Shown here: positions 1 through 64,000 of the stretch, one piece after another | Position numbering within the stretch: the first letter of the stretch is position 1 | Layout of the letters: each line of letters starts with the position of its first letter | Assembly (NCBI GenBank): GCA_951802425.1 | Contig: OX637798.1 | Coordinates: 3,348,001-3,412,000, forward strand | Length of the DNA stretch: 64,000 nt | DNA from: Clavaria fumosa | Taxonomy: Eukaryota > Basidiomycota > Agaricomycetes > Agaricales > Clavariaceae | Direction: 5' to 3' | Translations under genes and position numbers: made by a program | Notes under the pieces: model-generated | What the model was told of the DNA's origin: nothing | Database searches by the model: none | What the model saw: only the letters and a program-made list of their open reading frames with translations

Positions 1-610
1 ACTGGGGAGGGGCGGGGCGGCCGGCGTTCTGCTCGCACACGATAGCATCGAGCCTCCTCTGCTGGGCATCCAGCCTCTTGACCAATCCCTTCCACTCGGC
101 ATAGGTGGTTGGCATTGGGTTGACACCATAGACGCGCATGGTGAGCCTCCTGTTGAGGTTTAACTCCAGCCAGTGCACAAGAATGTCTGAGTCTCCATTC
201 GCATCCAGGTCTGCTTTCCGCATCAATGTTTCGAACTGCGCGAAGAACTGCATGGCTTCGAGGGGGCCCTGTTTCAGCTTTGCGATGTCGTTTAAGGCAG
301 TCGCCATGATGTTGGGGTCGTCGAAAGCCTGTCTCAAGTCCGCGACGAAGCTTTCCCAGGTTCCGGCTACTCCAGCATTCAATATCTCGTCAGCTCTCAT
401 ATTTGCCCTCTCTGTGGCAAAACCATCTCCAGTGATCTTGCTCAATGCGAATAGGATCTTGTTGAGGTCAGTTGCGTAAAGTCCTTGGTTTCCCAAGAAC
501 TGTAGTCTGAGGGACCATAGGAAGGTCCGGAAATTCTTCTTGTTGCCATCAAATGCAGCGACAGCTAGGTCCAGCCTTGGCATTTGGGCTGCGGGGATGG
601 GGTCTGCCAT
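1..610 (-). CDS. Gypsy-type retrotransposon Gag, 3' part beyond window
   Basis: The minus strand is open from an ATG at 610 to the window edge, about 203 codons with no stop. The product begins MADPIPAAQMPRLDL and contains the Gag core FDGNKKNFRTFLWSL, then ITGDGFATERANMRADEIL and LVHWLELNLNRRL. It matches, almost block for block, the Gag at 58470-59111 in the right-hand Gypsy element (RTFLRSL, ITGEGFAAEWANMKAEEIL, LVHWLELNLSRRL), so it is a related but distinct family. The frame is also open upstream of the ATG with a Pro/Ser-rich stretch, so the true start may lie further 5' or be reached from the overlapping upstream ORF. Zinc knuckle, protease and pol would lie off the left edge. Confidence 0.8.
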   Translation of the reverse strand, partial: MADPIPAAQMPRLDLAVAAFDGNKKNFRTFLWSLRLQFLGNQGLYATDLNKILFALSKITGDGFATERANMRADEILNAGVAGTWESFVADLRQAFDDPNIMATALNDIAKLKQGPLEAMQFFAQFETLMRKADLDANGDSDILVHWLELNLNRRLTMRVYGVNPMPTTYAEWKGLVKRLDAQQRRLDAIVCEQNAGRPAPPQ

Positions 611-1379
611 TTCGGGCTCGGGCGAGGGCTGCAGTGAGGGTTCGGGTGGTGATGGACTCGCAGGTTGGGGTTGTGGTTCCGGAGTCGCAGGTGACTGTGG
701 TGGTGGTGGTGACAGTGCTGGTTGGACTAGGTGCTCGTCTAAAGGTGCAAAGTCTATGGGGGGCTCTGTAAGAACTGGCGGTGCTGGGGGGGATGGGGTT
801 GGTAGGTCTGCAGATGTAAATGACAGGGCAGTATTCGTGGATGATGAACTGTTCGAATCCGAGGAGACTAAGTTCTGTCTGGATCTCCACAGAAACGTGC
901 ATTGGCCTGATCATTGGCTTGTTGTTGTCGGAGTTTATGTAGTCCTCAAGATCGTCGAGGTTGATGTCAATGGTGCTGTGGGCTGGGGACCTTGTTCCTG
1001 AGGTCGCGGAATCTGGTAGTACGGCTCTCAAGGCCTCTCTCAACCTCTCCTCTCGTCTGCTCTGCTCCTGTACATATAACCTTGCGAAATAAGGGGCTAA
1101 CCTTCTCTCTTCCTCAATAATCCACAGTTCAAAGGGACATAGCTCTCGCGGTCTCAGTACCGCAGTCTCAGTCTCAGAATAGTCTGATTCTGTCAGGGTG
1201 TCTGGGTAGAAATTTGTTCTTATGTGGCTGTCAAAGTATCTGCTCCAGTATTCATTCTCTCCAAAGTCCAGTATGGTGGTGAGCCACTTGTCCGTGATGT
1301 CTTCATTACACGTTGGGTATGCCAGGGTGATTCTCTCGTCATTCTGTTGCGCACGATGGGCAGGGGAATGAAAAAGAAG
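549..1379 (-). CDS. ORF overlapping the 5' end of Gypsy gag, product unknown
   Basis: Open frame of 276 codons following a TAG at 1380-1382, ending at 549 and overlapping the gag start by about 60 nt in another frame. No in-frame ATG occurs before 1043, so a 5' exon, a non-AUG start or a frameshift relation with gag would be needed. The product has an acidic, charged region (DITDKWLTTILDFGENEYW, RPRELCPFELWIIEEERRL) and then becomes Pro/Thr-rich, where the alternative frame is also open. No family recognised. It may be an N-terminal Gag extension joined to the downstream frame. Confidence 0.4.
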   Translation of the reverse strand, partial: LLFHSPAHRAQQNDERITLAYPTCNEDITDKWLTTILDFGENEYWSRYFDSHIRTNFYPDTLTESDYSETETAVLRPRELCPFELWIIEEERRLAPYFARLYVQEQSRREERLREALRAVLPDSATSGTRSPAHSTIDINLDDLEDYINSDNNKPMIRPMHVSVEIQTELSLLGFEQFIIHEYCPVIYICRPTNPIPPSTASSYRAPHRLCTFRRAPSPTSTVTTTTTVTCDSGTTTPTCESITTRTLTAALARARNGRPHPRSPNAKAGPSCRCI

Positions 1380-1439
1380 CTAGGCTGACCAGGGTGGACG
1401 GGGTTGAGGTAGCTAGGGGTGGACGTTGAAATTGTGTCA

Positions 1440-1994
1440 GCTCAGGTCTCTAACAGAAGCGAAAGGGGAGGATAACTCGATTTCAACATGGGGAAACTAC
1501 ACTCATTACACGGATACTATATATACTAGGGAAGGGGGCTGTGTAGAAGGTGAGTCATAAGTAGGGCAATGAGGCTATGCACTCTGAGTCGCGCGGGATA
1601 GGGGAGGCAGCATAGGGAAAGAGGAATACTAAATAGGGAAGGTAGCGGCAAGGCACGGGCAAGGGGAAGATGATGGGGAGAATGCTTGTCGCGGGCTTGG
1701 TTGGCCGAGGGGAGACCTCAATTAGACCCAAATAGGATAGATTAGTTGATGGGGCCTGTCAGTTCCACTATTGTGGATCCGCCTCCATCACAAATTCCAA
1801 AGTGTGGGAAGGTTCGAGAAACGTGGGCATGGGCATGTGATGGGTGCTTGTTGGGGGCCCTGTAGGCGCTGGTGCGAGGTTGCAAGTGTCCCCAAGGTCG
1901 CGGGCGGTCACATGACTCCATGTCCACGTCTCGACGCTAGTTCCTAGTGCTCTCTGGAGTTCAATGGTGGTGGCTTATATAAGCGATCCTGACA
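1440..1994 (-). repeat. Probable 5' LTR of the left Gypsy element
   Basis: On the minus strand the segment starting at 1994 reads TGTCAGGATCGCTTATATAA, closely matching the LTR start of the right-hand Gypsy at 59973 (TGTTAGGATCACTTATGTAA). It lies upstream of the gag of a related element in the same orientation. The inner LTR end is not visible because the other LTR is outside the window, so 1440 is only a rough limit. A TATA-like ATATATA occurs near 1520. Confidence 0.45.
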
Positions 1995-2390
1995 GTGTGG
2001 CTCTCGGTGGCCTTTCTCATTGATGCTACAGTGTGACGCTGTCGTGCATTAAGCGACATGGCCCTCAGTGGCCTTTCTCTCATTGACACTATGGTGCGTT
2101 AAGTGACACAGCCCTCGGTGGCCTTTCTTTTGTCAGTGCTGCAGTGCATTGCACAACATGGCCCTCAGTGGCCTTTCTTGTTGACGCTGTGGTGCATTAA
2201 GCAACACAGCCCTCGGTGGCCTTTCTCTCATTGACGCTATGGTGCATTGAGTGACATGGCCCTCAGTGGCCTTTCTTTCGTCGGTGCTGTGGTGCATTGC
2301 ACAACATGGCTCTCAGTGGCCTTTCTCGTTGACACTGCAGCACCGACGAGAGAAAGGCCACCGAGGGCCGTGTCGCTTAACACACTGTAT
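1990..2390. repeat. Minisatellite, about 50-bp unit, with a terminal inverted unit
   Basis: About seven units share the core GGCCCTCAGTGGCCTTTCT (or GCCCTCGGTGGCC) followed by a variable GTTGACGCTGTGGTGCATT-like segment, with spacing of about 47-56 bp. The last unit (about 2340-2385) is in the opposite orientation (GAGAAAGGCCACCGAGGGCC), so the end of the array can fold back on its neighbour. Two further diverged units lie at about 4395-4475. Confidence 0.75.
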
Positions 2391-4652
2391 GTTATGGATC
2401 TGGTACTGGGTGCAGTCAGAACTGAGTCACTGAGAGTCAGGATGACTCAGACAGGTCCTCAATTCCTTATGCAGTTGGTCTACAGGACTAGTAGATCCTC
2501 CAATTCCATACCTTCCTGCTAACAGTATTGGAACCAACACTCTAGCAAGGCATTGCTTTGGGCAGATATTATTATTATTAGTAACCTAAGTCACAACATC
2601 CCATGGGCTTAGCTATTGATCCCCCATAGTCTGCCTCAACCTGGTATCACTCCACAGGCTGATACTATGGCTCAATGACTGACCACTCCATAGGCATTGT
2701 ACACTTAAGTCAAATCAACATAGATAGGTCAAAAATCGAATGGTAAATAACTAGCTAACCAGTGAAGGGAGAATTAAGCTAAAGAGTTCATGAGATTCTC
2801 CTGGCCTTGTAGACCATTTTAGCTCTACAAAACTTCCCTCAATTCTCAATACTTGGCTAGTTATTCACTACTTACTCTGATGAATACATTGATACATTGT
2901 ACAGTAGAGTACCTTGTACCCTATACCAAAATATTCATATTTCGTTCAATACTTACCGCGCCGAGGGGCGCCGGCACAGGGCGGCGGTCCCGAGGCATAG
3001 GTACCTTTGGGTACTGTCTGCACTAGACCAGACTAAGTCCTTAGTCAGCAATTACTGCATCTAGCTAAACTAGACTCAGTCCTTAGTTTAACTAAAAGAG
3101 TCCTTAGCTCCCTGGGGGGCTAGACTAACACTTAGTCCTTTTGCAGGATGGTTTGACAGATATGTGGGTACGTAAAGATGCCTGGAACGCGAAGTTCCGT
3201 CGGCTATTTATACTCAAATTCGTGTACCTACTACGTTCGGAAGAATACAACATGGCTCCTTAAGTAGTAATCCTAACATACCGTTTAAGGACTCTAAATT
3301 AAGGTGAATTCAGTGGCTTTACATATCAGGTAAGATCATAATTTTATCTTATCTCCTCGTTGAGATACCTTGTCTCAAACATTCCAGCTTATCTAAAAAT
3401 AATCATATTGAGTCATACTGACTCAATATCGGCGATCTAACGCCAGGAGAATGCGGGGAAACACCCCGCAGTCTCTCCCGATCATTTCCGCGGCTTTCTG
3501 GACACTTCTAGACCCCAACCGCGACCTTATCTCGTTTTTACCTCATTTAGTCTTATCTGTCTCATTCTGCAACAGCACAGAATTACTAATAGAATGTGAC
3601 TCATGCTCTACTAGACCCTATTCTAGTCCTAGTGGCTTAGCCAAGTTTCCAGGCCAAGATAGGACAAAGGGAGGACTGCGCATCCAATGGACAAAGGTCG
3701 CGAAGTGTGCATCCTTCACCTGGGAGGAGTACCCCTAATTAGGCAAAGTGGGCGGTGATGGCATCAGTGCCAACCGCTTCCCACGCCCCAACTTGGTCAC
3801 CGTGGGAATGTCATCACCTCTCTGGGTTCCGATCGCCCGATCGAGGCCCCGATCACAATCACTTGGCCCCACAACACCAGAATGGTGCCAAACTCGCACC
3901 AGTGAGTTTGCGACCTTGTAGCCTAGCCGCAAAAGCTCTGCACCTCTCGTAAACTCGCGCATATGACCTTACGAACCCTGCCGACATTTCTGTCTGTTCA
4001 GAATCTCATATTTCCTATCTCCCTTGGTGTTATTTCGATGTCTACTCAGATGAGGCCCAGAGCAATGTTTCTTAGTTTAAGGAATGAAAAACTGTTGTTT
4101 CCTTTTGCAACTCTTGGGATAAGGGTTATCAGTGAATGGAAATTGAACGGTATTAACCGCATCTCTGTGCGATTTTTAGTTCTCGCTGTAGAGCCTCATC
4201 TTCCTCTGAGTGTAGATTCCCAGTACTTTTACTTTAAACACCAAATCAAAAGTGGTTTCCATAACTATTGGTACATAGGCATGTGTGGATAGGGCAGTAG
4301 GCATATTAGGCTAATGAGACACATAACTGGAGGGCCCTGGACAAGGAGGAAGCCTAGACATGAGAAGGTAAGCATACAATATCCTAACACCATGGCATCA
4401 ACGAGAAAGGCCACCAAGGGCCATGTCACCCAATGCACCACAGTGTCAATGAGAAAGGCCCTCAGTAGCCTTCCTCGCCAGCTTGGTTGGTTCCTACTAC
4501 CCTTGGGTAGTGATACCCACAAGGTATGCGCACCTCAGCTTCATCTCACTTGCTAATTTTTGGACTAGCCCCATTCTACACATACTGCCCATGCGATCGG
4601 CCATCGAGATGGAGAAGGTAAGTGTATTACTTCAACATCCTCTTTTTACTTT
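2391..4652. other. Non-coding, degraded repeat sequence
   Basis: No credible gene is seen. Short ORFs here look like chance. The stretch holds an LTR-like fragment (about 2950-3277) and two inverted relatives of the 1990-2390 minisatellite at about 4395-4475. The rest shows no structure I can name. Confidence 0.5.
2950..3277 (-). repeat. LTR-like fragment or solo LTR
   Basis: The minus strand from 3277 begins TGTTAGGATTACTACTTAAG, like the LTR starts of other elements in this window. A TATA box (GAGTATAAATAGCC) follows about 60-70 nt later, then CTAAGGACT-type repeats. No partner LTR or target duplication was found, so the inner limit is approximate. Confidence 0.35.
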
Positions 4653-4796
4653 GGGGGAGTGGGCCATCACAAGTGTGGCATGAATGAGTTCTTTTGTACA
4701 TTTCCTTTTTCTTTTCATTTTTTTTCTTTTGATAATTGCATATTTTAGAGGCCTTTAGAAACCATCAGAACAATGTATCTTCCCAAAAATTCTATC

Positions 4797-5755
4797 TCAA
4801 TCCTGTGCATACACTGCCATAACCAGTGCTCTTCCTCTGCAAGACCTCAGCTGCCCATTTGACATCAATCCAACATTTCCATCTGGTTCACATAGTGCTC
4901 CAGTTGTCCTTCCATCATGGTACCAAATTGTTCCATCACTCTCAATCAATCTAGATGTGAAATGAAAGCTTCCAAGATAAACAATCCCCTTAAGATTGAG
5001 ATAAACTTCACCTCCATCAGTATCATATTTGATTCTTGGATTGGTTTCTATGCTGCTTTCAGGATATTCTAGCATTAATAACTTGGGTGGTTCATTGTGA
5101 CATATGATTTTGTTCATCTCACACATGCACTCTGGACAGGATTTTGCAACATCATGACCCAAGTTATTTATCCACTGAGATGTTGATTGACTGCTCTGGG
5201 TGGATTCAGCTGGTGACATCACATAGCCAAGTATATGTTCCTGTTCAGGTTCTTTATAAGTGCAATTAGAACAAACAATTTGAGAAGATGCAACAACATC
5301 ATTAGTTTTGAGCATGTCAAAGGCCAATTGCCTACACTTGCACCTCTGGGGCCTGTGGGATAAGCTATTGGATCTGCAGAATGAAGTGCAAGTCTAATAT
5401 CATCCCTGACTTTTTCAAGAGACACTGAACCCTCCAGATGCTGTTTGAATCCTCTATCCAGAGCAGTAAGGTAGTGATTTCCAAAGTTTCTGAAGTGTCT
5501 TGACCAGGCTTCAGGATCCTTAGTCCAAATATGATATCAAATCACAAGGAGTGAGTCATATGCACAGCTATAGTTATCTCCATCCCAAATAAGCCCAGTT
5601 GGCCCTTCAATATTATTTATAGCAGATGATGATGCAGATATCTTTTGCTTTTTTGAAGTTGAATCATCATCAACATCATCAAAAGCATGCATTTGTTGTC
5701 TCTTCAAAGCCTGACTACCTTTTGCAGGTACATATGATGTGTTGTCCTTCCTCAA
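4797..5755 (-). pseudogene. Helitron C-terminal USP-like cysteine protease domain, broken (left copy)
   Basis: Homologous to the intact 319-codon ORF at 45875-46834. The Cys box (GDNYSCAYDSL) is at the N-terminal end and the His box (SFHFTSRL then WYHDG) near the C-terminus. Two lesions separate it into pieces: an in-frame TGA at about 5537 just after the Cys box (TTA to TGA context relative to the right copy), and loss of one base at about 5330. It follows the helicase region and was probably part of the same polypeptide. The protease call rests on motif order, not on a search. Confidence 0.6.
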
Positions 5756-8219
5756 AGGTATTGCTGAGTCTAATAAAGGGGATCCTTAGTTGACCATCTG
5801 AGTAGCCATCTGAGTAGCCCATCCATTTTGGCTGGAACATAGTCTGTGCCTTTCCACTGTTGAAACAACTGAAGAATTGCACTTCTTGTACTACCTGAAT
5901 ATTCTCAGGAAGCCTTTCTTCATACCTGAGTCTGGTAATCTCATCAAGAAGTTCTAGTTCTCTAAATTCCTGTCTGAGATAGCCAGAGCAACCTTTTGTA
6001 ATCACTCTAGGGTCAAACCCTTGTATGATTATGGTACCTCCTGCACTAGCACTGCAAGACAATGCAGTGTAATATGCCATATGATTGCTGCAACTGTTCA
6101 GATGGACAACATTGTATGGTCTGGTCTTTCCCTGAGAAGCATGGGCAGTCATTGCAAAGTTTGGAAGTGCCCAGACTTGTTGTCTTTCAGTAGATGCTCT
6201 CAAGTCACTTGGAAAAGTGCATTGAATGGTTTTCTTACTCTTTACAATTGGAACCACATTTTCAGGTAATCCAGAAATGTTGACAGTCAAAGGGGGATTA
6301 TCTAGCCTGATAAATAGAGTGTCAAGCACTCGCTTGCCATGTGGACCCACTGTTGATTGCCAACCAGCTACAAATCCTTCCTGGCCCTTTGTGATGCAAA
6401 GTTCAGTAGCATCATTATTTCTAATCATTATAGGCATGCCTATGCAAAGAGATAACTTGCCTGGAAAATGCTCAGTTGCTCCAGGGCGAAATTTTCAGAT
6501 TTCCAGCTGATCATCAAAGTTAATGTCATTGGATGTATGTCTGAGTCTAGAAGATGACTTTGCCTTTCCTTTACTTCTGTTGACTTGATCAGAATCTTGA
6601 GCCCATCTATCAATGGAGTAAAAATTGGTGAGTTTTTGGCCTGTTTCATCTGCAAATTTTTGACATCCAAGCTGATTAATCATGTCTTTTTGGGTATGAA
6701 TTCCACATATTATTGCCACATTCCTGAAGTACTTTGATGATACTTTGGGCTGCCCAGCCTGTATTCCAGCAATCCTTGATCTCAAAAATTTAATGTCTTC
6801 AGGTGTACAGGCACCATATCTCATATTAACCAATGCAGTTCTTAATGCCTTATCTTCTGGAGTCTGTGTCTTTTGTCTCATGTTCTCTCTCAAGATGACA
6901 ACTGTAGTCACTTGATGCCACAAAGCCTTTCCAATTGCAGATTCCTGAAGATGTGGTCTTAGTCCAGGGTCAGGTTGTGTTCCTACACCACCACTATATA
7001 GAGATGCACCACCAACAGGAGGTAGCTGAGCAAAATCACCTGAGAATATCATGTTAAGTCCACCAAATGGCAAGTGAGAGACATTCATGGCCTTGGCAAG
7101 CTGAGAGCTAATTTTATACATATCATGGCAGGACAGCATTGAAAGTTCATCCAAAAATATATAGTCAACACCTTCAACCCTTCCTCTGAGCTGAGAAATA
7201 GTTACACTTGCATTTTTTGCACTAGTATTGCCTGATCTTATTCCAAGAAATGAATGATATGTTGAGCCACCAAGAAGAGCTGCAGCAGTTCCAGTTGGTG
7301 CAAGTACAACAAATCTATGAGACTCATTTCTGTGCTTGAAAAATGACATGAGTGCCTTAGTGACTTGAGATTTTCCTGTGCCTCCCATACCACCCAGATA
7401 CATATTCAACTGCTCACATTGAGGTGTTGAAGCATGATTGGCAATGATTCTGAATGCTCTTTCTTGCTCAGCATTTTTTAAATTGAAACTTGTTACAGTT
7501 TGATCAATGAATATTTGTGAAGAGTTGGACTTGGCCTTGAAGTTTTTGGTCAGGTAAGACTGGTCTACAATTCTGACATCATTGGCATTGGGATCTGTAT
7601 ATTCAGAAAGTCCTTTTTGGTCACTTAAGCTGTGATGCTTGCTTCTGTCTTCAAGGACCTTCTGTCTCTGTTCCTGCACTGCTGTTTTCCAAGCATGGCT
7701 TGATTGTACAACTTCAGGCTGGATTGGGTCAACACAAATTTCACATGGTCCATCTGGGCTGTCATCAAGCCATCCTGCACCTCTAACACTATTCTCTGCT
7801 GCTTCCATTTCAGCTTGCAGTGCCAATCCATGTTGTCCAGGTGTTGTGTACTTATTGATACCATAGTCTTCATCATTATCACCCTCACCATTGCCAAAGT
7901 CATCACCACAGTCACTTTCATCAATATTTTCAACAGCAGTGGTGGTCAACCATGATGGGAAAATGCCTCCCAACTCTGTGCCCTTCTTTATCTGAGTGGA
8001 AAAGTCATCTCTGGCATCATTGCACTCATATCTGATATTGAAATTGTCCATGAGTTTGAGTTGATGTGTAGTGAAGCTATGATTTGTAAATGTCTCATCC
8101 CATGTGTCAATTTCATTTTTCAAATCTTTGCCACTTCTCCAAGGCTTAAACAAAGTCAACATGGTAATGCAGTAGTACTCTCTGTCCCCAAAGTCCCTTC
8201 TTGGCAGTGATCCACCCAC
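5715..8219 (-). pseudogene. PIF1-like helicase of the Helitron, left copy, one internal stop
   Basis: Superfamily 1 DNA helicase, needed for strand displacement in rolling-circle transposition. Visible motifs: Walker A GGMGGTGKS (about residue 275), Walker B IFLDELSML, motif III SGDFAQLPPVGG, RENMRQ, and a C-terminal MTAHASQGKT box. The ORF is open from 8219 to a TGA at 6495-6497, where the right copy keeps TGG (Trp), and continues in the same sense to 5715. Upstream it begins at GGSLPRRDFGDREYYC, which follows an in-frame TGA (8244-8246) shared with the other copy. Very low CpG content. Confidence 0.85.
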
Positions 8220-8243
8220 AAAGTTAGGAACAGTGACATCCTT

Positions 8244-8543
8244 TCAGGAGTTGTATTGAATTACATGTGTTTCATAAAGTGGATGCTCCCTAAGAAATTG
8301 TTGACCTGGGTTAGTCTCTACAACATGATCACTGTGGAAATGATTGTTATCAAAATCAAAATCAGAGACAGAGACATCACTGGTAGAGTCATCATAGTCA
8401 CAGTCACTTTGTGGTTCTGACAGTGTCAGCTTTGGCATCAAGGCTGTTTCCACTTGAGCACCATTTTCAGCATCAGAATCACTGACCTTTACCTGTTTAA
8501 ATTTAAATGGTCTCTTGATTTTTTTTAGCCATTTGTGGTCCAT
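8244..8543 (-). CDS. Rep-helicase linker ORF (left copy)
   Basis: A 99-codon frame beginning MDHKWLKKIKRPFKFK, rich in Ser, Asp and Asn afterwards. It overlaps the end of the Rep ORF by 19 nt in the -1 frame at an A8 run and ends at a TGA directly in frame with the helicase ORF. Both features are identical in the right copy (35136-35435). In related Helitron proteins this is continuous sequence joining Rep to helicase, so the frame change and the stop are either ancestral lesions or sites of recoding. Confidence 0.6.
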   Translation of the reverse strand: MDHKWLKKIKRPFKFKQVKVSDSDAENGAQVETALMPKLTLSEPQSDCDYDDSTSDVSVSDFDFDNNHFHSDHVVETNPGQQFLREHPLYETHVIQYNS

Positions 8544-11317
8544 TCATAAAGTGTTTTGTCACTGTGCACCTCTGGTCTATATATGTAGTCATGTACTGAT
8601 GAATAGCCCACATAGGTTGTTTGGTCTTTACTTTTGTGCACTAGCACTTTATCTGATTGGTCCACACCCATGTCTTCAGCTGATTTCCAGGCCTTCATGA
8701 CCTCTCTGACATAATTTTTCCAAAATAAAGGGACAAAGTTGTGACTGGTATAGTGGTCAGGATTCCCAAGTAGATATAGTGAGGGCATTGGTCCACCAAT
8801 CTCCATCTTTGCTGTCAGACTATTGATAATTTGAATTACCAGTTTTCTGGCCTTCTCTTTGCGACTAATTGAACCTCCCAGCATCACAGAATTTCGCCTG
8901 AATACACTTTGGATTGTATCAAATATACTGTATGTTTTCAGGCCAGGCTTGGTTACATAATCTGATACATATGCTATTACAGCCTTAATTGCTGTTCCAG
9001 AGAGAAGACTAGTAACATCTGTGTTGCATCTGAGCAGATATGTGACAACTGGTGTCAAAGTATTGATCCATGGTTCACCCTTTTTAATATTCAATGCTCC
9101 AGTCTTAGGGTCAACCTCTGTCTGCTTAAACACTTCCCTGGGAAATCTGGCTTTACAGTTTCCATGTTTATTGATGCAGGTAGGTTTGTCCTTTTTATTT
9201 GACTTCTCTCCAGTTGTTTGATTTCTTCTGCAGTTGTGAACATTTGATTTAAAGATGATATCATCTACTGTATACTTAAATTGGGACCACCAGTCTTTAA
9301 GGTCACTGCATTGCTCACAGTTATCACCAGGAGTGTTACACAGAGTAGGAGGAGCCTCAGGAAGAGTCTGCACAGGGTCTTTATAGTTTCTGTCCCACTT
9401 ATTAGACTCAATCTGAGCCTCAACCTCATCCATGCTTCCTGTCAAAAATTCACCAACATGCACACTTTCAAGATACTCAACCAATTTTCTCTGAAAATCT
9501 GAGTTAGGATCCATAATCTTTTCTCTGATTTCCTGTGGTGACAGTGATCCTCTGATCCACAAAAGTAAATGCAAATGTAATGTAAGTCTACCTTGTTGCT
9601 CAACTGTGCCATAAAAGCCACCTGTTTCACCATAGATGCCAGGATGATCTGTGCCAACACCAAGTACATGCTTGATAAACATTTCACACATGAAATGGAA
9701 GAACCTGGCTCCAGCTACTGGATTCTGAGCTATCAATCTGTATCTCTCACCATAATCTCTCAAGACAGGACTAAATGTTTCTTCCTTGTTAGCAAAGTAC
9801 AATGATATTGGATGCTTATTGTCTGCTGGTGCAAATGTGATAAACCATGAAGGTGCACCCAAGAATGAAGTCAGTGCCCAAATCTCATTGTGCATGTACT
9901 TCTTGCTGGTAATTGATCCATTAACACATCCACCAGCATGGTCCAAATCTCTAATCAGCTGGAAGCAGCTTTTCTCTTTCATCTGTTTCAGGCATGAATC
10001 TTCCATCTTCTTTATGAGCCTGTCAAGTGTATGCAAGTCAACTTCCATAAGCTGTTTAGAAATATCTTCAAACTTTGATTTCTCTGCAAGAAGATAACCA
10101 CCAGTTGTGCCTTGCTTTATTTGTTCATGGTTGAAAGCAATCAAAGGAAAATATGGGTCCTTCTGGAATCTTTTGTCATGATACAGGAGCAAATGTCTTT
10201 TGTGTGCAATGTCTGATATATGATGTTCTTGTAATGCATTTCCAATCCCACCAAGCCCATATGGAAACAGCCAAGGCATCATTTGAGGAAATAGCTGTGG
10301 ATTTCCATAAATTGACTCTGGTTGTTCTTTATGCCCAATTGCAAGTATACCTTTGTTGCTAGTCAAATGCCTGAGTGCAATGGCTTTCAAAACCTTGGCT
10401 GTTTTGTTACCATACTCTTCTCCTGTAAGTCCATGAACAACAAATGGGCATTTACCTGTTTCAGTACCATCCTCCAATTCATTGTCATAAGTGGCTGTTG
10501 CTTCAGGAGCTTTGTTTGTAAATGACTCATGATACTCAATCACAACTGGAGGTCCATTATCAGGATATTGGTCAAGATTTCTCAGAGAAATTTCTAGGTC
10601 ATAATAGTCAGGATGATTGAGTTTAAGCCATTCTAATGCAGATCTCACTTTGTCCTTCCTAACTAAAAGTGGAGTCCTTTCCAAATCTGCTTTAGCTGGC
10701 TGACAAGGTCCTGTATAGATAAATGCAAAGACCTCATCCAATTCTTCCATTGGTGGTGGTAAAACATCATAGACTTTTGGGATGGGATTAGCAAAGGAAA
10801 TTGCATTTGCTTTCATTTTATGCATACCAGAAGAGACTTTGATAATACATTGATTATGACGAACATGAGAGACCATGAGCTGCTCTGTGAATGACAAGTC
10901 TGCTAACTCCTTTGGAACTTTGCCTATCCATTTGCCATTGGCCAGTGCTATTTTAGGGATTTTTCCTTTAACAAGTGATGCATGGCATGTTTTGCATATT
11001 TTGTCAAGACCTTCATCTAATATAGGACCTTCTATACCCTGGATTGCATCACTGGGGGCTAAACATTCCTTCTGTGTAACTCTTGGCTGTGTCAAGATAG
11101 TTAAGTCCAGCTTCAGTTTTGACAGGTTCAACAAGTTTATACAAATGGTTAGTCTTCCACAAACTGCACATCCAGATTCAGAAAAGTTGCTAGGAGACAT
11201 CTGTTCACAAGCACCAGATATAATCTTGTGCTGTAGTTCAGATGTTGGAATAGGAGGAGGAAATGCAGGCAATCTTTTTGAAACCTGATGTTTGTTAACA
11301 GCTTCCAAGTTGGACAA
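8525..11317 (-). CDS. Helitron Rep (rolling-circle initiator) region, left copy, open
   Basis: About 930 codons open. The N-terminal part has paired Cys motifs (CAVCGR, CKTCHASL) and the family block GKIPKIALANGKWIG. The nuclease part carries the HUH-type motif TLHLHLLLW (about residue 580) and the paired catalytic tyrosines in AYVSDYVTKP (about residue 784). It nicks and religates DNA during transposition. This copy is more complete than the right one, which has two stops and several indels. The listed start lies inside a longer protein: the right copy shows upstream coding sequence running directly into SNLEAVNK. The ORF ends where the linker frame begins. Confidence 0.85.
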   Translation of the reverse strand: MSNLEAVNKHQVSKRLPAFPPPIPTSELQHKIISGACEQMSPSNFSESGCAVCGRLTICINLLNLSKLKLDLTILTQPRVTQKECLAPSDAIQGIEGPILDEGLDKICKTCHASLVKGKIPKIALANGKWIGKVPKELADLSFTEQLMVSHVRHNQCIIKVSSGMHKMKANAISFANPIPKVYDVLPPPMEELDEVFAFIYTGPCQPAKADLERTPLLVRKDKVRSALEWLKLNHPDYYDLEISLRNLDQYPDNGPPVVIEYHESFTNKAPEATATYDNELEDGTETGKCPFVVHGLTGEEYGNKTAKVLKAIALRHLTSNKGILAIGHKEQPESIYGNPQLFPQMMPWLFPYGLGGIGNALQEHHISDIAHKRHLLLYHDKRFQKDPYFPLIAFNHEQIKQGTTGGYLLAEKSKFEDISKQLMEVDLHTLDRLIKKMEDSCLKQMKEKSCFQLIRDLDHAGGCVNGSITSKKYMHNEIWALTSFLGAPSWFITFAPADNKHPISLYFANKEETFSPVLRDYGERYRLIAQNPVAGARFFHFMCEMFIKHVLGVGTDHPGIYGETGGFYGTVEQQGRLTLHLHLLLWIRGSLSPQEIREKIMDPNSDFQRKLVEYLESVHVGEFLTGSMDEVEAQIESNKWDRNYKDPVQTLPEAPPTLCNTPGDNCEQCSDLKDWWSQFKYTVDDIIFKSNVHNCRRNQTTGEKSNKKDKPTCINKHGNCKARFPREVFKQTEVDPKTGALNIKKGEPWINTLTPVVTYLLRCNTDVTSLLSGTAIKAVIAYVSDYVTKPGLKTYSIFDTIQSVFRRNSVMLGGSISRKEKARKLVIQIINSLTAKMEIGGPMPSLYLLGNPDHYTSHNFVPLFWKNYVREVMKAWKSAEDMGVDQSDKVLVHKSKDQTTYVGYSSVHDYIYRPEVHSDKTLYEWTTNG

Positions 11318-11937
11318 TCTGTATTTCTCTGCATTCTTGCTCTGGCAGATTGACTATTTTGTGTGCTTCCCCTTGAGTATCCTGATATTTTTTGGCTGCC
11401 ACCAGATTGGCTATCTTGAATTTCTCTCCTTGCTTCTCTTGGTCTAATTTGACTGCAGCAAGATGTGCTTTCTTATATCCTTGACCTTTCTTGGACTGAT
11501 ATTTCTTCACTGCTTTCATATTAACAGCTTTCCTCTGTTTTGCATTGTTAACTTTCTCAAAAATTGTAATGCGATCTTGACAATTGGAGCACATGTTGTC
11601 AGCCAGCATCCTCTGTATTCCTGAAAGTCTCATTTTTGAATGACAGTAAATTCCATGGCAGTCTGTTATCTTTCTGAGCTCAGATTTGGACAATTTGCTT
11701 GCCATCAAGTGAATGGGGATTGTACATAATACTGTATCCTCAGTCATGTGGATACTATTCAGTTTGAAAATTGGCATGTGGTCCTTAAATCTGTAAGCAG
11801 AACTGATTGTATGAGTGCCATTTTCTGTCAAATATGATTCAAGTTCTTGGTAGGTGAAATCAGACAATCCTCCACCAATGTAACAAAAGTTATACTTGTT
11901 GTAGAATGACAACCCAGAGTGTAAAGATTGGCTTACA
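11295..11937 (-). pseudogene. Helitron protein segment N-terminal to Rep, left copy
   Basis: Reads SFYNKYNFCYIGGG, then a Cys-containing region (CHGIYCHSKMRLSG, MCSNCQDRITIF) and a Lys-rich repeat with the unit VKKYQ/AAKKYQDTQGE. Compared with the right copy (31340-32110), one or more of these short repeats are missing and the frame is lost just before SNLEAVNK, giving the ending EIQIVQLGSC. The Cys residues suggest zinc binding, but no family is recognised. Confidence 0.65.
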
Positions 11938-11979
11938 GGGAGGCTTAGAGGACTTTTTTGTGTTATGTAGAATCCAATC

Positions 11980-12291
11980 TAGGCTTGGTCATGACTCCAG
12001 GTTACTCACAGATCTCCACCGGTAAACTCATGGGAAAACCTGTGAGTCAGGAAACTTGTGAGTCTGAGTTTGCCTAGTGTGGGCTTTTTGAAGATCTTTG
12101 AGGATCTGAGTCAATGGTCTTGACAAGATTTTGGCTGGTGAATCATCAATTACTTGTGAGTACTTGTGAGTACTTGTCATGAGTACTCATGGGGATGAGT
12201 TTCCCATGGATCCAAGTATGGCCCCATGCACCATGAGTTACCCATGTGCACGGATCCAGGTGATCTGCAAGTGCACTTGTGACCAAGCCTA
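11980..12291. mobile_element. hAT-type MITE, 312 bp, left copy
   Basis: Terminal inverted repeats TAGGCTTGGTCA (12 bp perfect) at both ends. It is flanked by an 8-bp duplication ATCCAATC (11972-11979 and 12292-12299). The empty site is preserved in the right Helitron copy (GATTGGATTC near 31273), which proves insertion. Length is identical to the copy at 33208-33519. An 8-bp TSD and TAGG-type TIRs point to the hAT superfamily. No coding capacity. Confidence 0.93.
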
Positions 12292-13024
12292 ATCCAATCA
12301 GCAGTTTGTGAACAAGATAGAGAAAATCATATTTTCTGAACAGACTTCTTTGCAACAGCAGTCTGAGCAACTGACACTTTCTGGAGACATGACAATACCA
12401 AAATAAGTCAAATTTGACTGAGCCTCCTAGACCACTGTGGCTATATAGCATTTTTCTTGGTTTGCTGTCCTCATAAGCAGGACTGTGTGCATGAGACATC
12501 CAACCCTGTGGCTCAGCAGCAGGAAAGTAATAAGACATCATATAATCCTGTGTCACAGCAGGAAAATAATAAAACACCATATAATGGTGGGGCACAATGT
12601 CATATGCCAAAAAATCCCATGGCACAGATCTGGGAGAGGTATAACATGCCAAATCAACCCATGGCACAGAACTGGGTGAAATATAATATGCCAAATCATC
12701 CCAGGGCACAGTACTGGGAGAATTATAACACACCACCCAGGGTGCAGAACTGGGCAAATTATAACACACCACTCAGGGCACAGAACTGGGAGAAATATAA
12801 CATGCCAAATAATCCCAGGGCACAGAACTGGGAGATGGATAACATGCCAAATATTCCTGGGGTGCAGCAGCAGGAAAATTATAACACACCCTATGGAATG
12901 CATCAATCAGATGATAGCATGCATTCCAAAAACAATCTAAACAAAACAGAGTGAAATCATGATCTGAAACTAATGTAGAAACTGCACCTTTTTGTCCTTC
13001 AGAACCCATAACTTTTGTGCTCAC
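12292..13024 (-). pseudogene. PW-repeat N-terminal region of the Helitron protein, left copy
   Basis: Contains short repeats of the type SSVPWxxLACY encoded by 42-51-bp DNA repeats (about 12570-12900), followed by PAYEDSKPRKML and SLFRKYDFLYLVHKL. The frame shifts once within the repeats relative to the right copy (a one-base change near 12773). The MITE at 11980-12291 separates it from the rest of the gene. Confidence 0.6.
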
Positions 13025-13480
13025 ATCAAAAGGAGAATAGGCTTCTGCCAGAATATTAGGTGTCAGAAATGAGTGACAGAGGGAGATAATGTTGGATTTC
13101 TATTCTATTACTTAGTTTCCTTACCTATCTTCATCATTTTGGCTCATAGTATGCAGTGTAGATCATCTGACATACTTTACAGGTTTGGTTGCAGTGCAAC
13201 CAAAGGTCTCTGACTGTATCTATGTATCAGTAGTGTAGGAGATCTGGTTGTAGAGCAACTAGACCCTTCTTACTGTAGTTATGATTCACTTTTGTTACAC
13301 CATAGGCACTGCTAGTAGTTACATGACTGTACTTAACCCATGGGGCAAAATCTGGGTGCAGCATTGGTTCTAGTGCTCACTCATTGCCCCAAGGTACTTA
13401 CCTATCACCTATAGCATCGGTTCTAGTGCTCACTCATTGCCCCAAGTTATCATAATCATTAGATAACACAATGGACACAC

Positions 13481-14023
13481 CTTCAGCCTGAGCCCAGGAG
13501 TCTCTCAAACCCTCAACAGATGTGTTTGAGCCAAGAGAACAAGTATCTCCTGCTCAAAAAGGCCAAAAAAAGCGCTCAATTACAAAGACAAAAAGTGGTC
13601 AAAAAGAGGAAATAAAAGAGAATGACATAAATACATGCCTTCAACAAGGACCCATGACTCTCCCAAACCCTCAACAGATGTGTTTGGGCCAAGAGAACAA
13701 GTATCTCCTGCTCAAAAAGGCCAAAAAAGCGCCCAATTACAAAGACAAAAAAGTGGTCAGAAAGAGGAAATGAAAAGGAATGACATAAATACATGCCTTC
13801 AACAAGGACCCATGAGTCTCCCAAACCCTCAGCAGATGTGTTTGAGCCAAGAGAACAAGTATCTCCTGCTCAAAAAGGCCAAAAAAGCGCCCAATTACAA
13901 AGACAAAAAAGTGGTCAGAAAGAGGAAATGAAAAGGAATGACATAAATACATGCCTTCAACAAGGACCCATGAGTCTCCCAAACCCTCAGCAGATGTGTT
14001 TGAGCCAAGAGAACAAGTGTTTT
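13481..14023 (-). repeat. Four tandem copies of a 157-bp exon-intron unit (left)
   Basis: Units repeat every 156-158 bp. Each contains a 69-nt segment (13481-13549, 13639-13707, 13797-13865, 13955-14023) bounded by a GAGCAG acceptor and a GAAG/GCATGT donor (GTGTGT for the last). The intervening segments are 89 nt. Each 69-nt segment is open in the same phase and encodes a 23-residue repeat of the type GDTCSLGSNTSVEGLRDSW plus four residues. The right copy has two units. Exon status is inferred from splice-site position and conserved phase. Confidence 0.75.
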
Positions 14024-14099
14024 CTGCTCAAAAAGGCCAAAAAGAGCACCCAATTGCAAAGACAAAAAGTGGTCAAAAAGAGGGAATAGAAGGGAATGA

Positions 14100-14349
14100 C
14101 ACAAATACATTGAACCAGGACCCAGGAGTCTCTCATACTCTCAACAGATGTCTTCACCCCAGCTAAACCCATCCCAAGAGTGTACAGAGCACCATTATCA
14201 GGCCCACAGATCCAAGGCTGACACAGGTCAGTTAGCAGGTGTAATGGATAGAAGAGGATCAAAACCTGTATAGGAGCAGTCTTGGGTAGTGTTGAAAGAA
14301 GAGGAGATGTTGACAGTAGCAGGAGAGACAAGATAGTCAGAGGCAGCAT
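14100..14349 (-). CDS. First exon(s) of the Helitron gene, left copy
   Basis: ATG at 14349 followed by a leader MLPLTILSLLLLSTSP that looks like a signal peptide, then DNGALYTLGMGLAG and SVESMRDSWVLVQ, the first member of the 23-residue repeat series. A 48-nt in-phase segment (GTTTTG...TGTCAG in the right copy) could be an intron or be read through. Relative to the right copy (CAAG/GTATGT at 30147), four bases are missing at the donor, so splicing of this exon is probably lost here. Confidence 0.45.
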
Positions 14350-16050
14350 AGTGGTTGAAGATCAAAAGATGAGAAAGGCAGAGTGGAGCACAGCCGCTTT
14401 CAGGTCACTTTTTTTGTGTGTTGGCCATAACTCATTCATTTCTTGATGGAATTGCACGCGGTTTGTGGCATTCAATTTGCGGTAAAATACGCTTTAGAAT
14501 GATGTATAATATGTCCAGTATCTATGAGAGAAAAAACATCATGATTTCATGGTACAGAAATCTTAAAACTACTATATCTCACCCATTTCTTCATGAAATC
14601 ACAAGTAGTTTGGGATATTGGATTAAACATCAAATTTTCTTTAGAATGATGTATAATATGCATCCTAACTCTGAGATAAAAAAATACATTGGATTGGCAG
14701 TCAATGAAAAGTGTAGCACAGCCGCAGTGAGGTCACATTTTTTGTTTTAGCCATACCTCATTCATTTCTTCATCAAATCACACACTGTTTGTGGCATTCA
14801 ATTCGGCGTGAAAGGCGCTTTAGAATGATGTATAATATGTCAGGTATCTCTTAGGTAAAAAATAGCATGATTTCATGGTACAAAAGTGTTAAAACTACTG
14901 TATCTCACTTATTTCTGCATGAAATTACAAGCAGTTTGTTATGTTGGAATTAACAAAAAATCTGCTTCAGAATGATGTGTATTATGCCTGCTAACTCTGA
15001 ATTAAAAACTTCACTCTCAATGCTGCCACAAAAGAAATTTTGAGTGTAACACAACATTTTGTTTTCTTGTGCCTCCGCTAAATGAGCTAAATTCCTGTAA
15101 ATATTCATGTATATACTACCCATACATATCAACCTAATCTCAAAATCTAGTGAGAATCCATCAACTGGTTGCAGAGATATGGAAATAGAAGTACCTGAGT
15201 GCGACTTTCCAGAATGTCGGAGTTTAAAATTGGCACAATGCGGATTTTCTCCCACACCTGTAATTCACTTGATAAAATCCTGAACATATTACTGTAGGGC
15301 CTACTCATAGGTCCCTATCTACCTACAAAGTTTCACATAATTCTATTCAGTGGTTGTGGAGCTATGACATAGCTATGACATTCAGCACTCTCTGAGTTTA
15401 AAAATTAAAATGCAGATTGGGTGCCATGAAATTTCAACTGCCCTCACTCCCACTGTACATTTGATAAAATCACAAAAATATTAGTATGAATCAATCTGAT
15501 GATTTTCTATGTGCTGTCCAAATTTCATGGGATTCCATCCAGTGGCTGTTGAGATATGAGTGAAACATTTGTATCCCAAAAAGGCAGGACTTTGCCACAC
15601 TGCACAGCATGAAAGGAAAAGAAAAGATGAATGGCAAAATGATTGTCTGTCTTTATTAAAATAAAATATTATTGCTGGAAGAACTAGTGGGATTTAATGA
15701 AAACCCGGTATTTTGAAAAATGCCATCATGATAGGTTACCTTCATGAATATTTTCAAGATTTTTACAATTAAATTGAAGTCTGAGAATTTTTTGCAACAA
15801 TTTTTCATTTTACACATTGTTTCCTGAATTGTGAGTGAATGCAAACAGATATCAATGCAATTTTGAGATATATCATGTGTCTTATTGTATACTACATTCC
15901 ATAATATTTTCAGATTTTTGGCTAAGAAACTGAAAAAGTTTTCTCTATAGGCACTTAAAAAGATGAATCAATGAATCAATGAATCAATGAATGATGGGCC
16001 CTTTTCTGGGGTTGATAAGAATGATTCTTGATAAATCAAGAACTCATAAC
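14350..16050. other. Non-coding 5' region of the left Helitron copy, AT-rich degenerate repeats
   Basis: Contains four spaced copies of GAATGATGTATAATATG (about 14495, 14645, 14826, 14970) and, further out, loosely repeated blocks of about 200 bp with TTGATAAAATC and a CCAT..AGTGGTTG..GAGATATG motif (about 15060-15600). The same structures appear inverted at 23450-24560 and 29359-29900. No ORF of note. It ends in the TTCTTGATAAATCAAGAA palindrome. Confidence 0.65.
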
Positions 16051-16149
16051 AAGAGTGAGATGAATAATCCCTAGCATTCAGCATCAGGTGCCGGACAACA
16101 CAGGAATAATCCATTGCCATCTGCACCCTATCTGCTGGAAGTGAAGAAT

Positions 16150-17430
16150 AATAATCATATGCATGGGCTCAGCTCCGCCAGACAATGCAAAAATATTCAT
16201 TAGCCATCACAATGGGCTCTGCCGAACATTGCAAGAATATTCATCAACCATTAGGCATAGCTCCACCGGACAATGCCAGAATATTCAACCACCATTTAGC
16301 ATAGCTCTGCCAGACATTGCCAGAATATTTGTTAGCCATCACAACTAGATCTGCCAGACCATGCTAGAATATTTGTTAGCCATCACAACTAGATCTGCCA
16401 GACCATGCTAGAATATTCAGCCACCATTTGGCATAGCCCCACCGGACTATGCTAGAATATTCAGCCACCATCTGGCATGGCTCTGCTGGACATTGTGAGA
16501 ATATTAAGCATAGCTCCGCCGGACTATGCTAGAATATTCAGCCACGATTTGGCATAGCTCCACCAGACATTGCCAGAATATTTGTTAGCCATTACAACTA
16601 GCTCCGCCAGACTATGCTAGAATATTCAGCCACCATTTGGCATAGCCCCGCTGGACTATGCTAGAATATTCAGCCACCATTTTGCATGGCTCCACCAGAC
16701 ATTGTGAGAATATTCATCAACTATTAAGCATAGCTCCACTGGACTATGCTAGAATATTCAGCCACCATTTGGCATGGCTCTGCCGGACATTGCCAGAATA
16801 TTTGTTAGCCATCACGACCAGCTCCGCCGAATATTGCCAGAATATTCATCAACCATTGAGCATAGCTCTGCTGGACTATGCTAGAATATTCAGCCACCAT
16901 TTGGCATAGCCCACCAGACTATGCTAGAATATTCAGCCACCATTTGGCATGGCTCTGCCGGACATTGCGAGAATATTCATCAACTATTAAGCATAGCTCC
17001 ACCAGAATATTCAGCCACAATTTGGCATAGCTCCGCCAGACATTGCCAGAATATTTGTTAGCCATTACGACTAGCTCCACTGGACTATGCTAGAATGTTC
17101 AGCCACCATTTGGCATAGCCCCGCCAGACTATGCTAGAATATTCAGCCACCATTTGGCATGGCTCCACCGGACATTGTGAGAATATTCATCAACTATTAA
17201 GCATAGCACTGCTGGACTATGCTAGAATATTCAGCCACCATTTGGCATAGCTCTGCTGGACATTGCCAGAATATTCATCAGCCATTAAACATGGCTCCGC
17301 CAGACTATACCAGAATATTTGTTAGCCATCTTGCCCAGCTCTGCCAGACAATGGCAGAATATTCATCAGCCATTAGGCATGGCTCCAGAACTTTCATGAG
17401 CCATTAAGCATGCCAGACAATGCCAGAATA
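16150..17430. repeat. 44-bp minisatellite with a GAATATTC palindrome in each unit
   Basis: About 28 diverged units of roughly 44 bp (range about 38-60), each with AGAATATTCA..CCACCATTTGG, then CATAGCTCCGCCGGAC and ATTGCC or TATGCT. Most units carry the perfect 8-bp palindrome GAATATTC. Because 44 is not a multiple of three, the short ORFs here rotate frame and are not genes. The array lies between the inner end of the left Helitron and the 3' end of the KDZ gene. Confidence 0.9.
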
Positions 17431-17461
17431 ATCCTGAGCAAATTCATTCACCCTTGATCTG

Positions 17462-20400
17462 CTAGACTGAACAGGTATGAGAAAATCTAAATAAATCCTC
17501 TGCTTCTTGCTCAAATTGCTCCCATACATTTGCCTGCCTGAATGCATAGCATGTCAAACCACTCTTTGCCTCTTCCATCTCTCCCAGTCTCATCCACTCC
17601 TCTTTCCTATGCCTGAAGAAGGCTACTGTCCATTGCATCTCATGTTTTAGCAAGTTGACTTCCTCATCCCATCTCTGAAATCATGCACTTGCTCTCAACC
17701 AGTTGACTCTGTAGACTAATCAAAGTTGCCAGACATTTCATGCATATTAATGATTTGTCACTTACATTCCTTCATTTGCTCACTCTGCTCTCCTTCCACA
17801 TTGACATCCAATCTCCAAAACCATGGTAGTTTGTCTGATCACTGTCCAAACCTATTTTCTTCTATGATATCACCTGGCATCTTCAAGTCTTCCTTGGTGA
17901 TGTCATTGAATGTTGGCTCTGTAACACCCAATCTGCATAAAGCAGACTTAGCCTGCTTGTAATCTTGTACTGCCTGCTGGACTCTTGACTCCATCTGCTT
18001 CACCTGGCTCCATGCTCGTGTTGAAGTTTTCTGGCTGCGAGCATTTCAGACCTAATGGCAGTTAGATCGTCAATGACAGTGGAGCTAAAACTTACATTTG
18101 CCCTATATATCATAGACTTCTCACCCAAAGCAATCCTGAGCCACCGTAAAGCATCATTCATCTGCCCTATGCAAAGCTTTGCCTCCCAGTTCCCCATCTC
18201 ATCCAAGTTATGTAATTGCCGAACTTCTTTGGACAAATTAGAGGGCAGAAATAGTGTCACAGCCTCAGGCTGTACTACTACATCTTCCTCATCATCAGAA
18301 GCAGCAACATCAACACTGACTTCTTCATCAAGCTGAGATGAATGGTTTGCCTGCAGTTTAATGGCTTCTTCAAAGAGAGATAAAGTGGCCCATTTCTTCT
18401 CATATTTGCTGATCTCAATCTGGAGGCACCTTCGCTTTTCCTCCAACTCCTTTTTATCAGAGAGTGAGGGTTGCCTCAAAGACTATGTATAGGCAACCAA
18501 AGAGGCCCTATTTTGTTGTGAATGACAGGCAATGGAACTTTGCAATACAACTCACTGAGTGGCTTCTATGCTCAATCCTAGAGCCAAGAGATTAGATATG
18601 CCAGATAGATTTCCAGCAGCATGATGTTTTTGAGAAAGCTCCAGTAGAACCTCAGCACAACCTGGTTCTGTGTAAAAGTGTATGCCATTAGCCAGGCAAT
18701 ATAGCAACTATAGATATGTTTTCCAACTACTGGCCTTTCACATTTGTGACATCGTACACCAAAAGAGCATCTCCCTGTTGAGTCATTGCCTTCTCCTCTA
18801 GGTCCTTCCATTCTAATACCCATGTTGGTTCAAGCCATTTCGTCAACTCATCCAGGGCTAACTTCTTGTCCTCTCTTTCAGTCATTGCTTTTTTAAACTT
18901 GGTGACAATAGATTGTGCTGTGCCAAGTCATCAGCAAAGACACATGTGAGAATATGGGGATTTGCTTACATGCTCTAGACATTTTCTTCCAATTGGAATT
19001 CTGCATGTAGCTGTCCAGTATCTCCTGCCGATGTGGTTGAGACATGCCCCTTGTATGGCTTGCTGCCTTATTAAGTGATGACCAAAGGCTTTCCAATACC
19101 TCCCCATCCAACTGCCCCACACCTTGCACAAAGTTCAAAGAGAACCATGCAAAACATTTTTGGGATGTGAGCACCTAAGTGGAATTTTCCAACTGCAGTT
19201 ATCACTTCAAGATCCTCCTGCACATACAAGTGCCCACTGGCATCAACTCACTGCTGAAAATTGATGTGCCACTCACATCCAACATAATATACAAAAATGA
19301 CTCTCTTGGCAAGTAAGACTTGCTTAAGAGCCTGACAGAAAGAATAGTCAATGTTCATCTGTCTTTGGCAATGTCAATTGGGAGAACAGAATTCAATGGC
19401 ATTCCCCACACACCTCTCTCCTTTTTGGAGATCCACTATGGGGATAGAAACAGCCATGGCGTCCACATGCAGATGCAGCCACTCCAGTAGCATGTAAATG
19501 GTCTCTTCGTAATCCACTGTGTCCATTTGCTTGGGATATTGCATGGTGGTTGTGACATTTAGACTTCTGAAAGTGAATTGTCAATAACCATAGAGGAAAT
19601 AATGCAGGAAATTTGGACCTGTTTTATCTCAATAGACGCCTTAATATGTTCCTGATATACTGCATCTTCAACCATATAACCTCATCCATCACTGAGATAG
19701 ACATCCTCCTCTGGCTTCTTAGTTACAACATTTTCCAGTTTGAAATTGCCATCTGCAACAATTGACAGTTCATAGATGGATCTATATGCTCCTGTTACTC
19801 TGAACATCTTCACAAGATGTGAAATTACTTACAGGTCTTCTGCATGTTTGACTTCATGCTCTGAGACATTTATTCCAGGTTGAGGACAACTGGGACAAAA
19901 GAGTGCCAAATCTCCAGGTTTTTGCATCTGGTTGGGGTCATGTGCAAAGCCTGTCCACTTCAAGGACTTGAGGTACCTCCACTCCCTTGATACCCTCATG
20001 AGTTCTTGGTAACGATCCTGGAAAAAGATAATCAATAATTTTTCAAAGAGACTCTCCATGTGTGATATACATACTGGAACAAGTGAAGGAAGCCTGTTGT
20101 ATGTTATCCTCTGCAGCTTGGTGTAGAAATTATGAGCTGATGTGTGGCACTCCAAAGTTTCAATATGAAACTGATCAAGGACATTGAAGGTAAACGCTGT
20201 GGAGGGCCTCTTGAGGGTAGATGGGAAAAATCACATACAAAGCAGCTGCATGTGTGCTGGTAGGGCATCTTCACTATTACACCATTGCACTTGATGCTTG
20301 TAGATTCCTGAGGTAGTCACAAACACCATGCTTTTTCCCCTCTGAAATGCACCATCCTCAACATCTAGTTGTATGTCCCCTTCTGATTCTCCCTCTTGAA

Positions 20401-20890
20401 CAAGATCATCCTCCCAGATGTCATCCCCAGGGGTGTGAACAGAACTGGCAAAGAGTGTTGGGCAAGGTTTCCCATCATGTCCAAAGTGAATAAGGAGTCC
20501 TAAATTTCCCAGGTCCTCTCTCTCAAAGAACTTCCCTGTCCATCTCTGTATATGATGGAAAGGAAGATGTTGATGTTGTACCAGGCAACAGTTGTGACAA
20601 AGAACTTGTTGGCCCTGGCAACAGTCAAGACAACGAAATAAGGCTAATGGTCCACCACAAACCACACAACTAGAGTCATGTGGGAGAGCCTCAAGTCCAA
20701 CTATTGCAGAGAGGTGAAGACTGCATGCGTCCTCTTTCCACTCTTGCAGGAAGTCATTTTGAGTCTAAATAATTTTGAGTAAGATATATGGTCATACAGT
20801 GTGTTTGGTTTGCACACCTTTCCCTTCTGCGAACATTTGGGAGTAGGACTTTTTGGTGTCTCAAATTCCAAAGTCATTGAAGCCAAGGCT
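17462..20890 (-). pseudogene. KDZ-family transposase (CxC cysteine cluster), decayed
   Basis: Exons on the minus strand carry the order typical of KDZ proteins. First a Cys cluster (CVVCGGPLALFRCLDC, CHNCCLVQH, LPFHHIQRWTGKFFE), then RPSTAFTFNVLDQF, DRYQELMRVSREWRYLK, LALFCPSCPQPGIN, a DGNFKLENV block, ATGVAASACGRHGCF, VQGVGQLDGEVLESLWSSLN, LRIALGEKSMIYRANV, and the C-terminal CYAFRQANVWEQ. Short introns with GT-AG ends are evident (for example about 20195-20224). A TGA at 19682-19684 interrupts SDG-x-GYM, where the family usually has Arg, and the frame is lost around 19390-19440. The block normally read YDxxCQW is YYVGCEW, so a probable catalytic Asp is gone. The gene is therefore dead. Confidence 0.85.
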
Positions 20891-21393
20891 TCAGGACTTA
20901 TCTCTCTGCCTCATTTCTTTGATGGTGATTGAGATACAGCCCTCCTTTCTTGGAATACTGGCTGATCTCTCCCTACCACCTTCCTGCCCCTTGTCCTCTC
21001 CTTAATCTCAAAAACCCTCTCTATGGCTCATGTTGCTCCTTTCTTGCGAATGACTGCACACATGGTTGGTTTCACATTAAACAAAGTCACATGATCACAT
21101 GAGGTGAGACAGGAATGTGACCAACAAAGCCTCATCATGTGCAGCCTTTGTCCTGAAGCTCGCCACTAGATTCACATTGTGTCATGAAGTCTCAACAGCT
21201 TGTTGTTACTCTGAGCAACAGTGTAGATAAATTTAAAATGGTCATAGTTTTTCATACATAACAGGTGAAAAACCTGGTCACTGCTGTTGAATGCATGATT
21301 GAACTACACAAGTTCACATGACAGAAAAAATGATTCATGAAGCAGAAGTATGATTTCACAACATAGAAATTATTTGTACAAGGCAAGAAATTC
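20891..21393. other. Intergenic gap between the KDZ gene and the H3-mimic gene
   Basis: No ORF or repeat recognised. It would contain the 5' region of the KDZ gene and the 3' region of the seven-exon gene, both transcribed leftwards. Confidence 0.5.
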
Positions 21394-23086
21394 CTAAAAC
21401 ATGTAGTAAAAATCTTGGGAGGCCTTCCAGATGGTCAAGAAGCTGGCAGGAGTCCTGTACAGGAGGCGCTTCCCCCAGCCCGCAATTCCTCCACTCGTAA
21501 TCTCCAAGCCACTCTTCCCTGCTTTCTGCCCTTTCCAGCCACATGAACAAGAGACAGAATAAAAACTGGGCTTTGCCATGTCAGTGCCAATTGTCAGTGT
21601 GCGAACAGCATGACAGACTGGGCACTGTGGTGAAATCAAGTCCCCGAGTGGACAGAGATTCTTGTACCACCAGACATACTTGAGGCCGATGAATGGTGAA
21701 AATACCTTGACTGACATATGGGCACCGAGGCCCTCTTCTTCTTTCAAAAGCTTGGGGAGAATGCAAATGATGGAAAAACACTCAACGAAATTCTTGATGA
21801 CAAGTTTCAGCAAAAATGAGGTTGCCAAGTGTGGATAAAAGTTCAGTTGACCAAACCCGATGATGTGGTTGAAACGCTGACTGCTGGTTGTGAGAAAGTA
21901 GGCAGAAACTCAAAATAAGCCACTTACAACTTCACAAACCTTTGCATTGCGAAGAGGGACGCATCCGTCTCCCACATACTCCTACATACCTCCATAATGA
22001 GCATCAAGTGCACACCCTTGGCAAACGATGTGAGATCTGGCCCAAGAATCTCTTCTAGAAACTAAAAATGAATGTATCCAGAACACCAATATCAAAAGTC
22101 ATGTGAAGAAAGACTTACCACTCCGATTTCAAGGGCTGTGCCTGGGGTGCAGTGGGGATCGCCACAGTCTGGGTCGGTATGTGTGTATAAAAAGACAAGG
22201 AGACGCATAACTCTCTTTCTGAATAAGAGAATAGTAATAAACATCAGAAATTGACTTATAAATAAAAAATAAGACTTACTGTTGAATATGTTTTACAAAT
22301 TTTGCCAAGATCGACTGGTGCTTCTGCAATGACTTGATGTCCGATGGAATAACATCCAGCTTGACTTCTAATTCGAGGAATTCCCTTCCCTCTGATTCTG
22401 GGGTGTACCACCTGCTCAGTGTGTTCACCACAGACTTGAAAAGATTGCCCCTTTCAGTGATGGAGCTGAGGCGAATATTGACAAGGGCGATTGAGTTGGT
22501 GTTTTGGTGTGTGTAGTGTCCTTGGAGTGTGGCAGGCTTGACTAACCCAAACAGTTGTGGGATGGGTTGATCATCATGGTGAAGGGGCTAAGAGCTCAAA
22601 ATTCAGTTCCTACCATGCAAGGTATGAAAATAAAACCATACATGATAGGGCTTGTTCTGAGCATCAGACCTGATATGGCAACTCACACACATGAACTTTG
22701 TGTTTGCCTGGGCAACCAAGTGCTGCCCCCCTGGGATACTCAAGCACCTGTCACACATCATTCGTGGACAGTAATTGCAATTTAGAGACAGCCCGCCATT
22801 CCCACACCCAGAACACCACTATGGGGCAGTCAGGTTGGATCCAATGGCAAATCCAAAGGGGGTCCACTCACCTCATCATTTGCCTCTGGGTCTGTGGGAT
22901 GAACTGTAGGCTGATCTCCTGATCAACATGATCGGAATGGACAGACACACCAGTGCTTACCAGAATGAGAGCAGGATCCTTGCGTGCTGGTGCAGGATCA
23001 GCAGACTTGGGATAGTCCTTAGGCAGGGTGGCTCTCATAGCAGGAGCACCAGATGACCTCTTAGCAGATTGCTTAGTCCTAGCCAT
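21394..23086 (-). CDS. Histone H3-tail-mimic protein with PHD-like finger, seven exons
   Basis: Exons: 23086-22961, 22910-22872, 22818-22642, 22587-22280, 22218-22119, 22061-21928, 21883-21394. All six introns are GT-AG and the phases join without a stop to give 457 residues. After the initiator Met the protein begins ARTKQSAKRSSG, matching H3 (ARTKQTARKSTG) at A1-R2-T3-K4-Q5, A7, S10 and G12. Ala at position 2 would favour Met removal, exposing an H3-like N-terminus. Residues 57-102 form a zinc finger CX2C-X8-CX2C-X4-CX2C-X18-CX2C, the PHD spacing with Cys in place of the usual His. A second Cys set (CPVC at 382-385, CSC at 407-409) resembles a zinc ribbon. The ends of exon 7 offer a NAGNAG acceptor. 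It lies 0.5 kb upstream of the KDZ pseudogene in the same orientation. Chromatin binding is inferred; no named family is claimed. Confidence 0.8.
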
Positions 23087-23449
23087 GGTTGTGTGAGCGG
23101 ACAAGGCAGACAAGGTGGTGGAAACATTATCTCAAAGTGCTGAACACATCACATGACTTAAAAAATCATGTGGCATGCGGTAACCACACACAGCGTGGAT
23201 GTCAGTTTAAAGACAAAGTCCAGTTCATTAACTTTTTTTTTCGCTTGACAAATAATCCTAACTACGCAGCTCAGTGGTGTGGAACCCCCAATGTGGGCCC
23301 TCATTGGGAGTTCCCCACCACATGAACCTTACATGATGTCTACAACTACAAAAGAAGAGAAAATGCAGAATCACAGCTGATACCAACACCGGTGGTTGAG
23401 TATGTTGAGTTTTGGGTTGCACATCACAAAATCACCTGAAACTGCTTAA
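23087..23449. other. Upstream region of the H3-mimic gene
   Basis: Presumed promoter segment between the gene start and the inner end of the right Helitron copy. No TATA box is clear and no other gene is seen. Confidence 0.4.
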
Positions 23450-24567
23450 GTTATGAGTTCTTGATTTATCAAGAATTCATTCATCAACCCCAGAAAAGGG
23501 CCCATCATTCATTGATTCATTGATTCATCTTTTTGAGTGCATATAGAGAAAACTTTTTCAGTTTCTTAGCCAAAAATCTGAAAATATTATGGAATGTAGT
23601 ATACAATAAGACACATGATATATCTCAAAATTGCATTGATATCTGTTTGCATTCACTCACAATTTAGCAAACAATGTGTAAAAATGAAAAATTGTTGCAA
23701 AAGATTCTCAGACTTCAATTTAATTGTAAAAATCTTGAAAATATTCATGAAGGTAACCTATCCTGATAGCATTTTTCAAAATACCGGGTTTTCATTAAAT
23801 CCCACTAGTTCTTCCAGCAATAATATTTTAGTTCAATAAAGTCAGACAATCATTTTGCCATTCATCTTTTCTTTTCTTTCATGCTGTGCAGTGTGGCAAA
23901 GTCCTGCCTTTTTGGGATACAAATGTTTCACTCATATCTCAACAGCACATAGACAATCATCAGATTGTTTTATGCTAATATTTTTGTGATTTTATCAAAT
24001 GTACTGTGGGTGTGAGGGCAGTTGAAATTTCATGGCACCCAATCTGCATTTTAATTTTTAAACTCAGAGAGTGCTGAATGTCATAGCTATGTCATAGCTC
24101 CACAACCACTGAATAGAATTATGTGAAACTTTGTAGGTAGATAGGGACCTATGAGTAGGCCCTACAGTAATATGTTCAGGATTTTATCAAGTGAATTACA
24201 GGTGTGGGAGAAAATCCGCGTTGTGCCAATTTTAAACTCCGACATTCTGGAAAGTCGCACTCAGGTACTTCTATGTCCATATCTCTGCAACCAGTTGATG
24301 GATTCTCACTAGATTTTGAGAGTAGGTTGATATGTATGGGTAGTATATACATGAATATTTACAGGAATTTAGCTCATTTACTGGAGGTGCAAGAAAACAA
24401 AATGTTGTGTTACACTCAAAATTTCTTTTGTGGCAGCATTGAGAGTGAAGTTTTTAATTCAGAGTTAGCAGGCATATTACACATGATTTTGAAGCAGATT
24501 TTTTGTTAATTCCAACATCACAAACTGCTTGTAATTTCATGCAGAAATAAGTGAGACACAGTAGTTT
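23450..24567. other. Non-coding 5' region of the right Helitron copy
   Basis: Colinear and inverted with 14900-16050, including the terminal palindrome and the loosely repeated blocks of about 200 bp. It continues after the Copia insertion at 29359-29906. No gene. Confidence 0.6.
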
Positions 24568-24877
24568 TGATGAAGCGTATGCTTCGCCTCCGCTCTTACT
24601 CGCTCTCGGACTCGCTACAGAACAGGCGGCACACGCTTGCACCGCCCTTTCGATAGTTATTCCTGTTCTCCTCTCTATCTATACACCGTAGTTTACCCAT
24701 AGATACTACTTATACCATTGTTGAACACTCGTAGGAGTTCATGCGTTCTTACCTTACCGCGTGAACTCCAGGTTAGTACTTACCCTCTGATTATTGCTAC
24801 TTAAACTAACGAATACATGTGTTCTTACCTTACCGCGTGAACTCCAGTTTCGCTTCGGTGCGCCTGCGCTGTTGTGA
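24568..24877 (+). repeat. Copia 5' LTR
   Basis: 310 bp. Contains a hairpin-forming inverted repeat, GGAGTTCATGCG at 24734-24745 and CGCGTGAACTCC at 24758-24769, with a 12-nt loop. Its right arm recurs near 24832-24843. Six CpG sites present in the 3' LTR are TpG or CpA here. Confidence 0.95.
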
Positions 24878-24892
24878 GATTATGAGACCCGG
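24878..24892 (+). promoter_or_regulatory. Putative primer binding site, half-tRNA (Met-CAU) type
   Basis: The 15 bases directly after the LTR, GATTATGAGACCCGG, are the reverse complement of a methionine tRNA anticodon arm (loop with CAU inside GGGTCTCATAATC) rather than of a tRNA 3' end, which would begin TGG. Drosophila copia uses an internal fragment of initiator tRNA-Met in this way. The assignment here is inferred from this match alone. Confidence 0.55.
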
Positions 24893-24917
24893 TAACGGAC
24901 AGTTGGATTCGGCTGCA

Positions 24918-27900
24918 ATGGATGCCTTTAGATTCCCCAAACTAAATGGACAGAACTACGCTAACTGGTCCGTACACATGAAGTCTGTGTTACAGGCCAA
25001 GTATCTGTGGTTAGTGGTAACGGGCACCGAGGCCTGCCCAGCCAGACCAGCCGATCCGTCACCGGAATCCGCACCGAGCGATGATGATCGCATGAAACTT
25101 CGCGAGTACCTTGACTGGGTGACCCGCGACGGCGCCGCACAGGGCTTGATGCGCAGCGCGACGGACGAGTCGCAGTGGCCACACGTTACGAGCTGTGAAA
25201 CATCAAAAGACATGTGGGATGTATGGAAGCAAGTTCACCAGACGAACCAGCAATCAATAAACATACATTACTTCTTCGAGGAACTCTATACGCGGAAGTA
25301 CATCGATGGGGCGCTAATGGCCGACCACATTGCCGCCATCCTCGACATCCGGGACCGCATAATTCAAGCCGGGGAAGCGATCCCCGACCTCCACATTGCC
25401 CGCGCGATGATACTATCGCTACCGAAGACGTTGTCCTGGGAAATGATCAAGATACAGCTCTTTGACATCAAGGTTCTTACCTCTGACATTGTGAGCACGA
25501 AGCTCCAGACCGAGGCGAACCGACGCATCCGCGAGAAACCCGGTGGGGGCCAGACTGCGCTCCAGGCCTCCACGAAGTCCAAGAAGGGCAGTGGACGAGG
25601 CAACGGACAGAATCGACCGAAGGGCAAATATGGTCGCGGCCCACAACCTGAAGATGTGTGTTGGAAGTGTAAGGAAACTGGCCATTGGGGAAATCAGTGT
25701 CCGAACGCACCACAAGAACACGACGACAACAAGAAAAGAGGCCACTCACATGGGAAGGCTTCGGCGCATGCAGCGACGTGCGACCTCCTGGATCTTGTGC
25801 CGCGAACTGCTGGGTCCGTTTTTATGGCTACGCAACCTGATCCCATTGTCAAGGTAATCCTTGACTGCGGAGCAACGGCCCACATGTTCCACGACAGGTC
25901 CTTCTTTTCGTCCTATACGCGGACGACTGGTTATTCCGTGTCTGTCGGAGACGCTCGAAACGTACCGGTCGGGGGCTACGGATGTGTCCGTTTGAGGATT
26001 AAAGTCCCTGGTGGGCATCACACAATGGTGTTACACGGCGTCATGCACGTCCCAAAGCTCGCTATCAACCTTATTAGCCTTGGTGCACTTCAAAGTGATG
26101 GAGCATCTTACAGGAGTACAAAAGACGGGTTGTTGGTGATGCAGGGGAGGGACGAGATCCTTCACGCCGAGCTCAGGAGCGGGCTCTACTTTGTGGATTG
26201 TGTCCGTGCGGATGCCGCCGCTGCCTACGAAGTCTCCTCTGGTGCGAGCCTTCGAACATGGCATCGACGGATGGGACATCTACACCTAGGAGCAATTCGT
26301 GAGCTCGCACGAACAGGAATGGTGAAGGGACTCACCATATCCTCAAGCGACTACGACCGTGTTTGCGAGGGCTGCGCGATGGGAAAATCCCACCGCTTGC
26401 CACTTCCAAAACGAAGCGAGACAAAGTACGGACCTATGGACTTGATTGTCGCTGACTTGACAGGACCTATGAAGGTCGAGACGTGGACCGGGATGCGCTA
26501 CGCCCTCGTCATTGTCGAAGTCAGTTCCAGGTTCGGTATGGCGCGACTATTGAAGACGAAAGACGAGGCGCCTGACATGTTGAAAGAAATAATCACATTG
26601 TTAGAACGACAATCAAGGCAGAAGTTAAAATGTCTACACACCGATAATGGGACCGAGCTCGTAAATGATAGAGTTGATGAACTCTGTAGCCGCAACGGGA
26701 TCCGCCACGAGACGAGCGTTCCCTATGGGCCAGAACAGAATGGTATAGTTGAAAGGTTCATTGCTACGTGCTTTGAAATGGTTAGATGCATGCTACACTC
26801 AAGCCACATGGACTCACGGTACTGGGGGGAGGCGTTGATGTACGCCATACACATTCGAAACCTCTCACCGACCGCTGCCATCGCCGACGTCGTCCCGTAC
26901 GAGGCCTGGACCGGCCGGAAACCTGATGTGTCGCACCTACGAATTTTCGGATCCATCGCGTATGTGAATATACCGAAGAAGGTACGAGGGGGGAAGTTGG
27001 AACCTACCGCTGTGAAGTGTCGCTTGCTCGGATGGTGGGCTGACGAAACTAAAGGTTACCGACTTGAAGATATAGAAACGAAGAAGCTAATCACCTCTAG
27101 GGACGTCCGCTTTGTTGAGAATATTGAGCCAGCCGATATAGCCGTTATCGAAGGAGACGATACCCCGAGCGAGGTGGATGACCTGCGTGAGCGAAGGCCG
27201 ACCGAACCTTCGGATGTACCGGTGGTGCCCACGGACGTTGACGATGCTGTCGAAAGCATTGAAAGGTTAGAAGTAGCCGAAGAGGTGGGAGAAAACTTAC
27301 CGCAGGAAGCAGTAGTCCCTCCGCCTCATCGCGAACGCCCTACCCGGGCGCGACGACAGCCAGCTCGCCTTGATCAAGCCGCTACGGAAGAAGAGGTTGA
27401 TAGGGCTATCCAGAGGGGAGAACATCATGTTTTTGTTGCCAGAGATGGGGATCCACGGACGTACCGAGAAGCGATGCTCTCACCGCATGCAAAGGAGTGG
27501 GAGAAAGCCGTAACTGCAGAGTTTGAACAGCTACGCACGTTCGGGACGTTCGAGTGGGTGCCAAAGGTTCCTGATGGACGGAAAGCGATAGGGAGCCGGA
27601 TAGTCTTCCAGACGAAACGAGACGGTAACGGAAATGTGGTCAGGTATAAGGCGCGGGTGGTTGCGAAGGGATACTCACAGGTACCTGGACAGGACTTCAC
27701 TGCGACGTTTGCATCCGTCGCACGTCTGACTACACTTCGAACGCTCCTGTCGATGGCCGCACGAGAGGACTGGCTACTCCATCAAGTCGACGTAGTGGGA
27801 GCCTACCTGCGAGGAGATTTAGAGGAGGAAATCTACTTGGAGCCGCCCGACGGAGCACGTACCAGCGAGAAAGACAAGCGCGTTTGGAGACTACAGAGGC

Positions 27901-29027
27901 CGCTCTATGGCCTCAAACAAGCTGGCAGACAGTGGAAGATAAAGCTAGGAGAAACTTTGAAGCGACTAGGCTTTACCAACAGCACAGCTGATGACTGCCT
28001 TTACATGAAGAAACGAGGAGATGGGATAGATGCACTGGTGCTGGTGTACGTCGACGATATGGTCATTGCAGCAAAGGATATTCGGACCGTAGAATGGTTC
28101 AAGGGGGAACTTGGAAACGTGTTTCAGATCTCAGATTTGGGCAAGCTGAAACACATACTAGGGATTAGGGTGCAGCGTGATCGCCCAAGCCGAGCCATCC
28201 GATTGGACCAATCCGCTTATATCCGAGGTTTACTCTCACGGTACAAAATGGAAGATTCCACGCCTGTCGCCACGCCGGCAACCATCAAGGGACGACTCTC
28301 GGCCCTTGATTGCCCTGCTACTAGTGCTGACCGCACCGCATACAACGACTTTGCCGCTGGTCTGAATTACCTCGAATGTCTTGGAGGCGTCCTCTATGCT
28401 ACCCAAACCCGCCCCGACATCCAGTATGCGACTAACGTCTGCGCACAGTTTGGATCCAACCCTGGAAAGCCCCACCTTATGGCCTTGAAGCACATTCTAC
28501 GCTACCTCAAAGGTACGACAAACTACGGTTTGGTCTTAGGTGGCAAAAATGACACCATCGACGTGGTCGGATGGACGGACTCTGACTGGGCGCAAGATCT
28601 CGCCGACCGACGATCCACTGCGGGATTTATCTTTGATGTCGCTGGAGGAACCGTCTCTTGGGCCTCAAAGAAGCAGCCCACCGTCGCATTATCCACCGTG
28701 GAAGCGGAGTATATGGCCTCAGCAAATGCGACCAAGGAGGCGATTTGGCTACGTACCTTGCTTTCTGACCTGGGTTTCCCTCAATCTGTCACTACCGTCA
28801 TTCACGCCGATAACCAGGGCTGTATCGCACTCGCCAAGAACCCCGTTGCTCACTCGCGAGCAAAACATATCGATATTCGACACCATTTCCTCCGCGAACG
28901 TGTCGCTACCGGCGAGGTCTCGTTCAAGTATTGCCCGACGACCCAGATGATAGCCGATATCCTCACGAAGCCGCTCCCCCGCGACTTGTTCGAGCGATTT
29001 CGTACTATGCTGGGAGTCATTGAATAG
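24918..29027 (+). CDS. Copia Gag-Pol polyprotein, intact
   Basis: About 1369 codons in one frame. Order of domains (residues from the ATG at 24918, reading MDAFRFPKLNGQNYANW): Gag; CCHC zinc knuckle CWKCKETGHWGNQC (about 248); aspartic protease DCGATAHM (about 315); integrase HHCC (WHRRMGHLH about 448, CEGCAMGK about 483) and DDE core with TDNGTEL (about 575) and PYGPEQNGIVERF; reverse transcriptase (QVDVVGAYLRGDL about 957, YVDDMV about 1045); RNase H (WTDSDWAQD about 1219, VEAEYMA, HADNQGCIAL). The protease-integrase-RT order defines Copia. An upstream in-frame ATG (24882) overlaps the putative primer site, and one at 24819 is inside the LTR, so 24918 is preferred. Gag and Pol are in one frame, so their ratio must be set by other means. 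Confidence 0.95.
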   Translation: MDAFRFPKLNGQNYANWSVHMKSVLQAKYLWLVVTGTEACPARPADPSPESAPSDDDRMKLREYLDWVTRDGAAQGLMRSATDESQWPHVTSCETSKDMWDVWKQVHQTNQQSINIHYFFEELYTRKYIDGALMADHIAAILDIRDRIIQAGEAIPDLHIARAMILSLPKTLSWEMIKIQLFDIKVLTSDIVSTKLQTEANRRIREKPGGGQTALQASTKSKKGSGRGNGQNRPKGKYGRGPQPEDVCWKCKETGHWGNQCPNAPQEHDDNKKRGHSHGKASAHAATCDLLDLVPRTAGSVFMATQPDPIVKVILDCGATAHMFHDRSFFSSYTRTTGYSVSVGDARNVPVGGYGCVRLRIKVPGGHHTMVLHGVMHVPKLAINLISLGALQSDGASYRSTKDGLLVMQGRDEILHAELRSGLYFVDCVRADAAAAYEVSSGASLRTWHRRMGHLHLGAIRELARTGMVKGLTISSSDYDRVCEGCAMGKSHRLPLPKRSETKYGPMDLIVADLTGPMKVETWTGMRYALVIVEVSSRFGMARLLKTKDEAPDMLKEIITLLERQSRQKLKCLHTDNGTELVNDRVDELCSRNGIRHETSVPYGPEQNGIVERFIATCFEMVRCMLHSSHMDSRYWGEALMYAIHIRNLSPTAAIADVVPYEAWTGRKPDVSHLRIFGSIAYVNIPKKVRGGKLEPTAVKCRLLGWWADETKGYRLEDIETKKLITSRDVRFVENIEPADIAVIEGDDTPSEVDDLRERRPTEPSDVPVVPTDVDDAVESIERLEVAEEVGENLPQEAVVPPPHRERPTRARRQPARLDQAATEEEVDRAIQRGEHHVFVARDGDPRTYREAMLSPHAKEWEKAVTAEFEQLRTFGTFEWVPKVPDGRKAIGSRIVFQTKRDGNGNVVRYKARVVAKGYSQVPGQDFTATFASVARLTTLRTLLSMAAREDWLLHQVDVVGAYLRGDLEEEIYLEPPDGARTSEKDKRVWRLQRPLYGLKQAGRQWKIKLGETLKRLGFTNSTADDCLYMKKRGDGIDALVLVYVDDMVIAAKDIRTVEWFKGELGNVFQISDLGKLKHILGIRVQRDRPSRAIRLDQSAYIRGLLSRYKMEDSTPVATPATIKGRLSALDCPATSADRTAYNDFAAGLNYLECLGGVLYATQTRPDIQYATNVCAQFGSNPGKPHLMALKHILRYLKGTTNYGLVLGGKNDTIDVVGWTDSDWAQDLADRRSTAGFIFDVAGGTVSWASKKQPTVALSTVEAEYMASANATKEAIWLRTLLSDLGFPQSVTTVIHADNQGCIALAKNPVAHSRAKHIDIRHHFLRERVATGEVSFKYCPTTQMIADILTKPLPRDLFERFRTMLGVIE

Positions 29028-29048
29028 CGGCGGCTCAGCGAGTGGGAG

Positions 29049-29358
29049 TGATGAAGCGTACGCTTCGCCTCCGCTCTTACTCGCTCTCGGACTCGCTACA
29101 GAACAGGCGGCACACGCTTGCACCGCCCTTTCGATAGTTATTCCTGTTCTCCTCTCTATCTATACACCGTAGTTTACCCGTAGATACTACTTATACCGTT
29201 GTTGAACACTCGTAGGAGTTCACGCGTTCTTACCTTACCGCGTGAACTCCAGGTTAGTACTTACCCTCTGATTATTGCTACTTAAACTAACGAATACACG
29301 CGTTCTTACCTTACCGCGTGAACTCCAGTTTCGCTTCGGTGCGCCTGCGCTGTTGTGA
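29049..29358 (+). repeat. Copia 3' LTR
   Basis: 310 bp, same length as the 5' LTR. Carries the unmutated 12-bp stem GGAGTTCACGCG (29215-29226) and CGCGTGAACTCC (29239-29250). Followed by the AGTTT target duplication. Confidence 0.95.
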
Positions 29359-29906
29359 AGTTTTAACACTTTTGTACCATGAAATCATGGTATTTTTTAC
29401 CTCAAAGATACCAAGACATATTATACATCATTTCAAAGCGCCTTTCACGCCGAATTGAATGCCACAAACCGTGTGTGATTTGATGAAGAAATGAATGAGT
29501 TATGGCTAAAACAAAAAATGTGTCCTCAATGTAGCTGTGCTACGCTTTTTGGTGACTGCCAATCCAAGGTATTTTTTTTTCTCAGAGTTAGGATGCATAT
29601 TATACATCATTCTAAAGAAAATCTGATGTTTAATCCAATATCCCAAACTACTTGTGATTTCATGAAGAAATGGGTGAGATATAGTAGTTTTAAGATTTCT
29701 GTACCATGAAATCATGATATTTTTTCTCTCATAGATACCAGACATATTATACATCATTCTAAAGCAATTTTTACCGCAAATTGAATGCCACAAACCACGT
29801 GCAATTTGATCAAGAAATGAATGAGTTATGGCCAACACAAAAAAATAGTGACCTGAAAGCGGCTGTGCTCCACTCTGCCTTTCTCATCTTTTGATCTTCA
29901 ACCACC

Positions 29907-30522
29907 ATGCTGCCTCTGACTATCTTGTCTCTCCTGCTACTGTCAACATCTCCTCTTGTTTCAACACTACCCAAGACTGCTCCTATACAGGTTTTGACCC
30001 TCTTCTATCCATTACACCTGCTAACTGATCTGTGTCAGCCTTGGATCTGTGGGCCTGATAATGGTGCTCTGTACACTCTTGGGATGGGTTTAGCTGGTGT
30101 GAAGACATCTGTTGAGAGTATGAGAGACTCTTGGGTCCTGGTTCAAGGTATGTATTTGTGTCATTCCCTTCCATTCCCTCTTTTTGATCACTTTTTGTCT
30201 TTGCAATTGGGCGCTTTTTTTGGCCTTTTTGAGCAGAAAACACTTGTTCCCTTGGCCCAAACACATCTGTTAAGGGTTTGGGAGAGTCATGGGTCCTTGT
30301 TGAAGGCATGTATTTATGTCATTCTCTTTTATTTCCTCTTTTTGACCACTTTTTGTCTTTGTAATTGAGCGCTTTTTTTGGCCTTTTTGAGCAGGAGATA
30401 CTTGTTCTCTTGGCTCAAACACATCTGTTGAGGGTTTGAGAGACTCCTGGGCTCAGGCTGAAGGTGTGTCCATTGTGTTATCTCCCTCTGTCTCACATTT
30501 CTGACACCTAATATTCTGGCAG
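29907..30522 (+). CDS. 5' exons of the Helitron gene with duplicated 69-nt exon (right)
   Basis: ATG at 29907 starts a signal-peptide-like leader (MLPLTILSLLLLSTSP). The proposed splicing pattern is: exon to 30147 (donor GTATGT), intron 30148-30236 (89 nt), exon 30237-30305 (69 nt), intron 30306-30394 (89 nt, GC-AG), exon 30395-30463 (69 nt), intron 30464-30522. Coding then continues at 30523 into the long downstream frame. The two 69-nt exons encode 23-residue repeats (ENTCSLGPNTSVKGLGESW and GDTCSLGSNTSVEGLRDSW, each plus four residues), and the preceding exon ends with a partial repeat. A 48-nt in-phase segment near 29992-30039 may be a further intron. Confidence 0.6.
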
Positions 30523-32240
30523 AAGCTTATTCTCCTTTTGATGTGAGCACAAAAGTTATGGGTTCTGAAGGACAAAAAGGTGCAGTTTCTACATTAGTTT
30601 CAGATCATGATTTCACTCTGTTTTGTTCAGATTGTTTTTGGAATGCATGCTATCATTTGATTGATGCATTCCATAGGGTGTGTTATAATTTTCCTGCTGC
30701 TGCACCCCAGGAATATTTGGCATGTTATCCATCTCCCAGTTCTGTGCCCTGGGATTATTTGGCATGTTATATTTCTCCCAGTTCTGTGCCCTGGGTGGTG
30801 TGTTATAATTTGCCCAGTTCTGCACCCTGGGTGGTGTGTTATAATTCTCCCAGTACTGCGCCCTGGGATGATTTGGCATATTATATTTCACCCAGTTCTG
30901 TGCCATGGGTTGATTTGGCATGTTATACCTCTCCCAGATCTGTGCCATGGGATTTTTTGGCATATGACATTGTGCCCCACCATTATATGGTGTCTTATTA
31001 TTTTCCTGCTGTGACACAGGATTATATGATGTCTTATTACTTTCCTGCTGCTGAGCCACAGGGTTGGATGTCTCATGCACACAGTCCTGCTTATGAGGAC
31101 AGCAAACCAAGAAAAATGCTATATAGCCACAGTGGTCTAGGAGGCTCAGTCAAATTTGACTTATTTTGGTATTGTCATGTCTCCAGAAAGTGTCAGTTGC
31201 TCAGACTGCTGTTGCAAAGAAGTCTGTTCAGAAAATATGATTTTCTCTATCTTGTTCACAAACTGCTGATTGGATTCTACATAACACAAAAAAAGTCCTC
31301 TAAGCCTCCCTGTAAGCCATCCACACTGCAATCTTTAAAGTCTGGGTTGTCATTCTACAACAAGTATAACTTTTGTTACATTGGTGGAGGATTGTCTGAT
31401 TTCACCTACCAAGAACTTGAATCATATTTGACAGAAAATGGCACTCATACAATCAGTTCTGCTTACAGATTTAAGGACCACATGCCAATTTTCAAACTGA
31501 ATAGTATCCACATGACTGAGGATACAGTATTATGTACAATCCCCATTCACTTGATGGCAAGCAAATTGTCCAAATCTGAGCTCAGAAAGATAACAGACTG
31601 CCATGGAATTTACTGTCATTCAAAAATGAGACTTTCAGGAATACAGAGGATGCTGGCTGACCACATGTGCTCCAATTGTCAAGATCACATTACAATTTTT
31701 GAGAAAGTTGACAATGCAAAACAGAGGAAAGCTGTTAATATGAAAGCAGTGAAGAAATATCAGTCTGAGAAAGGTCAAGGATATAAGAAAGCACATCTTG
31801 CTGCAGTCAAATTAGACCAAGAGAAGCAAGGAGAGAAATTCAAGATGACTAATCTGGTGGCAGCCAAAAAATATCAGGATACACAAGGAGAGAAATTCAA
31901 GATAGCCCATTTGGTGGCAGCCAAAAAATATCAGGATACTCAAGGGGAAGCACACAAAATAGTCAATCTGCTATCTGTTAAAAAGTACCAGGATACTCGA
32001 GGGGAAGCACACAAAATAGTCAATCTGCTATCTGTTAAAAAGTACCAGAGCAAGAATGCAGAGAAATACAGATTGTCCAACTTGGAAGCTGTTAACAAAT
32101 ATCAGGTTTCAAAAAGATTGCCTGCATTTCCTCCACCTATTCAACATCTGAACTACAGCACAAGATTATATCTGGTGCTTGTGAACAGATGTCTCCTAGT
32201 AACTTTTCTGAATCTGGATGTGCAGTTTGTGGAAGACTAA
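30523..32240 (+). pseudogene. N-terminal half of the Helitron protein, right copy, frameshifted at its end
   Basis: Long open frame following the duplicated exons. It contains SPFDVSTKVMGSEGQKG, then a region of SSVPWDYLACY-type repeats (30690-30965), SLFRKYDFLYLVHKL, a Cys-bearing block (CHGIYCHSKMRLSG, MCSNCQDHITIF), and five or six Lys-rich repeats of the type VKKYQDTRGEAHK. One base is missing near 32142 (ATTCAAC against ATTCCAAC on the left), which throws the reading frame out just as Rep begins, so the last 30 residues to 32240 are spurious. Confidence 0.7.
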
Positions 32241-35154
32241 CCATGAGCATAAACTTGCTGAACCTGTCAAAACTGAAGCTGGACTTAACTATCTTGACAC
32301 AGCCAAGAGTTACACAGAAGGAATGTTTAGCCTCCAGTGATGCAATCCAGGGTATAGAAGGTCCTATATTGGAGGAAGGTCTTGACAAAATATGCAAAAC
32401 ATGCCATGCATCACTTGTTAAAGGAAAAATACCTAAAATGGCACTGGCCAATGGCAAATGGATAGGCAAAGTTCCAAAGGAGTTAGCAGACTTGTCATTC
32501 ACAGAGCAGCTCATGGTCTCTCGTGTTCGTCATAACTGATGTATTATCAAAGTCTCTTCTGGTATGCATAAAATGAAAGCAAATGCAATTTCCTTTGCTA
32601 ATCCCATACCAAAAGTATATGATGTTTTACCACCACCAATGGTGGAATTGGATGAAGTCTTGGCATTTATCTATACAGGACCTTGTCAACCAACTAAAGC
32701 AGATTTGGAAAGGACTCCACTTTTAGTCAGGAAGGACAAAGTGAGATCTGCCTTAGAGTGGCTTAAACTCAATCATCCTGACTATTATGACTTAGAAATT
32801 TCTCTGAGAAATCTTGACAAATATCCTGATAATGGACCTCCAGTTGTGATTGAGTATCATGAGTCATTTACAAACAAAGCTCCTGAAGCAACATCCACTT
32901 ATGACAATGAATTGGAGGATGGTACTGTAACAGGTAAATGCCCATTTGTTGTTCATGGACTTACAGGAGAAGAGTATGGTAACAAAACAGCCAAGGCTTT
33001 GAAAGCCATTGCACTCAGGCATTTAACTAGCAACAAAGGTATACTTGCAATTGGACATAGAAAAAACCAGAGTCTATTTATGGAAATCCACAGCTATTTC
33101 CTCAAATGATGCCTTGGCTGTTTCCATATGAGCTTGGTGGGATTGGGAATGCATTACAAGAAGGTCATGTATCAGATATTGCACACAAAAGACATTTGCT
33201 CCTGTATTAGGCTTGGTCATGAGTCCCGGTCACTCACAGATCTCCACAGGTAAACTCGTGGGAAAACCCATGAGTCAGGAAACTCGTGAGTCTGAGTTTG
33301 CCTACTGTGGGCTTTTTGAGGATCTTTGAGGATCTGAGTCAATGGTCTTGACAAGATTTTGGGTGGTGAATCATCAATTACTTGTGAGTACTTGTGAGTA
33401 CTTGTCATGAGTACTCATGGGGATGAGTTTCCCACAGATCCAAGTAAGGCCCCATGCACCATGAGTTACCTGCACACACGGATCCAGGTGATCCGCAAGT
33501 GCACTCGTGACCAAGCCTATCCTGTATCATGACAAAAGATTCCAGAAGGTCCCTTAAAGCAAGGCACAACTGGTGGTTATCTTCTTGCAGAAAGATCAAA
33601 GTTTGAAGACATTTCTAAACAGCTTATGGAAGTTGACTTGCATACACTTGAAAGACTCATAAAGAAAATGGAAGATGGAGAAAAAATCATGCCTGAAACA
33701 GATGAAGAGAAAAACTGCTTCCAGCTGATTAAAGATTTGGACCATGCTGGTGGATGTGTCAATGGATCAATTACCAGCAAAAAGTATATGCATAATGAGA
33801 TTTGGGCACTGACTTCATTCTTGGGTGCACCTTCATGGTTTATCACATTTGCACCAGCAGACAATAAGCATCCAATATCATTGTACTTTGCTAACAAGGA
33901 AGAAACATTTAGTCCTGACTTGAGAGATTATGGTGAGAGATACAGGTTGATAGCTCAGAATCCAGTAGCTGGAGCCAGGTTCTTCCATTTCATGTGTGAA
34001 ATGTTTATCAAGCATGTACTTGGTGTTGGCACAGATCATCCTGGCATCTATGGTGAAACAGGTGGCTTTTATAGCACAGTTGAGCAACAAGGTAGACTTA
34101 CATTACATTTGCATTTACTTTTGTGGATCAGAGGATCACTGTCACCACAGGAAATCAGAGAAAAGATTATGGATCCTAACTCAGATTTTCAGAGAAAATT
34201 GGCCGAGCATCTTGAAAGTGTGCATGTTGGTGAATTTTTGACAGGAAGCATGGATGAGGTTGAGGCTCAGATTGAGTCTAATAAGTGGGACAGAAACTAT
34301 AAAGACCCTGTGCAGACTCTTCCTGAGGCTCCTCCTACTCTGTGTAACACTCCTGGTGATAACTGTGAGCAATGCAGTGACCTTAAAGACTGTCCCAATT
34401 TAAGTATACAGTAGATGATATCATCTTTAAATCAAATGTTCACAACTGCAGAAGAAATCAAACAACTGGAGAGAAGTCAAATAAAAAGGACAAACCTACC
34501 TGCATCAATAAACATGGAAACTGTAAAGCCAGATTTCCCAGGGAAGTGTTTAAGCAGACAGAGGTTGACCCTAAGACTGGAGCATTGAATATTAAAAAGG
34601 GTGAACCATGGATCAATACTTTGACACCAGTTGTCACATATCTGCTCAGATGCAACACAGATGTTACTAGTCTTCTCTCTGGAACAGCAATTAAGGCTGT
34701 AATAGCATATGTATCAGATTATGTAACCAAGCCTGGCCTGAAAACATACAGTATATTTGATACAATCCAAAGTGTATTCAGGTGAAATTCTGTGATGCTG
34801 GGAGGTTCAATTAGTTGCAAAGAGAAGGCCAGAAAACTGGTAATTCAAATTATCAATAGTCTGACAGCAAAGATGGAGATTGGTGGACCAATGCCCTCAC
34901 TATATCTACTTGGGAATCCTGACCACTATACCAGTCACAACTTTGTCCCTTTATTTTGGAAAAATTATGTCAGAGAGGTCATGAAGGCCTGGAAATCAGC
35001 TGAAGACATGGGTGTGGACCAATCAGATAAAGTGCTAGTGCACAAAAGTAAAGACCAAACAACCTATGTGGGCTATTCATCAGTACATGACTACATATAT
35101 AGACCAGAGGTGCACAGTGACAAAACACTTTATGAATGGACCACAAATGGCTAA
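32142..35154 (+). pseudogene. Helitron Rep region, right copy, decayed
   Basis: Colinear with the open 930-codon frame at 8525-11317. Rep motifs are still visible: TLHLHLLLW (near 34100) and AYVSDYVTKP (near 34708). Lesions: frameshift at 32142, TGA at 32537-32539, a frameshift near 33060, the MITE at 33208-33519, loss of about 38 nt near 33554, loss of 4 nt near 34393, and a TGA at 34783-34785 in place of CGA. It cannot encode a full Rep. Confidence 0.85.
33208..33519. mobile_element. hAT-type MITE, 312 bp, right copy
   Basis: Same TIRs (TAGGCTTGGTCA) and length as 11980-12291. The 8-bp duplication is TCCTGTAT (33200-33207 and 33520-33527). The empty site is present in the left copy (ATGATACAGGAGC near 10178). 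Sequence identity with the other MITE is high, so the two insertions are likely of similar age or from one active source. Confidence 0.93.
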
Positions 35155-35435
35155 AAAAAATCAAGAGACCATTTAAATTTAAACAGGTAAAGGTCAGTGA
35201 TTCTGATGCTGAAAATGGTGCTCAAGTGGAAACAGCCTTGATGCCAAAGCTGACACTGTCAGAACCACAAAGTGACTGTGACTATGATGACTCTACCAGT
35301 GATGTCTCTGTCTCTGATTTTGATTTTGATAACAATCATTTCCACAGTGATCATGTTGTAGAGACTAACCCAGGTCAACAATTTCTTAGGGAGCATCCAC
35401 TTTATGAAACACATGTAATTCAATACAACTCCTGA
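35136..35435 (+). CDS. Rep-helicase linker ORF (right copy)
   Basis: Counterpart of 8244-8543, with the same overlap with the Rep frame at an A8 run and the same in-frame TGA at 35433-35435 just before the helicase. It encodes a Ser/Asp-rich linker. Confidence 0.6.
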   Translation: MDHKWLKKIKRPFKFKQVKVSDSDAENGAQVETALMPKLTLSEPQSDCDYDDSTSDVSVSDFDFDNNHFHSDHVVETNPGQQFLREHPLYETHVIQYNS

Positions 35436-35459
35436 AAGGATGTCACTGTTCCTAACTTT

Positions 35460-37333
35460 GTGGGTGGATCACTGCCAAGAAGGGACTTTGGGGACAGAGA
35501 GTACTACTGCATTACCATGTTGACTTTGTTTAAGCCTTGGAGAAGTGGCAAAGATTTGAAAAATGAAATTGACACATGGGATGAGACATTTACAAATCAT
35601 AGCTTCACTACACATCAACTCAAACTCATGGACAATTTCAATATCAGATATGAGTGCAATGATGCCAGAGATGACTTTTCCACTCAGATAAAGAAGGGCA
35701 CAGAGTTGGGAGGCATTTTCCCATCATGGTTGACCACCACTGCTGTTGAAAATATTGATGAAAGTGACTGTGGTGATGACTTTGGCAATGGTGAGGGTGA
35801 TAATGATGAAGACTATGGTGTCAATAAGTACGCAACACCTGGACAACATGGATTGGCACTGCAAGCTGAAATGGAAGCAGCAGAGAATAGTGTTAGAGGT
35901 GCAGGATGGCTTGATGACAGCCCAGATGGACCATGTGAAATTTGTGTTGACCCAATCCAGCCTGAAGTTGTACAATCAAGCCTTGCTTGGAAGACAGCAG
36001 TGCAGGAACAGAGACAGAAGGTCCTTGAAGAGAGAAGCAAGCATCACAGCTTAAGTGACCAAAAAGGACTTTCTGAATATACAGATCCCAATGCCAATGA
36101 TGTCAGAATTGTAGACCAGTCTTACCTGACCAAAAACTTCAAGGCCAAGTCCAACTCTTCACAAATATTCATTGATCAAACTGTAACAAGTTTCAATTTA
36201 AAAAATGCTGAGCAAGAAAGAGCATTCAGAGTCATTGCCAATCATGCTTCAACACCTCAATATGAGCAGTTGAATATGTATCTGGGTGGTATGGGAGGCA
36301 CAGGAAAATCTCAAGTCATTAAGGCACTCATGTCATTTTTCAAGCACAGAAATGAGTCTCATAGATTTGTTGTACTTGCACCAACTGGAACTGCTGCAGC
36401 TCTTCTTGGTGGCTCAACATATCATTCATTTCTTGGAATAAGATCAGGCAATACTAGTGCAAAAAATGCAAGTGTAACTATTTCTCAGCTCAGAGGAAGG
36501 GTTGAAGGTGTTGACTATATATTTTTGGATGAACTTTCAATGCTGTCCTGCCATGATATGTATAAAATTAGCTCTCAGCTTGCCAAGGCCATGAATGTCT
36601 CTCACTTGCCATTTGGTGGACTTAACATGATATTCTCAGGTGATTTTGCTCAGCTACCTCCTGTTGGTGGTGCATCTCTATATAGTGGTGGTGTAGGAAC
36701 ACAACCTGACCCTGGACTAAGACCACATCTTCAGGAATCTGCAATTGGAAAGGCTTTGTGGCATCAAGTGACTACAGTTGTCATCTTGAGAGAGAACATG
36801 AGACAAAAGACACAGACTCCAGAAGATAAGGCATTAAGAACTGCATTGGTTAATATGAGATATGGTGCCTGTACACCTGAAGACATTAAATTTTTGAGAT
36901 CAAGGATTGCTGGAATGCAGCCTGGGCAGCCCAAAGTATCATCAAAGTACTTCAGGAATGTGGCAATAATATGTGGGATTCATACCCAAAAAGACATGAT
37001 TAATCACCTTGGATGTCAAAGATTTGCAGATGAAACAGGCCAAAAGCTCACCAACTTTTACTCCATTGATAGATGGGCTCAAGATTCTGATCAAGTCAAC
37101 AGAAGAAAAGGAAAGGCAATGTCATCTTCTAGACTCAGACATACATCCAATGAGATTAACTTTGATGATCAGCTGGAAATCTGGAAAGTCTGCCCTGGAG
37201 CAACTGAGCATTTTCCAGGCAAGTTATCTCTTTGCATAGGCATGCCTATCATGATTAGAAATAATGATGCCACTGAACTTTGCATCACAAAGGGCCAGGA
37301 AGGATTTGTAGCTGGTTGGCAATCAACAGTGGG
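35460..37333 (+). pseudogene. PIF1-like helicase, right copy, 5' part, split by Gypsy
   Basis: Open helicase frame with GGMGGTGKS, IFLDELSML, SGDFAQLPPVGG and RENMRQ. Unlike the left copy it keeps Trp (TGG) at the position of the left nonsense codon. The Gypsy inserted after AGWQSTVG at 37333 duplicated GTGGG. The remainder of the helicase is at 45279-45860. Before that insertion this copy's helicase was probably functional from GGSLPRRDFG onward. Confidence 0.85.
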
Positions 37334-38056
37334 TGTTATGACCCCATCCGCTTGCATAAGCACGATCCCCGCTCCAGACTCCGAGTTCCGTACCAGCCCC
37401 GATCCACTCTGCCATAACTCCGTGCACTCTGCTCCACACCTTCATTGGACTTTACTCTGCCGGCCTTTGGACCGTTCGGACTTCGTTCTAGAACCTTCTC
37501 CCTCCATCCCCTTGTTCTGTTTACCATTGAGAGGATACCCTTGACCCATGGGAGTCACTTTTTTGTTGTTGTTTCTTTGTTCCATGAAAATTGCACAGGC
37601 ACATGTGGTGAAACTCTCCTAGTAATTTGATATGTACATTGTTTCACATTACTCCTATACTCTGTCCTTGCAGTATAAGTTTCCACCTGTATCTCCCTGC
37701 TCCTCAGTTCGAATATTAACGTCTCTTGATCCTAAAAACATCTCTGAGCTTTCGTCCTCATTGTCCTCGATGTTCTCCACGTCATCCAACCAACTCCAAC
37801 CCACTCCGACGGACTCCGATCACTTCGGAGTTTGACTTACATTCTGATTCTCTCTTAGGTATTGTTCTTGTTTGATAAATAGGGACAAGTATATATGTGG
37901 TGGCACAACACATACGTTGAGGCTGCAGTCCCATAAGTCTCCTTCCTCTTGTTTACTTCTCTGTTCACCGATATCAGACTCCGACCAGACTCCAATAGAA
38001 CATCACCACTCTGCTCCACTAACCCCTTCGCTGCTAACCTTGTTAGGACCGTGACA
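37334..38056 (+). repeat. Gypsy 5' LTR
   Basis: 723 bp, TG...CA. It differs from the 3' LTR at more than ten sites that trace to CpG. At some of them this copy shows TpG where the 3' LTR shows CpA, so both derive from one lost CpG. Confidence 0.95.
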
Positions 38057-38096
38057 GTATATTCGAACTTCAAACCTTGTATAGGCAAACTTAACA

Positions 38097-39230
38097 ATGC
38101 CTACTACACATTCCGGTGCTCGACTTCCACCTCCTGTTGCTGACAATGTCAACATTCCAGAACTGGCCAACAATACTCCGACTCCGAGTGTGTCTGGACC
38201 TCCAGACCATGACGAAGAGTCAGATCCCTTGGTCACTGACGACGACAATGAGCTAAATGAACCTCCGACACCTTGAGCCGAACACAAACTAACTCTGGCG
38301 CATCTCCTTCAGAAGATCATTGACACTAACAAGCACCCGGAGACGGTTAAACCACAAGACCCCGATACCTTCAATGGCTCAGATGCTAAGAAGTTGAAAA
38401 GCTTCTTGGTCCAATGCCAATTGAACTTCCTTGATTGCCCTAGAGCGTTCAAACCCGATTCTCATAAGGTACACTATGTCCTTTCCTTTCTCCGGGGCTT
38501 CACCCTGGAATGGTTCGAACCGATGATCCTGGATGGCAAAGGCCATCCGGTCCTTTCGAACTATAAGATGTTTGTTGCTCAACTTACAGAGAACTTTGGT
38601 CCTTACAACATGATCCGCAAGGCGGAGTTCGAACTCAAACACCTCCGGATGCGCAAGGACCAGAAGTTGACGAAATATACCATTTCGTTCAACAGATTCG
38701 CATCCATTGTCCATTGGGATGAATATGCGTTGCAGCAGCAGTTCTACAAAGGACTTGCCAGCCGCATCAAGGATGAACTGGCCCACGTTAACCACGCGGA
38801 CACACTCCACAGACTCCATGAGCAAGTCAGTGCAATCGATGGTCGTTATTGGGCTCGGCAGCAGGAGATCTCTCGGGACTCCGTTAAGGCTCTGATGCCT
38901 AACAACACCATCAAAAAGGAGACTTTGGATAATTCCAAGTCCCCAAACACTTCCGGCGCTAATAACAAGCCCGAGAAACCATCAGAAAAGTGTCCAGTGA
39001 ACTCTGGTTCAACTTCCGGAAACTCCATTCCAAAGGCCACTGAGGGCTCCGCTAACTCCGGTAGCCCCAGCGACACAAAGAAGGCTCATCTGGGTCAGGA
39101 TGGAAAACTGACTCCAGAGGAATGCCAATGGCATTTCGATAATAATCTGTGCCTATTCTGTGGAATAGCAGGCCACAAAGCCAACGAGTGTTGTAAGCGG
39201 ACCTTGTGGGCCAGTGCCAGTGCTGCATGA
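38097..39230 (+). pseudogene. Gypsy gag with one internal stop
   Basis: ATG at 38097, then 377 codons to 39230 with a TGA at 38274-38276. Contains a Gag capsid-like region (FNGSDAKKLKSFLVQCQL, SFLRGFTLEWFEP) and a CCHC zinc knuckle CLFCGIAGHKANEC near the end. The frame after the stop is continuous. Confidence 0.85.
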
Positions 39231-39268
39231 ATCACCTCCAACAGAGATGACTCCATGCCAAAAAAAGA

Positions 39269-42200
39269 TTGAGCAGCCCAGAGAGCACAGTACGACTCTC
39301 TGGCTGCTCCAACTCTGATTGTACTAAACCTATACTCAATACCCTTTCCTTTCATCGTTCTCTTTCCCTTCTTGCCTCCTCTCCTTCTATTTCTTCTCCG
39401 TTCAAAGCAATGATAGACTCTGGCACTGAACTTTGTTTCATTGACACCAAATTTGCTTCTTGTTTCTGTCTTCCGAAAACTCCGGTGACCCCTCAGGAGG
39501 TCGTTTTTATTAACGGGACCACCTCCATATGGGTTACCGAAGTGGTCTGGTTATCCATTCGGCTCTCCGCCATGGATCCGACCGACGTCTTGGTGTAGTT
39601 ACTGATCTTCATCCCTCTAGTGATGTGATCTTGGGAGTAAATTGGCTGTTCCAAAACAACCTGCTGGTTGACTGGACTACTGGCCAGATAAAGCCCAGAC
39701 CATCTACGAATGAGGAAAATCTCCGAAATCTGATCCGGAGGGTGCACCAGCCAGCACTCTCCATTCTGTCCCTCTGTCTGTCTCTGCTCCATGCGCTCCA
39801 GTTCAAACATCGTCTGCAGCGACTCCGAACCAAGCCCGGACTCCGTCTCTGACCTTTCCGTCTACTCTGTCTCTCCAGGAGACACCCAAGGTTTCCTTTG
39901 TGAATGCTGCTGCATTCGCCATGGCTTGTGGACTTTGCAGGTCCCAAGTCTTTGGCATAACGTTGTCGAGCGAGTCCGCGTGCATGGCCTCCGCTTCGTT
40001 CAATGTTCCTGACACCACCCCCCGGGATCTCCTCTCCGTTCCGGAGGAGTACAGGGACTTTCCAGATGTCTTCAGTAAAATGAAGGCAGACACCCTTGCT
40101 CCGCATCGACCGTATGATCTAAAAATCAACCTGCTGGATGGCCAATCCCCTCTGCCAGGTGCAGTCTATTCTCTGTCGCAGTCCAAACTCAGCGAACTCC
40201 GCGAGTTTCTGGACGAACACCTCCGCATCGGATTTATCCATCCGAGCCGTTCTCCGCACGGAGCACCTGTGCTCTTTGTCCGGAAGAAGAATGGAACGCT
40301 CTGATTATGCATTGATTTCCGTGGTCTCAATAAATTGACCAAAAAGGACTGTTATCCGCTTCCGCTGACTAAAGATCTTCTCGATGATCCAGGAAAAGCC
40401 TGAATCTATACAAAACTCGACCTCCGACACACGTATCACCTGGTCCATATCGCTGAGGGTGACGAATGGAAGACCGCATTCTGCACCCAATACAGATCCT
40501 TTGAATGGTGTGTGATGCCTTTCGGGCTCACAAATGCACCCGCCACATTCCAGCACTTTATGAACAACATATTCTCTGACCTTCTCGACATGTTCATGGT
40601 CATCTACCTCGACGACATCCTCATTTACTCCGAGGATCCGAAACAACATGTTGAGCATGTCCAAGAGGTACTCTGAAGGCTCCGGAAGCACGGTCTCTTC
40701 CTGAACCCAGCTAAGTGTGAATTTCATGCTGAAACCATGGAGTATCTCAGATTTGTTTTATCTCTGTCCAGACTTTCTATGGACACGGCTAAAGTGAAAA
40801 CTATACAGGATTGGCTGACTCTGCAGAAGGTCAAGGATGTCCAGTCCTTCCTCGGGTTCGTCAATTTCTACCACCGCTTTGTCCATGGCTATTCCGAGAT
40901 CGTCGCTCTGATGAACTGCTTGACGCATAAAAACATCGAATGGCATTGGTCTGACAATTGCCAGTCCGCATTTGACTATCTCAAAACCGCATTCTCCACA
41001 GCTCCAATCCTCTCGCACTTCATTCCTGGAGCTCCACTGATAGTCGAAACAGACGCCTTGGACTATGCTGTCACTGTGATACTTTCTACGGTCGCCTCCG
41101 ATGGTGAAGTCCATCCTATCGCTTTTCATTCCCGCACCCTAGGTGTCTCCGAACTGAACTATGACACCCACAATAAGGAACTCCTCGCTATATTTGAGGC
41201 ATTCACCGCTTGGAGGCACTATCTCGAAGGTTCTGAAATTCCAGTCGACATTGTTACCGACCACAAGAACCTAAAGTACCTCTCCACAGTCCGCCTGCTC
41301 ACCCGGCGTCAAGCCAGGTGGTCGGAGTTCCTTTCCCAGTTCAATTTCGTGATCCGATTCCACTCCAGACGCCTCGGAATGAAACCCGATGCATTGACTA
41401 GACGTTGGGACATCTATCCCAAAGAGGGGGATAGCAACTATGCCTGCATCAATCCGCAAAACCTCCGACTGATGTTCTCCAGCGAACAATTGATATCGTC
41501 TCTCCAAGCTTTGTTGCTTTATGTACCTGCACTCCATGTGTCGTTTGTGATTGACGATCATCAACTCCAAGATGACATCTGGTCTGGACTCTTGCTCGAT
41601 CCTGTGATCGTCCCGATCCTAGAAGACCTCCGCTCGAACTCCGCGGACCCTAAGTGGTCCATGGACAATGACGGACTTCTCTGCGAGCATGGACGGATTT
41701 ATATACCGGACGTCAATGACCTCCGACTCTGCATTTTACATGTGAGACATGATCACCCACTCGCTGGACATTTCAGTCAGACCAAGACTACGGCCTTGGT
41801 CTTCAGGGATTATACCTGGCTGAAACTCCGAGGATTCATATCGGACTTTTGCAAATCTTGCACGACTTGTGGTAGGGTGAAAGCCCCTCAGCATAAGCTG
41901 TATGGAACGCTCAAGCAGCTGCCCATACCCGAGAAACCGTGGAATTCCATTTCGATGGATTTCATCAAGCAACTCCCTGAGAGCTCCAGTTTTACTGCAA
42001 TATTGGTGGTTGTTGATAGGTTTACGAAGCAGGGGATCTTCATCCTGACAACCGATGAAGTGAACTCCGTGGAGTTGGCCTGTCTATTCATATTCCACAT
42101 CTTCTCGAAACATGGAGTTCCATCGCATGTCACCTCCGATCATGGCTCCAAGTTTGTTTCCCGTTTTTTTCGCTCATTGGGTAAAGTCCTGACATGACTG

Positions 42201-42601
42201 TACACTTCACCTCCGGATATCATCCAGAGGGCGACAGACAGATGGAGCGGACTAACCAGACGTTGGAACAGTACCTCCGTTGTTACTGCAATTACCAGCA
42301 GGACAACTGGTCGCAGCTTCTGCCCCTAGCCAAGTTTGCCTACAACAATGCCCCGAGTGCCACCACTGGGGTTTCTCTGTTCTTTGCGGACAAGGGCTAT
42401 CACCTGAATATCTCGGTATTCCCCGAACATGAAGTAACTTTGGTCCATGCCCGAGAGCTTGCTGTACAGTGGTCCGGATACAAAGGAACTGATGAGGAAA
42501 CATCCTGGCTTCCTGCTACGGAACTTGTTCATGCCTCCGAGGCCGTTTCGGATTTCCACCAAGCTTATCCGAACAAGCCCGGACCTCTCAATACCCTCTA
42601 G
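39269..42601 (+). pseudogene. Gypsy pol: protease, RT-RNase H, integrase, truncated chromodomain
   Basis: Protease motif MIDSGTELCFID near 39415, RT motifs (PYGL-type block with [16 protein letters not shown], and [11 protein letters not shown] at about 40600), RNase H (ETDALDYAV, TDHKNLKY), integrase zinc finger (HDHPLAGHF ... CTTCGRVK) and core (SMDFIKQLP, TSDHGSKFVS), ending in a chromodomain-like QWSGYKGTDEETSWLPA. Three TGA codons at 40302, 40401 and 40674 fall at conserved Arg positions. Frameshifts lie near 39595 and 42190, and sequence between integrase and chromodomain is deleted near 42465. Non-functional. Confidence 0.9.
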
Positions 42602-42787
42602 ACCTTTCTCCGTTCACTCCAATACCCCGAAATTTCTCTTATGCTTCTATTTATGTACATTTTCCATTCAATACAACTCCGTCTCTTTTCTCCGTTCACT
42701 CCAATACCCGAAATCTCTCTTATGCTTCTACTTATGTACATTTTCCGTTCTATACTACTCCTTCTCTCTCTTCTCTGTCTTCTCCAA

Positions 42788-43035
42788 CACAAAAAAAAAA
42801 AAAAAAAAAAAAAAACTGCATTTCTGTCTCTCTGTCTCTCTGTCTCTCTGTCTCTCTGTCTCTCTGTCTCTCTGTCTCTCTGTCTCTCCATCTCTCTCTC
42901 TGTCTCTCTGTCTCTCTGTCTCTCTGTCTCTCCATCTCTCTCTCTGTCTCTCTGTCTCTCCATCTCTCTCTCTGTCTCTCTGTCTCTCTGTCTCTCTCTC
43001 TGTCTCTCCATCTCTCCATCTCTCTCTCTGTTCCT
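42788..43035. repeat. Poly-A run and TCTCTCTG microsatellite inside Gypsy
   Basis: An A tract of about 26 nt (42788-42815) is followed by about 200 bp of TCTCTCTG/TCTCTCCA tandem repeats. The long ORFs on both strands here are products of the repeat. Confidence 0.95.
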
Positions 43036-43293
43036 TTCTCCAAAAACTCCAAAAACTCCAAAAAAACCTCCTTTCTTCTTATTCCTTTTCTCCGAAAACT
43101 CTGAACTTTTTATTTTTTTCTCCCAAGTCCAACTCCAAATCTCTCTTCGTCTTCTCCATCTTGTCTTACTTTATTTTCTTTCATTCTGCTTACTTTTCAC
43201 TCAAGTTCAAAGATAAAACAAACAATAAAAATTATAAAAAGAAAACAATAAAAAGAAACAATAAATAAAATGTAGATATATATATATATATTT

Positions 43294-44223
43294 TTAGGTG
43301 GAGGGGGGCGAGCTGGGCAATGCTTGTAAAACTCCCTCGGGCTCCTTAAGCCCGGACTCTGCTCCAACTTCTCCATCCTCCCCCTCCGCCTCTTTCTCTG
43401 CCTCCACACCCTTCTCCGCCTCTTTCTCCACCTCCGCACCCTTCTCCGCCGCTTTCTCCGCTCCCACTGCCTCCGCCTCTTTCTCCATCTCCACCCCCTT
43501 TTCTGAACCCGCCACCTCCACCACCATCTTCTCCGCCTCCTCCTTCTCCTCCCCCGCTCCCCACTTCCCCACCAGAAATTCCCGGAGGATCTTCCGATCC
43601 TCCACTGCCGCCTTCCGCTCTGCCCTCATCTCCTTCCGCTCCGCCCTCGCCTCCTTCTGCCACTCCTCCAACTCGAACACCCTGTGGACCACCAACTCGT
43701 AGATGGTTTTCACCACCCCGGTCCACTCCGCCTCCACCCTGTCCACGTCCGCCTGTGGTGCCTGTACCTCCTTCACCTCCTCCTCCGACTCCACCACAGT
43801 CTTCTTCGACCGTGTGGAGCAGAATTTCTTCTGCTCCAGCCCCTCCGCCTCTCCGCCCCTGCACCACTGTTTCGCCACCGCACACGCAACACACGTGGTG
43901 CCCCGCCCTCCGCTCGGCCACACACACCCCATTCCGAGCCGGACACATTGCGTGCAGTCCACGTGCTCCGTGTCCGACTCTGTGGCCAGCATCCGCTTCC
44001 TCCCCGTCCCCTGCACCTTCGCAATTTCCTCCGCCCTCCGCTTCACCTCCACCGCCCTCGCCCTCTCCATCTCCTCCCGCTGCACCTTGTCCGCGGCCTC
44101 CCTCTTCTTCCACTCCTCCTCCTCCTGTGCCTTCTTGTCCTTCAGCACCTTGATCTGGTGCATGAGGACCGCGATCTCGGGGTCCTCATCCTCCACGCGT
44201 GACTGCGCAGGGACGGTGACCAC
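43294..44223 (-). CDS. Antisense ORF with Zn2Cys6-like cluster inside Gypsy
   Basis: 309 codons, opposite to gag-pol, between pol and the 3' LTR. Residues 25-70 are a charged coiled-coil-like stretch. Then C90-X2-C93-X6-C100-X10-C111-X2-C114-X6-C121, exactly the spacing of fungal Zn(II)2Cys6 binuclear clusters. A second helical stretch (about 165-210) and a Glu/Ala/Lys-rich repetitive tail (about 230-300) follow. The frame is intact although gag and pol on the other strand are broken. It might be a captured host gene, a regulator, or a GC-rich chance frame; the six-Cys spacing argues against chance. DNA binding is not shown. Confidence 0.6.
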   Translation of the reverse strand: MVTVPAQSRVEDEDPEIAVLMHQIKVLKDKKAQEEEEWKKREAADKVQREEMERARAVEVKRRAEEIAKVQGTGRKRMLATESDTEHVDCTQCVRLGMGCVWPSGGRGTTCVACAVAKQWCRGGEAEGLEQKKFCSTRSKKTVVESEEEVKEVQAPQADVDRVEAEWTGVVKTIYELVVHRVFELEEWQKEARAERKEMRAERKAAVEDRKILREFLVGKWGAGEEKEEAEKMVVEVAGSEKGVEMEKEAEAVGAEKAAEKGAEVEKEAEKGVEAEKEAEGEDGEVGAESGLKEPEGVLQALPSSPPST

Positions 44224-44554
44224 GGGGCGTGGTCGAGGGCGGGGAGGCTGGCTGGGCCCCGCTCCAGGTGTGCTCGGGTTGTTGACATCGAGGTTTTTTT
44301 AAAAAAAATTAAAAAAAATTAAAAAAAGAAGAAAAGAATAGGGATTGCCCATGCTAGGGGCTAGTGATGATGGTAGCAGGTTGAAGAAGAGAAAAAAATT
44401 GGTGTACAATGCGCACGGCCTTTTGACCCCCAAAATTTTTTCGGACTCCGCTCGACATGCTGCGAAACTCCGATGCTAACTTGTTATGGGAGCCACGTGT
44501 TCATGCGGACTTTGGCCACAGGGTCTCAGGGGTTCAACCCTAAGAGGGGGATAC

Positions 44555-45278
44555 TGTTACGACCCCATCCGCTTGCATAAGCATGATCCCTGCTCCGGAC
44601 TCTGAGTTCCATACCAGCCCCGATCCGCTCTGCCGTAACTCCGTGCGCTCTGCTCCGCACCTTCATCAGACTTTACTCCACCAGCCTTCGGACCATTCGG
44701 ACTTCATTCTAGAACCTTCTCCCTCCATCCCCTTGTTCTGTTTACCATTGAGAGGATACCCTTGACCCATGGGAGTCACTTTTTTGTTGTTGTTTCTTTG
44801 TTCCATGAAAATTGCACAGGCACATGTGGTGAAACTCTCCTAGTAATTTGATATGTACATTGTTTCACATTACTCCTATACTCTGTCCTTGCAGTATAAG
44901 TTTCCACCTGTATCTCCCTGCTCCTCAGTTCGAATATTAACATCTCTTGATCCTAAAAACATCTCTGAGCTTTCGTCCTCATCGTCCTTGACATTCTCCA
45001 TGTCATCCGACCAACTCCGACCCACTCCAACGGACTCCAATCACTTCGGAGTTTGACTTATGTTCTGATTCTCTCTTAGGTATTGTTCTTGTTTGATAAA
45101 TAGGGACAAGTATATACGTGGTGGCACAACACATACGTTGAGGCTGCAGTCTCATAAGTCTCCTTCCTCTTGTTTACTTCTCCGTTTCACTGATATCGGA
45201 CTCCAACCAGACTCCGATAGAACATCACCGCTCCACTCCGCTAACCCCTTCGCCGCTAACCTTGTTAGGACCGTGACA
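44555..45278 (+). repeat. Gypsy 3' LTR
   Basis: 724 bp, begins TGTTACGACC, followed by the GTGGG duplication and the rest of the helicase gene. Confidence 0.95.
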
Positions 45279-45860
45279 GTGGGTCCACATGGCAAGCAAG
45301 TGCTTGACACTCTATTTATCAAGCTAGATAATCCCCCTTTGACTGTCAACATCTCTGGATTACCTGAAAATGTGGTTCCAATTGTGAAAAGCAAGAAAAC
45401 CATTCAATGCACATTTCCAAGTGACTTGAGAGCATCTATTGAGAGACAACAAGTCTGGGCACTTCCAAACTTTGCAATGACTGCCCATGCTTCTCAGGGA
45501 AAGACCAGACCATACAATGTTGTCCATCTGAACAGTTGCAGCAATCATATGGCATATTACACTACATTGTCTTGCAGTGCTAGTGCAGGAGGTACCATAA
45601 TCATACAAGGGTTTGACCCCAGAGTGATTACAAAAGGTTGCTCTGGCTATCTCAGACAGGAATTTAGAGAATTAGAACTTCTTGATGAGATTACCAGACT
45701 CAGGTATGAAGAAAGGCTTCCTGAGAATATTCAGGGTAGCACAAGAAGTGCAATTCTTCAGTTGTTTCAACAGTGGAAAGGCACAGACTATGTTCCAGCC
45801 AAAATGGATGGGCTACTCAGATGGCTACTCAGATGGTCAACTAAGGATCCCCTTTATTAG
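45279..45860 (+). pseudogene. PIF1-like helicase, right copy, 3' part
   Basis: Continuation of the helicase after the Gypsy: GLPENVVPIVKSKKTIQC, MTAHASQGKT (helicase motif V/VI region), then LRYEERLPENIQ. A possible short intron (GTAGCA...CAACAG, about 45735-45773) leads to WKGTDYVPAKMDGLLRW. It ends just before the protease-like ORF, with which it was probably continuous through splicing. Confidence 0.75.
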
Positions 45861-45874
45861 ACTCAGCAATACCT

Positions 45875-46834
45875 TTGAGGAAGGACAACACATCATATGT
45901 ACCTGCAAAAGGTAGTCAGGCTTTGAAGAGACAACAAATGCATGCTTTTGATGATGTTGATGATGATTCAACTTCTAAAAAGCAAAAGATATCTGCATCA
46001 TCATCTGCTATAAATAATATTGAAGGGCCAACTGGGCTTATTTGGGATGGAGATAACTATAGCTGTGCATATGACTCACTCCTTGTGATTTTATATCATA
46101 TCTGGACTAAGGATCCTAAAGCCTGGTCAAGACACTTTAGAAACTTTGGAAATCACTACCTTACTGCTCTGGATAGAGGATTCAAACAGCATCTGGAGGG
46201 TTCAGTGACTCTTGAAAATGTCAGGGATGATATTAGATTTGCACTTCATTCTGCAGATCCAATAGCTTATCCCACAGGCCCCAGAGGTGCAAGTGTAGGC
46301 AGATTGGCCTTTGATATGCTCAAAACTAATGATGTTGTTGCATCTTCTCAAATTGTTTGTTCTAATTGCACTTATAAAGAACCTGAACAGGAAAATATAC
46401 TTGGCTATGTGATATCACCAGCTGAATCCACCCAGAGCAGTCAATCAACATCTCAGTGGATAAATAACTTGGGTCATGATGTTGCAAAATCCTGTCCAGA
46501 GTGCATGTGTGAGATGAACAAAATCATATGTCACAATGAACCACCCAAGTTATTGATGCTAGAATATCCTGAAAGCAGCATAGAAACCAATCCAAGAATC
46601 AAATATGATACTGATGGAGGTGAAGTTTATCTCAATCTTAAGGGGATTGTTTATCTTGGAAGCTTTCATTTCACATCTAGATTGATTGAGAGTGATGGAA
46701 CAATTTGGTACCATGATGGAAGGACAACTGGAGCACTATGTGAACCAGATGGAAATGTTGGATTGATGTCAAATGGGCAGCTGAGGTCTTGCAGAGGAAG
46801 AGCACTGGTTATGGCAGTGTATGCACAGGATTGA
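45875..46834 (+). CDS. Helitron C-terminal USP-like cysteine protease domain, intact (right)
   Basis: 319 codons. Cys box NYSCAYDSL with Cys64, preceded by a Lys-rich stretch (KKQKIS). A four-Cys set (C162, C165, C207, C210) sits where ubiquitin-specific proteases have a zinc ribbon, and a His box follows (SFHFTSRL, H265) with WYHDG (278-282). This order (Cys, Cys4 finger, His, Asp) matches a USP/UCH-like fold, suggesting a deubiquitinase-type activity attached to the Helitron helicase. The listed start is not necessarily a translation start; splicing from the helicase is likely. The left copy of this domain is broken. Activity is inferred from motifs only. Confidence 0.6.
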   Translation: MRKDNTSYVPAKGSQALKRQQMHAFDDVDDDSTSKKQKISASSSAINNIEGPTGLIWDGDNYSCAYDSLLVILYHIWTKDPKAWSRHFRNFGNHYLTALDRGFKQHLEGSVTLENVRDDIRFALHSADPIAYPTGPRGASVGRLAFDMLKTNDVVASSQIVCSNCTYKEPEQENILGYVISPAESTQSSQSTSQWINNLGHDVAKSCPECMCEMNKIICHNEPPKLLMLEYPESSIETNPRIKYDTDGGEVYLNLKGIVYLGSFHFTSRLIESDGTIWYHDGRTTGALCEPDGNVGLMSNGQLRSCRGRALVMAVYAQD

Positions 46835-46980
46835 GTTATAGATTTTTTGGGAAGATACATTGTTCTGATGGTTTCTGAAGGCCTCTAAAATATGCAATTA
46901 TCAAAAGAATGAAAATGAAAAGAAAAAGGAAATGTACAAAAGAACTTGTTCATGCCACACTTGTGATGGCCCACTCCCCC

Positions 46981-47941
46981 CAAGTGGCTGATCCGGGGGC
47001 ACCATGTCTGTTGTAGTCAATATCCTTCTGCTGCTTGCAACTGTACTGCATAATGTGAATATCTCTGCCAGAGTCCATTGCTACTTCTTTGCCCTAGGAT
47101 ATTCACCCTCCAGTACAGCAACTGTAATTGAAATATCTGACTGAATGATGTGCTATCTATGCCTAGGGATGATACAATGTCGAATGTACTGTAAAATGCG
47201 TGGCATGCGTGCGTGGTCCTCGTGGATCGTCAAGAAGAACAAGAAACAGGAAAGAAAGAAATGCCCATCCCAAGCCAGGGGGCGGCACCAAGAAAGAAGA
47301 ACGAAAGGGGAAGATCACACGGTCACACCCTAGCCAACACCAAGCCCGCCCCAAACCCGCCCAGCACGCATCCCACGACGCTCCTCCACCCCACCCCGCC
47401 CAATCCCCTCGCCCCGCTCGCCTGCGCCTGCGCACCCACAGCTAACCGCACGCGACTTGTACTCCCCACTGGCACATCCACCCTGCGGTGCCCATTACTC
47501 ATCGCCAATACCGCTGGGTCCACAGGGACGGTCGGCCGCCCGCGCGAGCGCCCCTTTGTTGCTTGTCGCTGCTGGGGCTGTAGCTTTCGGGCGCTTACCT
47601 CTAGTCGGAACGGGCATGTCGTGTTTGTAGACGGCAACCCGTGACGTGACGTGATAATAAGGCAGTCAGTTGAGAAGTGAACGGAGAAGTAGTGTTTGGG
47701 GCCTGGTTGGTGACAAATACTAACGACCACACTCATCATTGCTGGTAGACCGTGTTGATGCAGATCAGTGGTAGTAGGGACTGAGAAGTACACCAGAAAC
47801 CATTTCTTTTGATTCAAACACATATTTGTTGTACATTCAAAGTGATAAGAAAACGCTCGCATCTATTGGCTTCCGGAGGCGACGTCTGGGTCCGGAACAT
47901 GAGGAAGAAAATGAGTAAAAGGTGTGTATTCTTCCGAACCT
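46981..47941. other. Right flank of the Helitron: non-coding plus displaced GH79 3' fragment
   Basis: 46981-47153 and 47555-47941 show no gene of their own. 47154-47554 duplicates the end of the GH79 gene (see separate entry). Confidence 0.5.
47154..47554 (-). pseudogene. Displaced duplicate of the GH79 gene 3' end
   Basis: About 400 bp nearly identical to 50397-50799, including the last 80 or so codons of the GH79 gene and about 170 bp downstream of its stop, in the same orientation and 3.2 kb away. The reading frame of the C-terminal tail (NGHRRVDVPVGSTS, ending GAGLVLARV) is still open and is fused upstream to unrelated sequence, forming a 179-codon ORF (47323-47862). Probably a non-expressed segmental duplication. 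Confidence 0.85.
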
Positions 47942-48257
47942 TCAGGTTGTGCCTTCAGGTGGCGTGTGGACAGGCTGGGCAGGCTGGTTTTCTTCATCAT
48001 TGGGCTCTTCGACAGGCTGGGGTTCTTCACCCACCGCCGCGGTTTGCCAGAATGCGGGGTCGTTGGCGTCGGGGGGCTTTTCGTGCCCCATTTGAGCCCA
48101 ATATGTCGCATGGTTCTCATCCTTTCCAAAAATAAGTATCAGGTAAGACCGTTCGTTGAAGAAGAAATGAAAAACGACGCACTAGTTCTCGAATTACGAC
48201 GTAGTCTTCGCCATCCTTTTTTTCCCCAGACATTTCCCCATCCATTTCCCCAGGCAT
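47942..48257 (-). CDS. Small acidic protein, two exons, unknown function
   Basis: Exon 1 48257-48198 (MPGEMDGEMSGEKKDGEDYV), intron 48197-48122 (GTAATT...GGAAAG, 76 nt), exon 2 48121-47942 starting DENHATYWAQMGHEKPP and ending PVHTPPEGTT, total 79 residues. The product is rich in Glu, Asp and Pro, with no Cys and no membrane segment. A TATA-like ATATAAAG lies about 70 nt upstream of the ATG. The coding call rests on the clean phase-0 join, the protein-like composition and the promoter element. No family recognised. Confidence 0.5.
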
Positions 48258-48327
48258 TTTATTATCTTTGTTGCGGGCGGGTGTGTGTCTGCCTCTGTGT
48301 GAGGGGACTGTCTCTCTGAGGCTGTCT

Positions 48328-48335
48328 CTTTATAT
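48328..48335 (-). promoter_or_regulatory. TATA-like box of the small two-exon gene
   Basis: ATATAAAG on the minus strand, about 70 nt upstream of the ATG at 48257. Confidence 0.4.
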
Positions 48336-48502
48336 GCTAATTCAGTGCGGTTATTTAGCAAGAGAGTATAGGCTGATTTTGCAGTAGAATGCCGTGAAAT
48401 GGTAAAGGGCAAGAGAAACCAGTTGCATGTTTCCTTGAAACCTCACCACCGTGTGTCCAGTGGCGAATTATCCGACGCTATGCTCCTCAAACTCATCACG
48501 TC

Positions 48503-49324
48503 TCACGCAAGAACACGGTTACACAATCCTGCTCCTCGGGAATCTGCGATCCGCTTGCTTTGATGCTTCGGCGAAGTCCGGGCCCCGGAAGCTCGTGTCT
48601 GTGCATGAAACCTTCGGATCGTCCATTCGTGTTTGAAAAAGACACTCAGAAGACACTCAGCATCGCCAACAGCACCGCATTTTCGGCCGCGACGCCCGCG
48701 CTGGGGCTGCACGATGCCGTACACCTGCTCCTTTTTTGTGTCCTCAGCATCATCTGTTCTACAGCAATGGAACGGACAATTCCCCTCTCCGACGTGCAAA
48801 ATGGGGAGATGCATCACTGCGGAAATTTCCCGGCCATTCGCTGTCAGCAATGCGACGGAGAAGACTTGGCTCTCGCTGCACCACGTTGCCAAGATTCTGT
48901 TCCTGTTCGCAGAGTCCACAAAGCTGCTCAACCCGTGATTGTATGCCCCTGAGTGCCGCTGTCGCGGACTCATCAGTGAATGTCCAATGTCCATGCCAAA
49001 GGAATCGATATCGCACAGTAGGGGAATGGTCCCAACCCTTCGTTTTCTCGCTGTGGCGAAGGTCAAATCATGCAGTTCAACGACCGCCGCATCCTTGTCT
49101 GATTCAAAAGGCCGCAGATGGAACCCGTCCTCGCGATGATGTCGTGATCCGAGGGCTCGACAACCGGAAGCCGCCGCCGCTCTCTCACAAGAAGAGCTGG
49201 CCGCAATCTGCGCCGAGACCGGTGAAACCGGGCGTCGAGGTGAACAAGCTGCGGGGGGTGTGCGCCCAGGAATGCGTATTGGCTGGACCAGCTTATTAAT
49301 AATGCTCTGCAGCAATAATGACAT
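48503..49324 (-). CDS. Possible gene fragment, 273 codons, unrecognised
   Basis: Open minus-strand frame beginning MSLLLQSIINKLVQPIRIPG, with a CHCC-type FHCCRTDD and a basic C-terminal part. No signal peptide, no known motif. Other frames over the same segment (for example one containing GLCEQEQNLGNVVQREPS) also look protein-like, which suggests either a spliced or frameshifted gene or chance in GC-rich DNA. Confidence 0.25.
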   Translation of the reverse strand: MSLLLQSIINKLVQPIRIPGRTPPAACSPRRPVSPVSAQIAASSSCERAAAASGCRALGSRHHREDGFHLRPFESDKDAAVVELHDLTFATARKRRVGTIPLLCDIDSFGMDIGHSLMSPRQRHSGAYNHGLSSFVDSANRNRILATWCSESQVFSVALLTANGREISAVMHLPILHVGEGNCPFHCCRTDDAEDTKKEQVYGIVQPQRGRRGRKCGAVGDAECLLSVFFKHEWTIRRFHAQTRASGARTSPKHQSKRIADSRGAGLCNRVLA

Positions 49325-50567
49325 ATTACCAGCGATATATCACCAGCGTAGGCAGCACGTATACCGGCAAGGCGCGAGGGTTAGCAAGTGAGAGATTGAT
49401 CTCGAATCGAATTGATGCTGTCCTCCATCAGGGTTTGATTCAAATTATGTAATCCATAATTCAGAATGGTAGAAACGACTGAATAGGCCAGAGAGAGCGT
49501 CGAAGACAGCTTTTAGATCTTGCTCTTCTATCAACTGCTTTCAACGGCGTCAATTCTTCTCTGATTTCCGTTACAGTCTAGTCGCTGCAATAGGGCTTTG
49601 TTTTGAAGAAAACGACAAAGTCTTCAATCCAACTCAGATGGAAATCTAGTAACCCACCCTTCTGGCTTGTTTTCCGTTTTCATCTTTCTTTTGGGTGTCT
49701 CATCGCTCGACGGGCTCTTTTTCCTGCTGCTGCTCGCCAACCACACCCACTATCTGTTATCCCCCAGTCAGGTATACGTCTACTGATCGGTGATATCCTG
49801 CCTCTCTCATGTCATTGGTATGTCGTTGGCAGGCCGTACAGCCCAGGGTCCCCTTTCACCTTTTCCCACTAAAGGGTGTTCGCTCATGACCATGGTCTCC
49901 CACATCACGGGAGAGGTGGGGAAGGCGAACAACCTCAAAACTCGACTTTTCGCCGAGATGACCCATTTTTCCCACCCGTCGTCCTCTCAATCCACTCTGA
50001 TTCTGTTTTATTTTGGGGGGGTCCGCTAGGCGTGTCGTATCCCCTACCTGGTGGGCACGGCACCATCCCAATAACTCTCCTTGCAACCTGTCTTGCTCAA
50101 TGCTCGAAAACGGGGGGCATTTCTGCCCTCACACGAGACGACGCCGCTGCCATCTCTATCCAATCCTCCTGTTTCGATCTACCCGGCTTCGCGAAACACC
50201 TGCGGGCCGCCCCCGCGATCGCCCCAGATGAAGACACACTCTTTGCTGCGATGAAGGCCTGATGACTGCGTGCGGGACTCTGCTGAGGGAGAGAGATAGG
50301 TACGCTGTACTGGAGTCAGGGAACGAAGAAATCGCCTAGCCCGGGTCAGGGACGCAAAGGGACGCAAAGCGACGTCATGTCCTCTATGGTGCTTGCTCTA
50401 TCTATGCGTAGGGATGATACAACGTCGAGTGTACTGTAAAATGTGTGGCGTGCGTGCGTGGTCCTCATGATCGTCAAGAAGAACAAGAAGCAGGAAAGAA
50501 AGAAAATGCCCATCCCAAGCCAGGGGGCGGCACCAAGAAAGAAGAACAAAAGGGGAGGATCACACGG

Positions 50568-53061
50568 TCACACCCTAGCCAACACCAAGCCCGCCCCCAG
50601 CCCGCCCAGCACGCCTCCCACGACGCTCCTCCACCCCACCCCGCCCAATCCCCTCGCCCCGCTCGCCTGCGCCTGCGCACCCACAGCCAACCGCCCGCGA
50701 CTCGTACTCCCCACTGGCACATCCACCCTGCGGTGCCCATTACTCGTCGCCAACACCGCCGGGTCCACCGTGACGGTCGGCCGCCCGCGCGAGCGCCCCG
50801 CGCCCCCGGCGGTCGTCGCAAACGTCTGCGTCGCCGGCACCGCACCGGCATCGCCATCGGCAGCGGCGGCGGCGGCGCCCGCGGTGGCGGCCCGCCCCGC
50901 GTCCCCCGCGCGCAGGAACACTAGCGCGAACCCGGGTGCGGGCACGGGCACGTCGCACGTCGTCGCGCTGCACACGACGCTCTGGACCTCCTCGTCCCCG
51001 CGCGGCCGGCCGTCCGATTCGAACACTCCCCCGAACGTCTGCACCACAACACAGGACACTCAGCGATGAAACGGAGCGGGGCGGATATGCTGCTCGCGCA
51101 CCTGGTTTGCCCACGTGATGTTCGCCTTGCTCGCCACGGACGGCGCCCGCAGATACTTGACCTGCACTGTCGTCCCCGCAGTCCCGCCGTCGAGGCCCCC
51201 CACGCCCACGAGCAGGTCGCTCGCCCCGCTCGGGTCACTCACGAAGTTGATCAGCGCGACGCGCACGGGCACGCCGTGCTCGTACACCACGTACGCCGGC
51301 GTGAGCGGGCTGCCGTTCGCGCCCCCGTCGGGAGCGGCAGCGACGGACGCGGACACGTCGACGACTTGCGCCGTGTTGCTCGCGCCGAGCGTCTCGGCCG
51401 TGGCGAGCGCGGCGTAGTACAGCGGCCCGACCGTCCACTGGTGGTACGCGGACTGGTTCGTCGGGGGTGCTACGGCGCGTTAGTTACGTTACATTGGCGG
51501 CCACTCGCTCGCTTACGGGTGAATGGCTGCATCACCATCGTCAACAGCAGCATCAGAAAAGGGGACTGACAACCCGACGCACATTGTAAAACACGCTCTG
51601 GCCGCCGACGTGGAACAATGCGCCGCTAAAGCCGACGTAGCCCATCTGCAGCGCATAGTCGAGCGCCCACAGCGCGGCGCCGAAGCTGTCGCTCACGCCT
51701 GCGAAGCCGCCGCACGACGCGGTGTTCGTCTCGAACATGAGAAGTGGGCGCTGCGCGCCCTGGGCCGCGACCGCGAGCCCCGCGTACGGCGCGACGAGTC
51801 CCTGCGCCGCGCCGTGCGAGAGGAAGTCGCCGAACACGTCCTGCGCGGAGCGGTTGATCCCGATCCCGAACTGCGCGAAACAGTTGTCCGTGGGGTAGCT
51901 GTGCAGGGTAATGAGGACGTAACGAGGAGGCGAACGTGCATGGGAGGGGAGAGACAACGCACTGTTCTACTGCGACGGCGGCGAGGCTCGCGGCGAAGCG
52001 CGGGACGAAGCCGGCGTCGATGATCATTTGCGGGGTCCAGTCGCCGGTCGCGATGTTCGGGGCGACTAGCACGGGCCCGCTGGTGATGGTGTCGGGATGA
52101 GCCGCCATGGCCTGCACGAGGACGTCGAGCTCGCCCATGTAGTCCTGCGGGCCGTAGGTCGGCTGGCGATGGCCGTGGCGCGCATACAGGTCCGGCTCGT
52201 TGCCCGCCTGCAGGCCGAGGAGCTTGGAGCCAAGGATCTTTTGGCCCTGCTCGACGATGCCGAGACGGAGGTTAGCGGTGTCGTTGAAGGGGATGCCGAG
52301 GTACCAGTGGACGTTGGTGAGCTGGGAGATGTTGGCCATGAGGTAGAGGAGGTCGGTGGTATATTTGAGCGGGGGTGTTTGGGTCTGTGGGCGTCGTCGT
52401 CAGCGAGGGAGATAATGAGATGGTGATGACGGACTGGGTTGGACACGCCGGCGAGGTCCTTTTCGAGGATGCGACCGTTTGGGAGGGAGTCTACGAGGAC
52501 GGCTTGTTCCTGGGTGTTACCGCCTACGCGGATATGGACTTCGCGGCCGCGACGGACGAGGTTGGACATGAGGTTAAGGAAGGGGACTTGAATGAGCGTG
52601 CTGCGAGAAAAAGGCTTAACGAGGTGTGTTACCGTGAACTGGAGTGGATCCTTACGAGTTTTTTCCCACTTTTTTTGAAAGGGCGGTTAGATTAGCGAGG
52701 GGAGAGATGGAAGAGGGAGAGAAATGTGCGTGGACTGACAGACTTGGTTCGCGACGGACATTTCGATGGAGAAGCCGAAGAAACTGCCGCTTAAGGGGAT
52801 GGATAGGTTTGGGAGGGGAGCGGGTGGGGAGGGTTGGACCTGTATGTTGAATTTGGTGGGTATTGGGGGTGTTGGTACGGGTGGAGGGATGAGGGTGGTT
52901 GGATTATAAGCTGGAGGACCTGTGTATTGAGCGGGATTAGCTGCGAGTGTCTGTTGTTGTTGTACACCATAACGAGACTGATGGTAAACAGTTACAGCAG
53001 CACGAGCTGATGAGATGGATAGTAGTAATGATAATAATAGTGGTAGTAGTAGTAGTAACAT
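50568..53061 (-). CDS. GH79-type beta-glucuronidase, secreted, GPI-like tail
   Basis: Multi-exon gene. Exon 1 (53061-52740) has a signal peptide (MLLLLLPLLLSLLLSISSARA), a Pro-rich region and FFGFSIEMSVANQV. A 13-nt microexon (52668-52656) restores the frame to give LGKNSTLIQVPFLNLM with exon 3 (52600-52435: VHIRVGGNTQEQ). Exon 4 starts at 52384 (QTPPLKYTTDLLYLM) and contains LLGLQAGNEPDLY, where the Glu after Asn is the probable acid/base. The next exon (from about 51901) contains YPTDNCFAQFG and LLMFETNTASCGGF, with the probable nucleophile Glu. Later exons give the beta-sandwich domain (about 51470-51100) and a final exon ending in a Ser/Ala-rich stretch with a hydrophobic tail (GGVLGGLGAGLVLARV), which suggests a GPI anchor. 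The family hydrolyses glucuronides of cell-wall or proteoglycan glycans. A duplicate of its 3' end lies at 47154-47554. Confidence 0.85.
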
Positions 53062-54354
53062 GGCTGTAAGGAGAGAGAGAGAGACAGAAGACTAATCAAC
53101 GACTTTCACTTTGTTACTTTCTTCGATCGATGACGTCGAAGGTTAAATTGATAACACATCAATACAATACAATACAATACAAAATCACTCAAAGGTGTCC
53201 CTTGAGAACATGCTCCTCTAGTGTCAGAGCTCAGGCTAGTCATTCCGGGCATTGTAAACCTCTCCATAAGATGGTGGAGTTAGCCTTGGGGGCCTGGCTG
53301 TAGCTACATGGACCTGAGTTGACTGGGTCCAGTTTGGAACTGTGTTGGACTTGGTGACTTCCAACATTGAGCCATGAACAGAGCAGAGGGTGCTGGGGTG
53401 CATCAGGAAACATCAAATTTTCTTGATGCTGTCTTGTTTTGTCTTGACTCTGTCTTGATAGTCTCGACAGAAAAATCAAGTTAGTCAAGACAAATCAAGA
53501 AAATGGACCTACTTGATTAAGATTTTTTGTCTTGATCTGTCTTGATTTGAGGATTCAAGACAGTCAAGAAACAAATCAAGACCAATTAAGTGCAATCAAG
53601 ACATGTAAGAAGGTCCAAATTGTCAAGAAATTTTGAGGTTTCCTGATGTGTGAAAGCACTTTGTCCAGCTTGAGTGATTCAAGCATCTTCTTGTGCAACT
53701 TCTTGGGTGGTCTGCCAGATCTCACAGTGAATCTCCCTGGAGCCCCCCATGGCTACTCCCTGGGTGACCATGTCCTGGGGAGATCAGGGGACCTAGCACC
53801 AAGGTGGGATGAACCCTCAGGTACCAATTCCCTGCTTTGGAGGTTCAAGAATGTCTACATCCTCCCACACCATGACTTTCCCCTATTTAAGCAACATTGC
53901 CTCTGACACTCCCAGCTAGCCTATCCACTATGGATCTGTAAACATGCTAATATCACCATCTGGTCAGGTGATTTATGACTTTCACCCAAAAACCAGGCAA
54001 CAGGTGATTTCAGAATTAAGGGATATTTACTTGATAAGATTGAGTGATACAGCACCCCTTGATTTGAGTGATATTAATGGATTTTCAACTGGAGCATATT
54101 GATGGATGTTAAACAAGAGGCTGATAAGTGTTACAATACACCTTCAAATTGAGTGACATACATCTCTCACATTCTGCCTTCTGATGGGCCAACATAAGGA
54201 AGGGTGAATTAGTGTAAAGGGTAGAGAGACTAACTATATAAGTGGTAACAAATTGTAAGGGTCTCCCCTAGGGGTGAAGGATTCCCCTCTACTACTGTCA
54301 CTACAACTGCATATTTGCTGCTATAAACAGGGTTCTAGTGCACTTGTGACTGAG
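53062..54354. other. Intergenic region with one foldback element
   Basis: Promoter side of the GH79 gene, a CAATA microsatellite (about 53160-53180), the foldback at 53401-53648, and otherwise unrecognised sequence. The segment around 54165-54260 resembles 60260-60350 (CACATTCTGCCTTCTGA...GAGAGACTA), so it belongs to a dispersed repeat on both sides of the Gypsy. Confidence 0.5.
53401..53648. mobile_element. Foldback or MITE-like element, 248 bp
   Basis: Ends are inverted repeats of about 27 bp: CATCAGGAAACATCAAATTT on the left and, in reverse complement on the right, CATCAGGAAACCTCAAAATT, continuing TTCTTGA. The interior is full of TGTCTTGA and its complement TCAAGACA, so the whole can fold into nested hairpins. 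No clear target duplication (at most TG), so the superfamily is open. Confidence 0.6.
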
Positions 54355-54359
54355 GATAT

Positions 54360-54650
54360 TATCAGACTGGGTCTCACACAACTTAAGTGTAAGGTCATGA
54401 CGACAATACTAAGATAAGGGGAAAAGAGTACAAAAAAGGAAAAGCGAAAGTACTTATAGCGAACGCTTCGGCACTTGCCGGCATTCCCACGCTCGGACCC
54501 TCGGATCACGTGATGCGCCCAGGCCCCAGGTCATGTGATCTTACATGATTACATAATCCAACCCAGCCACAGGTCATGTGACCTTCCAACAACCCTCCCC
54601 AGTTTCTCCACAACTGCACTTTGGGATGGCTTACATAAGCGATCCTAACA
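54360..54650 (-). repeat. Gypsy 3' LTR (right-hand element)
   Basis: 291 bp. Retains CpG at most sites where the 5' LTR has TpG or CpA, but has lost some that the 5' LTR keeps (for example CTCACAC here against CTCGCAC). Confidence 0.95.
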
Positions 54651-54661
54651 TCACCCCCCTC

Positions 54662-57600
54662 TTAAGGCTGGGCGTCCCAACCAGCTAGCTTGGCCTTGTC
54701 AGGGTGAGCAAGGAAGAAGTCCTGGAGAAGCAGTGCCACATTGGTGAGGTTCCATCGTGGCTCCCAAGTGTTCTCCTCTACAGGGTATCCCAACCACTTC
54801 ACCAGGTATCTCACTCCAAGCCCCACCTTCTTAACATCAAGGATCGCCTCCACATCATACTCCAGGTGGTCATCATCAATCGTAGGGGGCGGAGGGGGAG
54901 GCAGGTTCTGAGAAGGGAAGGAAGGGGGGTGGTATGGTGTCAACAGCAACTCATTGAAGACCCGATGGATGCGCCAGGCCCGAGGGAGCTTGAGGCGATA
55001 CCCAGCAGGTCCCACCTTCTCCTCAACTGCAAAGGGGCCTGCTCTCTTGTTGTCAAGCTTTTTACAGGGCCGGTCCATCTTCAAGTTTCTAGTATCCAGC
55101 CAGACCAGATCTCCCTCAGAGTACTCCCGACTTGGGCATTTCCCCTTATTGTAGCTCTTCTTCATCGCTGCCACTGCTTTCTCCATTGCCTCCTTGGCTG
55201 CTCTTCGGGACTCCGTGAGCTTAGCCATCCACTCGTCCGCCGCCGGGTTCACCTCAGAAGGTGGCCGGAGCCCCCCATTCCATGGGTGTCGTCCATAATC
55301 AAGGAAGAAAGGTGTCTGTCCTGTTGCTGAGTGCTCATGATTATTAAGAGCAAACTCCGCAGTGGACAACCATTCAGCCCAGTCATCCTGGAGATGGTCC
55401 ATGTAAGCCCGGAGATAGATCTCCATCTCCTGGTTCGCCCGTTCCATCTGTCCATCAGTCTGCGGATGAAAGGCAGTACTTGGATTTGCCTTTACCCGGA
55501 TCATGGAGTAGAACTCCTTCATGAAGCGGGACACAAACTGGGACCCCCAGTCACTCACAACCTTGTGAGGGACTCCATGGTCACGAAACACTTGATCCCG
55601 GAGGAGATGTGCTGCTCCAAGTCCCATGAGGTCGAGCCTGATCGCTTTGAGCAGTGTCCGTTTTGTGAATTTGTCAACAATGACAAGGATGGCATTATGT
55701 CCATGGGAGAGGGGGAGGGGACTGACTATGTCCCATGAGATCACCGACCAGGGACCATCAGGCACCAGATGGGGGTGCAGTGGGGCAGCACGCTTGGTAC
55801 GGTCGGGCTTCGTCCGCTGGCATGTCTCACACCCCTGGGCATACTGATCTGCATCTTTTACCATGTCCGGCCACCAATAACCCTTCACTAGTGCTGCTCT
55901 CAACTTCCGGGGCCCAGGGTGTCCAGCAGCGGGGAGGTCATGCTCAAACTTGAGAACGGCCTCACGAGCTCCTAGGGGGACCCAAGTGACTATCCCCTTT
56001 CGCCAGAGTCCAGCACAATCTCGTGTCCACTCATCATCAAGCTCCTCTGGCTTCTGTATGTGTACCGCGCTATTTTTCTGGAGTAGCGTCTCCATTTCTG
56101 ATGTGAATGACACACGGACTTCCATTTCTGGGAAAACCTGCACTGGTGCATCCTCCTCCACCATCTCTCCATAGTCCGGTCTCCTGGAGAGTGCATCTGC
56201 CTTTGTATTTGACTTGCCAGTGTGATACTTTATCTCAAAGTCAAAGCACTGGAGCTCTCCAACCCAACGAACCTGCCTCGGCTTCAACTTCTGGGGCTTC
56301 CGGAAGTACTGGAGGTTTGCATGGTCCGTCCAGATCTCGATCGTCTCCTCTGCTCCAATGAGGTATGCTTGCCACTCGCGAAGTGCCCGAATCACAGCCA
56401 AGAACTCTTTGTCATACATCATAGTTCTTCTCAGCTGCAGTGAGGGCCTTGGAGATATAGTCAACAACTCTCCAGGTTCCATCCGTCTGCTGCTGCGAGA
56501 GCACTCCACCAGTTGCCAGGTTGCTTGCATCTGTCTCTACCTTCCATCTCCCTTTGTCCTGAGGCAGAGCCAAGACCGGGGCCGATATGAGTGCCTGGCG
56601 GAGATCTTGGAAGGCTGCTTCCTCCTCCTCCTCCCATTTCCACAGAACATTCCCAGTCAGCTGGAAGAGTGGCTTTGCCCAGGCAGAAAGATTTGGGATG
56701 TGCCGGCGGAGGTAGTTCAGCATCCCATTGAACCTCTGGACATCCTTCACATTCCTAGGATGTGGCCAATCTCGGACTGCTGCACCCTTGGCTGGGTTGT
56801 GCTCTAGCCAGTTGTGAGAGATCTTCATCCCCAGGAAGATGATCTCACTCTTCTCAAACTCGCATTTACTGAGTTTGAGACACAACCCATTCTCTCCAAA
56901 CTTCCTCAAGACTCGATCCATCCAGTACCAGTGTGTAGCCAAGTCCTCTGCAAACACAATGACATCATCCACATAGGCCCTCACATGTCCTCCTGCAATC
57001 TCCTCCCTCAACACATGATTCATGAAGCGTTGGAAGGTGGCAGGGGCATTCTGCAGTCCAAACCACATGACAGCTGGTTCGAAGAGTCCACGGGGTGTCA
57101 GGAAGGCGCAGCGGTGCTGGTGCTCGGGCCAGACCTGCATAGATGGGAAACCTCCCTTTGCATCAATCTTAGAGTAGATTGATGCTCCTTTAAGCACATC
57201 CACTGTGTCTCGGATGCGGGGGAGGGGGTACTTGTCCTTGATCAGGTGTGCATTCAGCCTCGAGTAGTCGATGATTGGCTGCAGTTTGTCCTTCTCATGT
57301 TTGAAGAAGAAGGGGCTGGCATACGGGGATTTCGAGGGCCGGATTCGTCCAGAAGCAAGCTGCTCATCCACCCAACGGTTCATCTCCACCATCTCCTGCC
57401 GTGTCAAAGAATACAGCTTGGAGGAGAGGTGCTCAGGGTCCTTTTTGAACTCGATCTTAATATTGAAGTCTGGTCGGGAGCGGGGAAGTTCATCCCACTT
57501 CGCTTCACTAAACACCAAAGGGTAGCAGCTGGGCCAATCGGGGGTAGGGCCAGAGTTGGGAAAACGGGTGTCCAGAATACTCGTGGATGCGAGGGTACTT

Positions 57601-58463
57601 GTTTTCAGGGGTGCAGGGGCTCGAGGGGATGGGGAACACTGTGGGGGGCAGCGGGTAAGGCTCAGCTCTGCCTTCTGCCAGTCGATATCTGGGTTATGCT
57701 GCTTGAGCCAGTCATGCCCAAGGATGACCTTGTGGGACTGGGTCTTTCCTAGCAGAAAGTGGATCCGCTCCTGGTGGTCACCAACTCTCACCAGCACCTC
57801 TATCCCATACCGGACCTTTCCATTCCTGTTCTGTGTCCCATCCACATTATACATGGTGATTGGGTTCAGCAGGAGAGATGGCTCCAGTCCCACTCCTTTC
57901 GCCCACTCCAAATCCATGAAGCAGTTGGTGCACCCTGAGTCGACAAGGGCCTTCATTGTGGTCCCTTTGCCAGTGCTGAAAGCCTCCAAGTGCACCTGGA
58001 TGGCTAGCTCTTGTGGCACATGTTTCCGCACTTCTGGCCGCACTCTGGTTAGGTGCTCTGCCAGTCTCACTTCCTCCTTCACCTCAGCCCCAATTCGGGT
58101 ATGTCTCCGCTGCAAGATAGTATATCGGGGTATACTTGCAGCAGGCACAGGGACGGAAAGGGGGCTGGCACACTTCTTCTCCCCAGTGGGAGTCCTCCTC
58201 TCTCTCTCACACAGCTCTATGCAGGCTCGGAGCCATGCAATCTCTTTCTCATATCCCTCCGCCATTTGGGGGGCACATGGTGCTGCCCGGGTTTGGGCCC
58301 TTGGGACCTGCAGACGCGTATCAGGCAGGGGGCAGAAACGGACAGCATGGCCAGTCTGGTGGCATCGGAAACAACATCTCTCATCAGCAGGGGCCCATCC
58401 TCGGGCCATGGCCACATCTGGAGTACACAGCAGAGGGGTCACAAGAGGTTGCGAAACGGTCAC
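54662..58463 (-). pseudogene. Gypsy Pol: zinc knuckle, protease, RT, RNase H, integrase, chromodomain; one frameshift
   Basis: Frame 58463-56412 starts MTVSQPLVTPLL and has a CCHC knuckle CCFRCHQTGHAVRFC, protease VDSGCTNCFMD, RT (AVMWFGLQNAPATFQRF, AYVDDVIVFAED). It ends at EKNYDV, where two bases appear to be missing, and the sense continues in another frame (YDKEFLAVIRALREW) to 54662 with RNase H (WTDHANLQYF), integrase finger (HDLPAAGHPG ... CETCQRTK), core (SDWGSQFVSRF) and a C-terminal chromodomain (VKWLGYPVEENTWEP). A chromodomain end is the mark of chromoviruses. The Pol ATG overlaps the Gag stop as ATGA. Confidence 0.9.
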
Positions 58464-58469
58464 GGCAGG

Positions 58470-59111
58470 TCATGGTAGGGTTGCGGTGGGTCGCGCGGGG
58501 GTCACAGTGGGTTGTGGTGTCCGTTCCGTGAGTATCCCATCCAGTCGCCTTTGCTGGGCATCAAGCCTCTCAGCCAGCACCTTCCATTCTCCATATGTCT
58601 CTGGCATCGGGGAGACACCATAGATTCTCTCCACCAACCTCCTACTCAGGTTCAACTCCAGCCAATGGACTAGGATTCCTGAGTCCTTCTCTGCACTCAA
58701 CTTTGCCTGTCGGAACAGTGTCTCGAATTTCGCGAAGAACTCTGGTGCTGTCATGGCACCCTGTTTCAGCCCTGCAATATCAGCAAGGGCAGTCACATGG
58801 TCATTTGGGTCATCGAATGCGCGCTTCATCTCCTCCACAAACTCTGCCAAGGTTCTGGCCTCGCCACTACCCAGGATCTCTTCCGCCTTCATATTCGCCC
58901 ACTCTGCAGCGAATCCTTCTCCAGTAATTTTGCTCAGAGCAAAAAGGACCTTCACCAGGTCCACAGCATAGACAGTCGGGTTCACCATAAACAGGAGGTG
59001 AAGGGATCGGAGGAACGTACGGAAGTTCCTTTTCTGCCCATCAAAGGGGGCAACAGATAGGTCAAGCCTCATAGGTTGGGCTACAGGCGGGGCAACATGG
59101 TCTGCCATCAC
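58470..59111 (-). CDS. Gypsy Gag (right-hand element)
   Basis: 213 codons starting MMADHVAPPVAQPMRLDL and ending TATLP. Core FDGQKRNFRTFLRSL, ALSKITGEGFAAEW and LVHWLELNLSRRL as in the Gag at the left window edge. The CCHC knuckle is not in this frame but at the start of the next ORF, which begins in the overlapping ATGA (about 58461-58472). Confidence 0.85.
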   Translation of the reverse strand: MMADHVAPPVAQPMRLDLSVAPFDGQKRNFRTFLRSLHLLFMVNPTVYAVDLVKVLFALSKITGEGFAAEWANMKAEEILGSGEARTLAEFVEEMKRAFDDPNDHVTALADIAGLKQGAMTAPEFFAKFETLFRQAKLSAEKDSGILVHWLELNLSRRLVERIYGVSPMPETYGEWKVLAERLDAQQRRLDGILTERTPQPTVTPARPTATLP

Positions 59112-59682
59112 AGGCCCTGGATGCTGTAAATAAAGTTCCAGGCCTTGGGCACTCAGGATTTCTTCGATCTCTTAACAGTCCTGTCCTCTTAGGCTGCTCT
59201 TCTGTGTACTTATGTACCTATAGAACTCTTATTCTATGAAACTTTTGTTAACATGGGGCCCAAATGGTGTCCCAGGTGGTCGCTCCACAACTCCTAATGA
59301 GTTGCCCGTGCGCCCTTCTGACAATGGTCACAGAGCAAGGGCCCTGTCCACTGGACCAGGAAACTACAGAAAGACTATGTAGGGGCCTTTCCTTGCCCTG
59401 TACACTACACGATTCACTGGTACGTAGCTGTAAAACAAAGTTCCGGGCCTTGGGCACTCGGTATCACTTGGGGAGGGTCACAGTTGACTTCCTCCTGGTC
59501 TGGTCACGTGTATCTACACACAGTAAAAATTTCGCACGGTTCTGTTACACACCGCGGGCAGGGTAAAGGAGAAGAGGATGATAGGGGCTGAGCTGTGACA
59601 ACGTGTCACAGTTTGAAATTAAGGGTCCAGGCTAGCCGGGTTAGAACACGGGGCTAGGGCGGACAGGCGGATCTTAGTATTA
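59112..59682. other. Gypsy leader between 5' LTR and gag
   Basis: Untranslated leader. It contains a repeated CCTTGGGCACTC phrase (about 59137 and 59448). No TGG-type primer site is obvious at the LTR edge. Confidence 0.5.
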
Positions 59683-59973
59683 TATCAGACTGGGTCTCGC
59701 ACAACTTAAGCGTAAGGTCATGACGACAATACTAAGATAAGGGGAAAAGAGTACAAAAAAGGAAAAGCGAAAGTACTTATAGCAAACGCTTCAGCACTTG
59801 CCAGCGTTCCCATGCTCGGACCCTCAGATCATGTGATGCGCCCAGGCCCCAGGTCATGTGATCTTACATGATTACATAATCCAACCCAGCCACAGGTCAT
59901 GTGACCTTCCAACAACCCTCCCCAGTTTCTCCACAACTGCACTTTGGGATGGCTTACATAAGTGATCCTAACA
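59683..59973 (-). repeat. Gypsy 5' LTR (right-hand element)
   Basis: 291 bp, followed on the right by the GATAT duplication. Confidence 0.95.
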
Positions 59974-59978
59974 GATAT

Positions 59979-61672
59979 CTGGTCTCAACTCAAACCATCT
60001 TACACTGAGTCTCTGTGTGGGAGAGAAAGGAGTTTCAGAAAAGGCTTTGACCTCTTTTCTGTGGTGTGCAGGGTGGGGGAGCCACCTGCAATGGCAACTC
60101 AGTCAAAAGGGAGAGGAGGGTGGGTATCAATTTTTCTAGCAGTGACAAGGGAAGAGGGAATGCTAATGAGAAGGTTGTTGGGTGAAGGAAAGAGGTGCTG
60201 GATTATTCAGAGTTGCAAATCTGGCTTTATGTAAGATGTCAATCTCTTGCTTGTTCTGTGCTGAGATCACACATCTTTCACATTCTGCCTTCTGACCAGG
60301 AAGAGTGAGTAGAGAGACTACTGTAACTGTACAAGTGGTAATGAATCAACTGAGTCTCTGTCTGAGAGAAAAAGGGGGTTTACAAAGGCTTTGACCTCTT
60401 GTCTGTGGTGTGCCAGGGCAGGGGAGCCACCTGCAGTGAGCAGAGCCATGACCCCAGAATGGTGCCCAGATGTAGAGTCAACATTGATAGCTTTTGCATG
60501 TTGGGCCATGATGTGTGTTGCATTCCTCCAGTACCTCAGAAAGCTGCAGCCAAGAGTGATTACTGAGCATTGGAATTTGACTATGAGTGATTGTGTCACA
60601 GTCATTCCAACTTTGGAGGACAGAAGTCATAGAAATTTGGGATAGCAGACTTGAGTCAGACTTGGAGTAGAGCTGTGCAAGGATGAGAATATCAAAGACT
60701 AAGGAATACATGTCATGTATTGCTCTCTATATATACTAAATCCATTGCTTGGGAAACTGGAATACTACAAGGTTGTCAGGGAAATGGGCAGTGAAAGCAA
60801 CAGTGGGAAGGAAACAAATTATCCAGGTAGTGAACATGGATCCTACAACCATGCCACAATGACCAGAACGAACAAGAGTGGTGGCAAGGGGACAGAAAGG
60901 AAACAAGAGGGGTGGGTTGTCCAGATAAGAAGTGAAGTTTGGGCACCAAGGGAATGGGACAGTGGTAGCAAGGAGAAGTAGAAAAAGGACCATCAGAGGA
61001 AGATAAGGGATTTGATGCCAAGACAATAAGTGTCAGGGGATGGCATCCTGCATTGATGGGCCATCATACAAATGGGCCATGCCATCAGTTCACATCACAT
61101 GATCCCAGAGTCAGGTGATTGTGACTTAGGTTGCAGTCATGGGAGAGTGCCAGTCATGTGATGTTGCTGCAACAGATTGTCAATGGTGGGAACATGTTGG
61201 GATGTCCATAGCAGAATCTGTTGGGTCATGACAGATAGCAGTGACATCCACCTGAAGAGCAGCAGGTGAATTTGGTCATGTATATGGCCAAAAAAACAAC
61301 CCATTTCATTTACCTGATTATCAACCAATAGCCACCTAGAAAGCTATTGCTAATCACTCAGAGTAATTGATGTAGTGATTTTCACCAGGTCCTAGCCTTG
61401 CCATGGCTATTTCTATAACAATTCAGCACAGTACCTCAAAGACAGAGACTACACAACAGTGAGAAATGGAACAACTACAGTACAACAGATAGCCCACCTC
61501 AGTGATTGACTATCAGTGAGGCAGCCATGTACACAGCATATACTATGAAAGATAAATTGAGGTGCTTAATCAGAGGCACATACTTTGGGACTAACTCCCA
61601 AGCCATTCAAGTCCATGAAAAGAAACTGGTACCCCCATCAGCATATTTGAATCTCCAACACTCAGATGAAAA
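59979..61672. other. Non-coding region with a local direct repeat
   Basis: Two related blocks, about 60005-60090 and 60355-60440, share CTGAGTCTCTGT..GAGAGA and CTTTGACCTCT..CTGTGGTGTGC..AGGG..GGGGAGCCACCTGCA, giving a duplication of about 350 bp. Short ORFs elsewhere lack features. No gene recognised. Confidence 0.5.
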
Positions 61673-62186
61673 TCATATCAACAGTCCTCCTACAACTGCA
61701 CCAATGATGGCAACAGAAGATGCAGTAAACTGAGCCACCATTGTCCCATGCCATGCTTGCCGCCACATAATCTGATGGGTGATTATATCACCTGCCTTAT
61801 CTTCAGCTCTAATCTCAAAAGGGTGTAGCCCATGCACACTTCCATTGTCAATATAGTATACTGCACAAAATGTGTAAAGTGCTGCAAACACACTTTCTGT
61901 CCCATATGTGCAGTATGTCCACAATTGACCAACATATCCTTCAGTGCTCAAGGGGTCATATCCAGGGAGGATAGACTTTGGAGGGGTTACATCAGCAAAG
62001 TCCATCTGTGGTAATTTGCCAAAAATTGCCCCAACATGAAGTAATGCCTCAGCAAGACCTTTTCTTCCTCCTTCATAACCATATGGAAGTTCATTGCCAA
62101 GGTCATTGGCACCACTCCGATTGCTCACTCGCCACTTACACAAGCGTCCCTTTAGATCCTTTGGCAACCGATCTCGTTGGATGATT
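61673..62186 (-). pseudogene. 3' end of a gene interrupted by Copia insertion
   Basis: Frame open from the Copia LTR border (AEIIQRDRLPKDLKGRL) through GNELPYGYEGGRKGLAEALL and HGLHPFEIRAEDKAGDIITH to a C-terminal hydrophobic segment (TASSVAIIGAVVGGLLI) ending at 61673. About 170 codons remain. The regular composition and single long frame suggest a real gene whose 5' part lies beyond the Copia, outside the window. One C-terminal membrane anchor is likely. Family not recognised. Confidence 0.5.
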
Positions 62187-62487
62187 TCAGCAGCGCAGCA
62201 CTGGAGTTCGCGCGAGAGAGCGGTAATGCGTGTGAATTGTTAGTACTACGCAGTGCAAAGTCTTACAAGATGGTACGGACCTGGAGTTCGCGCGAGAGAG
62301 CGGTAACGCGTGAACTCCTAGGGAACTATCGCGGGAGTATTTAAGGGTGAAAGAAGACTACGAAGCAAGAGCTTAAAGAGTAAATGAATCAAAGTAAAAG
62401 CGAGAAGACAGGCGGCAGAACGACGACGCCACACGAGGCGCGGATCCCGGCGAGTTGGGACGAGGCATCTAAGTATGCTCTTCATCA
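62187..62487 (-). repeat. 3' LTR of the second Copia element
   Basis: About 301 bp. In element orientation it begins TGATGAAGAGC directly after AGTGGGAG and ends GCGCTGCTGA, matching the first Copia's LTR ends (TGATGAAGCG, GCGCTGTTGTGA). It contains two copies of a stem-forming repeat, the better one with arms GGAGTTCACGCG and CGCGCGAACTCC (about 62283-62318). Confidence 0.8.
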
Positions 62488-62508
62488 CTCCCACTTGCCG
62501 AGCTCCCA

Positions 62509-64000
62509 CTACTCGAGTACACCGATAGCGACCCGGAATTTCTCGAACAAGTCGCGTGGTAGGGCCTTTGTCAAGATGTCGGCGATCATTTGCGTCGTCG
62601 GGCAGTACTGAAACGATACTTCGCCGTTGGAGACCCGCTCGCGGACGAAGTGATGGCGAATGTCGATATGTTTCGCGCGCGAGTGCGCGACGGGATTCTT
62701 CGAGAGCGCGATACAGCCCTGGTTGTCGGCGTGGATGACGGTCGCGGTGGAGGGAGGAGAGCCGAGATCGGTGAGCAGCGAACGTAGCCATACTGCTTCC
62801 TTAGTAGCGTTTGCAGAGGCCATATACTCGGCTTCGACTGTGGATAGAGCGACCGTCGGTTGCTTCTTCGACGACCAGGAGACAGTGCCGCCAGCGACAT
62901 CAAAGACGAAGCCAGCAATCGAGCGTCGGTCGTCGGCGTCCTGTGCCCAGTCCGAATCGGTCCACCCAACTAGATCAACTCCGTCATTTTTACCTCCCAA
63001 TACCAATCCATGCTGAACCGTGCCCTTGAGGTAGCGGAGAATTCTCTTCAGGGCGATGAGGTGCGACTTCCCTGGATTTGCTCCGAACTGGGCACAGACG
63101 TTCGTCGCGTACTGAATATCTGGTCGGGTGTGCGTCGCATACAGAATACCGCCGAGGCATTCGAGGTAGCCAAAGCCCCGGGCGAACTCGTCGTAAGCGG
63201 CGTGGTCAGCGTCAGAAGCTGGACAATCTGAAACGGACAATTTTTCCTTGACGACTGCTGGCGTTGCGACAGGTGTGGAATTTTCCATGCCATACCGTGT
63301 GAGTAGTGCCTGGACGTACGCCGTCTGGTCCAATCGGATCGTGTGGGCCATGCGGTCGCGACGGACCCGAATTCCTAGGATGTGTTTCAGTTCTCCCAAG
63401 TCGGTAAGTTGAAAGACCTTTCCCAGCTCCGTCTTAAACCACTTCACATCACGGACATCCGCCGCCGCAACCACCATGTCGTCGACGTACACCAGTACAA
63501 GTATCTTCGCCTTCTTCTCCTCTCGTTTGACATACAAACAATCATCAGCCGTCCCGTTGGCGAAGCCCAATCGTTTCATGGTTTCGCCGAGCTTTATCTT
63601 CCACTGTCTCCCCGCTTGCTTGAGGCCGTAGAGCGGTCTCCGCAGTCGCCAGACTCGCCGGTCCTTCTCATTCGTACGTGTTCCATCAGGTGGGTCCAAG
63701 TAAATTTCTTCGCTCAAGTCGCCTCGCAGGTACGCTCCGACGACATCGACCTGGTGGAGAGTCCAGTCCTCCCGCGCGGCCATGGACAGAAGAGCTCGGA
63801 GCGTCGTCAGACGTGCGACGGATGCGAACGACGCCTCGAAGTCTTGTCCTGGAACCTGTGAGAAACCCTTCGCGACTACTCTAGCCTTATACCTGACCAC
63901 CTTCCCATCGCCATCCCTCTTCGTCTGAAAGACTATGCGGCTTCCGATCGCCTTGCGGCCGTCCGGAACCTTGGACACCCACTCGAAGGTCCCTGAAGAA
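62509..64000 (-). CDS. Second Copia Pol, RT-RNase H part, continues off the right edge
   Basis: Open to the window end. Contains PDGRKAIGSRIVFQTKRDG, QVDVVGAYLRGDL, YGLKQAGRQWKIKLGE, LVLVYVDDMVVAA (RT active site), then RNase H (WTDSDWAQD, TVEAEYMASANATK, HADNQGCIALSKNP) and the ending YCPTTQMIADILTKALPRD. Close relative of 24918-29027 but a distinct lineage. No lesion in the visible part, so it may be active. Confidence 0.92.
   Translation of the reverse strand, partial: SSGTFEWVSKVPDGRKAIGSRIVFQTKRDGDGKVVRYKARVVAKGFSQVPGQDFEASFASVARLTTLRALLSMAAREDWTLHQVDVVGAYLRGDLSEEIYLDPPDGTRTNEKDRRVWRLRRPLYGLKQAGRQWKIKLGETMKRLGFANGTADDCLYVKREEKKAKILVLVYVDDMVVAAADVRDVKWFKTELGKVFQLTDLGELKHILGIRVRRDRMAHTIRLDQTAYVQALLTRYGMENSTPVATPAVVKEKLSVSDCPASDADHAAYDEFARGFGYLECLGGILYATHTRPDIQYATNVCAQFGANPGKSHLIALKRILRYLKGTVQHGLVLGGKNDGVDLVGWTDSDWAQDADDRRSIAGFVFDVAGGTVSWSSKKQPTVALSTVEAEYMASANATKEAVWLRSLLTDLGSPPSTATVIHADNQGCIALSKNPVAHSRAKHIDIRHHFVRERVSNGEVSFQYCPTTQMIADILTKALPRDLFEKFRVAIGVLE

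Follow-up and report, generated by a model that had tools for sequence, protein, structure and literature searches.

Histone H3-tail mimicry in a KDZ transposon gene family of Clavaria fumosa, with a PHD-type finger and a predicted caspase/CHAT-type core

Histone mimics are known from viruses and a few host regulators. The SNAG domain has an MPRxFLV-type start, different in sequence from the proteins described here, which start with MARTKQ, MPRTKQ and variants; to our knowledge, SNAG-domain proteins possess neither an H3 reader nor a protease core of their own. Encoded by host genes, the SNAG repressors SNAI1 and GFI1 resemble the present proteins in mimicking the free H3 tail at the N-terminus (PMC5896174). 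In BAZ2B, an H3-like stretch and an H3-reading PHD finger are combined in one protein, as here, and the mimicry is intramolecular; its mimic is an internal linker rather than a free N-terminus copying H3 residues 1-20, and BAZ2B is a host protein without a protease (PMC5663869). Kyakuja-Dileera-Zisupton (KDZ) elements of Agaricomycetes carry TET/JBP cargo proposed to counter epigenetic silencing (PMC12730594), and VANDAL transposons encode an anti-silencing protein, VANC, that binds non-coding regions of its own element, in which tandem repeats are found (PMC10398659). The gene family described here is likewise a second gene on a KDZ element with a proposed anti-silencing role, and its element likewise contains a tandem array, here of 44-bp units; whereas the TET/JBP cargo is a DNA-demethylating dioxygenase, it combines a protein-level mimic, a reader and a predicted protease. 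The terms “histone H3” and “PHD” are absent from the main text of PMC12730594, and the abstract of PMC10398659 mentions no histone mimic, reader or protease for VANC. KDZ TET/JBP cargo, VANDAL anti-silencing, histone mimics and CHAT proteases are already known; apparently new is a transposon-borne mimic that follows H3 to residue 20, in one protein with a reader of the H3 tail and a core predicted to be of caspase type. The open literature searched, with subscription journals mostly outside its scope, held no record of a transposon-borne H3-tail mimic or a KDZ histone mimic; the founding KDZ/TET paper is reportedly that of Iyer et al. 2014, where such a mimic may have been mentioned.

The window, a stretch of 64,000 nucleotides, corresponds to positions 3348001-3412000 of contig C5 in the 48.8 Mb genome searched. 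On its minus strand, a gene of family A with seven exons and six GT-AG introns (21394..23086, ATG to stop) encodes 457 amino acids plus a stop without any internal stop; a protein-guided spliced alignment returned an exon chain identical to the first model, in agreement with the original prediction. Exon 1 (22961..23086) starts with MARTKQSAKRSSGAPAMRATL and contains the codons of the H3(1-20)-like tail, placed at 23024..23083 by alignment with H3, and exon 2 (22872..22910) encodes a linker. Exon 3 (22642..22818) encodes the finger, which by Cys spacing and by profile and structure matches runs from Cys57 to Cys102 (22678..22815). It is followed by exon 4 (22280..22587), by exons 5 (22119..22218) and 6 (21928..22061), to which the core alignment assigns a conserved His (residue 230, 22181-22179) and a conserved Cys (residue 276, 21986-21984), and by exon 7 (21394..21883), in which the Cys alignment places a zinc-ribbon-like Cys set (residues 382-409, 21624-21541). 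Between an in-frame stop 15 codons upstream and the ATG there is no other in-frame Met, so the gene starts with MARTKQ, barring an unseen upstream coding exon. In one copy each of families A3, B, G, D and C, the ATG is also the first in-frame Met after a stop, and a gene-prediction artefact was rejected on the basis of these copies and the window; the copies of A, A2 and J that were tested may have a further in-frame Met upstream.

The open joined frame had been taken to indicate constraint or recent origin. The frame is indeed open, yet the window copy is ageing: among eight family-A copies, it has 49 private changes in the gene versus 2-7 in the others. Thirty of the 49 are C-to-T or G-to-A, 18 of these at CpG, a pattern that looks like methylation-driven decay. 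Compared with the seven other copies, the Gly after the core Cys has become Arg and the Asp of the finger has become Asn (residue 70, 22776-22774; Asp in all seven as modelled). Less altered copies are found elsewhere in the genome.

Residues 2-13 of the window protein read ARTKQSAKRSSG and, as originally described, are the same as H3 at positions 1-5, 7, 10 and 12; the likeness extends further, to A15, R17 and L20, giving 11 identities in 20, and the family match to H3 is ungapped up to L20. A pattern for MARTKQ, which also admits MASTKQ, found 31 sites in the genome and the reversed-pattern control none; 27 of the 31 belong to this gene family (13 to family A, 6 to B, 5 to C and 3 to D), two are histone H3 genes and two are others. 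One lone site (L035, C10:2242540) continues with CAVYQYTTIA and may represent either an H3 gene interrupted early by an intron or a chance occurrence. Against PDB sequences, a profile of eight members matched H3 residues 1 to ~40 with E-values of 1e-5 to 4e-5 among the matches listed; residues 1-23 of one database homologue, P0002, matched H3 peptides at E 0.011 and worse in a search of solved-structure sequences. A chance ARTKQ start was rejected on the pattern control, the profile match to H3 and the conservation of the N-terminus. Close likeness to H3 is confined to the first 20 residues: Pfam scans of family proteins gave no histone match, and in the AlphaFold2 models the tail is followed by a low-confidence linker and then the finger.

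Thirteen homologues (P0001-P0013) were found in databases, one of them (P0013) contributed by a protein search started from P0012. They come from Earliella scabrosa (Polyporales; P0002 is from Earliella), Dichomitus squalens (P0003 is from Dichomitus), Ganoderma leucocontextum, G. sinense, Polyporus arcularius, Pleurotus djamor and Lyophyllum shimeji (Agaricales), and include one fragment; the remaining named genera likewise belong to the Agaricomycetes. Eleven of the homologues have 24-47% overall identity to P0002. The ARTKQ start, expected to be conserved if the mimicry matters, is kept in most but not all: 10 of the 13 start with MARTKQ, in searches that may favour tailed proteins because the query words include the tail, while P0004 has MAGTQQ and P0001 and P0009 are without the start. 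Within the genome, families A2 and A3 start with MARTRQ, G and I with MPRTKQ, J with MARNKQ, and F and H with MARTTQ or MARTMQ, whereas K and M have no recognisable tail. In 24 N-termini, which are chosen representatives rather than a full set, the H3 residue is kept at A1 in 22, R2 in 23, T3 in 23, K4 in 17, Q5 in 24, T6 in 14, A7 in 17, R8 in 9 (Lys in 12), K9 in 7, S10 in 19, T11 in 19, G12 in 21, G13 in 6, K14 in 1, A15 in 16, P16 in 8, R17 in 21, K18 in 1, Q19 in 1 and L20 in 22. Outside this set are L054 (start MVRTHQSVKRSSGARAMRVTL, two stops), L051 and L056 (A3a-like), L055 (without a detected start), additional copies from A, B, C, D, G and J, the fragment P0001, P0009 (annotated start elsewhere) and the later-found P0013 (N-terminus MARTKQSADKSTGAPAPRVEL); L063, of family I, has one stop inside. 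Arg2, Gln5, Gly12, Arg17, Leu20 and a basic residue at position 8 are thus mostly kept, Lys14 and Lys18 are lost, and Lys9 is mostly replaced by R, Q, H or T. The original prediction had included methylation of Lys4; this residue is retained in the majority, but Arg in three and Thr, Met or Gln in four take its place, so that a purely Lys4-methylation reading is too narrow.

The tail is the best-kept region of the protein. Among 15 proteins, mean pairwise identity is 0.60 in the tail, 0.37 in the finger, 0.30 in the core, 0.28 in the ribbon and 0.25 in the middle (103-105 pairs), and 0.19 in the linker (27 pairs). Codons used for the same tail residues differ widely among 12 families; between G and I, 11 tail codons differ, all synonymously. 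Tail dN/dS is 0.08 for A/A3, 0.10 for A2/A3 and 0.04 for G/I; it is 0.58 for B/H, a pair in which K4 was lost. Beyond the finger, the ratio is 0.09-0.12 for each of the four pairs, and the linker, where computable, has ~0.5. By these ratios, the tail is under purifying selection in three of the four pairs tested, a result that, together with conservation and synonymous codon change, argues for a function of the tail. Twenty residues are compatible both with descent of the tail from an H3 gene and with convergence. That the transposon merely carries the captured 5' end of an H3 gene, without function of its own, is scarcely credible and largely contradicted: P0006 and P0010, identical to H3 at 16 of 20 positions, would make capture possible, but the tail is under purifying selection between old families, is better kept than every other region, and has lost K14 and K18 while arginines 2 and 17 stay.

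The finger has exactly the Cys spacing that had been noted for residues 57-102, and it aligns with PHD fingers rather than with another family. Within residues 103-169 of P0002, the solved-structure sequences matched included CHD4 (1.1e-6), TRIM33 (5.6e-6), TRIM66, TRIM24, PHF21A/BHC80 (9e-5) and AIRE (1.5e-3); with the eight-member profile, CHD4 (3.8e-8) and the ATRX ADD finger (5e-7) were found, PHD or ADD fingers ranging from 3.8e-8 to 2.3e-5 among the matches listed. The predicted model of P0003 superposes on the BHC80 PHD finger with a probability of 1.00 and an rmsd of 2.8 A over 61 columns, consistent with a predicted PHD fold. The canonical Cys4-His-Cys3 ligand set is modified, with Cys in the usual place of His; the Pfam PHD model matched neither the window protein, at E-values up to 1, nor P0002, at E-values up to 5, and the window's finger exon alone as query gave PHD and ADD matches of 0.25 and worse, which are not significant. 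Several of the matched fingers read H3 unmethylated at Lys4, and in AIRE-type fingers the Asp of the CDxC motif contacts Arg2. With this H3K4me0 class (BHC80/PHF21A, CHD4, TRIM24/33, AIRE), the family shares spacing, predicted fold and, in most members, GG and the CDxC core, whereas the third ligand pair, H-x2-C in the class, is C-x2-C in the window family and others and C-x2-H in most Polyporales proteins. The CDxC Asp is present in 8 of 8 rows of one family alignment; among 10 database proteins with a finger, seven have Asp, P0011 and P0012 have Asn and P0008 has Ser. A MARTKQ start and a finger occur together in 8 of the 13 database proteins and in the tailed genome families modelled.

Between the finger and the C-terminal Cys set lies a domain that the original prediction, which saw tail, finger and Cys set, had missed. 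AlphaFold2 models and fold comparison predict a caspase/CHAT fold, in which a His-Cys pair is invariant in 12 aligned cores, chosen for the alignment, with P0001, P0006, P0007, P0009, P0010, P0011 and P0013 checked separately. In caspase/CHAT proteins (clan CD), His and Cys are expected after the third and fourth core strands; here they follow strands 280-288 and 327-335 of the AlphaFold2 model. The likeness to CHAT/caspase-fold proteases (SAVED-CHAT, MALT1, metacaspases) consists of the predicted fold with His and then Cys at strand ends; what sets the family apart is its location on a transposon and its fusion with an H3-like tail and PHD finger. Sequence searches with the core gave nothing significant and no detectable likeness to known CHAT/caspase proteases; in family-model scans, no curated protease family matched the core and no curated model covered the mimic proteins scanned. 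A caspase/CHAT-type protease core is a prediction of the models, and it changes the likely mechanism relative to the one first proposed. In P0008 (Ganoderma sinense, 705 aa), whose UniRef name is Peptidase S53 domain-containing, the mimic protein continues into an additional C-terminal stretch; two gene models were probably fused here, although the fusion may be genuine. Overall, the anatomy of tail, PHD-type finger, predicted core and ribbon can be assigned with high confidence.

The neighbouring transposase, already noticed beside the mimic and finger, is a KDZ transposase on the same strand, with its pieces downstream of the gene at 18893..20764 (minus strand): a domain scan found CxC2 (PF18803, 9.5e-12) within 20764-19829 and the terminal part of the KDZ domain (PF18758, 5.3e-14) within 19174-18893. 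The gene is a recurring KDZ companion rather than a chance neighbour. DNA searches of its own genome gave 35 matches, 11 of them full-length at >=95% including the window, the others being older subfamilies at 67-78% and fragments, and protein searches gave 150 exon-level matches; a host gene that happens to lie beside a transposon was rejected, the gene being multicopy. The genome contains at least 185 KDZ pieces. For 18 of the 27 family MARTKQ sites, a piece among the 150 listed is at most 10 kb away, compared with 5.9% of the genome, a lower bound since the window's own KDZ gene is outside the 150; the other nine have no listed piece within 10 kb. The copies are not independent, so no probability is attached to this proximity. 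In families with a near KDZ piece, the distance is 3.7-5.8 kb overall: 3.7 kb in A (four copies), 4.5-5.6 kb in B (three copies), 4.8-5.0 kb in C and 5.2-5.7 kb in D.

Part of the window (17491..23451, minus strand) is colinear with a copy on contig C11 (95.7%). Homology to six of the seven other copies ends at 23451, where the window copy is cut off, and to the seventh at 23367. The gene and transposase are flanked by inverted repeats of ~1.1 kb (14891-16050 and 23450-24568) with arms 96-100% complementary. These were rejected as the element's own ends: seven other copies are without them and no target-site duplication was found at 14891/24568. Since the seven copies do not share the sequence past 23451, the repeats must stem from a rearrangement or be part of something other than the element. 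Beside the transposase gene lies the 44-bp tandem array (16171..17386, 28 copies by repeat analysis), which is also present in the C11 copy, there with an 88-bp period (L069, 881-4136).

Several other features of the copies and their surroundings were observed. Directly beside the right repeat arm, a 1405-aa open frame (24810-29027, plus strand) looks by its motifs like a Copia-type retrotransposon polyprotein. Eight copies found by DNA and protein search keep only the last ~89 codons, at 94-97% DNA identity and each with a KDZ piece ~2 kb away (C1:135343, C4:85852, C4:4459924, C5:83980, C6:3562459, C11:2660284, C12:92206 and C14:106661); several are near contig ends and perhaps subtelomeric. 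Near several family-A copies, at a distance of a few kb, a K-family gene and additional KDZ pieces recur in one and the same order (L068, C7:1272018-1288582, C10:2462627-2482851 and C2:2586543-2615547); these blocks are either composite KDZ units or segmental duplications.

The two tailless families bear on how tail and core are related. Family K (L068) can be aligned over both finger and core; for family M (plus strand of L067), the alignment is reliable over the later part of the core alone. The stretches examined contain no tail-like 21-mer (best scores -6.3 and -7.2; tails that built the score 49.7-69.8). Where tailed families have TH or NH and CG, K has STQ and TGL, and M has NH and SSN, a Cys lying two positions downstream; the aligned Cys is thus absent from both and the His from K. 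K and M are two related cases only, and two homologues point the other way: P0011 (Polyporus arcularius, 287 aa) has tail, finger and C-terminal part and lacks the His-Cys stretch in its annotated model, either by a gene-model fault or as a real short form, and P0004 combines the His-Cys pair with a degraded tail.

The preferred reading, of somewhat less than even likelihood, is that the KDZ elements encode a chromatin-aimed cysteine protease with an H3-like pseudo-substrate tail; the pseudo-substrate protease taken alone ranges from doubtful to that same level. From N- to C-terminus, the protein would consist of a tail mimicking H3(1-20), a flexible linker, a PHD finger, a caspase/CHAT-fold core with His-Cys and a zinc ribbon. 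The finger, belonging to a class of readers of the unmodified H3 N-terminus, would take the protein to nucleosomes with unmodified H3K4. The tail, as a pseudo-substrate or propeptide within the same molecule, would occupy the finger, the protease cleft or both. The tail would leave when real H3 displaces it or when it is cut, and the protease could then act on the H3 tail or on tail-bound proteins near the element. This model is preferred because it accounts at once for the presence of a reader and of a His-Cys pair, for mimicry that reaches residue 20 and for the loss of tail and Cys together in families K and M. A more specific version, in which a dedicated histone-tail protease is kept off by its self-mimic until it meets H3 via the finger, and then clips H3 near 17-21 and removes silencing marks, is unlikely. 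Cathepsin L cuts H3 at A21, and the span 1-20, as the piece removable by H3 clipping, fits a protease. In both AlphaFold2 models, built on alignments that contain the same proteins, strand or bridge assignments in the tail are confined to the part around Arg17 to residue 21 (pLDDT 51-57), away from the ARTK end, which is a weak point in favour of the protease. The protease reading is weakened by the CDxC Asp, which is not invariant in the database proteins, and by P0011, with its tail but no His-Cys stretch. An anti-silencing role as such, whatever the mechanism, has an about even chance.

The strongest rival, although itself rather unlikely, is that the tail serves as a hook or decoy, the free ARTKQ end occupying host H3-tail enzymes (LSD1/KDM1-type demethylase, COMPASS, PHD/chromodomain remodellers), which would be either recruited to the element or blocked there, and the core being secondary. 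H3 positions are kept to R17 and L20, which exceeds the need of a PHD finger alone; MPRTKQ starts and R, T or M at position 4 would suit a bound, unprocessed ligand, P0011 has tail and finger without the His-Cys stretch, and SNAG domains, which mimic the H3 tail, occupy the LSD1 cleft (PMC5896174). Left unexplained are the mostly kept finger of H3K4me0 class and the His-Cys pair, as well as the joint loss of tail and Cys in K and M, all of which the pseudo-substrate protease would accommodate.

Self-assembly with the tail in its own or a neighbour's PHD finger, for autoinhibition or oligomerisation, was the mechanism first proposed; with the core as a scaffold without catalysis, it is improbable. 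Such an arrangement has a precedent in BAZ2B, whose H3-mimicking linker inhibits its own PHD finger (PMC5663869), and the joint occurrence of MARTKQ start and finger would be expected from it, but the predicted docking of the ARTK end in the finger was not seen: residues 1-14 are unplaced in both models, with pLDDT < 50. P0010 and P0013, moreover, are annotated with a tail and without a finger, possibly through a gene-model fault, and a scaffold would need no conserved His and Cys. Still less probable, indeed very unlikely, is a transposition cofactor that targets the KDZ transposase to H3K4me0 chromatin, with a regulatory tail and a non-protease core. Chromatin-reading parts of other mobile elements do target chromatin, the finger class fits and the spacing to the KDZ gene is repeated in the families; yet contact with the transposase is unsupported and the His-Cys pair would go unexplained.

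The mimic is present in eleven subfamilies of one genome, by our labels, and in six other genera. The residues that stay (Arg2, Gln5, Gly12, Arg17, Leu20) and those that go (Lys14, Lys18 and mostly Lys9) constitute a natural experiment on what a reader or protease needs of the tail. The family makes testable the idea that mobile elements overcome silencing by chromatin when they attack or imitate the histone tail itself. If the reading as a histone-tail protease is true, the family would correspond, at the protein level, to the TET/JBP cargo in the same transposon superfamily, and it suggests a way in which mobile DNA may interfere with the chromatin that silences it.
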